DNA of 64,000 nt from NCBI GenBank assembly GCA_029550925.1, contig JAKPGL010000111.1:1-64000 (forward strand). The letters run 5' to 3'. Positions within the stretch are counted from its first letter, which is position 1. Each line of letters opens with the position of its first letter. Positions 1-64,000 of this stretch are shown here, piece by piece. This DNA is from Planctomycetota bacterium. GTDB lineage: Bacteria > Planctomycetota > Planctomycetia > Pirellulales > Thermoguttaceae. The position numbers were made by a program, and so were the translations under genes. The notes beneath the pieces were generated by a model. That model was given only the letters and a program-made list of their open reading frames with translations, had not been told where the DNA came from and did no database searches.

Positions 1-209
1 CTGGCCAGAGTGCTCTGGAAATAGATGGCCAGTGTGCGAGTGGCGCCCAACAAGGCCGGGTCTAAGCGCTGGATCTGTTCTGCCGAGAGCACCACCGAAA
101 GCACTGGCGGCGGTTTGCCCCACACCACCAGCGCCGTCAACACCACCCCGGCAAAGGCCAGTTGCACTGCCGCCGAGACCGTCAGCCCCACTGCACCGAT
201 CCAAAGCAT
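1..209 (-). CDS. Membrane protein of unknown function, 5' part only
   Basis: A gene on the minus strand enters from the left edge. Its ATG at 209 is preceded by AAGGAGAT about 7 bases upstream, and the frame stays open for 69 codons to the end of the window. The visible N terminus (MLWIGAVGLTVSAAVQLAFA...) is a single hydrophobic segment followed by WGKPPPVL and a polar stretch, so it looks like a signal anchor or the first membrane helix. No family can be named from this fragment. It is divergent from the Tat-signal gene at 399. Confidence 0.6.
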   Translation of the reverse strand, partial: MLWIGAVGLTVSAAVQLAFAGVVLTALVVWGKPPPVLSVVLSAEQIQRLDPALLGATRTLAIYFQSTLA

Positions 210-349
210 TGGCTTATCTCCTTGAAAGGGATGATCTATTATTGAACTTTTGTTTACTATATCGCCTATAGGTTTTCCCCGTTTCATGGCCCCGGCAAAA
301 CACGGATTCGCAGGTCTGGAATGGAGAAATCTTTCTGCTCAGCAGGTAC

Positions 350-372
350 AATGGTATAACCATCTTACCATT
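350..372. promoter_or_regulatory. Perfect 7-bp inverted repeat upstream of the gene at 399
   Basis: AATGGTA (350-356) and TACCATT (366-372) are separated by 9 bases and lie 27 bases before the ATG at 399. The symmetry would suit a dimeric regulator or a small hairpin. No regulator is known, so operator function is only inferred. Confidence 0.25.
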
Positions 373-398
373 TCTGGCATCCGGGGAAGGAGATCATT

Positions 399-1991
399 AT
401 GTGTACACACTGCATGAATCGTCGAGAGTTTCACACCATAGCCGGGGCGGGGTTGGCGGGAGGGGCATGGGGGTTGGCCTCGGTTTGGGCCGGACAGGAG
501 GCGGCCAAAAGCACTGGACCAGAAGGCGGGAATGTTCCATCGGGAAAACAGGCGGAGGTGGTTTGGGACCCGGATCGTACGCCGGTGTGCACGGGGCGGC
601 CTTTGCGGGTACAGCCCGTGCTGGCTCATGCCCTCCTGGAGCGGAGAGAAAAAACCTCCTGGCGGTCCTGGAGCGAGATTATCAACCAGCCGGCCGCGGT
701 GGAAGAGCTCCAACGGATCGGCAAAGAACTCCAGCAGTTGGAGGCCCGGGCGGATTTTCCCCTGAAACTGCTGGAGCCGGTGAAGGTAACCAATTTGGAG
801 GAGGCGGCCAACGTACAGAAGGGCCAGTTCGATGTCGTCCTGCTTTATGCAGCTTCCAACGCCGGTTTGTTTCGAGCCTGTTGTACGGCGGATCCAAAGC
901 AGGACACCATTGTTTTTGTTCGGCATAAATCCGGCCCGACGTATTATGGGTATGAATGCCTGGGCGTTCGGTTTTTCCCGCCCGGAGGGCCGGAACTGTG
1001 GCAGCAGAACTCGGCCGCTAACCACGGCGGGGTAACCCTGGACGATGTGGTCGTCGATGATTATGACGAGGTCCTGTGGCGGCTTCGGGCGCTTTACGGG
1101 CTGAACAATTTTATCGGCCAACGGATTGTCGCCTTAGGCGGGGCGGGCGGTAAATACGATCCGGCGGCGCCTCAGGTAGCCCGAGAGCGATACCAACTGC
1201 AAATCATCGAGGTTTCGTACCAGCAGTTGGCCGATCGGCTCAAAACCCTCTTGGCCGAGCCTAAGGCCCAAACCCGATACAAGTCATGGACCGACCGGTA
1301 TTTGGCCATCCCTCAGACCCGGCTCGAAACCCAACGAGAGTTTATCGAACGGGCATTTGCCCTTTATGAGGTGTTTCGGCAATGGTTGGCGGAGCACGAG
1401 GCCCCGGCCATTACGATCAACGCCTGTATGGGGACGATTCTGGGAGTGTCGAACACGACGGCTTGTATGGCGCTGAGCTGGCTGAACGACGAGGGCTACC
1501 TGGCCTTCTGCGAATCGGATTTTGTGGCGATTCCGCCGGGGATTTTGCTGCATTATATTTCGGGTAAACCGGTCTTTTTGCACAATTCCACTTTCCCCCA
1601 TCGGCGGATGGTTACCTGCGCGCATTGCACCACCCCGCGCCGGATGGACGGCCGGCGGTACGAACCGGTCCGAGTGATGACGCATTATGAGTCGGATTTT
1701 GGAGCAGCGCCGAAGATCGAGATGCCGATCGGGCAACTGGTCTGCGCCATCAGCCCCGAATATACTAAGCCGCGTTGGGTGGGCATCAGGGGCGTGGTCC
1801 GCGACAACCCCAACTTTGCCATTTGCCGAAGCCAACAAGACGTGGAAATCCAGGGCCGCTGGCAACGCCTCATCCCTGAAGCCCGTGATTCCCATTGGCT
1901 GATGGTGTACGGGGATTATCTGCAAGAGGTGGGCTACGCCGTGCACAAAATCGGCCTTCAATGGGACAACACCGCCCAGACAGATGCGTAA
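399..1991 (+). CDS. Tat-exported protein resembling sugar isomerases
   Basis: The 530-aa product starts with a twin-arginine signal (NRREFHTIAGAGLAG, arginines at 8-9) and so should be folded before export. The start at 399 is set by GGGGAAGGAG about 6-10 bases upstream; an internal Met at residue 6 is the alternative. The C-terminal third (NACMGTIL, then ACMALSWLNDEGYLAFCESD) resembles the conserved core of the L-fucose/L-arabinose isomerase-like superfamily, where the Glu/Asp and later His residues bind metal. That assignment is by pattern and is not certain; it could be a non-enzymatic homologue. It is followed by an FGE-like gene 96 bases downstream, also predicted to act outside the cytoplasm. 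Confidence 0.6.
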   Translation: MCTHCMNRREFHTIAGAGLAGGAWGLASVWAGQEAAKSTGPEGGNVPSGKQAEVVWDPDRTPVCTGRPLRVQPVLAHALLERREKTSWRSWSEIINQPAAVEELQRIGKELQQLEARADFPLKLLEPVKVTNLEEAANVQKGQFDVVLLYAASNAGLFRACCTADPKQDTIVFVRHKSGPTYYGYECLGVRFFPPGGPELWQQNSAANHGGVTLDDVVVDDYDEVLWRLRALYGLNNFIGQRIVALGGAGGKYDPAAPQVARERYQLQIIEVSYQQLADRLKTLLAEPKAQTRYKSWTDRYLAIPQTRLETQREFIERAFALYEVFRQWLAEHEAPAITINACMGTILGVSNTTACMALSWLNDEGYLAFCESDFVAIPPGILLHYISGKPVFLHNSTFPHRRMVTCAHCTTPRRMDGRRYEPVRVMTHYESDFGAAPKIEMPIGQLVCAISPEYTKPRWVGIRGVVRDNPNFAICRSQQDVEIQGRWQRLIPEARDSHWLMVYGDYLQEVGYAVHKIGLQWDNTAQTDA

Positions 1992-2087
1992 GACTGTTTC
2001 GAGAGAATCTTAGACTTCAGTTCCTTGGCGATCTTCTTTTGCCTAAGGAAGAGAATCTCCATTTTTCCTGTGAAAGGAGATAGAAGG

Positions 2088-3701
2088 ATGCACATGGCTT
2101 TTTTTGTCATTGTACTTGCGGCGGCGGGTGCCGAAGAGAAACTGGCTCCGGCCGCAGAAGAGACCCGCCGGATGCACCAGATGGTGTTGATTCCAGCGGG
2201 CGAGTTTCTGATGGGGACTAGTCCGGAGGAGACGGAATCGCTGGCCAAACAGTATGGGGTCCATCCAACCCATTTTCTTACCGAATCGCCGCAGCGGAAA
2301 GTGGATGTAGAGGCCTTTGCCATGGACCGGTTTCCGGTAACCAATGCCCAGTACAAGCGGTTTGTGGATGCCACCGGGCATCGGCCGCCGCTGTATTGGG
2401 AGGGGCGAAATTTTCCCGACGGCATGGCCGATCATCCAGTCGTTTGGGTCAATTGGCACGATGCCGACGCTTATGCCCGCTGGGTGGGTTTGCGCCTGCC
2501 GACCGAAGCGGAATGGGAAAAGGCAGCCCGGGGGACCGATGGCCGACAGTATCCTTGGGGCAACCAGTGGCAGCCGGAGGCTGTCCGGCTGGAAGAACCT
2601 TTGCAGCCCAGGGCGCAACTTTTGACCCATCCAGTCGGCGCCTATTCGGCCGGGGCCAGCGTATATGGGGTGTTGGACCTTTGCGGCAACGTGGCCGAGT
2701 GGACCAGCACTACTTCCCAGGCCCCGGATCCGGAGCGGCAATGGGCCTGGTATGTGATCAAAGGAGCGGGCCTACCGCTTCGAGAAAAATACAACTATCG
2801 GTGTGCGGCCCGGAATTTTTCGGCCCATACCAGTCGGATGCATCCCTGGCTTGGGTTTCGCTGCGCCGGCCCGGCCCAGTTGGGTAAACCGGCAGAGGCA
2901 CTGCCGCCTTTGCAGGCAAAAGCAGGCCCAATTCCTGCGGTGGAAGGCCCCCGGACGGAACTAATGGGCAAAGAGCCAATCCGTGTCGAAGGCATCCAAG
3001 GGGCGCATTTTGCCCAGATTTTTGTTCCCGCATTTCCCGAGGGCCATTTTGGTATGAATGTGCCGGAACAGGTGCAGGCGGAGGATTTGGCCCTCGGTTG
3101 GTCCATGCCGCACGAAGGCATCCGCTGGACCAAGCAAGAAAACGGGACGGCTGAATATACCTGCCGATTTCCGGGCAAGGCGGAGCTACGAGTTCGGCTG
3201 GAGCCGGGGGCGGATGTGGTGGTGCTCCGACTAGAACTTAAGAATCTTACCGACAAGCCGTGGCGGCGGGTGTTCACGAATACCTGCTTGAATAATCACC
3301 CTTCGCCCTATTTTGTGGATCCGGAGCGGGTACGCAGCTTTGTCTGGACGGATGACGGGCCGACCTCGATGTTACGAATGCCGATTGCTCCCCGGAGCGG
3401 TGAACCGCTGCATGGCGGGTGGGGCGTGGCGGCGCCGAATCAAAAGGCCCCGGCTGGCGGGCCCCTGATCCGCTATCCTTTCTTATTCGTCCGGAGCCGA
3501 GATGGACAGTGGATCGTGGCCCACACCACCGGCGAAGGTACCGGTGTAGGCAGCAACGCCCATTATTCCTGCCTGCACGCCAACCCGGCCTGGCCTGAGA
3601 TTCCGCCCGGCCAGAGCCGATCGGTGGTCAGCCGACTGTACTTCCTCCGCAGGGGCCCCGAAGACCTGCTAGTCCGATGGAAAAAAGACTTCGGGAAATA
3701 A
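2088..3701 (+). CDS. Secreted FGE/SUMF1-fold protein with an extra C-terminal domain
   Basis: The ATG at 2088 follows AAAGGAGA with 8-base spacing, so the longer frame upstream is not used; the product has 537 aa and a short hydrophobic signal. Residues about 25-270 form a formylglycine-generating-enzyme/sulfatase-modifying domain: MVLIPAGEFLMG, FPVTNAQYKRF, RLPTEAEWEKAARG, YPWGN, LCGNVAEWT and a terminal GFRCAG. In true FGE two copper-binding cysteines sit five residues apart before AAR; here the second (YRCAAR) is kept and the first is Lys, so oxidase activity is doubtful. Residues about 290-537 are a beta-rich domain of unknown role. Planctomycetes have many sulfatases and FGE-fold paralogues, most without known function. 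Confidence 0.8.
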   Translation: MHMAFFVIVLAAAGAEEKLAPAAEETRRMHQMVLIPAGEFLMGTSPEETESLAKQYGVHPTHFLTESPQRKVDVEAFAMDRFPVTNAQYKRFVDATGHRPPLYWEGRNFPDGMADHPVVWVNWHDADAYARWVGLRLPTEAEWEKAARGTDGRQYPWGNQWQPEAVRLEEPLQPRAQLLTHPVGAYSAGASVYGVLDLCGNVAEWTSTTSQAPDPERQWAWYVIKGAGLPLREKYNYRCAARNFSAHTSRMHPWLGFRCAGPAQLGKPAEALPPLQAKAGPIPAVEGPRTELMGKEPIRVEGIQGAHFAQIFVPAFPEGHFGMNVPEQVQAEDLALGWSMPHEGIRWTKQENGTAEYTCRFPGKAELRVRLEPGADVVVLRLELKNLTDKPWRRVFTNTCLNNHPSPYFVDPERVRSFVWTDDGPTSMLRMPIAPRSGEPLHGGWGVAAPNQKAPAGGPLIRYPFLFVRSRDGQWIVAHTTGEGTGVGSNAHYSCLHANPAWPEIPPGQSRSVVSRLYFLRRGPEDLLVRWKKDFGK

Positions 3702-3804
3702 CCCCAGAACGATAAATCTCCCTTGAATGGGCCGGCTTCTCATCCCCGGGCAAGCAGGGTTCCAGTCTATGAATGCGGGTGGGGCGTCTGCAGTCCCAAC
3801 ATTG

Positions 3805-3821
3805 GCGAACGAGACGTTCGC
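3805..3821. terminator. Hairpin between convergent genes
   Basis: GCGAACG (3805-3811) and CGTTCGC (3815-3821) form a 7-bp stem with a 3-base loop, between the stop of the FGE-like gene at 3701 and the stop of the DUF1559 gene at 3836. There is no T-run on either side, so it may act as an RNA end-stabiliser or weak bidirectional terminator. Confidence 0.35.
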
Positions 3822-3835
3822 ACTTCCAGCAGGAT

Positions 3836-4825
3836 TTACGGCAGTTTGGATCCATCGACCACTTCGCCGCCGTTGATCGTAGAAATGGCCTTGAAAGTGG
3901 CCAGGTCGATGCTGTCGGAGATGAAGCGGACGGAGCCGTCGGCAAAAAGACAATTCACCCCGCCGGGATGGAAGCTGTTGGCGTGCCAGGGATTCCAGCG
4001 GTAACTGTTCGGCGTGTAGTCGAAATAGACGGCGGAGTGGACATGCATTCCTCGGCTGGATTCAGCGCCCATATCTTGTTCGCCCGCAGAGGGGCCTTGA
4101 TGGTTTTTGTACCTCCGGCCCCAGACTTCGCAGACCATGGCCGTATTGCTGGTCCCGTCGGTAATATCGCCAATGCGGGTGGCTGAATCGTTGAAAAACA
4201 TTCCGTTGTGCCCGTTGCAATGCCCGTAGGTGCCGCAACTGGTCCCGTCGGGATGCGGCAACAAAGAGCCTTCGTTGGAACCGTGGACGGCAAAGTAGTG
4301 TAAGATACGAGCCCGGTCTTTTTCGTTGCTCCAGGGGGTGGTCAGCCCCCGATAAGGATCACTAGGACAAAGAAATAATGGATATTCCCCTTGCATGATC
4401 TCTCGATTTCTCTCGGAATCATATTGAGGTGTGAAGCCGAACTCCAGGCGGTCATACTGCGGTTGCATTTCCACAAAGGGAAAGATCAGGTTTTCCCAGC
4501 AGCCGATAAAGCAGTTCCAGCAGCAATGGGGGCAAGAGCCTTGGACCGCCTTGGCGTGGATTTCCGCCGGTGGGAAAACTTTGCGGGCGCTTTCGTAGTT
4601 CAGAAGTCCCAGGCCGATCTGTTTGAGGTTATTGGTGCATTGGACGCGTCGGGCCGCCTCGCGGGCCGCCTGCACCGCAGGCAACAAAAGAGCAATCAAA
4701 ATCCCAATAATGGCAATAACCACCAAGAGTTCCACCAGGGTGAATCCGCCGCCGGGTTTTTGCCGCCGGTGGACAAAAACCCTAAGAAGACCTCCAATAA
4801 CCGGTCTAATTTTCTCTCGGTTCAT
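3836..4825 (-). CDS. DUF1559 protein with prepilin-type N terminus
   Basis: The 329-aa product is a typical planctomycete DUF1559 protein. The ATG at 4825 has AAAAGGAGAG upstream; the longer reading frame lacks a site. The prepilin motif [19 protein letters not shown] gives a cleavage point after residue 27 with Glu at +5, followed by the conserved [14 protein letters not shown]. The C terminus has the family H-x9-DG signature ([16 protein letters not shown]). Such proteins are processed like type II secretion pseudopilins; genomes carry dozens of copies and their role is unknown. A Cys-rich stretch near residue 105 ([12 protein letters not shown]) is unusual and could bind metal or form disulfides. 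It lies 114 bases downstream of a lipoprotein gene on the same strand, a common pairing in this phylum. Confidence 0.93.
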
Positions 4826-4939
4826 GCGTCCAACTCTCCTTTTGTAAAAAGGCAACTCCCACGACAAGATCAATGGTCCATGGCCAAACACCTTCCCTTC
4901 CTTCATACTCCGGTAAAAACTTCGTTTCTCCCAGAGTTT

Positions 4940-5404
4940 TTACCGGGAACGAAGTTCGATGTTGAAGTCGTTCTTTTCACCGGCTTTGACTTCAAAACTC
5001 AAGCCGGAGGTATTTTCGTTTTCGTACTTGGTGGGGATCAAGGAAGGCTCTTTTCCTTCCTCCTGAGGAGTTTTGGCCTCTTGGCGGGCGCGGATGCGGA
5101 CCTTATGATGGCCGAGGACGGCGCCGGGCTGTTGTGCCGTCTGGAGAGTGAATCGTCCGTCCGAGCCGATCTGGCCGACCGCGGTGGGGCCTTTGGTCCC
5201 TTTGGATTCGTCGGGGATAAAGGTTACCGTGCCGCGAGGCAGGGGATTGCCGTCCAAGGTTACTTTGCCCGACACGGAGGCTAGCGGCGGCAACTTAGCC
5301 CCACTGCCGCCGCAGCCCGCCAGAAAGCCCACAAACACAATCGCCGCCACGCCCACCAACAGAACTCCCTGGACCAAAACGCTACTTTTTGCCGTATGGT
5401 TCAT
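4940..5404 (-). CDS. Planctomycete lipoprotein with carboxypeptidase-regulatory-like fold
   Basis: The 154-aa protein has an N-terminal hydrophobic signal ending in a lipobox (FLAG/C, Cys31), so it should be lipid-anchored. The mature part contains VSGKVTLDGNPLPRGTVTFIP, the usual start of the transthyretin-like/carboxypeptidase regulatory fold seen in many planctomycete lipoproteins, followed by GRFTLQTAQQPGAVLGHHKVRI. Such genes very often sit next to DUF1559 genes, as here (downstream, same strand). Function is not known; a periplasmic binding or structural role is possible. Confidence 0.85.
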   Translation of the reverse strand: MNHTAKSSVLVQGVLLVGVAAIVFVGFLAGCGGSGAKLPPLASVSGKVTLDGNPLPRGTVTFIPDESKGTKGPTAVGQIGSDGRFTLQTAQQPGAVLGHHKVRIRARQEAKTPQEEGKEPSLIPTKYENENTSGLSFEVKAGEKNDFNIELRSR

Positions 5405-5627
5405 CCGCCTACCCTCGAATCAAGAAAGAAATTGACTCCTCTCAGGTCGAAATGGGCTCTTCTAAAGAAACTCCCCCAAAATCCTTCCCAACTAAAGTAT
5501 CCTGAGAAAAACAGATATTGTCAAGCGGATTGCTACTCAAAAGTCCGGTAAAATGGCTTAAAATATATGGGCATGCCGCATTTCCAAAGTCGATCTTCCT
5601 TCTTTCTTATCCCCAAGGAGCAAGCCG

Positions 5628-6638
5628 ATGAACGAACAATGGACTCGGCGAGGTTTTGTGAAAAAATCGTTATTGGGAACAGCCGGATTGGCAATGGCGT
5701 CCGCATCTCAAACGTCTCTAGCGTCCGCCGCCGAGCAGGCTGCTCCGTCGGAGACAACTCACCAGCCCGCCCAGCCGCCCCACCAAGCCAAAGAGCAAGT
5801 GCCGAAAGGGAAACTGGGCCGTCTTCAGATCGGACGGTTGCTTCTGGGCGGCAACCTGCTGACCCACTATACCCACAGCCGGGACCTCCGCTATGTCTAT
5901 ACCCTAACCCAGCACTACAACACCAAGGAGAAGATTTTCGAGACAATGGCTTTGGCCGAGACGCACGGCGTCAACGCTTTGGTGATCCACACCGCCCCCG
6001 GAGTGCTGGAGATGCTCAAGGAGTATCGCCAGAAGCATGGCGGCCGAATGCACTGGATTATTTGTCCAACGGCCGAGATGAAACCGGGGCTCAAAGAGTT
6101 TAAAGAACAGGTCGAAAAGATGATCGACTTCGGCACCGACGCCATCTATATCTGGGGTGTGCGGGCCGACGCCCTGGTAGGCCAAGGCGAGCCGGAATTG
6201 ATCGCCCAGGCGGTGGAACAGGTGAAATCCAAAGGCGTCCTATGCGGTGTCGGCGGACATGACCTGCGGGTTGTCCAGGAATGCGAGCGTCTGAAAGCGC
6301 CCGCTGACTTCTACATCAAAACCCTCCACCATCATCAATATCCCACCGGGCCGAAACCGGAACAAATTACCGGCCCGACGGCCGAGATCCCCGGCTACTG
6401 GTGCAGTCATCCGAAGGAGACCATTGAATTTATGGAAAAAGTGGAGAAGCCGTGGATTGCCTTCAAGGTGATGGCGGCGGGGGCCATTCCGCCGGCCAAT
6501 GCGTTTCGATATGTCATTCGGGGCGGGGCGGACTTCGTCTTGGCCGGAATGTTCGATTTCGAAATTGCTGAAGATGTGCGAATATTCAACCAAATCTTGG
6601 CCGAAAACCCCAAACGCACCCGCCCGTGGCGCGCATGA
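5628..6638 (+). CDS. Tat-exported TIM-barrel protein, aldo/keto-reductase-like
   Basis: The 336-aa protein starts with a twin-arginine signal (TRRGFVKKSLLGTAGLAMA). AAGGAG lies 9 bases before the ATG. After a Pro/Gln-rich linker (about 40-65) comes GRLQIGRLLLGGNLL, then alternating strands and helices with HGVNALVIHTAPG, DAIYIWGVRAD and a terminal GGADFVLAGMFDFEIAEDV, as in a TIM barrel. Planctomycetes carry several such Tat-signal proteins related in fold to aldo/keto reductases. The standard catalytic tetrad cannot be placed with confidence, so enzymatic activity is uncertain. It stands alone, divergent from the lipoprotein at 5404. Confidence 0.6.
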   Translation: MNEQWTRRGFVKKSLLGTAGLAMASASQTSLASAAEQAAPSETTHQPAQPPHQAKEQVPKGKLGRLQIGRLLLGGNLLTHYTHSRDLRYVYTLTQHYNTKEKIFETMALAETHGVNALVIHTAPGVLEMLKEYRQKHGGRMHWIICPTAEMKPGLKEFKEQVEKMIDFGTDAIYIWGVRADALVGQGEPELIAQAVEQVKSKGVLCGVGGHDLRVVQECERLKAPADFYIKTLHHHQYPTGPKPEQITGPTAEIPGYWCSHPKETIEFMEKVEKPWIAFKVMAAGAIPPANAFRYVIRGGADFVLAGMFDFEIAEDVRIFNQILAENPKRTRPWRA

Positions 6639-6723
6639 ACCTCGGCAAACGCGGGGTGTTCTGATCCGCAAGAGGTTGGTGAACGGGGCCTCCGCGCACC
6701 TTGTCATTGCACATGGTCATTTT

Positions 6724-7407
6724 TTAGGGGGATTCCAAGGTGCGGCCGAAAGTAACGGGCTGAATCACCGCCTCGGCCAGACGGCGCAAGAACTCTTTGC
6801 GTGGAATCGCTGTAGCCCCCATCCGCTTGAGGTGCGGGGAAAGTTCCTGCACATCCAGGAGTTGGTAGCCGCGGGCTTGAAGATGGCGGACTAAATAGAC
6901 CAGAGCCACCTTCGAGGCGTCGGAGACCAGATGGAACATGGACTCCGCCGAGAAGGCGGCGCCCACGGCCACGCCGTAAATTCCGCCTACCAATCGCCCC
7001 TCGAGCCAGACTTCCAGCGAATGGGCGTGGCCCAGATGGTGCAGGCGGTTGTAGGCCCGGATCATGGCCGGGGTGATCCAGGTGGCCCCACGACGGCCTG
7101 GGGCCTCGGCACAGGCACGGATGACCGCATCAAAATTCCGATCCGCGGTGATCTCGAATCGCCGTTTTCGCAAGGTACGGTGTAGGCTTCGGGAGATGTG
7201 CAGTCGGTCGAACTCTAGGATGGCCCGTGGGTCTAGGGAAACCCAGGGGATCGGCCACCAATCTGGCCCGCAAGGCCAAGGGAAGATGCCGTGGCGGTAT
7301 GCGTCCAAAAGCCAATCGGGAGAAAGTCGCCCCCCGATGGCCACCAGGCCGGTTTCGTCGGCCAATTCCGCCGAGGGAAAATAGCGCGAAGGAGGCAGTT
7401 GGCCCAT
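6724..7407 (-). CDS. aat: Leucyl/phenylalanyl-tRNA-protein transferase
   Basis: This is the N-end rule enzyme that adds Leu or Phe from aminoacyl-tRNA to proteins with N-terminal Arg or Lys, marking them for ClpS/ClpAP. The family landmarks are in order: GLVAIGGRLSPDWLLDAYRHG, GIFPWP, TWITPAMIRAYNRLHHLG, HSLEVWLEGRLVGGIYG, AESMFHLVSDASKVAL and LLDVQELSPHLKRMGA. The ATG at 7407 gives 227 aa, matching the family's usual N terminus; a GTG at 7467 in the same frame is possible but would add 20 atypical residues. No strong ribosome site precedes either. It is monocistronic and faces the EF-G-like gene upstream on the same strand. Confidence 0.92.
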   Translation of the reverse strand: MGQLPPSRYFPSAELADETGLVAIGGRLSPDWLLDAYRHGIFPWPCGPDWWPIPWVSLDPRAILEFDRLHISRSLHRTLRKRRFEITADRNFDAVIRACAEAPGRRGATWITPAMIRAYNRLHHLGHAHSLEVWLEGRLVGGIYGVAVGAAFSAESMFHLVSDASKVALVYLVRHLQARGYQLLDVQELSPHLKRMGATAIPRKEFLRRLAEAVIQPVTFGRTLESP

Positions 7408-7535
7408 GGGGATCGGACTTTGGGGGAATGAGGAAAGTAATTCCAGAGAGCCCCACAGACAATACACCTTTATCCACTATTCCCGCCCTACCATCTGGAA
7501 GGCGGCGAAAGCGGCCGAAGCGGGGCCGGTCGAGA

Positions 7536-9638
7536 TTACTCCTCTTCCTCTTCTTCTTTGCGTTGGGCTTTTTCGATGATTTCCTTGGCCAGGTTGGAGG
7601 GAACCACGTCGTACCGACAAAACTCCATCGTATAGCTGCCCTGGCCGCCGGTGATGCTCGAAAGGCTTCGGGCGTAGGTGCTCACCTCGGCCAAGGGGGC
7701 TTCGGCGATGATTGTCTGATAGTCGCCTCCGGCCGAATCCATGCCCAGGACCCGGCCGCGTCGGCTGGCAATATCGCTATTGATATCGCCGACGTTTTTT
7801 TGCGGTACAGTGATTTCCATACGCACGATCGGCTCCAACAGCGACGGCTTGGCTTCCAAAAACACCTTCTTGAAAGCCATCGAAGCTGCGGTCTTGAAAG
7901 CCTGCTCCGAACTATCCACCGGATGGTGTTTCCCGAAGAACACCTCCACACACACATCCTGCACCTGATAGCCGGCCAAAACGCCTTTGCTCATGCGTTC
8001 TCGAAAACCTTTTTCCACGGCCGGCATGAAGTTGCCCGGAATGGAAGCTCCGACAATCGAGTCGATCCACAAGAAGTTCCAATCGGGATCGTAATGGATT
8101 TCTTTCAACTCGGGGAAGCGATCTTTCGTGGCGAACTGTTCGATATTCGTGCCCGGAGGCAGCGGGCACATGCGGATATGGACTTCGCCGAATTGGCCGC
8201 GCCCGCCTGTCTGTTTTTTGTGCCGATACATCCCCTCGGCGCTGCCCTGGATGGTTTCCCGGTAGGGGATTTTCGGTTCTTTCAGTTCGATTTCCAATTT
8301 GTCGCGGCGTTTGAGGCGTTCGCGGACGATCTGCAGATGTAGTTCGCTCATGCCGTAGATGACCAGTTCCTTGGTTTGAGGGTCCCATTCCCGGCGGAAG
8401 GTGGGGTCTTCCATGCAGATTTTACCCAGAGCGCCGGTGATTTTCGTTTCGTCGCCGCCGGCCTTGGGCGAGGCGGCCATGCCGACCATCGGCGCAGGAA
8501 ACGTAATCGGCGGCAGGGCCGCTTCCCCTAGAGAACTGCCGGTCTGGAGCTCTTCGACCTTGATGACCGCCGCAATGCCGCCAGGCCCAATCTCGTCGAT
8601 CGGCTCGCTCTCCGAAGCCTGCATGTGGAGCAGTTGGCCCAACTTGACCGGCTTCCGCTCGCCCACCACCGGGACCGCACTTTCCTTTTTCAACGTACCG
8701 GAATACACCCGGATGAAACTAATTTTTTGCACAAACGGATCGACGCGGGTCTTGAACACCTGCGCTACCAGCGGGCCGGCCGGATCGGGCGTAATCTCTA
8801 CTTCCGCGCCGTCGGCCTTTTTGCCAGTCCGGCGAATCGCCGTCGGCGGCGCCGCACACAAGGCCAACGCCTCCAGCAATTCCGGCATCCCGACGCCTGT
8901 CTTGGCCGACACGCACACCATCGGAATCAACGCCCCAGAGGCCGTCGCCTGGACAATCAACCGGGCAATTTCTTCCTCGGTGGGTTCCTGGCCCTCGAAA
9001 TACCGTTCCAAGACCTCTTCGTCCGTCTCGATGATCGACTCCAGAAGCGGAGTGTGGATCGAGGCCGGGTCGATCACCGCCCCTTTAGTCTCCGACGGGG
9101 GTTTCAACGTGCTTACCACCCCCCGAAAATCGGATCCCAACCCCACCGGCACATTCAACAGCACACATGCCTGTCCGAACATCTCTCGAATGCTGTGGAT
9201 CAGCTTGTCAAAAAAGATGTTTTCGCCGTCCATTTTCGAGAGGATGATCATCCGCCCCAGCCCCGCTTTGCCAGCCTCGGCAAAGACCCGTCGGGTATTG
9301 ACCTCGATGCCCGCCTGGGCGTTGATGACGATCGCAGCGGTTTCCATCCCCCGCATGACGCCGATCGTCTGGCCGATAAAATCGGGGTACCCGGGAGTGT
9401 CGGCCGCATGGAAATGTTTGCCGCCATAGTCAAAATGCACCAGTTTGGCTTCGATCGTATATTGATGAGCCTTTTCCTCTTCCTCGAAATCGCAGATGCT
9501 GGTCCGATCCTCGACGCTGGCCGGTCGGCTGACCGCTCCGGTCATGTTGAGCAGTTTGTCAACGAGCGTCGTCTTTCCCGAAGAGCCGTGCCCACAAAAC
9601 ACCACATTCCGAATTTGGTCCACGTCGTACTTGGCCAT
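7536..9638 (-). CDS. Elongation factor G-like translational GTPase
   Basis: The 700-aa product has the full EF-G architecture: GTPase domain, beta-barrel domain II, and C-terminal domains including RGRVLGMDSAGGDYQTI and the terminal LSSITGGQGSYTMEF. The P-loop is GHGSSGKTT (16-24), the G3 motif DTPGYPDF, and the G4 motif SKMD instead of the usual NKMD. GHGSSGKT and the altered G4 mark it as the EF-G-like subgroup rather than the main fusA translocase, which normally sits in the str operon. The subgroup's role is unsettled (specialised translocation, recycling or stress). It ends in a Glu/Lys tail (KAQRKEEEEEE). No str-operon neighbours are seen. Confidence 0.88.
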   Translation of the reverse strand: MAKYDVDQIRNVVFCGHGSSGKTTLVDKLLNMTGAVSRPASVEDRTSICDFEEEEKAHQYTIEAKLVHFDYGGKHFHAADTPGYPDFIGQTIGVMRGMETAAIVINAQAGIEVNTRRVFAEAGKAGLGRMIILSKMDGENIFFDKLIHSIREMFGQACVLLNVPVGLGSDFRGVVSTLKPPSETKGAVIDPASIHTPLLESIIETDEEVLERYFEGQEPTEEEIARLIVQATASGALIPMVCVSAKTGVGMPELLEALALCAAPPTAIRRTGKKADGAEVEITPDPAGPLVAQVFKTRVDPFVQKISFIRVYSGTLKKESAVPVVGERKPVKLGQLLHMQASESEPIDEIGPGGIAAVIKVEELQTGSSLGEAALPPITFPAPMVGMAASPKAGGDETKITGALGKICMEDPTFRREWDPQTKELVIYGMSELHLQIVRERLKRRDKLEIELKEPKIPYRETIQGSAEGMYRHKKQTGGRGQFGEVHIRMCPLPPGTNIEQFATKDRFPELKEIHYDPDWNFLWIDSIVGASIPGNFMPAVEKGFRERMSKGVLAGYQVQDVCVEVFFGKHHPVDSSEQAFKTAASMAFKKVFLEAKPSLLEPIVRMEITVPQKNVGDINSDIASRRGRVLGMDSAGGDYQTIIAEAPLAEVSTYARSLSSITGGQGSYTMEFCRYDVVPSNLAKEIIEKAQRKEEEEEE

Positions 9639-9880
9639 GAGAATGTCCTTAGATACCTCTTTTCTATAGTCCTCGATACGTTTTTAAAAGGAGACCACAC
9701 AACTTTTTTATTCGGGAGACCATTCCCTGGGAAACCGTTCAGGCATTCTAACGATGGTTCTGTGTATGTTCTTTCCCATGATTTTAGTAAAGGAAAAAAT
9801 TTCTGGGGAGGGCTTTTGGGGATGGAAAGGGGGTTCCAAGGGTCGATCTGCATCTTTCCGATAAGGGCGAGAACAACCAT

Positions 9881-10609
9881 TTAGGGTGGTAAAATCTCCC
9901 CCGCTGCCTGCATCGCTTCTGGTAACGTGAGGCATTTTTCGTAAAGCGCCCGGCCGATGATACACCCGGCCAATCCGGCGGCTGCCAGTTTTTCGACATC
10001 TTGGGGGCTTTTAATCCCCCCAGAAGCAATGACCGGCAAGGATACCGCCGCCTGCATGGCAGCCATCGCCTCTACATTCGGCCCGGAAAGCATTCCATCG
10101 GTCGCTATGTCCGTATAAACAATCCCCGCCAAAGGCAGGTGAGTAAACTCTTGGGCTAACTGGATCGCCGGTACTCGACTGGTGCGTTGCCAACCAGCCA
10201 CCGCCACCCATCCATCTCGGGCGTCAATGCCTAAGACTAATTTTCCTGGGAATTTCTGGCACATTTGGGAAAACCACTGGGGATTTTCTACGGCTGCTGT
10301 TCCTACCACAAGCCGTTGGATGCCAAGCCCCAAAAGGCGTTCGATCCAGGGTTGGGAGCGAACTCCCCCTCCCAATTGGCAGGGAACATCCGCCACTTGA
10401 AGTATCTTTTGGAGGGCCTCTAGGTTGACCGGTTCTCCTTGGGCCGCCCCGTCCAGATCGACCAAATGAAGGCGCCGGGCGCCCAGGCCCACCCAATGCC
10501 GGGCCATAGAAGCCGGGTCTTCACTATAGACCGTCTCCTGGGAAAAATCCCCTTGCCGAAGCCGAACGCATCGCCCTTGCCGAATGTCAATGGCCGGCCA
10601 AACTTCCAC
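9881..10609 (-). CDS. hisA: Phosphoribosylformimino-AICAR-ribotide isomerase
   Basis: HisA catalyses the Amadori rearrangement of ProFAR to PRFAR in histidine synthesis. The barrel begins WPAIDIRQGRCVRLRQGDF with the catalytic Asp at residue 8; the second Asp lies in YTDIATDGMLSGPN. Phosphate-binding loops GGGVRS and ASGGIKS are present. The GTG at 10609 gives 242 aa, close to the usual length; a TTG further upstream would add 32 residues with no HisA similarity. The gene stands alone: hisF, hisH and others are not adjacent, so the his genes are scattered here. Confidence 0.92.
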   Translation of the reverse strand: MEVWPAIDIRQGRCVRLRQGDFSQETVYSEDPASMARHWVGLGARRLHLVDLDGAAQGEPVNLEALQKILQVADVPCQLGGGVRSQPWIERLLGLGIQRLVVGTAAVENPQWFSQMCQKFPGKLVLGIDARDGWVAVAGWQRTSRVPAIQLAQEFTHLPLAGIVYTDIATDGMLSGPNVEAMAAMQAAVSLPVIASGGIKSPQDVEKLAAAGLAGCIIGRALYEKCLTLPEAMQAAGEILPP

Positions 10610-10896
10610 CCCGTATTCCCCTATTTTCCCGATGACATCTTCACTTGGGCAGAGGCGTCTGAACTCGCTCCCAGCCGTCCTTCCCAAGGCTTGCCTTAAA
10701 CTCAAAAATAAAATAAAAATCCTCCCTTTCCCAGAAAACTACAGGAAAAGAAGGCTTCCCTCGATAGAAAATTACCAATATGCCATAAATAGCTTCCATG
10801 ATCAACCCCCCAGGGAAACCGCCAATTTTTGCACCCCACCCCAAAACTGGGGATAAATGAACCTGGGAAACCTTTTAGAAAGGGCGACTATCCTTC

Positions 10897-11757
10897 ATGA
10901 GCGATTCCGAATCTGAAGGCTCGGGACAATCCGCGCCGGTTTATCAAGGTCTGCTCTTGCTAGGCCCGACCGGATCGGGGAAAACCCCGTTGGGTGAGCT
11001 GCTAGCCCAGCAGGGGGTATGGGGCCGACGGTGCGTGCATTTTGATTTTGGCGCCCAATTACGTCGGATTGCTTCGGGATCGACCTGTGGGACGGTGCTG
11101 AGTCCTCCGCCCGTTAAGCGGGAATCTTCTGCCGGGGACCTTGGAGACTCCTCCGACATCGGGAGAAGTCCAGAGAGCCAACAGGAGGAGGGGGGGCCGT
11201 TTTCCTACTTTACGCCCCAAGAGCGAGAGTTCGTTCAGCAGGTGCTTCAACGGGGGGCCTTGTTGGAAGATGCGCATTTTCCCTTGGCCTTGAAGATTCT
11301 AAAATGGTTTTTGGTTGTGGAGGGCGTGGAGACGCCGGACGTTCTGCACCAAACCGCCCTTCCACTTACCCGAAGCACAACAGGTTCCAGCGGTGAACGT
11401 TGGATCGTGCTCAATGGGCTGCCTCGCCATGTGGGCCAGGCCGAGGCGTTGAGACCTTGGATTGATGTGCAAGCGGTAATCCATTTGGAGTGCCCGGCGG
11501 AGGTAGTGCTGGAGCGGATTCGTACTAATGTAGGCGGCGATCGGCAAGGGCGAACCGACGATGCGGTTGCCTCTGTCCAGGCGAAATTGGCCATTTATAC
11601 GGCCCGAACCCAACCGCTCATCGACTATTACCAGGGCCGGGGTGTACCAATCGTCCGGCTCCCTGTTACCGCCGTCATGACGCCGGGTGAAGCATGGGCG
11701 CAACTTCAGAGAAAAAATCCTTGGACAAACCAAAAGTACTCAAACCGACCTCTATAA
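10897..11757 (+). CDS. Adenylate-kinase-like nucleoside monophosphate kinase
   Basis: The 286-aa protein has a P-loop GPTGSGKT at residues 23-30 and a C-terminal half typical of adenylate-kinase relatives: VIHLECPAEVVLERI, then RTDDAVASVQAKLAIY and TQPLIDYYQGRGV. The substrate cannot be read from sequence; the NMP-binding part is long and Ser/Pro-rich (about 70-110), unlike standard Adk. A Pro follows the P-loop Thr (GKTPLGELL), which is unusual. It is followed 13 bases later by a small unknown gene on the same strand, so the two are probably co-transcribed. Confidence 0.72.
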   Translation: MSDSESEGSGQSAPVYQGLLLLGPTGSGKTPLGELLAQQGVWGRRCVHFDFGAQLRRIASGSTCGTVLSPPPVKRESSAGDLGDSSDIGRSPESQQEEGGPFSYFTPQEREFVQQVLQRGALLEDAHFPLALKILKWFLVVEGVETPDVLHQTALPLTRSTTGSSGERWIVLNGLPRHVGQAEALRPWIDVQAVIHLECPAEVVLERIRTNVGGDRQGRTDDAVASVQAKLAIYTARTQPLIDYYQGRGVPIVRLPVTAVMTPGEAWAQLQRKNPWTNQKYSNRPL

Positions 11758-11770
11758 ATTAGTTCCTACG

Positions 11771-12298
11771 ATGGTGCATCCTGATCAGCCGATAAAAAAA
11801 ACGTCCAAAACCGAATCAGAGTCTTCTGCTCCGCTGTTGCAGAACGCCCAGAAAACGCCTAGTGCTCCACGAATCATCCTTTGTGAGCAAAGCGGCGTTT
11901 GGGCGGCGGCCATGCTACGGGCCGAACCGAACATCCGGAAATACTGGAAGCGATTTTTTGGTTGGTCGGCAGCATGGGAGGTGTTTCAGGCCAGACCGGG
12001 CAGTTTCCTGGTCGTCGAACTTTGGCCGAATAATCTCCCAGAGATTTTGGACACGCTGCGATGGATCGATCGCTTCGCCCCAGAAAGCCGATTAGCGGTA
12101 GTGGCCGATCGACGTTGGGCTGAGTCAGAATGGTTTTTTCGGCAGGCAGGCGTGGTGCATTTTACCACCTCGCCCCGGCAGGTTAGGCCTTTGGTCGAGA
12201 TGGCCCTTCGGCATCTGAAACGCCATTGGCGACCAGCTCAGAGCCTGGCCGAACGCATTTGGCGCCGTTTGCCCTGGCCCAAAGCCGCTACCAAATAG
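11771..12298 (+). CDS. Unknown protein, receiver-like alpha/beta fold
   Basis: This 175-aa product is not recognised. From about residue 35 (RIILCEQSGVWAA) it alternates strand and helix, with GSFLVVELWPNN, RLAVVADRRWAES and a final long helix rich in Arg/Trp, which recalls a CheY-like receiver without the phospho-acceptor Asp. That is an inference from pattern only. The start is taken as the ATG at 11771, 13 bases after the kinase stop; the same frame is open from 11687, overlapping the kinase, so the true start is uncertain. Co-transcription with the kinase is likely. Confidence 0.5.
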   Translation: MVHPDQPIKKTSKTESESSAPLLQNAQKTPSAPRIILCEQSGVWAAAMLRAEPNIRKYWKRFFGWSAAWEVFQARPGSFLVVELWPNNLPEILDTLRWIDRFAPESRLAVVADRRWAESEWFFRQAGVVHFTTSPRQVRPLVEMALRHLKRHWRPAQSLAERIWRRLPWPKAATK

Positions 12299-12340
12299 AC
12301 CCCCCTAGCTTCACCCCGGGTCTTCCTTGTCTAACAAGAT

Positions 12341-12883
12341 TTAGGGGACCACCGCGCGAAAACGAACCGGACCATAAGGATTCGGATGCTGCTCCACCGA
12401 GGTGTTGGTACCGGTCCATCGCAAAGTAATATCTGCGGTAGTGGTAAATACTTCTTTTTGCTGCTCAGGGGGCGGGGAGTACGATACATGGTTGATATTA
12501 TAATAAGCTGTTCCTCCGGGCGGGACATCGACCTGAAACCAGCAAGTTTTGGTGTCGTCATCCGATTGGAGATACGTAACCTGCCACCAGTAGCCATCCT
12601 GTCCGCCTGGGCCGCCGTAATAACCGAGAAAACAAAAGCGGATCTGCCCCAGATTGGTGCATTCGTTGGGATGTAACAATATCGGAGGCTCGTTCGGGCA
12701 TTGGACGCAGTCCCAAAGATTGACCTCTTCGATGGCATCGCTTAGTTGGCCGTATTCTGTCACCAGGGTATTTCGCAGCAGCCAGGCCCCGGCCACGAGG
12801 CTCAGGCCGAAAATAATGGCCAACAGAATCCATTCCACAGTAATCATTCCTCTGCGTCGCTGGGCGTTAATGCAGCGGTTCAT
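12341..12883 (-). CDS. Prepilin-like protein with a Cys-containing ectodomain
   Basis: The 180-aa protein starts MNRCINAQRRRG followed by MITVEWILLAIIFG, a prepilin-type signal in which cleavage after Gly12 would leave Glu at +5 ahead of one hydrophobic helix. This arrangement is seen in Flp/Tad pilins and pseudopilins. The ectodomain (about 40-180) contains several Cys (WDCVQCPNE, CTNLGQIRFC, CWFQ) and looks beta-rich. The precise class is unclear, and no prepilin peptidase is near. It is monocistronic and converges with the gene ending at 12298. Confidence 0.6.
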   Translation of the reverse strand: MNRCINAQRRRGMITVEWILLAIIFGLSLVAGAWLLRNTLVTEYGQLSDAIEEVNLWDCVQCPNEPPILLHPNECTNLGQIRFCFLGYYGGPGGQDGYWWQVTYLQSDDDTKTCWFQVDVPPGGTAYYNINHVSYSPPPEQQKEVFTTTADITLRWTGTNTSVEQHPNPYGPVRFRAVVP

Positions 12884-13567
12884 TGCGGTTTTTTCATAAA
12901 AAGAACAAAAGGAGTTGGTTTCGGCCTGGATAGAGACCGATGGGACAATCTTGATAAAATCTCTTCCCTTTTACCCAATTCCTAGAAAAAGAAACTCCTC
13001 CAGGCGGTTTCAGGATCGCTTCTTGCGAGAAAGACCAGCGTCCTCCCAAGTTTTTGGAACACTCTCCTGGGAGTTTAGGGGCGAAGATACTTCCCTTGGG
13101 AAAGGTCTGTCAAAGGAAAATCCTTGCATATTGCGTGCCGGGGCAAGAGGATCCGAAGGAGTTTGGGCATTTTTTCCTGGAAAAAGCCAATAAGACGATC
13201 AAAAACCCACTCACGCCAAAGGTCGGGGGAGACCAATTTTTCCCTAGAAAAGAGGTACTTTCCGATCAGGGAAATTTCTGGTTTAGGAAAAGGATGTTTG
13301 AAAAACGAAACGTTTTCCGGGACTTTTGTTTCCAAATCCATACACTCGCCGAACCGATGGGGCGGCTTCGGTGGAGGGAATGGCGGCGGCTTACTAGCGC
13401 CCGGGCCTCTTTATTTTTTAGCCTCCAACCACTATCCTGAACTCCTCGGAGTGGATCGAAAACGGTTGAATTCCTAATAAGCCCGGAGGCGCCCTCGCCA
13501 AAAGGTTTCCTTCTCTGGAACCGCCGATGTTGGGCTATGGTTTCCGCTTGGAGGACTAGGTGCTTCG
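12884..13567. other. 684-bp gap without a convincing gene
   Basis: Overlapping open frames on both strands have no ribosome sites and low-complexity translations, so none is called. Small hairpins are visible, for example TTCCC-TT-GGGAA near 13092. No clear promoter or RNA family was recognised. Confidence 0.5.
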
Positions 13568-14650
13568 ATGAACAGCAAACCGATTACCGAAACCGATGTA
13601 CTAGAAACGTTGCAGGATTTTTTAGACCCGGAACTTGGCCGAAGCATTGTGAAGCTAGGGCAGGTACAGCAGGTGCGGGCCGACGGCGGTCGGCTTTCGG
13701 TGGTGGTTGGACTACCGACCTTTGCCGCCCCGGTTTGGGAAGAGTTGCGATCGGCCTTGGTGGAAAAACTTCGGACGGCCTTTCCGCACCTGGAGCAGGT
13801 GGAGGTGGTTTTGACGCCTTGGGCCCGTCCGCCGGAGCGGCAGGGAGTGGTGGGGCTATCGGCCAAGAGTGTGGCGGCGGTCGGATCGGGCAAAGGCGGC
13901 GTAGGTAAAAGCACCGTAGCCGCCCTGTTGGCCCAAGGACTTGCCAGGGCCGGTGCTCAGGTCGGCCTTTTGGACGCCGATGTCTATGGGCCGAGTATTC
14001 CTCATCTTTTAGGCGTCCACGAACAGCCCACGGTGGTCAACGACCGGCTCCAACCGGTGCGGGTGGACGGTTTGGCGGTGATGTCGATCGGCTTTTTTGT
14101 GCCGCCGGGCGAGGCAGTGCTGTGGCGGGGACCGATGCTCCATAACGCCATCAGCCAATTCCTTCGGGACACCGATTGGGGCGATCTGGATTATCTGATC
14201 ATTGATCTGCCGCCGGGGACCGGCGATGTGGCCCTGAGTCTCTCGCAACTGTTACCTCTGACCGAGGCGGTGGTCGTCTGCACGCCGCAGGATGTGGCCC
14301 TGCTCGACGCCGCCAAAGCCATCACCATGTTCCGAAAACTCCAGATCGAAATCCTGGGCATGGTGGAGAATATGAGCTATTTTATCTGTCCGGGGTGCGG
14401 GATGCGGCACGAGATTTTCGGTTGCGGCGGGGCCAGACGCCGGGCGGCAGAGCTGAACGTGCCTTTTCTGGGCGAAATTCCGCTGAATGTGGGGCTTCGG
14501 ACGCAGTGCGACGAAGGTCGGCTTGCCGCCGTCTGGCAAGATACCGCTTTGACAGGTTTTCTGGAGACGATCTGTCGGCGGTTGGTTCACAGCGCCATTC
14601 AAGTCCGCCGGCAAAAGGCCCACCAGGTGAACCTACCGGTGCTGGAATGA
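13568..14650 (+). CDS. mrp: Mrp/ApbC-type iron-sulfur carrier ATPase
   Basis: The 360-aa protein combines an N-terminal MIP18/DUF59-like domain (1-95) with a deviant Walker A NTPase of the Mrp/NBP35 family. The P-loop is GSGKGGVGKS at 106-115, followed by LLDADVYGPSIPHLLG and IIDLPPGTGDV, all diagnostic. A CPGC pair in ENMSYFICPGC, near residue 275, is the Fe-S cluster ligand at the dimer interface. The role is to hold and transfer Fe-S clusters to apoproteins. It is a single gene; a GGAGG lies about 13 bases from the ATG. Confidence 0.95.
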   Translation: MNSKPITETDVLETLQDFLDPELGRSIVKLGQVQQVRADGGRLSVVVGLPTFAAPVWEELRSALVEKLRTAFPHLEQVEVVLTPWARPPERQGVVGLSAKSVAAVGSGKGGVGKSTVAALLAQGLARAGAQVGLLDADVYGPSIPHLLGVHEQPTVVNDRLQPVRVDGLAVMSIGFFVPPGEAVLWRGPMLHNAISQFLRDTDWGDLDYLIIDLPPGTGDVALSLSQLLPLTEAVVVCTPQDVALLDAAKAITMFRKLQIEILGMVENMSYFICPGCGMRHEIFGCGGARRRAAELNVPFLGEIPLNVGLRTQCDEGRLAAVWQDTALTGFLETICRRLVHSAIQVRRQKAHQVNLPVLE

Positions 14651-14731
14651 GGCGGTTGACCTCGTCACGGTAGGAACTGGAAGATCGTTCTTGCTCTCGC
14701 AGACCTCAGCGGGTGTTTTGTCTTTGAGGCG

Positions 14732-14773
14732 CAAAAAACAAGCCGCTTGGGAACGTGCCCAAGCGGCTTTTGA
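14732..14773. terminator. Strong hairpin terminator, both strands
   Basis: AGCCGCTTGGG (14741-14751) pairs with CCCAAGCGGCT (14758-14768) across a 6-base loop. Read on the minus strand it is followed by TTGTTTTTTG, which suits termination of the small gene at 14867-14947; read on the plus strand it is followed by TTTTG and could end the mrp transcript. Confidence 0.85.
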
Positions 14774-14783
14774 GAAAACGTTT

Positions 14784-14820
14784 GTGCCGCGTCCGGCCAC
14801 CAACATTTTTGACGCGGCAC
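14784..14820. terminator. Second hairpin, 10-bp stem
   Basis: GTGCCGCGTC (14784-14793) and GACGCGGCAC (14811-14820) form a perfect 10-bp stem around a 17-base loop. It lies between the 26-codon gene and the terminator at 14741 and probably stabilises the 3' end of that short mRNA. Confidence 0.6.
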
Positions 14821-14866
14821 AGTCCCCGGCGGGGAAATTAGAAAACTCCCGCGCCTTTAGGACAAC

Positions 14867-14947
14867 TTACTTCTTTCGGCAGGCTTTCTTCTTGGTGGCC
14901 TTTTTGGCGGTTTTGGTGGTCTTCTTGGCGGCCTTTTTGGTAGCCAT
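14867..14947 (-). CDS. 26-aa Lys/Thr/Ala-rich basic peptide (histone H1-like)
   Basis: An ATG at 14945-14947 on the minus strand is preceded by GGAGG with 6-base spacing. It opens a 26-codon frame, MATKKAAKKTTKTAKK followed by ATKKKACRKK and TAA at 14867. Thirteen of 26 residues are Lys, with Ala/Thr repeats like the tails of histone H1 or bacterial H1-like (Hc1, AlgP) proteins, and one Cys. A strong ribosome site, a long leader with a hairpin and two hairpins downstream argue that it is expressed. Nucleic-acid binding is inferred from composition only. Confidence 0.65.
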   Translation of the reverse strand: MATKKAAKKTTKTAKKATKKKACRKK

Positions 14948-14999
14948 CACACGTCCTCCATTCAAAAAGGTTTCGGGGCGAGTCCCTCCTGGATAGCAG

Positions 15000-15020
15000 T
15001 CACGACCTCCGAGGTCGTGC
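15000..15020. repeat. Perfect palindrome CACGACCTCCGAGGTCGTG
   Basis: A 9-bp stem around one central base lies in the leader of the 26-codon gene, flanked by GCAGT and ACTGC that could extend the structure. It could be a protein site or an RNA hairpin, or one copy of a dispersed palindrome. Confidence 0.5.
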
Positions 15021-15403
15021 GGGAAACTGCGCCCTAGAATTGACCTCCTACCAAGCTGCTGTTTCCCACGTGCTCTTCCCTGAGTCGCTCCTCACTGCTA
15101 CCAAATTAGCACGAAAGAAACGCAGTTGCATAATGTTGTAGCATCCTTTTCAAAAAATGCAACAGGTTTTTTAAGATTTTTAGAAAAATTTTGAAAAATT
15201 TTTGGCGACTCTCTTCTCTTGCCGACATCGCAAACGGAACTGCCGACGCTTCGACGACGGAAAATGTTCTTCCATTCCGTTAGACGGGGTTACAGTCCTG
15301 ACGCTATTTCGACCAAATGGAGCAACCGCTCATTCCTGCAAAGGCAGGGCGTCCGAGTTTCCCCTGTTTTAGCTTTTTTGGTTCCTCCTTGAGCGGGAAC
15401 AAG

Positions 15404-15433
15404 TCTGGATTCCCGCTAGAGTGGGAATGACAC
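15404..15433. repeat. Dispersed REP-like palindrome, copy 1
   Basis: TCTGGATTCCCGC, a short loop, then GTGGGAATGACAC form an imperfect palindrome. The same element recurs at 23113-23141 and, inverted, at 63719-63746. Elements of this sort, whose translation reads SFPRKRESR, are widespread extragenic repeats in bacteria. Confidence 0.75.
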
Positions 15434-15531
15434 ATTATCCTCTTCGGAGAGAAACATGTCGCTGCTTCACTCGGCTGAGTATTACCAGTCCTGAAGAGTT
15501 CCAACTCGAATAGGACCGACAGAAAAAAGCT

Positions 15532-16287
15532 TTACCAACCCGAAGATCGCCCACCGGACGCCTGGAGCGTCATGAAGTTGGCAAAGGCCAAATAGCCGAA
15601 AAGAATCGCCAAAAACCAACTCTTCCACAGCACTAGCGACGCTGCACAAAATGCGCCGGCCACTAGGACCGAAAGGACCAACGATTGCAGAATGCCTTGC
15701 CGGGGGTTGGCCCAAACAAGCAATTCCCGGGCGATCTGTCCGCCATCCAACGGATAAATAGGCAGAAGATTCAAAAAACTCCAGGCGATCAACACCCCGG
15801 TGAGCCAAAGAAGAAACTGATCCAGTATTTCAGAAAACCCCAAGGCAAAAACCGCCGTGAACCCATAAGGCAGACCCCAAAAAAACCGAACCGGATGGCC
15901 CGTCACCCAGACTCCGACAATGATCAGAAAGGCCAGCAGCAGGGAAGCCCCGGGACCGGCCGCACTGATCAGGATTTGCCCGAAGGCGCCGCCGCCCCAA
16001 CCGCTTCCCCGCCAAAAACGGTCGTAGGACGCATACCCGCCCAAGCCATACAGCGTGATCGACGGCCGATACCCAAACAAACGCATCACCACCGCATGGC
16101 CGAGTTCATGGACCAAAATAGCCGTAAACACCGCCAACAGCCAAAGAACCAGGTCTTTCGGCCCCTCGATGAAATTGGCGCCTAAGATCACCGCCACCAA
16201 CCAAAAAAAAGGATGCACCCGGACCGGAATACCCAGCAGACGGAAACAGAGATCGGCCTGAGTACGTTCTGGTTCGCCTAATAGCAT
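15532..16287 (-). CDS. Site-2 protease-type M50 membrane metalloprotease
   Basis: The 251-aa protein has the zinc motif HELGH (60-64) in a membrane helix and the third ligand in LNLLPIYPLDGGQI (Asp181), the hallmarks of M50 intramembrane proteases of the short, SpoIVFB/rseP-like type without CBS or PDZ domains. About six hydrophobic segments are visible. The ATG at 16287 follows GAGGG; an in-frame TTG at 16308 is less likely. The substrate is unknown; relatives cut membrane-bound transcription regulators. It is downstream of the 997-aa protein gene on the same strand with a 186-base gap. Confidence 0.88.
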   Translation of the reverse strand: MLLGEPERTQADLCFRLLGIPVRVHPFFWLVAVILGANFIEGPKDLVLWLLAVFTAILVHELGHAVVMRLFGYRPSITLYGLGGYASYDRFWRGSGWGGGAFGQILISAAGPGASLLLAFLIIVGVWVTGHPVRFFWGLPYGFTAVFALGFSEILDQFLLWLTGVLIAWSFLNLLPIYPLDGGQIARELLVWANPRQGILQSLVLSVLVAGAFCAASLVLWKSWFLAILFGYLAFANFMTLQASGGRSSGW

Positions 16288-16473
16288 GAGGAATTTCCCT
16301 CTGCCCAATACTAAAGTCTTCGCGAGAGCGACTTCATTCGTTTAGGGGTATTATATTCCGGGCGGGGAAAACGGAAGACCCCCTTCTGGAACTTTTGGAA
16401 ATGGATTTCCAGGATCGCGCCATGCCTTAGACGCCCGACGCTTCGGACCGGACTGGCTGGGAAACCTGCTGGT

Positions 16474-19467
16474 TTAGTACACCGGTCCCTGGGAGGCTGC
16501 TTTAGGCAAACGGACAATTTCTGGCGGTGCAGATCGCTGCTTGGGGCCGACGGCTATCCCACCCCAACCGTCTTCAATGACAAACTGCGTAATCATCAAC
16601 TCTCGCATCCGTGGGTCGGGGCTGATATTTTCCGGCGAGATGAGCAGGGGTTTTTCCTTGTCGAATGCTTTGCCGAATAAACCGCGCAGGCCGATCTGCG
16701 AACGCATGTCTAAATCGCCTCGAAGGTGGACCACGCCGTCACGCACCAACCGGGCCTGCGTGCCGTCGATCTCTGGGCGGTAAAAAGCGCAGACCTGAAA
16801 ATTGCTCCATTCGTTCTGACCTTTGCGGAGATAGGCGATCGACAAGGAAATGGAAAATCGTCCGTTTTGGAACCGAATAACCACCGGGTCCTGTTGGGCA
16901 AAGGTCAGACACACGTCATCATGTTCGGTCTTGCGTTGGGCGAATTCGGGCCGATGAAGTCGGTCGGCCGCCCACTGGCGAAGTTCCGGCAGCGTAAAGG
17001 TCCGGCCTGCCAGGTCCAACCGATCCAGGAAATTGTTGACGGCCGACTCGTGTACTTGGAAGCTGGCCAGACTGTCGCTGGGCGCCCACGGACGCGGAGT
17101 ATTGGCCCCCAGTTGGTCCGGGCCGCCGATCCGCAAACGCATGGTGATCCGTTGGGAATCCGTCTTGGCTTCGACCATTTCCGGCCCAAGGCCCAAGGCA
17201 GCCATCGGACCTAGAATCTGGTCTTGAAATCGGCGGGAGACGGTCGTAAGTCGGGCGTCCGCTTCTGCATCGATTTGGGCTTTTGCACGGGCCTTCAGTT
17301 TTGCCTCGATTTCCCGATTGGCTTCCCAACGACGAGCCTCATGCTGCGAGCGGGCCACTTCCTGAACGATCGAACCCAACAGCGGAATCGGATCAAAATC
17401 CGTCTCCAGCCCTCGTAACCGGGTGGAATTGCGAACCTCCACCTCGGCCGGCCAAAGCCGAATCCCAAACGTCCCGACTTCTAAAGGCTTGCGAGCCACA
17501 TACACGGCGTCGCTCCGATTGTAGAAAATGGCCGGCCCCTGATACGCCGTCGTCATCGAAGAAACCCGGCCGGTTACTTCCAAAGCCAATCGGACCCGAG
17601 CCGGGTCCGGGATCGTCCGCATCGCCACATCGGTAAATACCAGGCTGCGGCCTCGGACCGGCACGCCGAGAACTGTGTCGGCAACCCATTGATACTCCGG
17701 GTCCCGGAGCGGAATGAGCCGATTCAGTAAATCCTCCGTGATCACGATCCGTAGATTAGCGTTCTGATAATGATAGTGAAGTCGTTCTCCCAGCGCCCGA
17801 CGAGCGGGATGGGCGGAAAAGAGGAGTCGCTGACAATCGGCGGCCAATCGCTGTGCGTCGCTAGGCTGAGCCGTTGCTTCGTAAGCCTCCACATGGGCAA
17901 GTACTTCAGGGGTCTCGGGGGCGGGTTCGATCGCCCAGGCCCGAAGATGCCGTTGCACCACGCCGCCCGGCCCCATATTCAAAAAACCTTGCTGCTCCGG
18001 GGCCAATCCGCGTCGTGTGAAACGTTCTAAAATCCGGCGAGCCAACGCCCGACGATCCGCCGAAGAAATCTGCTCCCGCCGCGCTAGCAACTCCCGAAGC
18101 GAATCAAGTAAAAGATATCGGCGCCAAGCCCGCCCCTCCGGCGAGACCGCGGTCAGCCGATCCAACTCCTGCACCGCCTGAGTAAGCTCGTTCCAATCCG
18201 CCTCGGAAAGGTCCTTCGGTCCAAGGTCCTCCATCAGCGGCGGCTCTCGAAGCCAATAAGTCCATAAATCCAAACGCCGATACAAACCAAAACGCGCCTG
18301 ACGAAAATTACGAAGCGTCCGACGGTCGGTCAGCATCGGCTCCAGACGATCGCTTTCCCGACCCAATTGGGTGAGTCGATTTAAGATCATCCCCGCCTCC
18401 GGACTCCGCCGCTCCAATAGAGGCGTTAACCCACGCACATCCGCCAGCACTTGCCGGGCCCAAGGCCCCGCCTGGGGATCGTCGGCAATCGTCTCCAATT
18501 GAGCGATCAAAGCCCGAGGCGTCCAAGGCGGACCGGCTTGCTCCGGCGCCGCCTCACCGGATTCCGAAGAAAAACTCCCCGTTTCGGAATTTCCAGCGGG
18601 TTCGCCGGGGGGCGTTTCGCCCGCTGTTTTCGTATCTGTACCTTGGGCCGGTGCAGGGCCGGAGAGCGCGGACGGCTCTCTTTCAGGTCCAGCCATCCGG
18701 AGGATTGGCGTCCCGGAAGAGGACGACGATGGGCTGGTTTTCTCCGGCGGCGAGGCAATGGTTTCTTTCTTTGGGTGCTCGGCGATTGGAGCAAGAGAAG
18801 AGACGGCTAATTTTTCGGCGTCTGGATTGGTAGGAAGAGGCCCCTCTGGCGAAGGTCTTCTCAATTCCGGGCCATTGCTTTCTGCCCGAATGTTTTCACC
18901 CTGACGGGCCGGGCCGACAACCGAAGAGTTTTCCGATGGTAAAGCGACGGCCGGTTCGGACTGCTCAGAAGGCGACGCCGAAACAGGCTCCCATCCTGCC
19001 CTCAATGGATTACCGGAAGCACCCGTAGGTTTCAATTCGGGACCTAGTGGGTTTCCCACACGTTCCGACGGAGTAACAATCACTCCCTCGGTAGGTGTTT
19101 TTAGTTCGACGGCTTTCTCCGGCGATGTCGCGGTTTGTTCTCTATTCTGAGGATTGGTCTGCTCGCTACTCTGGAGTTGCGGCGGCAGCAATTTCTCCGC
19201 TTTTTCCGAAACCCGCGCCGCGGATTCCAAGACGGAAGGCGGCGCCCCTTCCGATCGGACAGCGCTGCTCGTACCAGAATGTTCCGAGGCAACGGCTTTC
19301 GCGCCCGGAGACTTGGTTAAACTGGCTGAGGAATGGGCAACTCCATTTGGATGTACTTTTCGTTCCCAAGACCTCGGCGCAGTAACCGTCAACACAAACA
19401 GGCTGACCAAAATACACAAAATTGGCCAAATGGTGTCCCGCTTTTGCCAACTCATAAAAGGCTGCAT
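16474..19467 (-). CDS. 997-aa anchored protein of unknown function
   Basis: The protein begins with a short N terminus and one hydrophobic segment (about 14-31), so it is probably anchored in the inner membrane with the bulk outside. Residues about 40-330 are a long Pro/Ser/Glu/Thr-rich low-complexity region. Residues 330-997 look folded: helical at first (ALIAQLETIADDPQAGPWARQV, RRYLLLDSLRELLARREQI), then a beta-rich part with VHESAVNNFLDRLDLAGRTF and repeated polar strands. No family is recognised. It could be a cell-envelope scaffold. The start is the ATG at 19467; a second Met four codons later is equally possible. Confidence 0.75.
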   Translation of the reverse strand: MQPFMSWQKRDTIWPILCILVSLFVLTVTAPRSWERKVHPNGVAHSSASLTKSPGAKAVASEHSGTSSAVRSEGAPPSVLESAARVSEKAEKLLPPQLQSSEQTNPQNREQTATSPEKAVELKTPTEGVIVTPSERVGNPLGPELKPTGASGNPLRAGWEPVSASPSEQSEPAVALPSENSSVVGPARQGENIRAESNGPELRRPSPEGPLPTNPDAEKLAVSSLAPIAEHPKKETIASPPEKTSPSSSSSGTPILRMAGPEREPSALSGPAPAQGTDTKTAGETPPGEPAGNSETGSFSSESGEAAPEQAGPPWTPRALIAQLETIADDPQAGPWARQVLADVRGLTPLLERRSPEAGMILNRLTQLGRESDRLEPMLTDRRTLRNFRQARFGLYRRLDLWTYWLREPPLMEDLGPKDLSEADWNELTQAVQELDRLTAVSPEGRAWRRYLLLDSLRELLARREQISSADRRALARRILERFTRRGLAPEQQGFLNMGPGGVVQRHLRAWAIEPAPETPEVLAHVEAYEATAQPSDAQRLAADCQRLLFSAHPARRALGERLHYHYQNANLRIVITEDLLNRLIPLRDPEYQWVADTVLGVPVRGRSLVFTDVAMRTIPDPARVRLALEVTGRVSSMTTAYQGPAIFYNRSDAVYVARKPLEVGTFGIRLWPAEVEVRNSTRLRGLETDFDPIPLLGSIVQEVARSQHEARRWEANREIEAKLKARAKAQIDAEADARLTTVSRRFQDQILGPMAALGLGPEMVEAKTDSQRITMRLRIGGPDQLGANTPRPWAPSDSLASFQVHESAVNNFLDRLDLAGRTFTLPELRQWAADRLHRPEFAQRKTEHDDVCLTFAQQDPVVIRFQNGRFSISLSIAYLRKGQNEWSNFQVCAFYRPEIDGTQARLVRDGVVHLRGDLDMRSQIGLRGLFGKAFDKEKPLLISPENISPDPRMRELMITQFVIEDGWGGIAVGPKQRSAPPEIVRLPKAASQGPVY

Positions 19468-20638
19468 CGCCTATATGGAAATGAAGTGCAAAGCCACAAC
19501 TTCCGCCATTCGACGCCGATATTCCTCCACTCTTGGATGTGTCCACCGTCTGTCCAAACGGCACTTAAGCCCGTCGGACAGACTGGGCTACCACCCACAC
19601 TTTGCTTCCTTGCCCGGAGAGATACTGAAAATAACCCTTTTGTGGTAAAAGAGCCTTGGCAGTGGTTTGTCCAACCGGCTAAAGGGTGCTTTTGCGGAAG
19701 TTTCCCTATCTTTGGTAAAATCGGTCTTTTGAAAAAATAAAAAGGATTTTTTCCTTTATTTATGGATCAAGTTGTCTGGGTGGAAGACCTTTTATATAAG
19801 CAGGAGAAAATGTTCTTAAATTGGAAAATAGATAAAATAGGAAATCTGGAAAATAAAATGGTGTTTGTAATGTTGCAAAACATGCCTTGTTATGAAAATA
19901 CCTGCTTCAATTTCTCCCTATCGACTTCCTACCGAAATTTCATAGGGGGCTGAACTGGCAGGCCACCTTCTACCAAAGAACTTTCCAATCCACAACCTCA
20001 AAGATCGAAATTGATCAGCCTGCCGGACTTCTAGGAAAGGGAATCCCCTGGTCTATCCCTCCGGATCAATACTTCAATCCCCCAAAAAGTGGCGGGGGGT
20101 TCGGAATGTTTTCCTAGATGGGCATCTATTACCACATCTATAGACAAAAGGCGGATTGGGAGGAGTTTCTGAGGGTATGGCAAAATGCAGAGAATGGGAA
20201 ATTCGGGTAAAGCAGTTTCAGGAGATTTTTTTCCCAAGGTTCCCCATGAAGCCTCTGGATCGGTCATAATGGGAATGGAGACCTCCTACGGTCCCTCGGA
20301 CTCAGGGTCGATACCCAGAATCTTCCCTAGCTCCTAGGATTGAAGAGAGGAATGGAGAGACATTTTTTTCCATTGCCCTAAAGAGAGACAGCCAGTTTGA
20401 AATCCCCCGGGTAGTTCCGAACAGGTTCCGTTGTGAGACTTCAACCACTATAGCCCGAAGCTGGCATCATGATGCTATCGCAAGCGGTTGTAGCTCGGAG
20501 GCGACAACGTAACCGGCTCAGTAGTTCCATCCAGGGAAGGGCATACTCCTTCCAGAAGCCCATCAGCGCCTAGTGAAGAAGCTGCTGGGAAGTGTCCTTT
20601 TTGCAGGAAGTATTTTTTCTGGCCGACTAGGAGTGAAG
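19468..20638. other. 1.17-kb intergenic region with an AT-rich block and a structured segment
   Basis: This is the largest gap. 19730-19930 is much richer in A/T than its surroundings and has an open frame (19762-19953) with no good ribosome site, not called. 20411-20553 holds a candidate structured RNA described separately. The rest shows no gene. A difference in base composition hints at past insertion. Confidence 0.5.
20411..20553 (+). ncRNA. Candidate structured RNA upstream of the GNAT gene
   Basis: Three nested pairings are visible. 20424-20434 pairs with 20504-20514 (10 of 11), CAACC (20442-20446) with GGTTG (20486-20490), and ATAGC (20450-20454) with GCTAT (20474-20478); the apex has the palindrome GCATCATGATGC. 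A further hairpin GGAAGG/CCTTCC lies at 20535-20553. The whole is flanked by near-repeats starting GTAGTTCC at 20411 and 20521. No known RNA family was recognised; it could be a leader of the gene at 20639 or a separate small RNA. Confidence 0.35.
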
Positions 20639-21748
20639 ATGACGCAGTTTTTGATCGAACTGGCCAAACCTTCGGATGATGCGGAGTTGCAGAACCTAGC
20701 CGTCGAACAGATCAGGAGCGGTTCGGCGACGGTGTATTTCCGCCATCAACCAAGCTTTTTCCAGAGTGTGCGTGTCCAGGGGCCGGTCAATCAGATCGGC
20801 GTGGTGCGGGACAGCCAGACCGATCGGATTGTGGGTTGGGGGATTCGTTCGATCCGAGCGGCCTACATGAATGGAATGGCGGCTAATTTAGGATATTTGG
20901 GCGGCGTGTGGATTGATCCGAGCGTTCGGAGCGGAATGCTTTTGGCCCGGATATATCGAAGTTTTTACGAATTGCATCGGGATCGGCAAACCCAGCTCTA
21001 TCTTACGACGATTCCGGAAGACGCCTACCAGATTCGGCAGCTTTTGGCCAGTGGTCGAGCAGGTCTGCCTTATTACGACGATTGGGGGCGTTATTACGCC
21101 GTGGGGATTCGGACAACCACGGCCGGAGGGCGTTCTTCCGGCCCCATCGAGGTCGTTCGAGCCGACGCCTCGCACATCCAGCAGATCGAAGAATGTCTCA
21201 GCCAGCATGGTCCGCGTCGGCAGTTTTTTCCCTGTTTTATTGCGAACGATTTTTTGAGCGGCGTGCCGCATCTGCGGGACCTGCACACAAAGGACTTTTA
21301 CTTGGCCCTGGAACAAGGACGGGTGGTTGGAGCGGCGGCTTTGTGGAACCAAACGGCTTTCCGGCAATTGGTGCTGGCCGGTTATCGGGGCTGGCGGCGG
21401 ATGTATGAGGCCATCGTGCAGCGAGTTCGCAGCTACCTGCGAAGACCAGCAGGCTTCCGTCCGGGGCAGGAAATCCCATATCGTTTCTTGAGTTTTTTGA
21501 CGATCCAGGAGGATCGACGCGACGTATTTCGGGTGTTGTTAGAGACTTTATCCCACGAGTCCGCCGAAACGGGGGCCTGTTGTCTTTTGGCCGGTTTTCA
21601 CGAAAAAGACCCCCTGCTGCCGGAAGTGTGGCGTCATCGGCCTTATGTGCATTGCCGCCGTCTGTATCTGGTCTATTGGGAGGATGGGATCGACTTTTGT
21701 CGATCTCTTCAGGACTTAGTTCCTTACGTGGAACTAGCGACCTTGTAG
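20639..21748 (+). CDS. GNAT-family acetyltransferase-like protein
   Basis: The ATG at 20639 follows AGGAGTGA, so the product has 369 aa; an earlier Met at 20573 lacks a site. Residues about 5-150 look like a GNAT domain: NQIGVVRDSQTDRIVGWGIRSI, then LGYLGGVWIDPSVRSGMLLARIY, where the loop before LLARIYRSF is the acetyl-CoA pyrophosphate-binding region. A second, more divergent GNAT-like half follows (FLSFLTIQEDRRDVFRVLLETL). The acceptor is unknown. It is a single gene downstream of a long non-coding stretch. Confidence 0.7.
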   Translation: MTQFLIELAKPSDDAELQNLAVEQIRSGSATVYFRHQPSFFQSVRVQGPVNQIGVVRDSQTDRIVGWGIRSIRAAYMNGMAANLGYLGGVWIDPSVRSGMLLARIYRSFYELHRDRQTQLYLTTIPEDAYQIRQLLASGRAGLPYYDDWGRYYAVGIRTTTAGGRSSGPIEVVRADASHIQQIEECLSQHGPRRQFFPCFIANDFLSGVPHLRDLHTKDFYLALEQGRVVGAAALWNQTAFRQLVLAGYRGWRRMYEAIVQRVRSYLRRPAGFRPGQEIPYRFLSFLTIQEDRRDVFRVLLETLSHESAETGACCLLAGFHEKDPLLPEVWRHRPYVHCRRLYLVYWEDGIDFCRSLQDLVPYVELATL

Positions 21749-21861
21749 ATGGTCGGCCCTATTGGGAAAGACAAACTAACAGGGCAGGGGCAGAGACCCT
21801 AGCCTATTGGGAAAAGGAGAACTTTTGTCCTTTCCCCCCCGGCGGACGCGATGGTTTCCCC

Positions 21862-22131
21862 TTAGGCGGCGGCGCGGGCAGGCTTTTTCTCCTGGAACAA
21901 ATTGATAGTGCAGAGCATTCGGCCCTGCCCGTCGTAGAATTGGAGGATCCCCACTTCCACAAGCCACATCGCCATGAAATTGGCGACGCGATACGATCGG
22001 GCCAAATAGCGCCCCTCTCGAAGGAGAATGGTTTCCGCCAGGTTTTCCAGGGTCTGTTCCGACAGGCCCAGATGGAGAAAGGTGTGCTCGACTAACTGCC
22101 GAACTTCCCAAGCCGGTGGGTTCAGCCTCAT
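21862..22131 (-). CDS. Small unknown protein, 89 aa
   Basis: The ATG at 22131 has CAGGAGG at 9-base spacing, which decides the start over an in-frame TTG at 22140. The product (MRLNPPAWEVRQLVEHTFLH...) is mainly helical, with RYLARSYRVANFMAMWLVEVGILQFY and a basic/Ala tail. No family or membrane segment is evident. The strong ribosome site supports a real gene. It converges with the GNAT gene stop 113 bases away. Confidence 0.6.
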   Translation of the reverse strand: MRLNPPAWEVRQLVEHTFLHLGLSEQTLENLAETILLREGRYLARSYRVANFMAMWLVEVGILQFYDGQGRMLCTINLFQEKKPARAAA

Positions 22132-22664
22132 ACTTTGCAACCTCCTGTTGCCTTAAGGACGGCTTCCTGCCAAAAGCGTTGGAGAAAATTTACCTGAAAA
22201 GGGCCTAAAGAGAAAGAGGAAATTCTATCTTCTTGCTAGCCTCCCCCTAGGATAGGGATTCCCCCCAAGGAGTTGAACAAGGAGCTTTTCAGGGGGTAAA
22301 TCCTTTTTTAACCCCAAGGAAGTTTTTGGGCTGAAAAAGGGATTTTTTCCCAAATTTTCCCCAACCAACCTGCTCCGAATGGCGTAATAGAGTAAAACAG
22401 TCCGTAACCGATCCGTGGGGAAAGGTCGTTAATCACCAGATCGGTCTAAAAAAGAGGGTGCATTGGCCGATTCCGATTAACCTTCCTAATTTTTTTAATC
22501 GTTATAATCGCACCTTGGCTCACTAAAATACGGACAACTCCCCCTCCCAAGGACAGTGAAAGATTTGACAAACCCTTCCCTGGGTGGATATAATACAAGC
22601 AAAAATAGGCAGAAATTATGCCTTTTCCCTCTTTTGAGGGGGAACACGCCAAAGGACCCCTCTC
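22132..22664. other. 533-bp gap with the csrA promoter; GGA-rich
   Basis: Divergent genes flank this stretch. It contains the csrA promoter at 22565-22594 and many GGA triplets between 22200 and 22430 (for example AAGGAG twice near 22280). No open frame with a ribosome site was found. Confidence 0.45.
22565..22594 (+). promoter_or_regulatory. Near-consensus sigma-70 promoter of csrA
   Basis: TTGACA (22565-22570) and TATAAT (22589-22594) both match the consensus in all six positions, with an 18-base spacer. Transcription would start near 22601, leaving a leader of about 64 bases before the csrA ATG at 22665. Confidence 0.8.
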
Positions 22665-22841
22665 ATGTTGGTCATTACCCGGAGACCTTCTGAGTCGATC
22701 GTCATCCGCGACGACATCATTGTAACGGTGGTCTCAGTCCGGGGGGATAAAGTCCGTTTGGGCATTGAAGCCCCGAAAGAGATCACGGTCCATCGGAAAG
22801 AAGTGTACGAAGCGATTCGACGCTCAGAAAAGCCGGCATAA
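22665..22841 (+). CDS. csrA: Carbon storage regulator CsrA
   Basis: A 58-codon frame encodes [20 protein letters not shown], then [27 protein letters not shown], the full CsrA/RsmA signature. The protein is a dimeric RNA-binding regulator that binds GGA loops in mRNA leaders. The conserved N-terminal strand (LVITRR) and the C-terminal VHRKEV, both in the RNA-binding surface, are present. The ribosome site AAAGGA is itself a GGA motif, so autoregulation is possible (inference). The gene is monocistronic behind a very strong promoter and followed by a hairpin at 23006. Planctomycetes commonly carry csrA away from flagellar genes. Confidence 0.96.
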
Positions 22842-23005
22842 ACTCTTCCGTAGCCTCCCGATGGAGTAGAGGCCCAACTTTTGGGCGTCTCCGCCGGCAA
22901 GATCGGGGTGTTTCTTTTTCAAAGCCTCGAAGGTTCTGTGGGAACCCTTTTCCGCCGGGAAGGCAAAACTTCCTAACGGCTCAACGACCCTTCTTGGCAT
23001 TTGGG

Positions 23006-23027
23006 CCTCCGATTCGGAGGGTTTTTG
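23006..23027 (+). terminator. Hairpin with T-run downstream of csrA
   Basis: CCTCCG-ATT-CGGAGG (23006-23020) is followed by GTTTTTGGGG. It lies 165 bases after the csrA stop and is the first terminator-like structure on that strand. Confidence 0.65.
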
Positions 23028-23112
23028 GGGACCTTTCGGCCGAGTGGAGTACTTTGGCATCCCCGCGAAGGCGTCCCCGATCCCCGGTTCCAGGGAGAGG
23101 CCGTAAAGAAGC

Positions 23113-23141
23113 CTGGATTCCCGCTTGCGCGGGAATGACAA
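23113..23141. repeat. Dispersed REP-like palindrome, copy 2
   Basis: CTGGATTCCCGC, a four-base loop region, then GCGGGAATGACA; stem is better conserved here than in copies at 15404 and 63719. It directly abuts the short tandem array at 23142. Confidence 0.75.
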
Positions 23142-23260
23142 CTTAGGGGGCTTTCTCTGCCTAGGGGGCTCTCCCTAGGGGCTTTATCTGCCTAGGGGCT
23201 TTCTCCCCGCGCTTTCTTCCCGGGTTTTCACCCACGGTTTTCACCCCGGATTTTCTACCC
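23142..23260. repeat. Two short degenerate tandem arrays
   Basis: 23142-23206 holds four units of 14-19 bp built on CTAGGGGGCTTTCTCTGC. 23222-23260 holds three 13-bp units (GGGTTTTCACCCA, CGGTTTTCACCCC, GGATTTTCTACCC). Both are imperfect and directly follow the palindrome. Confidence 0.6.
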
Positions 23261-23414
23261 AGAAAAACTGATGTGCCGGCCTTCGGCTGGAATGTTACGA
23301 ACCTTCAGAGCCTTAGAGGTTCTAAAACAGACATCTGTTGTAGGCAGAACGTTCCTCCGAACGACTCTTTGGTGAAAGGCCGTCGTGGGAAAAAGATTCT
23401 GGATTTTTCACGCC

Positions 23415-23666
23415 TTAGGGATTGCTGGGCGTGTAGGCGCCGGGGCCGGGAACGACCGTCGTGGTAGGAGCGGCTGTTGCAGCGGGGCCGGGGGCGCAAG
23501 GCGAACAGGTGGACGGCGCCGCATTGATCATGGGACCACACGGATCGACAATCACCGGTTCCGCCTCCTGCCGCCACCAAACTCCTCGGAATAGTCGGCA
23601 TTGTCGGCAGCCAGCCGCAGAAAGCGTCAAAATCCCTATAACCATCAATAGTAGAATTTTTTTCAT
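23415..23666 (-). CDS. Small lipoprotein, 83 aa
   Basis: The ATG at 23666 is preceded by GGGAGAAACGGAAA and starts a lysine-led signal with lipobox (LSAAG/C, Cys20). The mature part begins RQCRLFRGVWWR and then becomes Pro/Ala/Thr-rich with a few Cys (DPCGPMI, STCSPCAPG). Such short Cys/Pro lipoproteins are frequent in planctomycetes and uncharacterised. An upstream in-frame start would add 18 residues before the signal and is rejected. Confidence 0.75.
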   Translation of the reverse strand: MKKILLLMVIGILTLSAAGCRQCRLFRGVWWRQEAEPVIVDPCGPMINAAPSTCSPCAPGPAATAAPTTTVVPGPGAYTPSNP

Positions 23667-24008
23667 TTTCCGTTTCTCCCTAACAGTAGGAACAAACTTT
23701 GGTCGAGAGGTTGTCGCCAAGCAACTCTACACCATAAAAACGGATGTGCAAGTGCAACAGATGATTTTTTGCTGCTTTTTCTATTTCCCTTAACCTCTCG
23801 AGGTTGAATAAAGGCTACAATTGAATATCCAGGATGAGGGCCTTTGGGAAGTACCTGGAAGAACCCGGGGGAGAAATTGCCTCCGTCCTCGAAAGCCGGG
23901 GGATAGTTCCTGGTTTTCCGATGGCTGTCGCCTTTTGTCCCCGCTGCACGGAGTCGTTTTTCCTTTTCGCTGTAAGACGCCATAGAGCCTCCACCGGAGC
24001 AAACGGCC
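23667..24008. other. 342-bp divergent intergenic region
   Basis: Upstream of the lipoprotein (minus) and of the hydrolase (plus). It has a palindrome AACCTC-TC-GAGGTT at 23792-23805. Overlapping open frames lack ribosome sites and are not called. Confidence 0.4.
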
Positions 24009-25073
24009 ATGAGGAAAGGCAGGCTGGACTATCGAATGGGGATCGGCTATTACGTGCAAATGATGGCGAGGATGGCTGCGGCGGTTTTATTGGCCGAATG
24101 GCCGGCCGGTGGGGCATGTTGGGCCGAGGGTTCTTCGCCCAGCACCCAGCCGCCTGTTCAACAAACCGGCGGAGGAGAAGGCGGCCTCAAGGGAGAGGTG
24201 TGGCTCGTCAGTACTCGAGAGGCGACTTGGGAGACCGCTTTGGAAGAGGCCGTCCAGACGATTCACTATTGGCGGCTGCAATCTCCAGAGAAATGGGAAG
24301 CCGTGGAGGGGGATGTGTTTTTTTCCCGAATGGCTTCTGCTACGCCGACGGTGATTTACATTCACGGGAATCGGGCGGATTCGGCCGCTGCGATTGAGCA
24401 GGCGTGGGTGATCTATCAGGGGGTTTGCGACGCCGGGGGAGACCGGCGGTTTCGGCTGGTGATTTGGTCCTGGCCTGCGGAGCGGATTTCCGCGCGGGCC
24501 TTGACCGATCTTCGTTTCAAAGCGGCCCGGAGCGATGTGGAGGCCTATCTGTTGGCTTGGCACCTGAAACGAGCAGATTCTTCGGCCCCGATCCTGCTTG
24601 TTGGGTATAGTTTTGGCGCCCGGGTGATTACGGGAGCATTGCATCTGTTAGGGGGCGGACGGATCATGGGCCGATCGCTCAATGATGCCGATTCCGGGAG
24701 CGATTCCGGCTCTAAGGGGCGGTTTCGGGCGGTTTTGGTAGCGTCGGCCATCGGCAACGACTGGCTCCTGCCTGGAGGACGCCACGATCGGGCCTTATTT
24801 CCGCTGGAGAAGATGCTTGTTACCGTTAACTGCGCGGACCCGGCCCTGCGGTGGTATCGTGGATTAGAACGTTGCGACAGCCCGGCTTTGGGGCGCACCG
24901 GCCCTGTGCTGGTAAATGGCTCCGACAGTCTAAGGGACAAAGTCGAGTCCATCTCTGTGGTTGATTCGGTAGGTAAACAGCATGATTGCCGGGCATATCT
25001 CCTGGCCCCTGAACTTCAAGCCCGTTTGCCGGTCTATCTTTTCGGCCCTGGGAAAACTGCCAAAGGACCGTAA
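24009..25073 (+). CDS. Secreted alpha/beta hydrolase, DUF900-like
   Basis: The 354-aa protein has a basic N terminus and hydrophobic segment (about 12-40), suggesting a signal or anchor, and a Gly/Gln-rich linker. The hydrolase core shows VIYIHGNRADSAAAIEQAW (oxyanion strand and loop), FRLVIWSWPAER and the nucleophile elbow GYSFGAR, where Ser is the likely nucleophile. This is the pattern of DUF900-type alpha/beta hydrolases; substrate unknown. GGAG lies 10 bases before the ATG. It is followed 31 bases later by an aminotransferase gene on the same strand. Confidence 0.75.
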   Translation: MRKGRLDYRMGIGYYVQMMARMAAAVLLAEWPAGGACWAEGSSPSTQPPVQQTGGGEGGLKGEVWLVSTREATWETALEEAVQTIHYWRLQSPEKWEAVEGDVFFSRMASATPTVIYIHGNRADSAAAIEQAWVIYQGVCDAGGDRRFRLVIWSWPAERISARALTDLRFKAARSDVEAYLLAWHLKRADSSAPILLVGYSFGARVITGALHLLGGGRIMGRSLNDADSGSDSGSKGRFRAVLVASAIGNDWLLPGGRHDRALFPLEKMLVTVNCADPALRWYRGLERCDSPALGRTGPVLVNGSDSLRDKVESISVVDSVGKQHDCRAYLLAPELQARLPVYLFGPGKTAKGP

Positions 25074-25104
25074 CTAGCACTTGCCGCCGGAAGGTTTTCT
25101 CCTT

Positions 25105-26031
25105 ATGCACGAAGGGCCTCTCGCTTATCTCAATGGGCATTTTCTACCGGCCAAGCAATTGGCCATTTCCGTAATCGACGCCGGGTTTGTGCTAGGCGCT
25201 GCGGTAACAGAGCAATTGCGGACATTTCGGGGGGAGATTTTTCGATTGCAATCGCATCTGGATCGGCTTTGGAGGTCGTTGGACGTGGTGGGGGTCGATC
25301 CAGGTCTGAGCCAGCAGGAGATGGCCGAGGTGGCCCGACAATTGACAGCCCATAACCACCGGCTGCTTCAGCCGGGAGACGACCTGGGGTTAGGCATTTT
25401 TGTTACTCCAGGGCCTTATCTGGGCTATTCGGAACGGTTGGTGGAGGTGCGTCCGACGGTATGCCTGCACACGTATCCGTTGGCGTTTTGGCTATGGGCC
25501 AAGAAGTATCGGCAGGGACAAGCGTTATGGCTGAGTTCGGTGCAGCAGGTGGACTCGGCCTGTTGGCCGACGTGGCTGAAGTGCCGGAGTCGGATGCACT
25601 ACTACCTGGCCGACCGCGAAGCCGCCCAAAAGGAACCCGGCGCTCGGGCCGTCCTTATGGACCGGGAGGGGTTTGTTCGAGAAACTTCGATGGCCAATAT
25701 CGTGGTGTATCGGGCGAGCGAAGGGTTGCTTTCTCCTCCGTATGAGCAGATTTTGCCGGGCGTCAGCTTGGAAACGATTTTTGTTTTGGCCGACCGACTG
25801 GGAGTTCCGAAGACGTTTCGGCCTCTTCGGGCAGAAGATTTGGCCTTGGCAGATGAGCTTATGATTACCAGCACGCCCTTTTGTGTTTTGCCTGTTACCC
25901 GGTTCCAGGGGCGTCCGGTAGGCGGCGGAGAACCGGGGCCAATGTTTCAACAGCTACTTCGGGCTTGGGGCGAAGAAGTGGGCGTTGATATCGTCGCTCA
26001 GGCCGAACAGTTTGCTGAACGAAACAGATAA
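25105..26031 (+). CDS. Class IV aminotransferase (IlvE/PabC-like)
   Basis: The 308-aa fold-type IV PLP enzyme starts MHEGPLAYLNGHFLPA with SVIDAGFVLGAAVTEQLRTF, the usual N-terminal block. Lys159 in WLKCRSRMHYYLADREA aligns in spacing with the PLP lysine of BCAT and D-amino-acid aminotransferases, followed by RETSMANIVVY (phosphate-binding loop) and LMITSTPFCVLPV. It could be a branched-chain aminotransferase, a D-amino-acid aminotransferase or aminodeoxychorismate lyase; motif differences from IlvE make the substrate uncertain. The ATG at 25105 follows GGAAGG; the in-frame TTG at 25081 is rejected. Confidence 0.85.
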   Translation: MHEGPLAYLNGHFLPAKQLAISVIDAGFVLGAAVTEQLRTFRGEIFRLQSHLDRLWRSLDVVGVDPGLSQQEMAEVARQLTAHNHRLLQPGDDLGLGIFVTPGPYLGYSERLVEVRPTVCLHTYPLAFWLWAKKYRQGQALWLSSVQQVDSACWPTWLKCRSRMHYYLADREAAQKEPGARAVLMDREGFVRETSMANIVVYRASEGLLSPPYEQILPGVSLETIFVLADRLGVPKTFRPLRAEDLALADELMITSTPFCVLPVTRFQGRPVGGGEPGPMFQQLLRAWGEEVGVDIVAQAEQFAERNR

Positions 26032-26125
26032 CTCTTCCGAAACGTTCGGCATGAGAGACTTCCGGTCGAGCAGTGTTTCACTTTTCCCGAATTTTTCTTC
26101 CACGATACGAAACTTTGCCGTCGAT

Positions 26126-26155
26126 TTGACAAGGACCGTTTTATAACCTACTAAT
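26126..26155 (+). promoter_or_regulatory. Promoter of the riboswitch leader
   Basis: TTGACA (26126-26131) matches the consensus fully; ACTAAT (26150-26155) at 18-base spacing is the best -10, four of six. The same spacer is seen at csrA. Transcription would begin near 26162, about 35 bases before the aptamer. Confidence 0.6.
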
Positions 26156-26194
26156 TGTAATGGTGGGAAATAATGTTCCTAATGTATTGACGCT

Positions 26195-26290
26195 TATGCC
26201 CGAAGAACCCGAAAAGGCAAACCGGTCGTAAGATCGGGGCGCAAAGCCATGGGACTTCCCCCCGGGAGTTCGCCAGGCTGCCGAAGGTCC
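26195..26290 (+). ncRNA. Cyclic di-GMP-I (GEMM-I) riboswitch aptamer
   Basis: The conserved GEMM-I order is present: GGCAAACC (26216-26223), a hairpin CCGGTC-GTAA-GATCGG with a GNRA tetraloop (26222-26237), GGGGCGCAAAGCC ending at 26248, a second arm with paired GGGACTTCC and GGGAGTTC, and the closing GCCAGGCTGCCG (26272-26283). These are the ligand-pocket strand, tetraloop and receptor features of class I c-di-GMP aptamers. It lies on the plus strand ahead of a TadG-like surface gene, a sensible target for c-di-GMP control. Confidence 0.87.
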
Positions 26291-26384
26291 TCCGAGGGCA
26301 AGGCGAGAAGCTCGTCCACTGCGGGCTGAGGTTTTCCTCCCCCCGAAGAAACGAAGCATCTCGCTTGTCGGAGGAACCCTCGCC
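26289..26384 (+). promoter_or_regulatory. Predicted expression platform with alternative pairings over a ribosome site
   Basis: CCTCCGA (26289-26295) pairs with TCGGAGG (26368-26374), burying the Shine-Dalgarno GGAGG at 26370-26374. A nested helix is 26300-26308 with 26359-26366. CGAGGG (26293-26298) can instead pair with CCCTCG (26377-26382), and GGCGAG (26302-26307) with CTCGCC (26379-26384), so at least two exclusive folds exist. The site is 10 bases before an ATG at 26385. Translational switching by c-di-GMP is inferred. Confidence 0.6.
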
Positions 26385-26699
26385 ATGACGCCCGTCGATC
26401 TTACGAACCGGTTAGCAAATACTCTTTTCCGACCCGAGGAAGCCCCTCTATTGAGAAGGTCTTTTATGGGGCAATCTTCTGGAGGTTACAATTGCCGAGA
26501 ATTGGTATGGGGCCGGGGGTTAGGAGGAATCTCGGCACATCTATGGGTCGGGTATATTTTCGTTGCCCGCGCTATTTTTTCGGCGCCGAGGGTCTTCGCT
26601 CGGCCCGAACAAATTTCGGGGAGAATAGGTTCGCAATGTTCGTTTTCTCATTTTTTATGGGAGGAGAGCATCCATGAGACCTACAGCTATCCGAACTGA
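26385..26699 (+). CDS. Possible 104-aa leader ORF under the riboswitch
   Basis: The frame opens with ATG at 26385, 10 bases after GGAGG that sits in the predicted expression platform, and ends at 26699, overlapping the first 26 bases of the TadG-like gene in another frame. The translation (MTPVDLTNRLANTLFRPEEA...) has no recognised domain and is Arg/Phe-rich, so it may be a coupling or leader ORF rather than a functional protein. It is called only because of its well-placed ribosome site and the RNA structure over it. Confidence 0.3.
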   Translation: MTPVDLTNRLANTLFRPEEAPLLRRSFMGQSSGGYNCRELVWGRGLGGISAHLWVGYIFVARAIFSAPRVFARPEQISGRIGSQCSFSHFLWEESIHETYSYPN

Positions 26700-28170
26700 A
26701 GGCAGGAAATGGTTCACCAAAAGCCGAACAGGCCCCCGAGGGGCTGCTGGTAGCCAGAGCGGCCCAGCCGCCTCTTTGCCCAAGGGCCGAAACGCTCGTC
26801 GCCGTCGAGGGGCCATTCTGGTCTTGGCCACCATGTTGATGGTGGTGTTGGTCGGAATGGTGGCTTTCGGTGTGGATTTGGGCTATGTTGTGTTGACCCG
26901 GACGGAGTTGCAAACCGCCGCGGACTCAGCTGCCTTGGCTGGTGCGGGCGCAGCGGCCGAAGGCAAAGAGGCTGCCACTCAAGCCATCTACCAATTTGCC
27001 AGCCTCCATTCAGCGGGCGGCCAACCGATCACCCCCGATCAGGTCGAAATCCGTTACGGCCTGTGGGATAAAAACAGCCGGACCTTTATCCCCAGCAGTA
27101 TGGAATGTTCTGCGGTAGAAGTTACCCTGCGAACTTTCGACCGGCCGCTGTTTTTCGGCCGAGTGCTCGGCAAACAGTTCTTCCAATCGGAAGCCAAGGC
27201 GATTGCCACCTTTGCTCCGCGGGACATTATGCTGGTGTTGGACTTTTCGGCCTCGATGTGCTACGACAGCCAACTTCGCTCCATTTCTGATTTGGGCCAG
27301 GCCGCCGTGGAAGCGAACCTGTTTCAGATTTATCAAGCGCTAGGTTCGCCCACGTTCGGCAAGATGCAATGGACCCCGCAATATATCAGCTCCCGTACGG
27401 TTTCTACCGTCAAAAGCACGTTGGGGCTGACCAGTGTGCCGTATCCTTATCCAGGCGGCTCCTGGGATGAGTATATCCAGTATGTGATGAACGACAGTTA
27501 TATCTACCAGGCGGGTTACCGGAAAAAATATGGGTATCTGACCTGGGTCAATTACCTGCAAGCTAAACGATATCTATACAGCAATACGCCTGATTTGTGG
27601 AAAGTCCCCGAGCAGCCGATCACCGCTCTGAAGGATGCGGTGGATGTGCTGGCTGCCTATTTGGAAGAGAATAGCCCGGAGGATCGGCTGGGGCTGGCGA
27701 TTTATACGTCCAGTAACAGTACGGCGGTGCTAGAAAGCCAATTGACGGAAGATTTTCAGAGCGTCGCTCAGATTGTCCGTCATCGGCAGGCAGGGCACTA
27801 TAACGCCTATACCAACATCTACGACGGTATGAAGGCGGGCCGACTCGAACTCCAGAATAACGCCCGCGCAGGCGCCCGACGCGTGATGGTCCTGATGACC
27901 GACGGCCAGGCCAACCTGCCGAGCAATGAGACGGTCGGCAAACAGAAAGCCCTTGAAGAGGCCTATGCCGCCGCCGCCGCTCGGATCCCGATCATCACGA
28001 TCGCCCTGGGCACCGATGCGGACGACAGCTTGATGCAGCAAATCGCCGATATCACCCGCGGGGCCTACTTCAAAATCCCCGGCGGGCAATCGGTGGCCGA
28101 GTACGAAGAGCAACTCAAAGAGGTCTTCCGTATGGTGGCCGCCGACCGAAACCTCGTCCTAGTACAATAA
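26674..28170 (+). CDS. TadG-like protein with von Willebrand factor A domain
   Basis: The 498-aa product has a basic N terminus, RRRRG, then one membrane helix (about 47-69) and GVDLGYVVLTRTELQTAADSAALAGAG, the typical TadE/TadG putative Flp-assembly start. A vWA domain follows from about 183, with the metal-ion site DFSAS (190-194) and later VLMTDGQANLP and ALGTDADDSL; a long Tyr/Trp/Ser-rich insertion lies after the first MIDAS motif (about 200-310). The ATG follows GGGAGGAGA. It is expected to be an inner-membrane-anchored extracytoplasmic protein in Tad-type pilus or adhesion functions. The upstream c-di-GMP riboswitch supports a role in attachment. No other tad genes are next to it. A strong terminator follows at 28249. 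Confidence 0.88.
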   Translation: MRPTAIRTEGRKWFTKSRTGPRGAAGSQSGPAASLPKGRNARRRRGAILVLATMLMVVLVGMVAFGVDLGYVVLTRTELQTAADSAALAGAGAAAEGKEAATQAIYQFASLHSAGGQPITPDQVEIRYGLWDKNSRTFIPSSMECSAVEVTLRTFDRPLFFGRVLGKQFFQSEAKAIATFAPRDIMLVLDFSASMCYDSQLRSISDLGQAAVEANLFQIYQALGSPTFGKMQWTPQYISSRTVSTVKSTLGLTSVPYPYPGGSWDEYIQYVMNDSYIYQAGYRKKYGYLTWVNYLQAKRYLYSNTPDLWKVPEQPITALKDAVDVLAAYLEENSPEDRLGLAIYTSSNSTAVLESQLTEDFQSVAQIVRHRQAGHYNAYTNIYDGMKAGRLELQNNARAGARRVMVLMTDGQANLPSNETVGKQKALEEAYAAAAARIPIITIALGTDADDSLMQQIADITRGAYFKIPGGQSVAEYEEQLKEVFRMVAADRNLVLVQ

Positions 28171-28195
28171 AATCCTGTTCCCTCCCCTTTTTGGA

Positions 28196-28290
28196 CTGAC
28201 CCTCCTTCCGAAGGTCAGCCGACGCCTGGCAGGGAACTCTTCACGCATGAAGGGCCGCCGACGCCCCTGAGCGTCCCCGGCCCTTCTTTA
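28196..28290 (+). terminator. Two-hairpin terminator after the TadG-like gene
   Basis: A small hairpin CTGACC/GGTCAG (28196-28218) is followed by GAAGGGCCG (28249-28257) paired with CGGCCCTTC (28278-28286), with an inner GACGC/GCGTC, then TTTATTTTAT. The T-rich run makes it a good intrinsic terminator. Confidence 0.85.
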
Positions 28291-28356
28291 TTTTATGTAT
28301 CCGACATCCATCCCTGGATTTCCAGAGCGATACTTCTTGGAGAGATTTCCCCCGGC

Positions 28357-29265
28357 TCAACGATTTCTTCCCGAACCGGCGGCAATGCAACCAAGCACAC
28401 ATGCCCCAGCCTGCTGCAGATCGGCCACCACCGTATGAAGCAGCCGTTTGGGCGTTCGGCCCAAATGGACCACCAGATACACTCCATCGCACTGGTCCAA
28501 CAGGACTTTTTGGCCCGGGTGGGGATGCTGGCCGCCGTCGATGAGGATCAACCGATAATGCTTCCGAAGTTGTCCCATCAAACCAGCCCAAGATTCCTCC
28601 GAGATATTTGCCCACTCCATTCGTTCCGACGCACCGCCGGCCAACAGAAAAAGCTCTCCTATCGGGGTTTTGCGGACGGCTTCATAGATCGGCGTCTGCC
28701 CGGCCAGCACTTCCGCCAGCGTCCATCGGCAAGCCAGGCCGAAACACTCGGCCAATTCCGCTCGATCCGACCGGGCGTCCAAACCTAAAACCGGCGCCGG
28801 AAGGGCCTCGCCCAGCACGGCGGCCAACGGCGCCAACGCACCCGTCGTTGTCGGGTCCCCGGGAAGGCTCAGAAACAAAAACACCGCGCTCGGTCCAGGC
28901 GGCAGTTGACTCAAGATATGGGCGGCCATCTGGCAGTACCCAGGCTCTCGGCCTGGCAGCGCCCGAAGCCGCAGTCGTTCGATCACCGTCTCCAGGTCCA
29001 ACGGCTCTCGCACCGTAACCGTTCCTGGCAAGCCCTTGATAGGAGTGGAACTATTCGGGCTAAAAGAGACGTTGTTCGCCGGCAAAACCTGCTCGGCGGA
29101 GAGGGCCAACGCCGTAGAAGGTCCTCTTTCCGGCAAGGGGCCTTCGTTGCCTGGGCCGATCGACGCGCTGGCCGGCGATTCTCTGGAAGTCTCCACTTTT
29201 TCTGGAGCGGTCCAGTGCTGGTGTTCGACCTCCATGCGTTGTAGAGCCTTAAGAAATCGACTCAT
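28357..29265 (-). CDS. CpsD/CapB-like protein lacking a Walker A motif
   Basis: The 302-aa product resembles the cytoplasmic ATPase half of bacterial tyrosine kinases for exopolysaccharide export (CpsD/CapB/Wzc): AVFLFLSLPGDPTTTGALAPLA, then LRKHYRLILIDGG (Walker B-like) and CDGVYLVVHLGRTPKRLL. Where the P-loop should be there is PGDPTTTG, without the GKS/T lysine, so ATP binding is doubtful. The N-terminal 90 residues are Pro/Glu/Ser-rich. The start is taken at 29265, with GAGGG upstream; ATG 29298 is possible. It follows the ExeA-like ATPase gene by 53 bases on the same strand and is likely co-transcribed. Confidence 0.7.
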   Translation of the reverse strand: MSRFLKALQRMEVEHQHWTAPEKVETSRESPASASIGPGNEGPLPERGPSTALALSAEQVLPANNVSFSPNSSTPIKGLPGTVTVREPLDLETVIERLRLRALPGREPGYCQMAAHILSQLPPGPSAVFLFLSLPGDPTTTGALAPLAAVLGEALPAPVLGLDARSDRAELAECFGLACRWTLAEVLAGQTPIYEAVRKTPIGELFLLAGGASERMEWANISEESWAGLMGQLRKHYRLILIDGGQHPHPGQKVLLDQCDGVYLVVHLGRTPKRLLHTVVADLQQAGACVLGCIAAGSGRNR

Positions 29266-29318
29266 CGTTTTTCGGCCCTCTTCGTATGCTTCAACCATGG
29301 AGAGCAGACTTTACTTTT

Positions 29319-31358
29319 TCAGCCCCGCCGAAGCCGGGCAAACAGCCGTCGATACTCATGTCGGGCTACCGGAACCGCAGTGCATTTCGGCCCAGGCGGC
29401 GGTTCCTCCAACTCTTCTTCAATCACGATCAACGGCAGTTCCTGGCGGCCAACGGCCTTTTCCGGTGGTTCCCATCGGCGAGGCGACTGGGCAATGTCTT
29501 GGCTCAAAGAAAACTCTCTGCGAATGGAAGATATTTCTGGAGGGCTAGGAACGTCGGTCGGCAATGGAGGAGATGACGACGCCAGTTTCCAGCCCTCCTC
29601 ATGCCCGGCCAACGATGTTGTAGGGGGAGAAGTCTCTCCGGTTGAGTTACCTGAGTTTGACCTCGCTTTTCGGACTAAACAGATCGACGACCAGGGCCTT
29701 TGCCCTTCCATGCCCAACTGCAAATAGGGGTCTTCGATCCACTCTTCTTCTAAAAAAGATTCCGCAAAAGGATCGTTTTCCATGCCAGAAACCTCTCCAG
29801 GGGAAGCAGAAGATTCGGCTTTGCCAAAAGCCAATTCGATTTCCGGTTTTTGGCGGGCGTCCGGCCGATCGGTTGCCTCAGCCGTTGAACCAGAAGAATC
29901 AACCTGCCCGTCGAAAGCCAATGGCCCTGTTTTATCTTGCAAAACCTCTCGGGACGGTTGCTTTTCGCTTCGCTCGGAGATCACCCGGAAAACCGCCGTC
30001 TGCAACTCTTTGCTCTCCGGTAAAGAAAGTGATTCCGAACATGCTGTTTTTCCAGAGGGTTCCGGTGAGACGCCGATTTCCGAAAGGGCCTGCTCGATTT
30101 CTTCCAGCCGACGCCAGGCCGACGGCAGTTCTCTTTCCGTTTCCTCGGTCCGATCGTCTTCTGGCAAGGAATTGGTGGCGTCGGACATATCGGAAGAGGA
30201 CTTTTCCACCGGGCCAAAGTAAAACTCCTGCTCAGGGCCAGAATGTTCGGTTGCTTCCTGGACGCTGCTGTTCTCCCAGCCCGGCTCAAAAACAGAGCGA
30301 TTGCCCAACCCGTCTTCCGACTCGGAAGGCAACAAAGCCGAATCGGGCTTGTCCTGCCCCACCCATCGTTCCGTGGAAAAGCACGTTGTCCCTTGGCTTT
30401 GGGGGGAAGACTCGGAAGCCTCTTCACACCCCGGCCCGACCTTAAACGGATGGCGAACGGCTTCCGGCTCTTCGTCTAAAACCCCAAACTCAATGACGGA
30501 ATCTTTAGGTCCCGCAGTAGTTACACCGGCGGCAGGCGTCGGCAACTGTTGCAACTCCGCCCACGCCTCTTCCACAGCCCGAACATCCACCGTCCGCGTC
30601 CCAAGCCGGCTGGCCCCTAAAAGCACATGATCACAAAGCTGATTCACTAGCCGCGGAATGCCGCCGGTTGCCTGGAAAACCGCTTCCGCCGCCTGTTCCG
30701 GAATGGGAAGCTCTTCCCCAGCGAACGATGATGACGCCTTCTGGAGCTGGCTCCGGATATACGCCTGGGTTTCCGCTCGGTTCCAGGGTTCCAAATAACA
30801 ACGGGCTGTGATCCTTTGGCTTAACGCCTCCAACCGGGGATGAGAAAGCCGTTCTTCCAAAACCGGCGCACCGGCCAACAAAAGCCGAAACCATTCCGCC
30901 GACATCCCCGGTAACGTGCTCAAAATGCGAATGTCTTCCAAAAGTTTTCCAGACAACAGATGGGCTTCATCCAAAAGAAGCACCAAGCCGGGCGTCTGTT
31001 TCTGCTGAGCCGACAGGTATTCCACTAGCGCCAACCGAAGCTCGCCTTCTTCCATACCTCGGTACGGTTGGCCGAGGGTATATAAAAGGTTTTGCCAAAG
31101 CTCCCGCCGACGACTGATGCCGCCTCCGCTCAAAAGGACCACCTGAAACGTCTTTTGCAGGTCCTGGGCCAGGAGTTGGCATAAAAGGCTTTTGCCTAGG
31201 CCGACCCCTCCAATCGCCAAGCCCCAACCCGCCCCACGTTTCAAACATCCTCCCAGCGTCTGTCGGGCATATTCCATCGTGGCCGAAGGAAAATAGTCCT
31301 CCAGCCTCGGAGCGGCAGTAAACGGACGTCGGCAAAACCCAAAAAACGCCTCGTACAT
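29319..31358 (-). CDS. ExeA/GspA-like AAA ATPase with long acidic tail
   Basis: The 679-aa protein starts MYEAFFGFCRRPFTAAP, the usual opening of ExeA-type ATPases, followed by Walker A GGVGLGKS (50-57) and Walker B LVLLLDEAH (125-133), and GGIPRLVNQLCDHVLL, the sensor-2/winged-helix part. Residues about 280-640 are a Ser/Glu/Pro-rich low-complexity tail. ExeA homologues occur in type II secretion and in exosortase/EPS loci. The partner CpsD-like gene downstream suggests a polysaccharide or secretion role. Start is the ATG at 31358 without a strong site. Confidence 0.82.
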   Translation of the reverse strand: MYEAFFGFCRRPFTAAPRLEDYFPSATMEYARQTLGGCLKRGAGWGLAIGGVGLGKSLLCQLLAQDLQKTFQVVLLSGGGISRRRELWQNLLYTLGQPYRGMEEGELRLALVEYLSAQQKQTPGLVLLLDEAHLLSGKLLEDIRILSTLPGMSAEWFRLLLAGAPVLEERLSHPRLEALSQRITARCYLEPWNRAETQAYIRSQLQKASSSFAGEELPIPEQAAEAVFQATGGIPRLVNQLCDHVLLGASRLGTRTVDVRAVEEAWAELQQLPTPAAGVTTAGPKDSVIEFGVLDEEPEAVRHPFKVGPGCEEASESSPQSQGTTCFSTERWVGQDKPDSALLPSESEDGLGNRSVFEPGWENSSVQEATEHSGPEQEFYFGPVEKSSSDMSDATNSLPEDDRTEETERELPSAWRRLEEIEQALSEIGVSPEPSGKTACSESLSLPESKELQTAVFRVISERSEKQPSREVLQDKTGPLAFDGQVDSSGSTAEATDRPDARQKPEIELAFGKAESSASPGEVSGMENDPFAESFLEEEWIEDPYLQLGMEGQRPWSSICLVRKARSNSGNSTGETSPPTTSLAGHEEGWKLASSSPPLPTDVPSPPEISSIRREFSLSQDIAQSPRRWEPPEKAVGRQELPLIVIEEELEEPPPGPKCTAVPVARHEYRRLFARLRRG

Positions 31359-31392
31359 CGTCGTACAATACCCTGCTGCTTTTGCCCCTGCA

Positions 31393-31446
31393 CCCGCTGT
31401 CTAGCGGGCGGGTAACTCAGCCTGAACAGGCTAAGCTACGTAATGC
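31393..31446. repeat. Left arm of a 54-bp inverted repeat
   Basis: The arm contains CCCGCT-GTCT-AGCGGG and AGCCTG-AA-CAGGCT hairpins. Its reverse complement recurs at 31808-31861 with 52 of 54 bases identical. Together the arms and the interval make a 469-bp unit resembling a MITE or paired extragenic palindromes. Confidence 0.8.
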
Positions 31447-31807
31447 CGTCTCTCAGACAGTACCCCAACCCGTCTGACACACTAGACCCCAACCGCCTCC
31501 GCCGTTTTCGGAGGAACAAAGTCTTCTCCGGACCGCCGAAATGTTCCGACGCTCAAGTAAAACAGACTTTTTGGGCAAGATAAATAAAATACGCGAACTT
31601 TTCCGGCCTTCCGGTCGCTTTGGAAAAACTCTCCCTTTCCCTCCTTTCGGCACTCAGAACCCATCGTCTCAAGAAGGGGAAAAGTTTTTCTCTTCCGAAC
31701 TCCCTGGATGATAAATACGGAAGAATGGAGAGTTTTTACCGCCCAGGATGAGATAGGCTCCTGCCGTAACCCAGACTGTTCTGGATTGAACGCCGTCTCG
31801 CCGGACA

Positions 31808-31861
31808 GCGTTACGTAGCTTAGCCTGTTCAGGCTGAGCTACCCGCCCGCTAGACAGCGGG
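31808..31861. repeat. Right arm of the 54-bp inverted repeat
   Basis: Reverse complement of 31393-31446 with two mismatches. No matching target-site duplication was found directly outside the arms, so transposition is not shown. Confidence 0.8.
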
Positions 31862-31913
31862 CGTTACGGGGTTACATAGCCCAGAGATAAGAAAGTCCCC
31901 ATACGGCTGCCCA

Positions 31914-33560
31914 TTATCCATACGGCAGGTCCTCTTGGCCGGGCACTTCGGGCGGAAGGGGTTGATGGCGGTCGTGCCGGGTTTCGTTGGTCGAAAGGAC
32001 TCGCACTCCCGGCTGGTCATCCAGCGGGCAGACATGTTCGCACACCCCGCAGCCGATGCATTTATCCGGATCCACCCGGGGCATGAGCACCGTTCGATTC
32101 TGTCCGTTTCGGAGTTTCAGTTCCTGTTCGACACAGTAGATGGCCTTGTCCGGCACGGGGCAATGTTCTTCGCAGACGATGCAATTTCGGCCATAGACAT
32201 AGGGGATGCATCGGGTGGGATCGAAGGCGGCCAGGCCAATCTTGATCTGATGCTTTTCTTCTAGGCTCAGCGGCCGGATGGCTTCGGTGGGGCAAACATG
32301 CCCGCAGGCAGTGCAGTTATAGTCGCAATGGCCGATCAGCGGGACTAACCGGGGTGTAAAAATGCCTTCCAGCCCCGCCTCGGTAATGGCCGGTTGCAAC
32401 CCCCCAGTTGGACAAACCTTCATGCACATGCCGCACCCGGTGCATCGGGCCAAGAATTCTGGTTCCGGCCTAGCGCCGGGTGGTCGAATGAGTTGGGGAT
32501 GATAATAGACATTGGCCCGGCCCTGTGGGGTGGCTCGCATTCCGGCTAAAGCAGCCAGGCCGCCCAACGCGGACCAGAATAGCCCCCGTCGGCTCAGTCC
32601 CACCGGCTGGAGCGTCGGCTCTTTTTTCCACGGCATGCTCAAACCGAACGAGCAACTTTCCCGGGCGCACACCTGGGAGCAATTCAAACACATCAGACAC
32701 TCGCTGGGTCGCCAGCCCTGGCCCGGACCGCTGGCCGAGGACCCATGACAGGCCGTCGTACATAACCCGCACTGATTACAGCCTTCCGCGTTGACCCAGC
32801 GGCGCAGGAGTGGCCAGCGGGCCAACAGCCCCAACAGCGCCCCCAACGGGCACAAGTACCGGCACCAAAACCGCCGCCGATATCCGTTGGCCGCTACCAT
32901 CAGCCCAAACACCAACCAGACCAAGCCCGCACCCAAAAACGCCTGTTTGGGGATGGCAAACACATGATCCCGGAAGAATTGATACACCGGTTCGCTGAGG
33001 CTCGTCAGATGCAGAGGCCCCAGGTGCGGATCTGCCTGGAAGACGCTATGGGCCGTCTGTTCCACACCCCATTGAAAAGCCGGCGAAATGGCCGTCGCTA
33101 CTGTCCGATATAAAAGCACCAGGGGATCAAAAATGCTGATCCAATGGCCGCCAAACAGGGCCATCGCCAACCCGCCGATCAAGAGATAATACTTCGCCTT
33201 TTGCCAGCCTGTATAGGCGTCTCGGCGTTTGGCCCGGCTTTGAACCTTATCGAAGGCCCAACCGGCCAAAGAATGCACCGTTCCCAACGGGCAGATCCAG
33301 CCGCAAAAAATCCGCCCAAAAAGTACCGTTACCACTACGGTAACCAGGCTCCAAAGCAGCAGCAGCGGCACATCCCGGGCGGCAATGCCGGTCAGGACCA
33401 AAAGAAGCGGATCCGCCAAAAAGAAAACCTTCGGCCAATCCCGCGGCAATTGATCAGCCGTCGTCCAGGTAGCCAACACCACCCACAAAAACAGAATCAA
33501 AAAAACCACCTGGACCACTCGCCGAACCCACCGGGGCAAAACAACCGAACCGGCTTTCAT
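31914..33560 (-). CDS. NapH-NapG-type fusion polyferredoxin
   Basis: The 548-aa protein has an N-terminal membrane half like NapH/NosR/YccM, with two CxxxCP motifs (FGRIFCGWICPLG, CRYLCPLG), then 4Fe-4S motifs CNQCGLCTTACHG and CLMCLNCSQVC. Near residue 320 an internal twin-arginine segment (SRRGLFWSALGGLAALAG) is followed by RPPGARPEPEFLARCTGCGMCMKVCP and three more Fe-S clusters, matching the layout of NapG, including its Tat signal and LIRPPGA block. It is thus a natural NapH-NapG fusion. It likely carries quinol electrons across the membrane to a periplasmic acceptor. The acceptor is unknown; no nitrate reductase is nearby. It lies 18 bases downstream of the DUF362 gene. Confidence 0.85.
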   Translation of the reverse strand: MKAGSVVLPRWVRRVVQVVFLILFLWVVLATWTTADQLPRDWPKVFFLADPLLLVLTGIAARDVPLLLLWSLVTVVVTVLFGRIFCGWICPLGTVHSLAGWAFDKVQSRAKRRDAYTGWQKAKYYLLIGGLAMALFGGHWISIFDPLVLLYRTVATAISPAFQWGVEQTAHSVFQADPHLGPLHLTSLSEPVYQFFRDHVFAIPKQAFLGAGLVWLVFGLMVAANGYRRRFWCRYLCPLGALLGLLARWPLLRRWVNAEGCNQCGLCTTACHGSSASGPGQGWRPSECLMCLNCSQVCARESCSFGLSMPWKKEPTLQPVGLSRRGLFWSALGGLAALAGMRATPQGRANVYYHPQLIRPPGARPEPEFLARCTGCGMCMKVCPTGGLQPAITEAGLEGIFTPRLVPLIGHCDYNCTACGHVCPTEAIRPLSLEEKHQIKIGLAAFDPTRCIPYVYGRNCIVCEEHCPVPDKAIYCVEQELKLRNGQNRTVLMPRVDPDKCIGCGVCEHVCPLDDQPGVRVLSTNETRHDRHQPLPPEVPGQEDLPYG

Positions 33561-33578
33561 CGGATTGCCCCCAGCGGT

Positions 33579-34517
33579 TTAGGACAAGGTGATTTCCTTC
33601 GGATTCAGTTTGCGATAGTCCATCACACCCAGGCCGAATTCGGCGCCTTTCTTCACGGAGCCGATCTCCTCCGGCTTTCGCCGCAGCATCTCTGCCCCGA
33701 AGGCGTCCAGGGCCACGATGTCGGTCCCGGCGGCGATGGTCCATTTGGTTTCCACGTCTTCGAGCCGACCGCCTTTCGGCCCATGGTCCAGCAGGATCCG
33801 GGTGCAATCCAGGATGCAGACCGGCGGCTTCATAAACCGGGTGATGTCGGCCAAGGAAGTGGGAATGTCCTGATGAAAGAGTTGACGTTTTTCCACTACA
33901 CCCATGTAGTTTTTCATGCACAAGGTGGCCGTGGCGAGCCGATGGTGCTTAGCGATCGGCACATTGATCACCACGTCCGCCTCCATGATCTCCGGATAGA
34001 TCGGGATGGTCTTAAGCCGTTCCCCTTTGATATTCACTTCCCGGAATCGTTCCCGGTCCAGATAGACGACTTCGGCGCCTGCCTTTTTGGCGGCCTCGGC
34101 AATGCCGCTGACCGCGTAGGTCTTTTGGGCCAGATCGCAAGGATTGTCGCCCACTTTCACCCGTTTGGCCCCCGCATCCAGGCAAAGCCGAACCAACGTA
34201 GCTACGACATCCGGATGCGTATTGGCGGCTTGTTCCCTTGTGCGGTCCCAGGCCATGTTCGGCTTGATCCAGACGACGTCGCCCTGTTTGACAAACCGCC
34301 GCATGCCACCCAGGGCTTCCAGTACCTTCTCGGTCAGTTGGGAGGCTACTTTTTGTTCTTCCCTTGGGCTGGCTGGCGCCGCGCCGGTCCATCGCACAAT
34401 CGCCATTTGCGCCTGCGCCTCCAAAAGGGAACCCAATCCGGTGGACGCCACTCCCAACGTTCCTACACCCGACGCCGAATACGCCAAAAACTCACGCCGA
34501 TTCAAGCCACGCTCCAT
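33579..34517 (-). CDS. Tat-exported DUF362 protein
   Basis: The ATG at 34517 follows GAGGAGG at 8 bases, giving 312 aa; a GTG at 34538 is in frame but lacks a site. A twin-arginine signal (NRREFLAYSASGVGTLG) begins the protein. The rest has the DUF362 pattern: WIKPNMAWDRTREQAANTHPDVV, VKVGDNPCDLAQ, ADVVINVPIAKHHRLATATLCMKNYMGVV, ILDCTRILLDHG and VALDAFGAEML. DUF362 proteins often occur with ferredoxins and are thought to act in redox metabolism. With the NapHG-like gene 18 bases downstream, the pair looks like a two-gene electron-transfer operon. Confidence 0.88.
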   Translation of the reverse strand: MERGLNRREFLAYSASGVGTLGVASTGLGSLLEAQAQMAIVRWTGAAPASPREEQKVASQLTEKVLEALGGMRRFVKQGDVVWIKPNMAWDRTREQAANTHPDVVATLVRLCLDAGAKRVKVGDNPCDLAQKTYAVSGIAEAAKKAGAEVVYLDRERFREVNIKGERLKTIPIYPEIMEADVVINVPIAKHHRLATATLCMKNYMGVVEKRQLFHQDIPTSLADITRFMKPPVCILDCTRILLDHGPKGGRLEDVETKWTIAAGTDIVALDAFGAEMLRRKPEEIGSVKKGAEFGLGVMDYRKLNPKEITLS

Positions 34518-34910
34518 TGCAAAGACCTCCTCATTCACGAAAAAGGTACTGTTTCATTCCTTTTCACTTGCTGATGTTTCCGTAGGATTACGCCGCCTTC
34601 AAAAAGTTTCTCCTGTTTTCGGAGAGTTCTTTTCGGAACAACATGTTCCTCTTTTCGGATTTCAAACCAATAAAAACGCTCTCCAAAGGATTTGCCTGAG
34701 GCGCAAAAGGAATCATTCTTAAGGCAGGAACACCAGGTAGGACGCTGCTGGAAGGTTTTTTCCTAAAATCTCTTTCTACCATACCATCTTCTTGGGTAAA
34801 AGACAACCATAGGAATCTTTCCCAGTTTTTCCCAGAAGTCAAGAGCTTCCTACGATGGAGAAGCCTCATGGGGGGCTTTTCCATCGGCAATTTTTCGGTA
34901 ATTCCTGAGG
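34518..34910. other. 393-bp gap, upstream of the DUF362 gene
   Basis: This stretch is upstream of the DUF362 gene and downstream of the 1373-aa protein gene, both on the minus strand. It should contain the DUF362 promoter, but no convincing -35/-10 pair or terminator was identified. Confidence 0.4.
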
Positions 34911-37900
34911 TTACTCCTGGCTGGCGCGAAGATAATCCACGGCAAACAGGCCCTGCTGGTCCGCCAGGTCGAGCCGAAGAGCCGTGATCAGCCCCTCGGC
35001 CCAAGCCGGGTGTTTGCCCACTTCCAAACGGTATTCGTGGAACTGGCCGTCGGACTGGAGCGAAAATCGGATCGACTTTTGTTCATCGAAATGCGGGCTT
35101 GCTTCGGTAGCCCAGAAAATCTGGCCGGTCCGTCCGGCGCTGGTGCGAAGTCGCAGTCGCAGCACCGGCGTCTGCCGACCTGGAACCCGCAGCAAATACC
35201 GCCCGATATACGGGTCCGGTCCGGTCATCTCGCCTTGCAGGAAACCGCCGTCGGCTCGAAGATTTTCCACCTGGTGAAGCCCTAGCCAACCGTCGGCCGA
35301 ATCGGTAAACTCAAACTCGATTTTCTCCACCAACCGGGCCACTCGGCTCGCCTGCCGGTATTCTGCCGGCCGGACGACTACTTGCACCGGCCCGGATCGT
35401 GGAATCCGAATAGATAGATAGGCATAGCCGGCGTCGTATCGCCAACCCGGTTCTTCGGACTCTTCCAATTGACGGCGTTCCGGCACTGGTTGCCCGTCCA
35501 GCCGGACTTCTTCCGGTCGCCCCATCGGCGAAACCAATACGACACCCTGCTCCCCGGCCGGATAGGTGATCGTAAACTGAAGGCCATTTCGATCCCACAC
35601 CGGCTGGCCGATTCGGCCCGTAGCCGTCAGATGGAGCCGACGATCCCCCTGGCCGACGATCACGGTACGCGGTTCCTCCGGCCGATCCATAAGTTCACCT
35701 ATACAGCTGATGATCTGCCGAGGGGCAAACACCCAGGGACACCGCTGGGAGTCGATGGCGCTGATATTGTCCGGCCAAAGGGCCACATCAGGCCCGTCCG
35801 GCGCCTGCTGATGCACGGCGCTATGGACGATCAAGGCGGCCAGTTTGCGCCAGGGCAGGGTTTGGTCGTGCGGAGCTAGTTTTAACAGGGCTGCGGCATA
35901 TCGCAGTCCGTTCCACTGCACCGGTCGGCCGAACCAAGACCCCCTGTGCCAGGTAGCCCCAAAGACCGGAATGCTGGCCCCCAGCAAGAACGGCTTTTCC
36001 GAATCCTCCCACAGATAGATGAACGGCAGCCCACGTCTTGCCCACTCCACTGCCGCATCCAGCCATCGCTGCTGGCCGCTTATCCAATAGGCCTCCAGGA
36101 AGGCATCCACCGCATCGGCGGCGGCCAACACGTCCGGCGTATGCACCGGCACCTCCCACACCTGGGCCGCCCTCGGCGCCCGAAACCGTCCCATCACCTC
36201 CAGCGTGGGCGCCATCTGCCGATATACCTCCATATCCCCGGCAATCCGGGCGTATCGAAGCACCTCATACGCTTTGCGTGCACAAGTGCCCACTTCTAAC
36301 GCCTCATCCGGACCAAGCTGATGATAGTCCATGCCGACAAAGGGTCCCTCTTTCGGCTCATAATCGGCGTCGAATCGCCAGGCGCCGTCCGAACCGCGAC
36401 TAGCCAGCAACTGGCCGGCATGACTGGGATTGGCCACGGCCAGGTCGAATCGGCCCGGCCAGCGTTGGGCGTCCAGACGCACCGGGCCGCCGATAAGCGG
36501 AACCACTTCTTCGGCCCGCTTTCGACACTCAGCCGCCAACGCCCGATCCGGACTCAATAGTTCCCCCAGGAGCAGATCGGCCACAAAGGCTGGCGGCCTA
36601 CCTTGGTGCGACATCTTGCCGCCGCCTTTGGTCGTCCACCACGTTTTGCTCTCTGCGTCCCAAAGCGAATGCAAATAGGCCTGCATGGAGAAGGCGATTT
36701 CTTCCCGGTAGCCGCCATGCGGAAGCGGCGCTGGCGCCGGCAGGCCGTACCGCCGAATCCATTCTTCAATAGGTACCAGGACATCCTTGGCCGCCCCGTC
36801 CGCGTACAATTGGCAACATATCTCCAGTGGTTTGCCCGGTTCCATCGGATAGGGCCGACGGGCCGTTCGCTCGTTGACCGGCACATAGTCGGGCACAGGC
36901 GGCAAAAACAACCCCACCACATGGCTGCGCCGATGATGCAGCCGATCCGGCGAATCGAACACCACGGCGGGCCGATCCGGCCGAGGGCGATTATCCCACA
37001 AAAGCCCCACCACGCCCTGGCCTGTGTCCAGGCCAACCGCCGGGATGGTAATCATCTGGGGATGCACCACCCGACGGACCCGATCCGGATGGTCTTCGGC
37101 AATATCCAGATTGCTGGAAGAAACCTCCTCATCGACGAGCCACTCTAGCCCTGGAAACACAGCCTCCCGGCGCTGGAGCACCGAAAGCATCGGTCCCTGG
37201 AAATGGAGCAGTTTGCGGGGCTGGTCGCACTGAAGACGGTACTCCGCCTGAACCAGGCGATCCTCCGGGCCAAGCGAAAAGCGCACCTCCAGACGCCATC
37301 GGGCGCCTTGGCCGTCGGTCTTGGTCCAGGTAAAGGCCAGTCGAGCGGTTTGGGCCGATTCGGGCTTCGGTGGAACGGCTTCGGTTTTGTTGGCGCCTGG
37401 TGGAGCAGGAGGGACCATCTCGGCCAGCGGTGGTTGATCGGTGAAGATAGTCTCTGTGTGCTGCTGGTCGGCATTGGTTTGCCAGATGAGCCGACTAAGC
37501 GGCGTCAGCCAGCCGACCGTCTGAAACTGGCCGGCCGGTTCTCCGGCAGCAGGTCTCGGCGTCGAAGGAGCAGGTTTTCGCACCTGAAGCAAGGCCGGGC
37601 CGAAGCCGCCAGCCGCCCTCGGAAAAACCAATCGAAGATACGGGTTTTCCAGAACGGCCCAGTGGTCGGTTGCCGCTGCATGAAGTCGGCCAGTAGGCGC
37701 CGGCAACGGATGATCGGGCAAAACCAGCAGAGTGCTGGCCGCTTCGATCAGTTCCTGGCCAGCAGCCCGTAGCAATAGCTTCACCTCTACGCACTCGGCC
37801 GGCTCGGCAGGGGTAAACTCCACCGCCTGGGTTTCCCATCGGCCGGGCCGAACCGGCGGGAAGGCCATCTTCCGCCGCTCGGCTTTCCCCTGGATAGAAA

Positions 37901-39032
37901 TCTCCAGCTCTGCCTCCGCCCCGACCAGCATGGCCCGGCCAGGATTTTCCACCACACACTCCAGCCGAACCGGCCGACCTGCTACCGCAACCGGACTGCT
38001 CGGTCCAAAACTCCGAAGCACCATCTGGGGGACAATTTCTAACCGGTCTGCCGATTCCAACTCTCCGGCGAAAGCACAGACCGTAAAAGTGGCTGGTTTG
38101 GTCCGTTCGCCTTCGAGCGTCCAGTGGATCCAGATGCTTTCGCCTGGTGCTAAGACTGGTACCAGCAACTTAGCCTGATGGGTGTCGACAGAGCGGTCGG
38201 TTTGGGTTCCACCGGCATCCTTGCCTGGGGGTTGCTTTTGGGCTTTTTCCGCCGAAGGCGATTGGGCTGGGATTTTGGGTAGTTGGGCTGTTTCCGGGGC
38301 GGTTGGAACTAATTGTCCGAAAACTTTTAGTCCGTCCGGAGCCTGAAGCGTTACCAGAACCGTCTGGGCGGGAGCGTCGCCGGTGTTTTCGAGTTTGGCC
38401 GAAAGCACGGCCTTTTCACCCGGTCGGTCTGGGTGCTCCTGCCATCGGAGACGCCGGATCTGCACAATAGGCCCGGTACGCTCCAGGTAACGAAAATCGT
38501 CCAGGAGGAGTTGGCCAGCGTTGCCGGTGATGCGGGCGGCAAAGTGCACCCGCTTTACCTTCGGATTGTCGCTATAGTCATACCGAATGCGGGCTTTGTG
38601 CCACTGGCCGTCGCCGATATGATGCGGGGGGACCAGGTATTCCATCCTGCGTGAACCGGCTCGTTCCAGGCCGTCCTCGCCGACGGGAATGACCACGATC
38701 CGAAGTTGCGCCCCGTCGGCCGATAGGGCCTTATACCAGAACTCCATGCCGCCCTGGACCTGGTCGATCAGCCTGGTGCGGTTCAGGCCGGTTTCCACCT
38801 GCCGGGGCGTCTGGGCGGTGCGGGTAAGCTGCACGGCCCACTGGCCGGTGTGGGCCTGGGGGGTCATCCGCACTGTTTGTCCCACCGGCCCCCAAAAGGC
38901 GGCAAACCCCCGCTGATCCAATTGCTCAAAAGAACCGTTCGTACAAGGATTTTGCTCCTTGGAAAGAGCATTCTCCGACAGATCACCCGCTCCAGCAACC
39001 CATGCCGCCAACAATACCACAGCCCATCCCAT
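34911..39032 (-). CDS. 1373-aa secreted multidomain protein with carbohydrate-binding-like domains
   Basis: The ATG at 39032 follows CAGGAGT and starts a signal peptide (MGWAVVLLAAWVAGAG); the longer frame to 39140 has no site. Residues about 25-185 begin NPCTNGSFEQLDQRGFAAFWG, like a CBM4/9-type jelly-roll. Two CARDB-like Ig domains follow (VSAKLENTGDAPAQTVLV-type strands; VENPGRAMLVGAEAEL). The middle (about 460-760) begins with LENPYLRLVFPR and looks like a beta-sandwich; about 780-1130 is helical (VGTCARKAYEVLRYARIAG, WISGQQRWLDAAVEWARRG) as in toroid glycosidases or lyases. The end (about 1230-1373) is another jelly-roll. Polysaccharide binding or breakdown outside the cell is likely but not shown. 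Confidence 0.72.
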   Translation of the reverse strand: MGWAVVLLAAWVAGAGDLSENALSKEQNPCTNGSFEQLDQRGFAAFWGPVGQTVRMTPQAHTGQWAVQLTRTAQTPRQVETGLNRTRLIDQVQGGMEFWYKALSADGAQLRIVVIPVGEDGLERAGSRRMEYLVPPHHIGDGQWHKARIRYDYSDNPKVKRVHFAARITGNAGQLLLDDFRYLERTGPIVQIRRLRWQEHPDRPGEKAVLSAKLENTGDAPAQTVLVTLQAPDGLKVFGQLVPTAPETAQLPKIPAQSPSAEKAQKQPPGKDAGGTQTDRSVDTHQAKLLVPVLAPGESIWIHWTLEGERTKPATFTVCAFAGELESADRLEIVPQMVLRSFGPSSPVAVAGRPVRLECVVENPGRAMLVGAEAELEISIQGKAERRKMAFPPVRPGRWETQAVEFTPAEPAECVEVKLLLRAAGQELIEAASTLLVLPDHPLPAPTGRLHAAATDHWAVLENPYLRLVFPRAAGGFGPALLQVRKPAPSTPRPAAGEPAGQFQTVGWLTPLSRLIWQTNADQQHTETIFTDQPPLAEMVPPAPPGANKTEAVPPKPESAQTARLAFTWTKTDGQGARWRLEVRFSLGPEDRLVQAEYRLQCDQPRKLLHFQGPMLSVLQRREAVFPGLEWLVDEEVSSSNLDIAEDHPDRVRRVVHPQMITIPAVGLDTGQGVVGLLWDNRPRPDRPAVVFDSPDRLHHRRSHVVGLFLPPVPDYVPVNERTARRPYPMEPGKPLEICCQLYADGAAKDVLVPIEEWIRRYGLPAPAPLPHGGYREEIAFSMQAYLHSLWDAESKTWWTTKGGGKMSHQGRPPAFVADLLLGELLSPDRALAAECRKRAEEVVPLIGGPVRLDAQRWPGRFDLAVANPSHAGQLLASRGSDGAWRFDADYEPKEGPFVGMDYHQLGPDEALEVGTCARKAYEVLRYARIAGDMEVYRQMAPTLEVMGRFRAPRAAQVWEVPVHTPDVLAAADAVDAFLEAYWISGQQRWLDAAVEWARRGLPFIYLWEDSEKPFLLGASIPVFGATWHRGSWFGRPVQWNGLRYAAALLKLAPHDQTLPWRKLAALIVHSAVHQQAPDGPDVALWPDNISAIDSQRCPWVFAPRQIISCIGELMDRPEEPRTVIVGQGDRRLHLTATGRIGQPVWDRNGLQFTITYPAGEQGVVLVSPMGRPEEVRLDGQPVPERRQLEESEEPGWRYDAGYAYLSIRIPRSGPVQVVVRPAEYRQASRVARLVEKIEFEFTDSADGWLGLHQVENLRADGGFLQGEMTGPDPYIGRYLLRVPGRQTPVLRLRLRTSAGRTGQIFWATEASPHFDEQKSIRFSLQSDGQFHEYRLEVGKHPAWAEGLITALRLDLADQQGLFAVDYLRASQE

Positions 39033-39220
39033 AAGTTTACTCCTGAGATGCCCGGAACTTTCACGATTTATAATTCCTAAAGTAAATGGATATTGAAGGA
39101 AAAGAAACCCCCTTCTTAAAAAACGCTTGTGCGCAGGCAATCCCCTCCAACAGCAAAAGAAAGTACCACCTGCCTGGGGCTGGCAATGGAATGAACGCCC
39201 GAAGCCGGATTGCTTAGAGC

Positions 39221-41122
39221 CTATGCCAGAGGGCTTTCTTTGCCTGGGCGAGATTCATCCCCGTCAGATTTTTTTGTGTTCGCCGGCAAACTGGCATCGG
39301 GAGAGCGGGGAACATGAACCGGTGCGCCGATCACCGGCACGGATAAGCCAGTCTGTAGCTCTTCCAGGGTCATGATGCAATCCTTCAAGGTTTCCAGTTC
39401 CGGGTCCGGATCGGCTTTGGGCGAAGAGTCGGCTGGACCAGGCGCCGGCGGCGCTGGCAGAACCGATTCGGAACGTAACAAGCCCCCCGCGGAAAGAGCA
39501 GGTGGAGAGGCTGGGAACCGGGGCGGTTCGGAGCTGGACGCTTTGGAGACAGTGCCCTCTGTTTGATTTCTCTGCTCGCTTCCTGGAGGCTGGGTTTCGA
39601 CGGTGTTAGAAGGCGTCGAAATGGGACTGGGGGCTTGGACGCGGGGGGGAAACCGCCGCAGGGCAACCCGGCTCAATGCGGCGGCAGCAAGGGCAGCCAT
39701 CAAACTAACCCCGCCCAACTTCCAAAGCCTGGTTTCAGAACCGACCGACGCCATCTCTCCCATTGGCCGGACGCTGCTCTGCAAGCAGACCAGCCCGGCC
39801 TGCCCGGCCCCATCCAGTCGGCGGAGAAGTTCCTGAGCTTGGCGGATCCGTTGCTGGACGATCTGCTGGCCCTGCATCTGCCGGGCAACAAATACCTCCC
39901 AGAAACTCCGAAACTCTTCGAGTCGGTCGGCGAATTCCCGTTGATACGTCCGGTTTGCTTCGGACGCCGTCGATCCTCCCGGAGAGGATTTTATTGGGTC
40001 GGCGGCCGCTTCGGAGGAAACCGTTGGTCTGGGTGCCTGGGGCGGCGCCCTCCTGGAACTATCCCAAGAAGACCCGGAGGGCGCAGAAGAAAACCTCGGC
40101 AAAGACTGGGCGCTGTTTGGAGAATGCTGGGGGGAAGTGTTCGGAAAAGACGCTTCGGACGGAGTCAACCAGCGGGGAGTTTTGGCCAAAAGCGCTTCGG
40201 TTTGGGCGATCCACACCTCCGCCTGTTGGACTTCTGGATGGATGGGGGTTCGATCTTCAAGGAGTTTTTGGCGGCGGGTTTGCCACTGCTGCAAGGTCTG
40301 CGATAAGGCAATCCATTGGGGATTTTCCTGCATGGGACTGGGGCGGTTGGCTTCAGGCTCAGGCAACCCGGCGGACTCGCTTTCTGGTATTTGGGATTCC
40401 GCCGGTCGAAGGGAAGCCGATCCGGACGGGAAGGGCGATTCTTCCGTAAAGGGGCCGACTGTTAACAGAGTGCTCCATTGATCGACATACTCCAGAAAAA
40501 GCTCTTCCTGGAGGGCGCCGCCGATCCAGGCGGATTGAATCTGGTGGGCCGTCTCCTGAAATTGTCGTCGAAGACCGGCCTGGTGTTGCTCCCACTGAGT
40601 TTGCCAGAGTCGGGCGATTTCTTGACCGGCTTTTTCTACGGCCAAGCAGGCTTGGGCAGGGTCTTGAGCTTGGTAACTCAAACGGACAGAAAAACCCCCG
40701 GGACCCTTTTGAAGACTTGGAGGTCTTTCCGAAGAAGAGGACTTTCCTAAATCGAAAGCGGCGAGGTGGATGACTACTTCTGGGGGTACCAAAACCCCGT
40801 TTTGCCGAAGCCAACTACGAAACACTTCCAAATCGGAAAAGGTCCTTTGGAGATTTAATCCTCCGAATAAGTGGGATTGGAGATCCTCAGAGGATGGCAT
40901 TGGTAAAAGGACCAGGCATTCGGACTCCAACAAAGGTGTCTCTGAACGGCGAAAGATGGTTGGGGCGAAGATGATCCCCCCTAAAAGAGTAACAAAAAAC
41001 ACCCCGAGGCCGATTGCCCATATCCAAAACCATGTCCCCCTACTTCCTTCGAAGGGACAATCCAAAGTTCCCGGTTGATCTTGCTGATCTGGGGAACGGA
41101 TCGTTTCGGGGTTCTTTCTCAT
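39221..41122 (-). CDS. Wzz/GumC-like chain-length-determinant protein
   Basis: The 633-aa protein has one membrane segment near residues 31-53 (WFWIWAIGLGVFFVTLLGGIIFA), a large extracytoplasmic part with glutamine-rich coiled-coil helices (WQTQWEQHQAGLRRQFQETAHQIQ; ARQMQGQQIVQQRIRQAQELLRRL), and a second membrane helix near 450-470, giving the two-helix topology of Wzz/PCP proteins. A Pro/Ser-rich loop lies between the coils (about 330-390), and the cytoplasmic tail (480-633) is Pro/Ser-rich. It probably regulates polysaccharide export. No Wzy, Wzx or Wza is next to it. It lies 188 bases upstream of the 1373-aa gene. Confidence 0.65.
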   Translation of the reverse strand: MRKNPETIRSPDQQDQPGTLDCPFEGSRGTWFWIWAIGLGVFFVTLLGGIIFAPTIFRRSETPLLESECLVLLPMPSSEDLQSHLFGGLNLQRTFSDLEVFRSWLRQNGVLVPPEVVIHLAAFDLGKSSSSERPPSLQKGPGGFSVRLSYQAQDPAQACLAVEKAGQEIARLWQTQWEQHQAGLRRQFQETAHQIQSAWIGGALQEELFLEYVDQWSTLLTVGPFTEESPFPSGSASLRPAESQIPESESAGLPEPEANRPSPMQENPQWIALSQTLQQWQTRRQKLLEDRTPIHPEVQQAEVWIAQTEALLAKTPRWLTPSEASFPNTSPQHSPNSAQSLPRFSSAPSGSSWDSSRRAPPQAPRPTVSSEAAADPIKSSPGGSTASEANRTYQREFADRLEEFRSFWEVFVARQMQGQQIVQQRIRQAQELLRRLDGAGQAGLVCLQSSVRPMGEMASVGSETRLWKLGGVSLMAALAAAALSRVALRRFPPRVQAPSPISTPSNTVETQPPGSEQRNQTEGTVSKASSSEPPRFPASPPALSAGGLLRSESVLPAPPAPGPADSSPKADPDPELETLKDCIMTLEELQTGLSVPVIGAPVHVPRSPDASLPANTKKSDGDESRPGKESPLA

Positions 41123-41509
41123 GGTAAAGAACCTGTCTTGTTCCGGACGGTTGGGAAGAACTTTCTCAAACTTGGGGTGCTAAGAGGCATCCAGCCGGAA
41201 AAGTTTTCCCACCTTTTAATTCTTTGAATTGCGGCGGAGATGTTCGGCTCGTCTGCCACCAAACGGATCGGTCCTTGGCCGGATCGGCCTTGAGAACCGT
41301 TCCTCGGCCGGAGGCTGCCGGCGGGAGAAAAAAACGCCAAGGAAAGGGATTCTATGGAATAAGGGGAGGAAATCGGCCCTGGGGGGATTGCCAGATCGTC
41401 TTCTGTGGGAGAAAAAAGGGAGAAGGGCTGCTGGAATGATGAAATGGGACATCTCTTCAACCGGCTGATGTGTTCCCAATGCTCCTAGCCGGATGGCAGG
41501 GGGGTGAGG
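41123..41509. other. 387-bp divergent gap
   Basis: It lies between the Wzz-like gene (minus) and trpF (plus). Open frames on both strands have no ribosome sites or recognisable domains. Nothing else seen. Confidence 0.45.
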
Positions 41510-42196
41510 ATGGTGATCAAAACCTTTCAAATAAAAATATGTGGCATTACCCGGGCGCACGACGCTCTATGGGCGGCCGGTGCAGGGGCGGATGCCGTAG
41601 GGTTAAACTTTTACAGTCGAAGCCCTCGGTATATCTGGCCTGAAGACGCCAGACAATTGATCCAACTTTTGGCGCCGGAGGTGGTCAAAGTGGGGGTGTT
41701 TGTGAATGCAGAGGCAGAAGAAATTTGCCAAATTTTTGACACCCTGGGGCTAGATTGGATTCAGCTTCACGGGGATGAGCCGCCTGGGTTGCTCCCTAAC
41801 TTGGGGGATCGGCCGGTGATTCGGGCGTTTCGCCTTGGACCGGAGGGATTAGAACCGGTGTTGGAGTATTTGGAACGATGTCGGTATGCAGGCCGGATGC
41901 CGGAAGTAGTCCTTTTTGATGCATACAGTGCCGGTCAATATGGGGGGACCGGAGAAACAGCTCCTTGGGATGCATGTCGTGAGTATGCTGCCATGCAGGG
42001 GGTACCTCCGTTGATATTGGCAGGGGGGTTAAGTCCCGCCAATGTGGTGGATGCGATTCGGACGGTCCGCCCCATGGCGGTAGATACGGCCAGTGGAGTA
42101 GAAGTTTCGCCGGGTAGAAAGGATCCCTCCCTAGTAGCTGCTTTTATTCGGGCGGCAAGGGAAACCTTCCAACATGTGAAGGAGCAGAGGGATTAA
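41510..42196 (+). CDS. trpF: Phosphoribosylanthranilate isomerase
   Basis: TrpF converts phosphoribosylanthranilate to CdRP in tryptophan synthesis. The 228-aa barrel begins MVIKTFQIKICGITRAHDA with the catalytic Cys in KICGIT; the acid Asp lies in VVLFDAYSAGQYGGTG, and LILAGGLSPANV and VDTASGVEVSPGRKD bind phosphate. The ATG at 41510 or GTG at 41504 could be used; GGGGGG is just upstream. There is no other trp gene adjacent. Confidence 0.94.
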   Translation: MVIKTFQIKICGITRAHDALWAAGAGADAVGLNFYSRSPRYIWPEDARQLIQLLAPEVVKVGVFVNAEAEEICQIFDTLGLDWIQLHGDEPPGLLPNLGDRPVIRAFRLGPEGLEPVLEYLERCRYAGRMPEVVLFDAYSAGQYGGTGETAPWDACREYAAMQGVPPLILAGGLSPANVVDAIRTVRPMAVDTASGVEVSPGRKDPSLVAAFIRAARETFQHVKEQRD

Positions 42197-42636
42197 ACGG
42201 TAGTTTTAAGCTTCTAACAAAATGCTTTTTTCGATTCCCACATCTCAATATGGTTTCCATACCCCTGGGAGGAACCGCATAGAGTGATAAAATTAAAGAA
42301 ATAAAAAAAGATCTCTTCGCAAGGGAGAAAAAAGTATCAGCCAAATGCAGTGGGCCTCTCCTTATCCCTTGCCCCTGGCGGGAGAGGGGGAAAGGGGAGA
42401 GAGGAAATAGCCTGTTGCCTCCCTTACCCGGCTAGCCTGACGGCTAGTCGGGCTCTCCCACAGGCGGCAGAGGCGGCTTTCTTCACTTGGCTAAAATGTT
42501 ACGAAAAAAAGTCTGGGTGGGGGGATTGGAAAAAGGAACGGGGATGCTGGTTTAAGATCAGCATGTTGATAAAAAATGTGAATTTTATAAAGGCGGTGGT
42601 GCTTTTTTTACTTTTAGAGCGGAAGGAGTAAAAGCC
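42197..42636. other. 440-bp leader of ahcY
   Basis: It contains a strong 11-bp hairpin with one wobble, CCCGGCTAGCC (42427-42437) paired with GGCTAGTCGGG (42442-42452). It does not show the conserved core of the SAH riboswitch and no T-run follows. The promoter was not identified. Confidence 0.45.
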
Positions 42637-44088
42637 GTGGCCCAAGTCGAGACGCAACTTTTCGATCCGAAGATGCTGGCCAAAAAGCCCCCGTATAAGG
42701 TAGCAGATATTTCTCTGGCCGAGTGGGGACGGAAAGAAATCCAATTGGCCGAGAATGAGATGCCCGGTCTGATGGCCCTTCGAGAGAAATACGGGGCGAA
42801 AAAGCCGTTGGCAGGCGCACATATCGCCGGGTCCCTCCACATGACTATTGAGACGGCGGTGCTGATCGAGACGTTGGTGGAGCTGGGCGCCCAGGTACAG
42901 TGGAGCAGTTGCAATATCTTTTCGACGCAGGATCATGCGGCGGCAGCGATAGCGGCCCGCGGCATTCCGGTGTATGCCTGGAAGGCGGAGACGCTGGAGG
43001 ACTATTGGTGGTGCATTAAGCAGACAATGGTGTTCCCGGACGGCCAGGGGATGAACCTGATCGTTGATGACGGCGGGGATGCGACGTTGCTAGTGCATCG
43101 GGGCTATCGGGCGGAGGAAGACCCGGCCATTCTCGACGAGCCTACGGACAACAAAGAACTTCAGATTGTCAACAGCCTGCTTCGGCAGACGCAGCAGGAG
43201 GACCCGCAGTTTTGGCACAAGATTGTTTCGGGGTGGCGGGGTCTGTCGGAGGAGACCACCACGGGGGTGCATCGGCTCTATCAGATGCAGGAGCGTGGGG
43301 AACTTTTAGTGCCTGCCATTAACGTGAACGATTCGGTTACCAAGAGCAAGTTTGACAATCTATATGGGTGCCGGGAGTCGTTGGCCGACGGCATCAAACG
43401 GGCCACTGGGGTGATGGTGGCGGGCAAGGTGGTGGTAGTGTGTGGCTACGGTGATGTGGGCAAGGGCTGCGCCCAGTCGATGCGGGGCTTTGGCGCCCGG
43501 GTCATTGTTACCGAAATCGACCCGATCTGTGCCCTGCAGGCTGCTATGGAGGGGTTCGAGGTAACTACATTGGAGGATGTGGTCGCCGAAGCAGATATTT
43601 TCGTAACGGCCACCGGCTGCTGCCAGGTCATCCGGGGCGAACACATGCTGCGGATGAAAAACGACGCCATTGTCTGCAACATCGGCCACTTCGACATCGA
43701 GATCGACGTGGATTGGCTGATGCACTATCCGGGCATTCGGCGGACCACCATCAAGCCGCAGGTCGATCGGTTCACATTCCCGGATGGGCGTTCGATCATC
43801 TTGTTGGCGGAAGGTCGGCTGGTGAATCTTGGATGTGCGGAAGGGCATCCGTCGTTTGTCATGTCCAACAGTTTTACCAATCAGGTCTTGGCACAGATGG
43901 CCCTCTGGACCGAGCCGGAGCGGTTTCCGGTGGGCGTACATACCTTGCCCAAAAAGCTGGACGAGGAGGTGGCCCGGCTTCATCTGGCCAAACTGGGCGT
44001 GAAACTCACCCGACTGACGCCCAAACAGGCGGAATATCTGGGCATACCGATCGACGGCCCCTATAAGCCGGACCATTATCGCTATTAG
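42637..44088 (+). CDS. ahcY: S-adenosylhomocysteine hydrolase
   Basis: AhcY cleaves SAH to adenosine and homocysteine with bound NAD, and recycles methyl donors. The 483-aa protein has all landmarks: [52 protein letters not shown] (Lys and Asp near the substrate), [20 protein letters not shown] (NAD loop), and the C-terminal PDHYRY that caps the NAD of the partner subunit. Its length is typical for AhcY with the insertion. The start is GTG at 42637 with GGAAGGAG at good distance. A hairpin at 44103 may end the mRNA. Confidence 0.97.
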
Positions 44089-44102
44089 TTCTCATCCCCC
44101 AG

Positions 44103-44128
44103 GGGGTTCTCATTGGTGGAGGAACCCC
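44103..44128 (+). terminator. Hairpin after ahcY
   Basis: GGGGTTC (44103-44109) and GAACCCC (44122-44128) form a 7-bp stem around 12 bases, 15 bases after the ahcY stop. The following T-run is weak. Confidence 0.5.
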
Positions 44129-44170
44129 GAAGGGCGGTTTCTGTACGGTTTCAGGATTTAGCGAGGCTCT

Positions 44171-45469
44171 ATGCCAGAAATACAAGCATTTCGAGGCATT
44201 CGATATGATTTAGGACGGGTCGGTTCGCTGTCCGACGTGGTATGCCCTCCGTATGACGTGATCAGTCCGCAGTTGCAGGAGGAGCTTTATCGTCGGCATC
44301 CGTACAATTTTGTGCGGATCGAGCTGAACCGGATTGATCCGACGGATAACGAGGCGGATAACCGCTACACAAGGGCGGGCCGATTTCTCCGCCAATGGCA
44401 GTCGGAAGGCGTACTTTTTACCGAGGCGGACCCTGCCCTGTACGTCTATCACCAGGAGTTTACGATTTCTGGCCGAACGTTTTTGCGTCGTGGTTTCATG
44501 GCCCGGATGCGGCTTTCGCGGTTCGGCGAGGGGCAGGTTTTCCCGCATGAAGAGACCATGAGCGGGCCGAAATGGGACCGCTATATGCTTACAGCGGTCT
44601 GCAAGGCGAATTTGAGCCAGATTTTCGGCCTCTATCCGGACCCGGAAGGCCAGGCCCAAAGGATTCTCGAAGAAGCGACCCTCGGCCAACCGCCGTTGGA
44701 GGCGGTAGATCATTTGGGCGTGGTGCATCGGATGTGGCCGGTTACCAATGTGGACCTGATCAGCCAGGCGTCGGCTGTCCTGGGACCGAAGCCTGTTTTC
44801 ATTGCCGACGGGCATCATCGGTACGAAACCGCCTGTAATTGGCGGGACCAGGTGTATGACAGCGGCGCCTTGAGTCGGGACCACCCAGCCAACTATGTGT
44901 TGATGACGTTGATTGCGATGGAGGACCCGGGCTTGGTGGTGTTGCCGACGCATCGGCTTTTTGCCGAGGGGCCCGAACTATCGTTCGATACCTTGCAGGA
45001 GCGATTGGAGGGATATTTTACGCTTCGTCTTGTGGGCAAAGGCCCGGCGGATACCCTTGGCGTGTGGGAGGAGTTGGCCACCCAGCCCCGGTCGGAAGCC
45101 CTGGCCCTGTACACCCGGCCGGACTGCAAATGGACCCTTCTGGTCCCCACCGAGCAAGGTCGAGAAAAGATGGCCGATTTGTCCAAGGACCACGGCCCGG
45201 AGTGGCAGGCGCTGAGCGTGGCCGTTTTGCATCGGCTTGTGATGCATCTGCTGAGGATAGAGCAGCCCGTTCAAACCAAGTATGTCCATCTGGCCGAGGA
45301 GGTCGCCCAGGAGTTGGAAACCGGTTATTTCCCCTTGGCCGCCTTGGTCCAACCGGCAACGGTGGAGCAAATCCGGACAATCAGCATGGCAGGCGAACGG
45401 ATGCCTCCGAAAAGCACCTACTTCTATCCGAAACTGCTGAGCGGTCTGGTCATCAATCCGCTGGAGTAA
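44171..45469 (+). CDS. DUF1015 family protein
   Basis: The 432-aa protein has the DUF1015 landmarks: FRGIRYDLGRVGSLSDVVCPPYDVIS at the start, YNFVRIEL, FVLRRGFMA-like RRGFMARMRL, VFPHEETMSGPKWDR, PVFIADGHHRYETA and NYVLMTLIAMEDPGLVVLPTHRL. The family's biochemical role is not established in general; it is often found in bacterial and archaeal genomes near serine or hydroxyacid metabolism genes. A D-2-hydroxyacid dehydrogenase gene is 2.7 kb downstream on the same strand. It starts with ATG at 44171. Confidence 0.9.
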   Translation: MPEIQAFRGIRYDLGRVGSLSDVVCPPYDVISPQLQEELYRRHPYNFVRIELNRIDPTDNEADNRYTRAGRFLRQWQSEGVLFTEADPALYVYHQEFTISGRTFLRRGFMARMRLSRFGEGQVFPHEETMSGPKWDRYMLTAVCKANLSQIFGLYPDPEGQAQRILEEATLGQPPLEAVDHLGVVHRMWPVTNVDLISQASAVLGPKPVFIADGHHRYETACNWRDQVYDSGALSRDHPANYVLMTLIAMEDPGLVVLPTHRLFAEGPELSFDTLQERLEGYFTLRLVGKGPADTLGVWEELATQPRSEALALYTRPDCKWTLLVPTEQGREKMADLSKDHGPEWQALSVAVLHRLVMHLLRIEQPVQTKYVHLAEEVAQELETGYFPLAALVQPATVEQIRTISMAGERMPPKSTYFYPKLLSGLVINPLE

Positions 45470-45608
45470 GCGTCTTACAGCCCCTTGGTCTTCCCCGATT
45501 TCGTTACCGGGGCAATCTGACCGTCGCTCCGGGGCGATGGTAGTCTTTGGGGGCCGCCCCCCGGCAAAATAGACTGCTTTGTGGGGATGGTTTTTGTCGC
45601 TTTTTCTT

Positions 45609-45624
45609 GGTTTCACGGGAAACC
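45609..45624. promoter_or_regulatory. parS-like site 1
   Basis: GGTTTCACGGGAAACC contains GTTTCACGGGAAAC, matching 13 of 14 positions of the core of the bacterial parS consensus (GTTTCACGTGAAAC). Sites of this kind are where ParB loads on the chromosome. Binding by the ParB at 62411 is inferred. Confidence 0.6.
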
Positions 45625-45769
45625 CGTCTGGAGAAATCGGTTGGGAGAACCCCGACCGTCTGGAAAGAATCGGATCGGACAGCCGGATTGTCTTGATCGG
45701 CCCGATCAACAGGGGCGGCCACGGCAAGTTTTCTTGTCTGGTCATCTACGAAATCGAGGCAAAGTTTCC

Positions 45770-45785
45770 GGTTTCACGGGAAACA
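45770..45785. promoter_or_regulatory. parS-like site 2
   Basis: GGTTTCACGGGAAACA has the same 14-base core as site 1 in the same orientation, 161 bp away. Two identical near-parS cores close together are unlikely by chance, and clustered parS sites are typical near chromosome origins. Confidence 0.6.
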
Positions 45786-46035
45786 CGCAGTTCTGAATGC
45801 CCCTGGGGCAAAACGTTCCCTCACTAGCGATCCGGTTCCTGAAAGGGTAAACTAGATTCATCTCCTTGGTTTGCTCCCAGTGAAGGCGACCGTTGGATTC
45901 GAAGAGCAGTTGCAAAGGAGCGTAGGAACTTTTTGACCCTCCCGGGACTGTCGTTTTTCCTTTACCATCGAACTTACGGAACAAAAACGACCGGGCGGAA
46001 GCTTGCCCCCCCTCATTCTGCCAAAAGGAGTCCCT

Positions 46036-48108
46036 ATGGTTCGTGTTGCTGCCTGTCCAGCCTGTATGCAGCCGGTTACAGTTCCCCCAGGACTGGAACC
46101 GGAATGTCGGGTACGGTGTCCGCTCTGTGAGGCGGAATATCCGCTGGCCGACCTCTCTTTAGAAGCCGAAGAGGTGGATAGCGAGGAGATGAGCGCCGGC
46201 TTGGAAATCCCTTCCGGAGAAGAGGAGAGGGAACAAACGGCATCGCCGCCGGAATTGATTCCCGTGGCGGACTTTCTAGAGCAGTCCGAACAGACGCCTC
46301 CCCTTCCGTCGGAGGAAGAAGGAGTTTTATTGGCTGATGCGGCCCTCCAGGAAGAAGAATCCCTCTTGGCCGAGCCGCCGCAGGGAGAACCGCAAGAGGG
46401 TGATGCGGAAACGGAAGAAATCTCTCCTTCAATCGTCTTTGAAGGGTCGGAGGAAGTTAGTGCGGAGATCGTTGCCGAAGAGGTTTCTGTAGAAGAGGTT
46501 TCGGGAGGGACGGAGGACGTCGTGCTAGCAGAGGTCGTAGGAGAGGTTTCCGAAGCCGAAGTTTCCGAAACGGAAACAGCCGCCGTGGAACAGGCCGCTG
46601 AATCGCCGCTTGGCGAAGAAGAGCAGCCTGCGGAAGCCGAACCCACCGAAGCCGTCGCCGAGGAAGCCCCTCCTCTGGACCTGGACCCGCTGGTCCGAGG
46701 GCCTTTCAGTACGGAGGCATTTCCCCTCAGTCAGTTGATTGTGGAGGCAACGGGGGAACCGATTGGCCCGGCGTCGGCGGCCCTAATTGTTCGCCAAGGA
46801 CTGCTCCGGACAATTTCAGAGGAAGAAGCGGCGGAAATGGCCTCTGCGGAGGCCCCAGCCGCCCAAGAAGCCCCAGAAGGGTTTGATTTCGGCGGTTTTT
46901 CGCCTGTCGGCGAGGGGGCGGCGGCTGGAGCGCCGATTTCCGCTCGGCCCCGGCGGCGGTCCGAAGTCAATCCCCTGAAAGAGATGATCGGCATTGTGCT
47001 TGGTGGGGCGATGGGGCTTTTGATCGGCTACTATTTGCTGAATGTTTTTGGTGGGCCAAGGTTCAACTTTTTGGAAATCTATCTGCCCGGCGTCAAACAC
47101 ACCTATAAATACACCCCCCGTTGGCTTCCCCAGTGGGCCAAGTGGGGCGTCGAACCAACGGGGTCCGAGGAGTCCGAAGAAGAGGCGTCTTCCTCAGAGA
47201 AAGAGAAAAAGAACAACCGCTCCTCCTCGGCAAAAACGAAACCTTCCCAAGCAGAAAGTTCTGGGACTCCGACAGAAAAACAGAGGGGCAAAGAAGCCGC
47301 CGCTCCGCCAGAAGGCCCTTCCAAAGGGCAAGGCGATCAACCGCCTGGCGCCGCCGAAAGTCCTGCCCCTCAATCTCCCGAGGCAAAACCGAACAAACAA
47401 CCGAAAGGCAAACCCTCCACTCCCGCCGACAAACCTGCTTTTGCCCTAGAAGTAACGGGGGCGCCTTCCTACAGTTCTGACGATCTCGGCCAGGCCCTTC
47501 GAGAGGTGTTGGAGGTCTTCGGCTGTAAACAGTGCAACTCGACCGGCCAACAGACGAAGACCGTAACCGAGGTCCAACAGGTCGATGGCCAACCCAAGGA
47601 AGTTTCCAAACAGGTTACCGTCCCCTGCGAGGCCTGCAAAGGGCAACCGCCCAAGGCGATTACTGAGGAATCCTACGCTCGGTTTTGCCGATTGGCAGAA
47701 GTGCTCAGTTTTGTCCGCGGCCCTGAGGACAAAAACTTCCTCCAGGATCGGCGGTTTGCGGCACGAACGCTTCTGGAACGGGCGGCGGAAGAACCCGGTA
47801 ATGTGGAGAAGATCGGCGCCCAGGCGGCGACCGTTTGGAGCGACGCCGGACGGCTTTCGATGGGCATTTTGGCCGCCGGCAAATTGGGCCGGATGGAACC
47901 CAGCGGCCGCTGGCAGCAGTATGAGCTTCAATTTACCGGCGCGGATCGGAAGGTGCCGCTTCTGCTCCGGGGCGAGCCGCCTGCCGCGGAGGGAGATACG
48001 GTGCTCGTCCTGGGCGTTATCGTGGAGGACCCGGCTGCCAATCTCCGCGGCTATTCCGGCAGTCAGGCGGCTGTCGTGGTTGGGGTGCTGGTGGTCAAAG
48101 TCCCGTAA
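46036..48108 (+). CDS. Acidic membrane protein with N-terminal zinc ribbon
   Basis: The ATG at 46036 follows AAAAGGAG. The 690-aa protein begins with a zinc ribbon (CPACMQPVTVPPG ... CRVRCPLCEAEYPL), then a Glu-rich acidic region (about 40-230), a stretch with PLSQLIVEATGEPIGPASA (about 240-270), a membrane helix (IGIVLGGAMGLLIGYYLLNVF, about 320-342), a Pro/Ser/Lys low-complexity part, and a C-terminal domain (about 470-690) with a second Cys4 element (CKQCN ... CEACKG) similar to a DnaJ-type zinc knuckle. Function is unknown. The N-terminal ribbon faces the cytoplasm if the helix is a simple anchor. It follows the two parS-like sites. Confidence 0.8.
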   Translation: MVRVAACPACMQPVTVPPGLEPECRVRCPLCEAEYPLADLSLEAEEVDSEEMSAGLEIPSGEEEREQTASPPELIPVADFLEQSEQTPPLPSEEEGVLLADAALQEEESLLAEPPQGEPQEGDAETEEISPSIVFEGSEEVSAEIVAEEVSVEEVSGGTEDVVLAEVVGEVSEAEVSETETAAVEQAAESPLGEEEQPAEAEPTEAVAEEAPPLDLDPLVRGPFSTEAFPLSQLIVEATGEPIGPASAALIVRQGLLRTISEEEAAEMASAEAPAAQEAPEGFDFGGFSPVGEGAAAGAPISARPRRRSEVNPLKEMIGIVLGGAMGLLIGYYLLNVFGGPRFNFLEIYLPGVKHTYKYTPRWLPQWAKWGVEPTGSEESEEEASSSEKEKKNNRSSSAKTKPSQAESSGTPTEKQRGKEAAAPPEGPSKGQGDQPPGAAESPAPQSPEAKPNKQPKGKPSTPADKPAFALEVTGAPSYSSDDLGQALREVLEVFGCKQCNSTGQQTKTVTEVQQVDGQPKEVSKQVTVPCEACKGQPPKAITEESYARFCRLAEVLSFVRGPEDKNFLQDRRFAARTLLERAAEEPGNVEKIGAQAATVWSDAGRLSMGILAAGKLGRMEPSGRWQQYELQFTGADRKVPLLLRGEPPAAEGDTVLVLGVIVEDPAANLRGYSGSQAAVVVGVLVVKVP

Positions 48109-48199
48109 GACCGCCTCACGGGCGACGCCCTTCCTTGCCCGGTTGCACGTGTGCATCGTCCCATATCCCATCTTGGAAACCATATTCTTAAGAGGTTTT

Positions 48200-49204
48200 A
48201 TGTCGCACATTGGCCAGTCGTATCGGGTCATTGTTACCGATTTTCTAACCGATGATCTAACGCCGGAACGGCAGGTGTTGGCCGACTTGGCTGAGGTGGT
48301 TGCCCTGGGGGCCATACACGAAGACCAACTGCTGGGTCGCGTAGAAGAGGCCGACGCCTTGATCGTCTATCATGTGATTTCGATTACTGAAAAGACAATC
48401 CAGCGGCTCCGGCGGTGCAAGCTGATCGTCCGAGGCGGGGTGGGTTTCGATAATGTGGATGGTCCGGCCTGCCGCAAGCGGGGTATCCCGTTGGCCAATG
48501 TACCCGACTACGGCACCGAAGAGGTAGCCGATACGGCCCTGGCGATGATGCTCAGCTTGGCCCGGGGCGTACACCTGCTCAATAGCCGACTGCGGGCCGG
48601 TTCGGGGGCTTGGTCCTATCTTCAGGCGGCCCCGGTCCTCCGTCTTCGGGGCCGAGTGTTGGGCGTTGTCGGTTTGGGCCGGATCGGTACGGCGATGGCC
48701 CTGCGCGGCAAAGCTCTCGGCATGGAGGTATGGTTCTACGATCCGTATAAGCCAGACGGTTATGACAAGGCTCTGGGTGTCCGACGGGTCGAAACGCTGG
48801 AGGAGTTGGCCCAATCGGCCCATGTGCTGAGCATCCATTGTCCTTTGACGGACGAAACCCGGCGGATGATCGACGGGCGGATTGTACGTCTTATGCCCCG
48901 CGGCAGCTTTTTGATCAATACGGCCCGGGGGGGCATTGTGGCGGCCGAAGCGGTGCTAGAGGCGTTGGCCGACGGGCATCTGGCCGGGGCTGGCTTGGAT
49001 GTCCTGGAACAGGAACCGCCTCCGGAGGATGAGCCGCTGCTTCGGGCCTGGCGGGACCCGAATCACCCGGCCCACCATCGGTTGATCATCAACCCCCACA
49101 GTGCATTCTACAGCGTTGAAGGCCTGGACGACATGCGGCGGAAGGCGGCCGAGGCCTGCCGACGGGCGCTCCTGGGACTGCCGCTGCGGAACGTGGTCAA
49201 CTGA
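48200..49204 (+). CDS. D-isomer-specific 2-hydroxyacid dehydrogenase, CtBP-like
   Basis: The 334-aa protein starts at ATG 48200 after AAGAGG; a longer open frame upstream covers the previous gene in another frame and is not used. The NAD fold shows VVGLGRIGTAMALRGKALGM with Asp at the end of the next strand (YDP). The catalytic Arg is in NTARGGIVAA, Glu in LDVLEQEPP and His in NPHSAFYS. The first domain has EEADALIVYHVISITE. It may be a phosphoglycerate dehydrogenase-like or CtBP-type enzyme; substrate unknown. Proximity to DUF1015 hints at a hydroxyacid/serine role (inference). Confidence 0.92.
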   Translation: MSHIGQSYRVIVTDFLTDDLTPERQVLADLAEVVALGAIHEDQLLGRVEEADALIVYHVISITEKTIQRLRRCKLIVRGGVGFDNVDGPACRKRGIPLANVPDYGTEEVADTALAMMLSLARGVHLLNSRLRAGSGAWSYLQAAPVLRLRGRVLGVVGLGRIGTAMALRGKALGMEVWFYDPYKPDGYDKALGVRRVETLEELAQSAHVLSIHCPLTDETRRMIDGRIVRLMPRGSFLINTARGGIVAAEAVLEALADGHLAGAGLDVLEQEPPPEDEPLLRAWRDPNHPAHHRLIINPHSAFYSVEGLDDMRRKAAEACRRALLGLPLRNVVN

Positions 49205-49286
49205 GGCGGCCCGTCAACGTTTTGTTCCCACAAACCCAGACGCCGCCGTCCAGGTAAGAACCCCGCCATTCCTCTATTTCGGCCAA

Positions 49287-50909
49287 TCAAGGCGTCTCCG
49301 GCAGAACGGTAGCGGAGACCGCGGCGCGTTCTACCTCCTGAATCGGGTGGGGAGCGGGGGAGGTACGCCGCCGAGCCAATTCTGCCAAGGCGGCCTGTTC
49401 GGCCTCTAGGACATCCGACCCGGCGCCCAGGCGACGACGAACTTCCTGCCAGAGATCGACCGCCTGGGACTCCGCGCCTCTGGATAAATATACACGCGTC
49501 CAATCTTTGGCCAATTCCAATTGGAACCGTCGAAAGGCGGCGTTGTAGGATGCGGGGACCACCGCCGCCGACCGGGCCAGTATCTGCCAGGCTTCGGCAA
49601 ATCGCCCCTCTCGGCGCAACGCCGCCGTCCATTGCTGATGCACATGGATAAAGTTCGCCTGGAACGGTTCATACGTAGGCGCCAGGACCAACCCCTGCCG
49701 AAGCAGCTCGGCGGCTTCGGCGTATTGGCCGGATCGGCCCAAAAATACCGCCCAATTATTCAAAGTGGCCAGAAAATTCCCCCATGCCGTCGGATGCGAC
49801 GGGTCCAGACGCAATGCTTTCGCATTGGCGGCCAGGGCTTCGGCGAAACGTCCTTCGGATAATAGATCGACGCCCCGGTTGTAGTAGATCGTGGCCGTCA
49901 AGGCCAGGTTATTTATCTGCCGGACCGAAGCCGGGGTTGCCGAGGCGGAAACCGCCTGAGACGAAGACGCCGAATCGGCCCGCTGATGGACAGTAGCCTG
50001 GTTTTCGACGGATGGTCGTGGCACGCCTTTCGCACGCCATTGGGAAACAACTGTCGGCCCGGGCGCCGCCTCGGGCAAAGGTTTCTCCGGATTCCGCAGC
50101 AACTCGAACCATCGGGCGCAGGTGGTCTCTACGTCCAACACCCTGTCGCCAATCCGAAGCCGGGTCCGGGCATGGCCGGGCATTTCTAATCCAAACGCTT
50201 CGATCCCGAAGGGTTCGAGCAGGCAATGATACAACAGCGAAGCGCTCACACAGTTGTACTTGCCGGTTTGGAACGTATTGGCCAGGTCGCTGGCCCGCAG
50301 GTCATAACCGCCGGTCAAAATCTGCTGGTGCAGAAATCGGAAGATGGTTTCAGCCCGTTGGATCGGTTCTTGAGCGGCAATGTTTTGTTTCTGCAATTGG
50401 CCGACCCATGCCTGGAACTTGGTTTCGTACTGTAGCAGGCGATCCTCTTGGAGCGTACCGCCGGCGATCAGGGCGGCACGAAGCAGACTGTGCTGATCCA
50501 AATGGCCGTCTTCGGCGTCGGCCAGCAGGGCTGCCTCTGTCGGCACAAGAGGCCCTTCCCACACCCGATCGACCGGTTTGGGGGGAGGCAGCGCACTCTG
50601 GGGCCGAGCCGCCACCCATAGGGCCGATCCTTCGTCGAAAATCTGACGCGCCGCCGGAAATCCATCTTCCAAGGCTAACGGCAACCCCGCCTCCGGCGAG
50701 AGGAACTTCACGCTTTGGAGCGATTGATAGGAGGATGTTTCGGTTGGCGGCCAAAGACCCGGCTGCGTCGAGGGACACGCCAACACCATCCCGACCACGA
50801 TCCCTTGCCAAAGCCGCTTTTTCAGCAGCCAGCCTCGGCCCGCTCCGAGTCGTCGGAACCAGCCCCTCCGTGGTAAATCCATCCGGCAGTTTTGCTGAAG
50901 TGCAAGCAT
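49287..50909 (-). CDS. Transglutaminase-like and TPR protein
   Basis: The 540-aa product starts at ATG 50909 after CAGGA; an ATG at 50924 is in frame. A hydrophobic segment near residue 35-45 suggests export or anchoring. Residues about 120-265 resemble the SirB1/transglutaminase-like fold, with Cys220 in GKYNCVSAS, His246 in MPGHART and Asp259 in RVLDVETTC as a possible catalytic triad. A Ser/Ala-rich linker is followed by TPR helices from about 325 (YYNRGVDLLSEGRFAEALAANAKALRLDP; RSGQYAEAAELLRQGLVLAP). Protease or cross-linking activity is possible. Confidence 0.78.
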   Translation of the reverse strand: MLALQQNCRMDLPRRGWFRRLGAGRGWLLKKRLWQGIVVGMVLACPSTQPGLWPPTETSSYQSLQSVKFLSPEAGLPLALEDGFPAARQIFDEGSALWVAARPQSALPPPKPVDRVWEGPLVPTEAALLADAEDGHLDQHSLLRAALIAGGTLQEDRLLQYETKFQAWVGQLQKQNIAAQEPIQRAETIFRFLHQQILTGGYDLRASDLANTFQTGKYNCVSASLLYHCLLEPFGIEAFGLEMPGHARTRLRIGDRVLDVETTCARWFELLRNPEKPLPEAAPGPTVVSQWRAKGVPRPSVENQATVHQRADSASSSQAVSASATPASVRQINNLALTATIYYNRGVDLLSEGRFAEALAANAKALRLDPSHPTAWGNFLATLNNWAVFLGRSGQYAEAAELLRQGLVLAPTYEPFQANFIHVHQQWTAALRREGRFAEAWQILARSAAVVPASYNAAFRRFQLELAKDWTRVYLSRGAESQAVDLWQEVRRRLGAGSDVLEAEQAALAELARRRTSPAPHPIQEVERAAVSATVLPETP

Positions 50910-51111
50910 GGTGAATTCCTGCATCGCAGAAGACCAACCGCTTCAAACATACGTTGCAGAAACACACCATGCCGGGTTTTAAAAGGCGTAAAAGAGAACT
51001 TTTCCCCTGAAAATGGCGACAAACACACCGACCAAAACCATCCCGCCTAATGGATCGATTATGCCGACCATGACAAATCTGCATCAAAAGTCGATGGTTC
51101 CGAAGGCGATC

Positions 51112-52782
51112 CTATTGATCTTCGCCTCGCTTGGCCAGGACGCGAACTTCCTCGTCGGAAATCGCCCGGTTGTAGAGTCGCACATCGCGCATCTTGCCGT
51201 TGAAGTAGTCGTGCTGGCCGAAACCGATTCGAAGCGGCGTCCCATTGGAGAGGTCATACTCGTCCGCACGGAACGGAGCGGAGGTAGCCACACACTTGCC
51301 GTCCAGATAGAGCTTGAGCAAACCGCCGGCCTTGACCGCGGCCACGTGGCGCCAACCGGGGGGCAGTTCACGATCGTAGGTCGCACACTGCCCCGCCTGG
51401 AACGAGAAGACATGTCCGGAGGGAAGAGTGCCGGCAAACAGCCGTCCCTGGAAGATGGCCATGGACCAGACACGGCGGTAAACCACGTTCGGCGTGGTAT
51501 CCAGACGCCCGACGAGGGTCCACTGATTGGGACCGTCGTAGCGGAAAACCGCCCCCAGAGGGAGGGTGCCTGCGTACATCTTGCCGTTATAAACCGCCAC
51601 CCCCATCACCTCCTTCTCGTCCCCGAGCCGGCCCACGTGCGTCCACTGGTTCTTCGGAGCGTCATAGACGAAGACCGAACCGGTGGGCCAGTTGCACAGG
51701 TGCAACCGGCCTTGATACACGGCAAAAGAATAGACCTGAGTGGTCTCCGGTACTTGGCCGAGGTCGGTCCACTTGCCCGGGCCATCGTAGCGGACAAATC
51801 GGCCCCCGTCGTAACTACCGGCGTAAAGATGGCCGTTATAGACGACCAGGGGCTGTACACGGCGGTCAGAATTGCCGCAGAAGGTCCACTGTTGCCCCCC
51901 CTCGTACCGATAGAGTCCTTTGCCTTCCTGGTATAAAGGCGCAGCATAGAGCTTGCCTTGGAAGACGGCCATTCCGATCACTTCGTTGGCTTCGCCCAAG
52001 CGTCCGCAGTCGGTCCACGTCGAGCCGCCCTCGTACCGATAAACCTTGCCGCCGGGGTTCCAGTTGAGCGATTTCGTCAGAGCCGACCCGCCGGCGTTGT
52101 AACGGGCGGCGCCGGCATAGAGTTTTCCTTCATACACGGCCAGAGAACCGATGGCATTGGCCGGATCGGGGCAGCCGCAGTCGGTCCACGTGGTCCCGCC
52201 GTCAAAACGGTACACATGCCCCGCCTCTTTCTCGCCTTCTTCATAGGTACCGACATAGAGATGTCCATCCCAGACGCTCATGGCCATCACGAAGCGGCAA
52301 TTACCGGGCCGTCCGCAGTCGGTCCAAGCAGCGTCGGCCCGCCCGGCGTCGATGCCAAATAGCAAGTTCCGGTAGTTGGGCTGGGAGGAGGTTACCCCCG
52401 CGGAGTTGACGATGCTAAGCACCAGTCCGGTCCGTGAAGCCGGATCGTACTTGCTAAGAATATCGCCCAGCACGTCGTCAAGCTCGGCTTCGGTATGGAC
52501 CCAAACAGCGATCGAGAAGTCGGATTTGCCGAATTTCAAGTCTTCCGCAGCGGGGACCTCGATATAGCTGTCGATCCCGTTAAATTTGGCCCCGTCTGCC
52601 GCCGATAGGTCCACACCGTGGTTGACGCCGTGGTTTTCCCGGCCGGACGAGTCGCGGCAGTCGCCGGCTAGTTTCCACCGCCCTACCAGGCCGGCCTGCG
52701 GATCGCCCCAAGCGCCCCTCGAGAGAAACCACAGCACCCCCGCCATTAGCCCAATGACTCGCCAAGTGTACCACCTAATCAT
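51112..52782 (-). CDS. Secreted LamG protein interrupted by a beta-propeller
   Basis: The 556-aa product has a signal peptide (MIRWYTWRVIGLMAGVLWFL) and GGGAGG-type ribosome site. Residues about 30-150 are the first half of a LamG/concanavalin-like jelly-roll (GLVGRWKLAGDCRDSSGRENHG, FNGIDSYIEVP, FSIAVWVHTE). Residues about 150-460 are seven or so repeats of about 45 residues with cores like YEGGSTWTDCGRL and AVYQGKLYAG, like a Kelch/propeller. The second LamG half returns from about 460 (GWRHVAAVKAGGLLKLYLDG, RIGFGQHDYFNGKMRDVRLYNRAISDEEV). The repeat domain thus appears inserted inside the LamG fold. Cell-surface binding is likely. Confidence 0.85.
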   Translation of the reverse strand: MIRWYTWRVIGLMAGVLWFLSRGAWGDPQAGLVGRWKLAGDCRDSSGRENHGVNHGVDLSAADGAKFNGIDSYIEVPAAEDLKFGKSDFSIAVWVHTEAELDDVLGDILSKYDPASRTGLVLSIVNSAGVTSSQPNYRNLLFGIDAGRADAAWTDCGRPGNCRFVMAMSVWDGHLYVGTYEEGEKEAGHVYRFDGGTTWTDCGCPDPANAIGSLAVYEGKLYAGAARYNAGGSALTKSLNWNPGGKVYRYEGGSTWTDCGRLGEANEVIGMAVFQGKLYAAPLYQEGKGLYRYEGGQQWTFCGNSDRRVQPLVVYNGHLYAGSYDGGRFVRYDGPGKWTDLGQVPETTQVYSFAVYQGRLHLCNWPTGSVFVYDAPKNQWTHVGRLGDEKEVMGVAVYNGKMYAGTLPLGAVFRYDGPNQWTLVGRLDTTPNVVYRRVWSMAIFQGRLFAGTLPSGHVFSFQAGQCATYDRELPPGWRHVAAVKAGGLLKLYLDGKCVATSAPFRADEYDLSNGTPLRIGFGQHDYFNGKMRDVRLYNRAISDEEVRVLAKRGEDQ

Positions 52783-52944
52783 CTATGCCTCCCTTTTCCG
52801 GCCACGGAAGGCCGCTCAGGTAAAACTCCTGGAAATTATTGCCCCGGTAACATTCTAGCCGGTTGGAATAAATCGCCTCTCTCCAAAGGTGGATTGGTAT
52901 CTACATAACTCGGCGCCGCCGACTGTGTAGATACCTATGTCCGT

Positions 52945-53706
52945 CTAGCGGAGCTCTTTGATCCGGATGTCTTTGAATCGCAACAGAAGTTCGTCTGCGG
53001 AGTGGATCTGCAGGCCAATCACGCCTTTGCGGCCCACGCCGACTTTCTGATGCCATTGGTCGTCCAGGACTCCGGCGCCGTCGTAATCGACCATGGTAAC
53101 GCCGTTGAGGATGGTTTTGATGCGCATCCTGTTGGCGATGATTTCCAGGTCGTTCCAGCCGGGACCTTCGTCGGCGTAGAAGAACTTCAGATTGGGGATT
53201 TGTTCATTCGAGAGCCAACCATGCGGCCCAGGCCCCTCCCGCCACAGTTTGCCTGTCAGTTGCGGATTGGGTGGATTGATATCGACCTGGGGGCCTTCCA
53301 TCCAGCCAGTTTGGGCGTTGTATCGGCTTCGGATTTGCACGCCGCTATTGCCCCGCACATGCCGGGGAACCTGAAACCGAAGCCGAAGGATAAAATCCCC
53401 ATATTCCCGCTCGGTGGCTAGTAGAATGTAAAAATGATCTCTATGGCCCGTCGTGTTGGCCAGCAGCGTGCCTTGATCCACGGTCCAGGCCTTGGCGGCA
53501 AACTCCTGGTCTTTGGACAGACAGCAGATCCGCCAGCCCTTGAGCGTTTTGCCGTCGAAAAGCGGTGTAAAACCATCCTGTTTTTCTTGCTCGGTCAAAA
53601 GCGGCGGAGAAGATTGCGCCGGCTGTGGGGAAGAATCCGCTCCGAACGTCCCTTGCAGCAGCGTCAGAGGCCAAACGATTCCCAAAATCACAGCTAAGCG
53701 CGTCAT
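52945..53706 (-). CDS. Secreted DUF1080 (3-keto-disaccharide hydrolase-like) protein
   Basis: The 253-aa protein has a signal peptide, then GFTPLFDGKTLKGWRI, the standard opening of DUF1080, and DFILRLRFQVPRHVRGNSGVQIRS, WNDLEIIANRMRIKTILNGV and GVIGLQIHSADELLLRFKDIRIKEL. The fold is a jelly-roll; some members hydrolyse 3-keto-disaccharides. A Cys pair (RICCLSKDQ) is unusual. The ATG follows AGGAG. Planctomycetes have many copies. It is upstream of the LamG gene on the same strand, 162 bases away, so the two may be co-transcribed. Confidence 0.92.
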   Translation of the reverse strand: MTRLAVILGIVWPLTLLQGTFGADSSPQPAQSSPPLLTEQEKQDGFTPLFDGKTLKGWRICCLSKDQEFAAKAWTVDQGTLLANTTGHRDHFYILLATEREYGDFILRLRFQVPRHVRGNSGVQIRSRYNAQTGWMEGPQVDINPPNPQLTGKLWREGPGPHGWLSNEQIPNLKFFYADEGPGWNDLEIIANRMRIKTILNGVTMVDYDGAGVLDDQWHQKVGVGRKGVIGLQIHSADELLLRFKDIRIKELR

Positions 53707-53964
53707 TTCATGCTCCTAAAGAGCAAACGAGAAACTCGACGGCAGTCAGGTCGTAGGCCTGGAAAAGGATTATACTCCTTCCGCGTCGAAACCTTAACAC
53801 CCTCTGGAAATGGCCTTCGGAACAAAGTATGCTAGAAGGAACCTGATCGCCTTCGGTTTCGACGCATGGCGAAAGGGACAACGGACCTCTTGTCATCGGG
53901 CTCTCTTCTGGACGCCCAGAAGGGAGAGCATGTTTTGTCTTCGACTTCTGAGGAGGTTGCTGCA

Positions 53965-55257
53965 ATGTATGGTGGAATGGTCCCATGGCGAATGGTGGTG
54001 TTGGCAGGACTGGGTATGGTTGGCCTGGCGGCGGCAAGTTGCGGGTTGGTCTGGGCGGAACAAGGCTCGAAAGGAACCAGTGCGATGTCCTACACAGCAG
54101 CGCTACAGGAGTTGAAAAAGTATGCCCAGGTGGTGGAATTGGTTGGCGAGGGCGGCGCCCGGGTGGCCGTCAGCCCACAACTGCAGGGCCGGGTGATGAC
54201 CAGCACCTGCGCAGGGCCGGAAGGACTAAGTTTCGGCTTTATCAATTGGGATTTCCTCAAAGCGGGCAAACCGGATAAGCACTTCAACAACTACGGCGGC
54301 GAGGACCGATTCTGGCTTTCGCCGGAAGGCGGGCCGTACAGTTTGTGGTTTGCTCCGGGTGCACCGCAGACGCTGGAACATTGGTTCACTCCTCCGGCGT
54401 TCAACGAGGGCGCCTGGCCGGTGGTCTCCAAGCCGGAAGACCCCTTCTGCCGAATGCACATGCCGATGAAACTGCAAAACACCGCCGGCGCTCGGTTTGA
54501 GGTGGAAGTAGAGCGAACCGTTCGGCTGCTAAAGAAAGAGGACTTGGCCCAACTGTTCGGCCCAGAAGCCGCCCGGCTGATGGCCGCCGATGGCATCCAA
54601 TGGGTCGGCTATGAGACGATGAATGTGCTTACCAACAAAGGCGAGCCGATGTCCAAACAAAAAGGGCTGATCTCCATCTGGATCGCCGGCATGATGAACG
54701 CCGGGCCGCAAACCGTGGTCATTGTGCCCTACAAAGCCGGGCCGGAAAGTGTCCTTGGCCCTGTGGTGGAGACCAGTTATTTCGGTGTGATCCCGCCAGA
54801 CCGGGTCAAAATTACCCCCCAGGCTGTGTTGTTCCTGGCCGATGCGAATTATCGCTCGAAGATCGGCACGTCGCAGCGGCGGGCCAGGAATGTAGCCGGG
54901 TCGATCGACTTCCAGAACCAGGTCCTCACTCTGGTCCACTTCTCCATGCCCGACAATCCGGCCGAGCATGCCTACATGTGCAACCTTTGGGGCGAGCACA
55001 AAGGGTCTTCCTATGAGGGCGACGTGTTCAACTCCTATACCGACGGCCCGCCCGGCGAAGGCAAACCCCAGATGGGCAAGTTCTACGAACTGGAATCCCT
55101 CTCGCCGGCCGCCGAACTCCAGCCGGGCGAAAGCCTCCGGCACGCCCATCGCACCATCCACATCCAGGCCGACCTGAAAACCTTGGTCCCGATTGCCCGA
55201 CAGGTATTGGGCGTCGATCTGGAGGAAGTGCGGACTCTGATGTTCGGACGGAAATAA
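53965..55257 (+). CDS. Secreted DUF6786-like protein
   Basis: The ATG at 53965 follows GAGGAGG with 8-base spacing and gives 430 aa with a hydrophobic signal; the longer frame from 53866 has no site. The mature part, SYTAALQELKKYAQVVELVGEGGARVAVSPQLQGRVMTST, then FGFINWDFLKAG, NNYGGEDRFWLSPEGG and WFTPPAFNEG, matches the pattern of DUF6786, a planctomycete/bacteroidete family with a galactose-mutarotase-like beta-sandwich. Family assignment is by pattern; an epimerase role is only inferred. A Met/His-rich stretch (FCRMHMPMKL) is notable. Confidence 0.68.
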   Translation: MYGGMVPWRMVVLAGLGMVGLAAASCGLVWAEQGSKGTSAMSYTAALQELKKYAQVVELVGEGGARVAVSPQLQGRVMTSTCAGPEGLSFGFINWDFLKAGKPDKHFNNYGGEDRFWLSPEGGPYSLWFAPGAPQTLEHWFTPPAFNEGAWPVVSKPEDPFCRMHMPMKLQNTAGARFEVEVERTVRLLKKEDLAQLFGPEAARLMAADGIQWVGYETMNVLTNKGEPMSKQKGLISIWIAGMMNAGPQTVVIVPYKAGPESVLGPVVETSYFGVIPPDRVKITPQAVLFLADANYRSKIGTSQRRARNVAGSIDFQNQVLTLVHFSMPDNPAEHAYMCNLWGEHKGSSYEGDVFNSYTDGPPGEGKPQMGKFYELESLSPAAELQPGESLRHAHRTIHIQADLKTLVPIARQVLGVDLEEVRTLMFGRK

Positions 55258-55331
55258 ACCGCCCGGAGAGACGCCGGTCGATAGGATTCCCCGGCGCGGG
55301 GCGACGAGGAGCTTTTGATCTGGGGAGAAGG

Positions 55332-56723
55332 ATGTTTTTTTCATTGTCCGAACCGTCTGGCTCGAGCGATCCTAGTGCAGATGGACCTCAGCAAAACCTA
55401 GCGTCCTCCGCGGAGGCGCAAGGCGGCTCTCCGGGCCCCTCCGCTCCCCCGACAAACGGCGGTTCGGGGGCTCCTGCGCCCACCTTGGGGCCTACGGAGA
55501 CGCCCTCCCTGGTCTCCGACGCCGAACTAGAACCGGAAGAATTGGCCGAGGCCCGACGGTACGGTCGGCTCCAACGGAAATGCCTGCTGGCCGACCGGGC
55601 TATTGACCTGGTGTATTGGGCCGTAGCGGCCCTGCTGCTGGCCCAGCCGGTGGAACGTTTTTTGGCGTCGGTCGAACTGTTGGCGCAGAGCGATCGGTTT
55701 CGGTTGATCGCTCTGTTTACAGTGCTCTTTCTGTTTCATGCAGCCGTTTCACTGCCGCTGGCGTTTTACGCCGGCCATGTGGTGGAGCATCGGTTTGGGC
55801 TGAGTCGCTTGTCGGCGCTTCGCTGGGCGGGACGGTACGGGAAGCAATTGATCTTGGCTTTGCTGCTTACGCTTCTGGTGGTGGTAGGCTTGTTTTGGAT
55901 CATTCGAGGGACCGGGCTGTGGTGGTGGGCGGTCGGGGCGGGGGCCTTTTTCCTGTTGAGCGTGGTGATGGGCCAACTGGCCCCGGTGCTGATCCTGCCG
56001 CTGTTTTACCGGGTGGAGAAATTGGATCGGCCGGAGCTTTTGGATCGGCTCCGGCGATTGGCGGAAGGGACCGGACTGTCGCTGGAGGGGATTTATCGGC
56101 TTGATCTGAGCGTGGAGACCGTCAAAGCGAATGCGGCGTTAGCCGGCCTGGGCCGAACTCGCCGGGTCCTGCTGGGCGATACCCTGCTAGAACATTTCCC
56201 GCCCGAAGAGATCGAGGCCATCTTCGCCCACGAAGTCGGTCATCATGTGCATCGGCACATGGCGAAAATGCTTCTGATAGGGCTGGCCGTCAGCGCCGCA
56301 AGTTTTTTCATCTGCGATCGGTTGTTGGCCTGGTGGGTCGGCTTGGGGACGGCAGGCCCGCAGATGGGGTGGCCGGGACAAGTTACGCCCGAACCGGCTG
56401 GCTTGGCCTATCAGGAGTTTCCCGTTTGGGCCATGCCGATGGTCTTTTTCCTGCTCGTGGTGCTTGGGACGCTGACGGGGCCGGCGCTGAATGCCCTGTC
56501 CCGTTGGCACGAACGCCAAGCAGATTGGTATGCTTTGAAGCGGACGGGCAATCCGGCGTCGTTTTGCCGGGCCTTTCGGCGTCTAACCCGGTTGAATAAA
56601 GAAGACCCTGATCCGCCCCGCTGGGAAGTCGTGCTTTTCCACAGTCATCCACCTATTCGAGAGCGTCTGGCCCTGGCCGAGCAGTTCCCTCAGGAGCGGC
56701 ACGAAGCCCCCTCCTCAGCATAA
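55332..56723 (+). CDS. Ste24-like M48 membrane metalloprotease
   Basis: The 463-aa protein has a Pro/Ser/Gly-rich N terminus (1-60), several membrane helices (about 90-290) and the zinc motif HEVGH in FAHEVGHHVHRHM (about 300-304), with the third ligand Glu in HERQAD (about 393). This is the CAAX-prenyl-protease-1/Ste24 arrangement of family M48A. Bacterial members act on membrane or secreted proteins. It begins 75 bases after the previous gene, with GGAGAAGG at the ATG, and may be co-transcribed with it. Confidence 0.9.
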   Translation: MFFSLSEPSGSSDPSADGPQQNLASSAEAQGGSPGPSAPPTNGGSGAPAPTLGPTETPSLVSDAELEPEELAEARRYGRLQRKCLLADRAIDLVYWAVAALLLAQPVERFLASVELLAQSDRFRLIALFTVLFLFHAAVSLPLAFYAGHVVEHRFGLSRLSALRWAGRYGKQLILALLLTLLVVVGLFWIIRGTGLWWWAVGAGAFFLLSVVMGQLAPVLILPLFYRVEKLDRPELLDRLRRLAEGTGLSLEGIYRLDLSVETVKANAALAGLGRTRRVLLGDTLLEHFPPEEIEAIFAHEVGHHVHRHMAKMLLIGLAVSAASFFICDRLLAWWVGLGTAGPQMGWPGQVTPEPAGLAYQEFPVWAMPMVFFLLVVLGTLTGPALNALSRWHERQADWYALKRTGNPASFCRAFRRLTRLNKEDPDPPRWEVVLFHSHPPIRERLALAEQFPQERHEAPSSA

Positions 56724-56757
56724 TGACTCTGCCGCCAAGGCGGGATGAGCAAGAGAG

Positions 56758-56928
56758 TTACTGTTCTTTCAGTTTTGCCAGTTCGGCTTCGGCGGCGGCC
56801 AGTTGGGATTCGATGTTTTGGATTTCTCTGGGATCGTCTTGTTGTTTTTTAGCGCCGGCCAATTGCTGTTTCAGACGCTGGATACGCTGCTGAAGGGCCT
56901 CGATCTTCTTTTTGACCTTTTTGTCCAT
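56758..56928 (-). CDS. 56-aa coiled-coil protein
   Basis: A 56-codon frame starts at ATG 56928, with GGAGAGG about 10 bases upstream, and stops at TAA 56758. It encodes MDKKVKKKIEALQQRIQRLK then KQQLAGAKKQQDD and IESQLAAAEAELAKLKEQ, a short basic, helical coiled coil with heptads of Leu/Ile/Ala. A homodimer is likely; function is not known. It is the last gene after the CCA-adding enzyme and rhomboid genes on the same strand. Confidence 0.75.
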   Translation of the reverse strand: MDKKVKKKIEALQQRIQRLKQQLAGAKKQQDDPREIQNIESQLAAAEAELAKLKEQ

Positions 56929-56967
56929 CGGGCGCGTTCCTCTCCAAAAAGCATCAAAAGCGATGGC

Positions 56968-58233
56968 TTACGGATTTGCTTCATTGTGGGCGATTCTGGA
57001 GGCTAGTTGAAGGGCCTGGTCGGCCGATTGGATAATGCCGTCCAGTTGGTCGGCCCGTACCTGGTCCAGGATTTTTTTATAGATCGGGCCTTGGGGAATG
57101 CCTAACTGATTGAGATCGTCGCCGGTAATCAGCGGCGGCGGATTGAGCACTTCCGGCGGCAAGGCGAGTTTCGCCCGGCAAAACTGGATATCTTCGGCGG
57201 CCGCCCAGCCGAGCTGCGATTTAGCCTCCATCAGGGCCAGCAATTCCGACGCACCCGGATGGATGAGGATCGGTTGCAGTTTCGACCAAGGTTGCCCGGC
57301 CGCTTGTCGCAGGACCTCATGGTGTTCGACCAGCCAAGCCGCACGCTCCATCACCTGGTTCGATAGCCGCCAGCGTCGGCCAATGGCGATCACCTGCCGG
57401 GCAGTGCAAAGCCCGGCCAGCAAAGCCGCCAACACCAGCGCAAAACTCGGCTCTTGCAACCGTTCCAGGAGTTGCAACGTCCGCTCCAGCTCCGGTCTGG
57501 GTTGGTTGGTATGGGGCGTCAGGATTTCCGGCAAAAGAGGGCAGGCCAGGCCGCTGGCTGCCAAAAGCCGAACTCCTTCCCCACGAAACGGGGCCGTCAA
57601 AAGCCGCTGCATTTCTCCGGCGATCCGTTCCGCGGAAACTTGCAAGATTTGGTCGGCCATTTGAGCAATGGCCTGGAACGTGGCCGGTTCAACGGTAAAA
57701 CCTAACTCCGCTGCAAACCGGACCGCCCGAAGCATCCGAAGCTTATCTTCGTGAAACCGCTGCTGAGGATCGCCGATGGCTCGAATCTGCCCTCGCTGGA
57801 TGTCCTCTCGTCCGCCCACATAGTCGATATACTCCTGCTGGACCGGATCATAAAAGAGGCCATTGATGGTAAAATCCCGTCGCTGGGCGTCTTCCTGGGC
57901 TGAGGTGAACCAGACCCGGTCAGGATGCCGACCGTCGGAATACTCGGCATCTTGGCGGAAGGTGGTTACTTCGACCTGACCCGCCCCCCGGGGACCGACC
58001 ACGGTGATCGTGCCGAAGGCGGCGCCCACGGCCAGGGTCTTATGTCGGCGAAAGAGATGGCGGATCTGGTCAGGCCGGGCGTTGGTGGCGACATCATAAT
58101 CTTTCGGAGTCCGGCCAAGCAATTGGTCCCGGACACAACCGCCCGCCCAAAAGGCGATAAACCCGCCGTCTTGGAGCTTTCGGACCACCTGAAAGGCGAA
58201 ATCCCGTTGTTTTTGAGGACTCAATGACGCCAT
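56968..58233 (-). CDS. cca: tRNA nucleotidyltransferase / poly(A) polymerase family (CCA-adding)
   Basis: The enzyme adds or repairs the 3' CCA of tRNA. The 421-aa class II nucleotidyltransferase has the catalytic GGCVRDQLLGRTPKDYDVAT with Asp45 and Asp47, then RRDFTINGLFYDP and DKLRMLRAVRFAAELGF. The head and neck are complete. Whether it adds the whole CCA or only part cannot be read from sequence. Its presence fits with the tRNA-Pro at 63880, whose gene has no CCA. It begins 4 bases after the rhomboid gene stop, so they form one operon. Confidence 0.92.
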   Translation of the reverse strand: MASLSPQKQRDFAFQVVRKLQDGGFIAFWAGGCVRDQLLGRTPKDYDVATNARPDQIRHLFRRHKTLAVGAAFGTITVVGPRGAGQVEVTTFRQDAEYSDGRHPDRVWFTSAQEDAQRRDFTINGLFYDPVQQEYIDYVGGREDIQRGQIRAIGDPQQRFHEDKLRMLRAVRFAAELGFTVEPATFQAIAQMADQILQVSAERIAGEMQRLLTAPFRGEGVRLLAASGLACPLLPEILTPHTNQPRPELERTLQLLERLQEPSFALVLAALLAGLCTARQVIAIGRRWRLSNQVMERAAWLVEHHEVLRQAAGQPWSKLQPILIHPGASELLALMEAKSQLGWAAAEDIQFCRAKLALPPEVLNPPPLITGDDLNQLGIPQGPIYKKILDQVRADQLDGIIQSADQALQLASRIAHNEANP

Positions 58234-58237
58234 CCGA

Positions 58238-59104
58238 TCACCCCGTGTTTCGTTGGACCTCCGGTGGGAACTCTCCAGAGCCGCCGCCGTAAGGCAACGG
58301 CCCGGATGTAACGTTCCGAGGGTAGAAAACAGAAGGCGGCAGGGTAAATTCCAGAGAATGCTTGGCCGAGGTCTGGCGTGTCTGCAATTGACGACGTAGC
58401 TCTTCTGCCGCCCGATGTTGCCGGTAAAGTGGATGTCCCGGAACGCCCAGTAGAGTCGCTAACACCAGCGCCGACAATCCGACGGCGGCCAACCGATACC
58501 ACCCCCGATGATTGGGGGCGTACAAAGCTGCGCCGTACAAGGCCCCGAAAAACCACCCCGCTCCATGAGCAACATTGGCCGCATGGAATAGCCCCATATA
58601 ACTAGCCGCCCAACAAAAGAAAAACCAAAAGGCGAAAATTTCGACTGTGCTTCGGGGACAAACCAGTTCAAACTCGGGCCGCTGCCGCCGACCAATCCAT
58701 AACAACCCAAACCACCCATACACCACGCCCGACAAGCCGACCATCCCCTGCTGCGCGTGGAGTGGGGCCGACCAATTGGAGACAAGAAACTCCGGCATCG
58801 TGCTTAGATAACTCAAAAGCACGGTAACGGCCAAATACCGAGACCAGCCCCAACGGTTTTCCACCCAACCGCCTAAGATCACTAGCCAATAGACATTGAA
58901 AGCGGCGTGGATCAGATCGCCGTGGAGCAGGGTAGTCGTCAGCGGTCGATGCCACTCGCCGCTCCACACCCACGAAAGAATTCCCAACCGAAGGTCGTTG
59001 TAGAAATAGCTCCGCATCTCCGGCCGTGCGGTGCAGACCAATTCCACGGCGACGGCCACGGCGGCAAGGATCAAGGTTACCGGAGTACGACGAAAAGAAA
59101 GCAT
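58238..59104 (-). CDS. Rhomboid-family intramembrane serine protease
   Basis: The 288-aa protein has about six membrane segments. The catalytic Ser lies in GLSGVVYGWFG (about residue 124) and the His in NVAHGAGWFFG (about 180), the rhomboid dyad; HGDLIHAAFNVYWLVILGGWVE matches the conserved L1/TM2 region. The C terminus (about 235-288) is a Pro/Gly-rich tail. Substrate unknown. It is the first gene of an operon with the CCA-adding enzyme and the coiled-coil miniprotein. Confidence 0.9.
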   Translation of the reverse strand: MLSFRRTPVTLILAAVAVAVELVCTARPEMRSYFYNDLRLGILSWVWSGEWHRPLTTTLLHGDLIHAAFNVYWLVILGGWVENRWGWSRYLAVTVLLSYLSTMPEFLVSNWSAPLHAQQGMVGLSGVVYGWFGLLWIGRRQRPEFELVCPRSTVEIFAFWFFFCWAASYMGLFHAANVAHGAGWFFGALYGAALYAPNHRGWYRLAAVGLSALVLATLLGVPGHPLYRQHRAAEELRRQLQTRQTSAKHSLEFTLPPSVFYPRNVTSGPLPYGGGSGEFPPEVQRNTG

Positions 59105-59258
59105 AGGATTTTATTTCTATCCTGAAAGAATAGGCGTCTCCTATTGGACGACCGGCAAACCTGGAACATAGTTTCGCAAAACGTCTAGGGTATTATAATA
59201 GGAGAAGATTGTCTTCCCAAAGACCGGTCCTAGCAATGAGGACGCTCTTCGGCGTCCG

Positions 59259-59963
59259 ATGAAAAGGATCTTCCCAAAGATACAAGAATTCCCTAATCCT
59301 CCCGACCTTTTGGAGGTCTTGACTACGCCGTCCATGCCCCGGAAACAGCCTTTCGATGCAGAGTCCCACAGACCGAGCCGTCGGCGAGTCGGCCGATTGG
59401 CGGGCGTCCGGATTATCGCCGGAGAGTTTCGGGGTCGTCGGCTCCGGTATTCCGGCCAATTGCAGACCCGACCCATGAAAGATCGGGTTCGGGAAGCGCT
59501 GTTTTCCATCCTTGGCCAACGGGTCGAAGGCAAGTTTGTGTTGGACCTGTTCGCCGGCACCGGCGCCCTTGGATTGGAAGCCATCAGCCGAGGAGCTGCT
59601 AGCGCCCTGTTTTTGGAATACCATCGGCCAACCGCGGCACTGCTCCGGGAAAATATCGCCATGTTGGGCGTCCAGGGCCGTTGTCAGGTCCTGCCGGTGG
59701 ACAGCTTTGTATGGTTTCGCCGAGGGCCGGAGCTGCCGAAAACCCCTTGGGTGGTCTTCTGCTCGCCGCCCTATGCGTTTTATCAGACACGCCAAAAAGA
59801 CATGCTCCTTCTCATCGGCGGACTGATCGACCAAGCCTCTACGGAAAGCCTCTTTGTGGTGGAGGCGGATAGCCGATTCGATGTCTCCCTGTTGCCCGAG
59901 TCGGCCCAGTGGGACATCCGCCATTATCGCCCGGCAGTGGTAGGGATTTTTCAAAAACGCTAA
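59259..59963 (+). CDS. rsmD: RsmD-like 16S rRNA guanine-N2 methyltransferase
   Basis: The 234-aa frame holds the RsmD core: VRIIAGEFRGRRL, TRPMKDRVREALFSIL, VLDLFAGTGALGLEAISRGA (SAM motif I) and FLEYHRPTAALLRENI. Motif IV is CSPPY in place of the usual (D/N)PPY, which bears on catalysis. About 50 extra residues precede VRIIAGEFRGR; the real start may be Met26 at 59334 or later, and no good ribosome site helps to decide. A TATAAT at 59194-59199 may be the -10 for this gene. The enzyme methylates G966 of 16S rRNA in E. coli. Confidence 0.83.
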   Translation: MKRIFPKIQEFPNPPDLLEVLTTPSMPRKQPFDAESHRPSRRRVGRLAGVRIIAGEFRGRRLRYSGQLQTRPMKDRVREALFSILGQRVEGKFVLDLFAGTGALGLEAISRGAASALFLEYHRPTAALLRENIAMLGVQGRCQVLPVDSFVWFRRGPELPKTPWVVFCSPPYAFYQTRQKDMLLLIGGLIDQASTESLFVVEADSRFDVSLLPESAQWDIRHYRPAVVGIFQKR

Positions 59964-60040
59964 CCGGTTGCCTTGCCAAAGGGAATTCAACCACTTCCCC
60001 TTTCTTCCAACGGAACTCCTTATCAAAAAGGGATCTCCTC

Positions 60041-60424
60041 ATGGAGGTAAAAAACCTCAGCGAAGTGCGGGCCTTTATCACCAAAGACGGCTCAGAGATT
60101 CGGGAGCTACTGGCCTATCGGAACTCGTGCATTCGGAACCAATCGTTGGCCGAGGCCAAGTTGCCGCCCGGCGCTTCGACCACCGCCCATCGGCATCAAA
60201 AGACCGAAGAAATCTATTACATCCTGGAAGGCCGGGGGCGAATGCGGTTGGACGCCGAAACCCGCTCGGTCGGCCCAGGCGACGCCATCGCCATTCCGCC
60301 CGGTTCGGTGCACCAGATCACCAACACGGGCGAGGGTGTTTTAAAGTTTCTTTGCTGCTGCGCCCCGACCTACGAACATGAAGATACCTTCCTGGAACCA
60401 GCCGCCGAAGACTTCCAGGCGTAA
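60041..60424 (+). CDS. Small cupin-domain protein
   Basis: The ATG at 60041 follows AAAGGGA; an open frame further upstream is not used. The 127-aa protein is a single cupin barrel: HRHQKTEEIYYILEGRG gives His50, His52 and Glu56/57, and the second motif GDAIAIPPGSVHQITN gives His91, a full metal-binding set. The C terminus is HEDTFLEPAAEDFQA. The substrate is unknown. Its last bases are copied 72 bp downstream (60476-60504). Confidence 0.88.
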   Translation: MEVKNLSEVRAFITKDGSEIRELLAYRNSCIRNQSLAEAKLPPGASTTAHRHQKTEEIYYILEGRGRMRLDAETRSVGPGDAIAIPPGSVHQITNTGEGVLKFLCCCAPTYEHEDTFLEPAAEDFQA

Positions 60425-60504
60425 AAGGTTCGTTACGGCAATACGCCGCACCGACGGTAGCCAGATTTACCGGTTGCCGAAGACTTCCAAATAGAAAAGG
60501 TTCG
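60404..60504. repeat. Direct repeat of the cupin gene end
   Basis: GCCGAAGACTTCC... at 60404-60432, spanning the cupin stop codon, is repeated at 60476-60504 with 24 of 29 bases the same. Both copies end AAAAGGTTCG. This looks like a tandem duplication of the gene's 3' end. Confidence 0.6.
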
Positions 60505-60598
60505 GGGCTGGTTTTGAGCCAACTGCTCCCTTCCGGTTGCAGCGCGGTAGTCCCTCCTTCAACCCCCGTCCTGGGGGACGAGGCTCTGCCCTCTGCCT

Positions 60599-61282
60599 TC
60601 ACCCACCAACCGGGGACAGGCCAAGCAGTTGGTACAACCGGCGATCGGCCAGGGTGTCGATCACCAGGCTGGCTTGGCTAAAGTCATGGTGTCGGCTGTG
60701 TGGGCCTGGAACAGCCACGGCCACTGTGCCCGCCGCTATTGCCGCCCGGCAACCGGCCTGACTATCTTCCAAAACGGCCACCTCTTGCGGCGGCAGACCG
60801 AACCGCTCCGACGCCTTTAGATAAATCTCCGGATGCGGTTTACTATGTCGGATATCCTCGGCCGTGAGCGTAAAGGCAAATCTGTCTTGGAGTTGGAAAC
60901 GTCCCAGCAAGGTTTCCAGGGTGCGGCGTTGGCTGCTGGTGCCGATGGCTTTGGGAATCCCCGCCGCTTCCAGGGCGTCCAGCAATTCCCACAAGCCCGG
61001 CATCACTTGCACAGGGTAACGGTCTAGGAAAGAAAAATAGATTTCATCCGATTCCGCCGCCAACTTTTCCCACGTGTCCGACAAACCGTGCCAGTCGATC
61101 ATAGTTTGGAAAGCGGGTTGCGGCTGAAGGCCCATCATGGCGTCGCACAGTTCTCTGGTGTACTGTCGGCCGCGCCGACGGAGCAGCTCACTGCCTACTT
61201 GCCAGTACAGGTCTTCGGTGTTGAACATCAACCCGTCCATATCAAACACCACGGCTTTTGGCCGAGAGTTTTGGTTGGCCAT
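60599..61282 (-). CDS. HAD-superfamily phosphatase, beta-phosphoglucomutase-like
   Basis: The ATG at 61282 follows AAGGAGG at about 11 bases, giving 227 aa; the in-frame TTG at 61309 is less likely. The motifs of subfamily IA are clear: VVFDMDGLMFNTED with Asp14 (nucleophile) and Asp16, AIGTSSQRRTLE (motif II Ser), Lys in SKPHPEIYLKA (motif III) and VLEDSQAGCRAAIAAG (motif IV). It could be a phosphoglycolate-type or sugar-phosphate phosphatase or a mutase. It is a single gene. Confidence 0.9.
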   Translation of the reverse strand: MANQNSRPKAVVFDMDGLMFNTEDLYWQVGSELLRRRGRQYTRELCDAMMGLQPQPAFQTMIDWHGLSDTWEKLAAESDEIYFSFLDRYPVQVMPGLWELLDALEAAGIPKAIGTSSQRRTLETLLGRFQLQDRFAFTLTAEDIRHSKPHPEIYLKASERFGLPPQEVAVLEDSQAGCRAAIAAGTVAVAVPGPHSRHHDFSQASLVIDTLADRRLYQLLGLSPVGG

Positions 61283-61671
61283 CGGTAAAAAGTCCTCCTT
61301 TTCGGGCAATCGACGTTTTCCGGCGGCTATTTATTCCTCTACAGACGCAGGGCAACTCTTCCTAAAATGCCTATTTTTCCTATATTTTAAGCAAAAACCA
61401 TGTCCCCACACAGAACCTGCCTGGGAGTTCAGGTTTTTTAGCCTACTCAAGCGGGCCAGAGTTTGTTAGGGGGACCAGGCAGCAGAAATGCAAAGGGAAG
61501 GCCAGTGGAGTTTCTTTTCGCAATTTTTCTATTCCCTTGGGAGGCCGGGAGTTGGTAGAATCCGGGCCGTTACTCTAAGTTCGGAGAGAGGAGACGTTGT
61601 TAGGGGATGCCCTTCTAAGTGGGCAGATGAGTAACAAAAGAGAGTGGCTTTTCTGAGCAGGGAGGCTAGGA
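61283..61671. other. 389-bp gap upstream of parA
   Basis: It contains an isolated terminator-like hairpin at 61414-61439 on the plus strand, and an A/T-rich stretch at 61360-61400. The parA promoter was not identified. Confidence 0.45.
61414..61439 (+). terminator. Intrinsic terminator with no gene before it
   Basis: AACCTG (61414-61419) and CAGGTT (61430-61435) form a stem followed by TTTT. No plus-strand gene lies in the 990 bases upstream, so this could end a small RNA or act as an attenuator in the parA leader. Confidence 0.5.
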
Positions 61672-62421
61672 GTGCCTCGAGTCTTTTGCATCGCCAACCA
61701 AAAAGGGGGGGTCGGAAAGACGACCACGGCGATGAACTTGGCCGTCGCCTTGGCCAAGGCCGGACTCCGCACGTTGTTGGTGGATTTGGACCCCCAGTGC
61801 AATGCGACTACGGGCATGGGCCAAAAACCGACCGAAAGGCATCCCCTGGTGGTAGAAACTCCTCTTCGGGAGGCAGCCCGACCTACCTCTACCCCCCGAT
61901 TGGACCTCGTACCCGGAACTCGAAGTTTTCGGGACGTAGCCATGCTGGCCCAGGAGGATTCCACCCAGGCCGACCGTATCCGTCAACAATTGGTCCAAGG
62001 GTTTGGGGCGTATGATATGGTGCTGATCGACTGTCCGCCTTCGGTCGGTCAACTTACCCGCACCGCCTTGGCCAGCGCCTCGGAGGTCCTTATGCCCATC
62101 CAATGCGAGTATTTCGCGATGGAGGGGTTGGCCCAGATGATCGACGTGATTCGGCAGGTCATGCATACGGACGGTTGTCAGCTTCAGTTCGGCGGCATTT
62201 TGCTGACCATGTATGACCCTTCTTTAGAGTTAACTTGGGAAGTGGAAAAGGAAGTCCGAGACTTTTTTGGCGAGATTGTTTTCCAGACGGTAGTTCCTCG
62301 GGACGTAGCCGTCGCGGAAGCGCCCAGTCATGGAAAATCGGTGCTCGATTATGCTCCCCGTTCCAGGGGGACCCGGGCCTATGTCGAACTTTGCATGGAG
62401 GTATTAGAACGTGACGAGTAA
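61672..62421 (+). CDS. parA: Chromosome-partitioning ATPase ParA
   Basis: The 249-aa protein has the deviant Walker A KGGVGKTTT (from Lys11), the Walker A' VDLDPQCNATT and IDCPPSVGQLTRTALASAS. This is the Soj/ParA class for chromosome segregation. It starts with GTG at 61672, with GGAGG upstream. It overlaps parB by 11 bases, so translation of the two is coupled. Confidence 0.96.
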   Translation: MPRVFCIANQKGGVGKTTTAMNLAVALAKAGLRTLLVDLDPQCNATTGMGQKPTERHPLVVETPLREAARPTSTPRLDLVPGTRSFRDVAMLAQEDSTQADRIRQQLVQGFGAYDMVLIDCPPSVGQLTRTALASASEVLMPIQCEYFAMEGLAQMIDVIRQVMHTDGCQLQFGGILLTMYDPSLELTWEVEKEVRDFFGEIVFQTVVPRDVAVAEAPSHGKSVLDYAPRSRGTRAYVELCMEVLERDE

Positions 62422-63565
62422 ACCGAAACGTTTAGGACGCGGTTTGGAAGCCTTGTTGAGTCGCACCTCCGAACCCGCCGAACCGGCCATCCAGGTGCCG
62501 GTGGTGCATCCGTCGTTTTTCCAAACCGGGCAGCGGCCGCAGGACGCTCCGGGGGGTTCGCCTCGAACGCCGGTAAAAGGGGCCTCTGGCAGTCCTACGG
62601 GCCAAGGCGGTTCGACCGACGCTTCGGCGATCCTGGCCGATTTCGATCGGGCTGCCGCCTCCCACCATGCCTCCTCGGAACCGACCGAGCCGCCCGCTTC
62701 CTCCGAAAGCGACGGTTCGACCCCGGTCCGTCGGATCGCCCTGGGACTGATCGACAGCAATCCGTTTCAACCCCGGGAAGACTTCGATCCGGCTGAAATG
62801 CGATCCTTGGCCGAGAGCCTGCAATCGCACGGCCTGTTGCAGCCGGTGGTGGTTCGGCAAGTGGGGGACCGGTATCAACTCATTGCCGGCGAGCGGCGTT
62901 TGCGGGCCGCCGAATTGGCCGGTTGGCCTGATGTGCCGGCTCAGGTCATCCAGGCCGACGACCGGGAAGTCGCCGAACTGGCCATCGTCGAGAACCTCCA
63001 GCGCAAAGACCTCAATCCGCTCGAAAAGGCCGCCTGCTTCCAACGCTATCTGGAAACCTACCGTTGCACCCAAGAGGAATTGGCAAGCCGATTGAAGATC
63101 GACCGTTCGACGATCGCCAACCTGATTCGGCTTTTAGAGCTTCCTGAGCCGATTCAGGCGGCCGTACGCCAGGGCCGACTCAGCCAGGGCCATGCCCGGG
63201 CCTTGCTCCCTCTGGGCGATCCCCAGGAGCAGATCGCCATGGCCGATCGCATTCAGCAAGAGGGCCTCAATGTTCGGCAGACCGAGGCGATAGTGCAGCA
63301 GATCCTGGATGCCGTGGACCAAGAGGGGCTGGCGGCGACCATTCCGACGAGCAAACCCGTCCGAAACCGACGTGCGCCCAGCGAGCATGTGCTGGCCCTG
63401 GAACAGGAGTTCCGGTCGGCGTTGGGGACCAAGGTGAAGTTGGTACACACCCGGTCGGGGCGCGGTCGGCTGGTCATCTTCTTCCGAAACCACGAAGAGT
63501 TTGAGCGAATTCAGAAGCAGATTTGCGAGACGCCGTCTCGATCGGCCCGTCGGCAAGCAGGCTGA
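62411..63565 (+). CDS. parB: Chromosome-partitioning protein ParB
   Basis: The 384-aa protein begins with KPKRLGRGLEALL, the ParA-contact motif, and has a long Pro/Ser/Gly linker (about 18-105), longer than usual. The N domain has SNPFQPREDFD and the CTP-binding GERRLRAAE (about 160-168), then EELASRLKIDRSTIANLIRLLELP, the HTH that binds parS, and a C-terminal dimer domain (EQEFRSALGTKVKLVH). It starts with GTG at 62411 inside parA. It is the likely ligand for the parS-like sites at 45609 and 45770. Confidence 0.96.
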   Translation: MTSKPKRLGRGLEALLSRTSEPAEPAIQVPVVHPSFFQTGQRPQDAPGGSPRTPVKGASGSPTGQGGSTDASAILADFDRAAASHHASSEPTEPPASSESDGSTPVRRIALGLIDSNPFQPREDFDPAEMRSLAESLQSHGLLQPVVVRQVGDRYQLIAGERRLRAAELAGWPDVPAQVIQADDREVAELAIVENLQRKDLNPLEKAACFQRYLETYRCTQEELASRLKIDRSTIANLIRLLELPEPIQAAVRQGRLSQGHARALLPLGDPQEQIAMADRIQQEGLNVRQTEAIVQQILDAVDQEGLAATIPTSKPVRNRRAPSEHVLALEQEFRSALGTKVKLVHTRSGRGRLVIFFRNHEEFERIQKQICETPSRSARRQAG

Positions 63566-63572
63566 GCGGCGG

Positions 63573-63739
63573 CCCCATGACGCCACTGCCGCAAAAACGG
63601 CCTGATGGTGCCCCTGCCGCAAAAGCGGCTTGGAGCCCCTGCGGCGAAAACGGCCTCATGGTGTCCCAGCCGCGAAAGTAGCCTCATGGTGTCATTCCCG
63701 CGAAAGTGGCTTTCATGGTGTCATTCCCGCGAAAGTGGG
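63573..63739. repeat. Six-unit degenerate tandem array, 28-bp period
   Basis: Units start at 63573, 63601, 63629, 63654, 63682 and 63710; four are exactly 28 bp, the third is 25 and the last 30. Each has a CCNCATGGTG-type start and a CCGCGAAA/CCGCAAAA centre ending in GG or GGG. The last two units are almost identical and carry TCATTCCCGCGAAAGTGG, half of the dispersed palindrome. Confidence 0.8.
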
Positions 63740-63746
63740 AATCCAG
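63719..63746. repeat. Dispersed REP-like palindrome, copy 3 (inverted)
   Basis: TGTCATTCCCGC, GAAA loop, GTGGGAATCCAG. It is the reverse orientation of the elements at 15404 and 23113, and merges with the last unit of the tandem array. Confidence 0.75.
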
Positions 63747-63879
63747 AAATGTTTCAGGTTTCCCACAGTCGGCCGGGATAGATATTCTGGATTCGGCAGA
63801 GAAACTGCCGGTCTGAGTGTCAGACCCCCTACCGGGGGAGATTGTCCCCAGGGCAAGCCGAAGTAAAATGTACTACATT

Positions 63880-63954
63880 CGGGGCGTAGCGCAGCCTGGC
63901 TAGCGCATCTGCTTTGGGAGCAGAGGGTCGGGAGTTCGAATCTCCCCGCCCCGA
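63880..63954 (+). tRNA. tRNA-Pro (anticodon UGG)
   Basis: The cloverleaf is complete: acceptor CGGGGCG/CGCCCCG, D-arm GCGC...GCGC, anticodon arm TCTGC-TTTGGGA-GCAGA with TGG at positions 34-36, and T-arm GGGAG-TTCGAAT-CTCCC. The unusual C at position 1 and the AGCCTGG D-loop are typical of bacterial tRNA-Pro. The discriminator A at 63954 is followed by CTTGGG, so CCA is not encoded and must be added by the enzyme at 56968-58233. Confidence 0.95.
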
Positions 63955-64000
63955 CTTGGGTGGTGGTCTGGACGCCGCAGAGGCCGTTCTTCCCCAGGAA

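Follow-up and report, generated by a model that had tools for sequence, protein, structure and literature searches.

An anti-aptamer strand behind a c-di-GMP-I riboswitch aptamer in the leader of a planctomycete TadG-like gene

The window, that is, the whole 64,000-nucleotide stretch of DNA analyzed here, belongs to a planctomycete of the family Thermoguttaceae, the closest named relatives of which are metagenome assemblies of Thermoguttaceae and Pirellulales. A c-di-GMP-I riboswitch aptamer lies on the forward strand between the gene of a class IV aminotransferase (PF01063; 25081–26031, same strand) and that of a TadG-like protein with a vWA domain. The features discussed below are as follows.

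26126–26131, forward strand: possible -35 box TTGACA, 17 nt before TACTAA (26149–26154)
26207–26286, forward strand: c-di-GMP-I riboswitch aptamer (GGC subfamily model), from the RF03167 and RF01051 covariance models
26220–26241, forward strand: P2 and J2/3 strand of the aptamer, which doubles as the 5' arm of the anti-aptamer stem, from the MFE pairs
26289–26295, forward strand: 5' strand of the helix burying a Shine-Dalgarno sequence (SD), CCTCCGA, from sequence and MFE
26368–26374, forward strand: 3' strand of the same helix, TCGGAGG (with the SD GGAGG before ATG 26385), from sequence and MFE, with an equivalent helix in relatives
26385–26699, forward strand: leader ORF of 104 aa opened by the buried SD, with no family match and no codon-position signal
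26389–26413, forward strand: anti-aptamer strand, an imperfect reverse complement of 26220–26241, from RNAduplex, MFE and shuffles
26415–26429, forward strand: outer stem extension (GC, CTTTTC) pairing with 26211–26218, with the weak U-tract CTCTTTTCC inside, from MFE
26659–26666, forward strand: the vWA gene's own Shine-Dalgarno, GGGAGGAG, from sequence, with AGGAGA kept in all three members of the genus
26674–28170, forward strand: TadG-like vWA protein of 498 aa (Tad, VWA and Tad_C), from Pfam

The 498-aa protein matched PF13400 (6.4e-12), PF00092 (3.6e-11) and PF09977 (2.2e-06), and thus carries both a Tad N-terminal domain and a VWA domain. The link between a riboswitch and a TadG-like vWA gene, proposed in an earlier sequence-only reading of this DNA, is borne out by these domains together with the aptamer scores given below. 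Outside the genus, the nearest named vWA homologues (L137 and L138) had no riboswitch within 1.5 kb ahead of their genes. The leader appears to possess its own promoter with TTGACA at 26126, and TTTGACA is found at the same place in two sister species (G001 and G002; the species of the window is G000). A consensus scanner detected neither a sigma-70 consensus promoter nor a canonical terminator in 26000–26720.

The aptamer was matched by RF03167 (c-di-GMP-I-GGC) at 26207–26286 on the forward strand with 66.4 bits (gathering threshold 59; E-value of 1.7e-13) and by RF01051 (c-di-GMP-I) with 68.7 bits (gathering threshold 35), in agreement with the riboswitch class named in the sequence-only reading. 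The conserved elements and the GNRA-capped hairpin named there can be read as well: the pocket motifs AAAAGGCAAACC, GGGGCGCAAAG and GCTGCCG are present, the P2 tetraloop is GTAA, and the residues contacting c-di-GMP, G20, A47 and C92 (PMC4744006, PMC3764141), are all found when the positions are mapped by hand. The GGC model was preferred by E-value despite the canonical A at site 47; the RF03167 consensus (ACGCGAAGCC) has G at this site and the window has GCGCAAAGCC, which departs from the GGC subfamily. Thus, the pocket is that of a canonical c-di-GMP-I aptamer, the GGC label notwithstanding. Judged from its sequence, the aptamer is a genuine member of the known class c-di-GMP-I, and would be expected to bind c-di-GMP. 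A search with RF01051 found only this one copy in the 4.9-Mb assembly, which encodes six GGDEF domains. In the alignment of the three species of the genus (G000, G001 and G002), the aptamer is near-invariant and the remaining leader has diverged.

Directly behind the aptamer, CCTCCGA (26289–26295) pairs with TCGGAGG (26368–26374), precisely where this helix had been placed before, and the pairing was present in the MFE and in every other fold computed (the segment 26287–26400 folded with a z of -2.3). In the sister species, the helix is full in G001 (9 pairs around GGAGG) and partial in G002. Covariation in homologous leaders had been suggested as a check, and in 14 leaders from other genera within the family, the corresponding hairpin (GCAACC...GGTTGCCATG) was paired in 84.7% of cells with three pairs changed on both sides. 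The SD helix is therefore real and conserved in kind, which would suit a translational switch, in which c-di-GMP would shift CCTCCGA between the SD and another partner (either CCCTCG or, in an extended P1/P0, 26199–26206) and thereby expose the SD of ATG 26385. In many relatives, P0 pairings of 4–6 bp (e.g., TGCAAA/TTTGCA) do overlap the hairpin strand GCAACC, and in G009, G083 and G058:C128 the buried SD and ATG directly start the Tad gene. Nevertheless, we regard such a switch as unlikely in the window. The probability of the SD being unpaired was ~0 both in the free fold and with the aptamer P2 forced, so the helix, paired in both computed states, is not the switching part. Furthermore, with only 58.6% paired overall in the related leaders, P0 was rejected as the helix that switches in general, and it is weak in the window. 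G028 and G005 have lost the start codon and still keep the hairpin. The rival fold CGAGGG/CCCTCG (26293–26298/26377–26382) had also been anticipated; its letters exist, but it is absent from the MFE, which instead pairs 26380–26382 with 26282–26284 of the aptamer, and we set it aside as a minor fold. Finally, ATG 26385, earlier taken for the start of the vWA gene, opens the 104-aa leader ORF instead, and the vWA gene is preceded by a separate SD, 290 nt downstream. Burial of the SD at 26370 hence cannot reach the vWA gene, although termination can, and the leader of the window departs on both counts, a helix present in both states and a buried SD that is not that of the vWA gene, from a translational riboswitch sequestering an SD. 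The earlier picture of SD burial as the switch fits G009, G083 and G058:C128 better than the window.

The strand most likely to be responsible for switching lies just beyond the feature outlined in the sequence-only reading, which included the aptamer and the SD helix but missed 26389–26429. In the MFE, the anti-aptamer stem comprises 22 bp (26220–26226/26407–26413, 26227–26236/26396–26405 and 26237–26241/26389–26393), encloses P3 and the SD helix, and covers ATG 26385. The fold of 26190–26435 had an MFE of -111.5 kcal/mol with a z of -5.28, and none of 200 shuffles was as good. The window formed 24 pairs to the P2 region of the aptamer against a shuffle mean of 5.5, a number reached in one of 200 shuffles, and the duplex of the anti-aptamer and aptamer strands had a z of -4.07 in RNAduplex. 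The MFE loses P2 once the transcript extends past ~26396, and forcing the P2 hairpin cost 18–19 kcal/mol at 37 C and 13.7 at 65 C. In the computed folds, the two structures are mutually exclusive, as the anti-aptamer stem excludes the aptamer. The stem of the window is the strongest among those computed, yet the scanner found no terminator and the U-tract CTCTTTTCC is weak, with 5 T in 8, ~11 nt past the 22-bp stem, and paired with GAAAAG at the 5' end of the aptamer.

Between G000 and G001/G002, three differences in the aptamer P2 (G/A, U/C and A/G) were matched downstream (C/U, A/G and U/C) when compared by hand using the alignment and folds, the third match being paired in G001 only. Forcing P2 cost 11.5 kcal/mol in G001 and 8.9 kcal/mol in G002, and folding of the whole leader gave weak z values of -1.2 and -1.5, respectively. 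The strong static bias toward the anti-aptamer fold (19 kcal/mol), the weak U-tract and the sole aptamer found in the genome could be read as signs of a relic, whose platform drifted in the genus of the window and whose aptamer folds or not whatever the ligand, with no switching. We consider this highly improbable, given that the aptamer is near-invariant in the three species against diverged other parts of the leader and that the complementarity was maintained through the matched changes.

We searched 296 genomes of the order with a covariance model built from 16 such aptamers. The matches fell into two main types, type A before Flp pilin/TadV and type B mostly before TadG-like genes; type A aptamers are wrapped in a larger structure, and the window belongs with type B. 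Fourteen type-B leaders of the same family outside the genus of the window, which share ancestry, were aligned. Most of them have TGCGTCTCGTCACTCGCG or a variant directly after the hairpin, complementary to CGCGAGGTCGGGACGCA of the aptamer, and then a U-tract. RNAalifold recovered this anti-aptamer stem unprompted, in a register different from that of the window. The cells of the stem were paired in 92.4% of 224, against 25–59% when the strand was slid, and the T content was 65% in the 12 nt after the stem against 21% over the next 200 nt. In 11 of the 14 leaders, the stem is part of the MFE and runs into the U-tract, and the anatomy of a terminator (a G+C-rich stem, then directly a U-tract) is thus present; it was absent from the MFE of G035, G007 and G097. 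Covariation in the stem was thin (one doubly changed pair; 26 of 500 in the shuffle control) since the aptamer strand varies so little, and shuffle tests of single relatives were often not significant, 0–25% of shuffles reaching the observed pairing. G028, G005, G127 and G234 keep the anti-aptamer stem although their hairpin is not followed by the usual start codon, which suggests a constraint on the RNA rather than on a peptide.

The anti-aptamer strand is not a trait of all GEMM-I leaders in the order, since such a strand with a T-tract was seen in none of 28 type A (Flp-pilin) leaders as opposed to 15 of 25 type B leaders (20% when shuffled). The type A loci (L003, L004, L006, L007, L010 and L012–L017, with the aptamer near 1501) precede the genes of Flp pilin (DGPTAVEYAVMLALI) and TadV, and their conserved wrap consists of GGCCTGC, GCCTC and CATC upstream, GGATG, GAGGC and GCAGGCC downstream, and a GGGTTCC/GGAACCC hairpin. 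Apart from the aptamer, no Rfam family matched at these loci. The genome of the window carries a Flp pilin gene at L140 (G000:C228:29437–29598); with a single c-di-GMP-I aptamer found genome-wide, this gene apparently does without the type A riboswitch that many relatives have. Related aptamers with another platform were found in G143:C94 (L089), G140:C53 (L094), G280:C1 (L120), G230:C1 (L132) and G263:C322 (L117); in G140, G263, G280 and G230, the next gene starts like a response-regulator receiver domain (ILVADDS).

The ORF opened by the buried SD showed little sign of being a gene. We found no Pfam or NCBIfam match for 26385–26699, the mismatches by codon position among the three species were 21/12/15, 21/15/13 and 7/13/12, and the gaps between the sister species were not multiples of three and break the frame; we therefore rejected it as a conserved gene. 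In L041 (G009) and L080 (G083), the frame that opens in the riboswitch hairpin runs on without interruption into the Tad gene, and the anti-aptamer strand accordingly encodes the first residues of the protein (MSVCASSLAF in G009). The upstream ORFs of L040 (G015), L038 (G029), L076 (G097) and L056 (G007), 87–95 aa in length with a loose C.LC...P...RR pattern seen by eye, possibly represent a small protein in those genera. The leader ORF of the window matters for a reading that couples translation to Rho, in which the anti-aptamer strand buries the start of the ORF, and c-di-GMP frees it so that translation protects the RNA against Rho as far as the vWA gene. The stem does cover that start codon, the ORF (104 aa in G000 and 89 aa in G001) reaches the vWA gene, which it overlaps by 26 nt in the window, and a riboswitch controlling an upstream ORF with Rho termination has a precedent in Mycobacterium tuberculosis (PMC12810186). 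However, neither a coding signal nor frame-preserving gaps accompany the ORF, and the overlap was not kept in G001 and G002, leaving this reading improbable.

Altogether, we propose that the leader is probably an ON-type class-I c-di-GMP switch, in which the ligand blocks strand invasion of the aptamer and so prevents termination and burial of the start site before Tad genes. RNA polymerase would make the aptamer first, which would fold, and the strand transcribed next, 26389–26413, would complement the P2 arm of that same aptamer. Without c-di-GMP, this strand is predicted to invade P2 and form a long stem around P3 and the SD hairpin. In the members of the family, the stem and U-tract would act as an intrinsic terminator to which the aptamer contributes the 5' arm, an anatomy that predicts an ON switch; the stem would also cover the start codon behind the buried SD and close the start site. 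With c-di-GMP bound, the invasion would be blocked or delayed, and the polymerase would read into the TadG/vWA gene. The fold preference of 19 kcal/mol is beyond what a ligand could plausibly offset at equilibrium, so that the switching would have to be kinetic. The U-tract of the window is weak; it may still terminate, or the leader may instead act through Rho or burial of the start site, and burial together with Rho is the main alternative to termination there.

The aptamer shares its architecture, G20/A47/C92 and the control of surface and adhesion genes with Vc2 and Vc1 of Vibrio cholerae (RF01051/RF03167; PMC4744006). For Vc1, no apparent terminator or anti-SD was reported (PMC4744006), whereas the platform here is a downstream strand complementary to P2. 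Bc1 of Bacillus thuringiensis is likewise a c-di-GMP-I riboswitch whose expression platform is long and which uses intrinsic termination, but it terminates at two separate hairpins located past the aptamer (PMC11218506), in contrast to the terminator proposed here, for which the aptamer strand supplies the 5' arm. Transcriptional riboswitches of the pbuE/yxjA type also set a terminator strand against a ligand-stabilized aptamer co-transcriptionally (PMC7707468, PMC9756952), although with another aptamer class; here the invasion would affect P2, and P3 would persist within the loop of the terminator. Similarly, aptamer and terminator share strands in the HMP-PP riboswitch with its terminator-embedded aptamer (PMC6478431), but that aptamer is unrelated, and here a distant complementary strand would dismantle the aptamer. 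The Mbox leader of M. tuberculosis resembles the present one in placing a small upstream ORF between riboswitch and main gene (PMC12810186), except that the leader ORF here bears no sign of coding constraint. In a limited search of the open-access literature, we found no description of an anti-aptamer expression platform for c-di-GMP-I, and no paper on c-di-GMP-I riboswitches in planctomycetes or on their Tad pili in relation to c-di-GMP.

More tentatively, it is possible that the switch operates at two levels, one strand being at once antisense to the aptamer, the 3' arm of the terminator and the first downstream codons, that the anti-aptamer strand was rebuilt in another register in the genus of the window with the logic kept, and that c-di-GMP turns on TadG-type pilus genes across the family. 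The leaders of this group are well suited to studying co-transcriptional strand invasion: they share the aptamer but oppose it with an anti-aptamer strand in either of two registers, some having a start codon and others lacking one. The proposed switch specifies how c-di-GMP could control the Tad pilus or adhesion proteins of planctomycetes.
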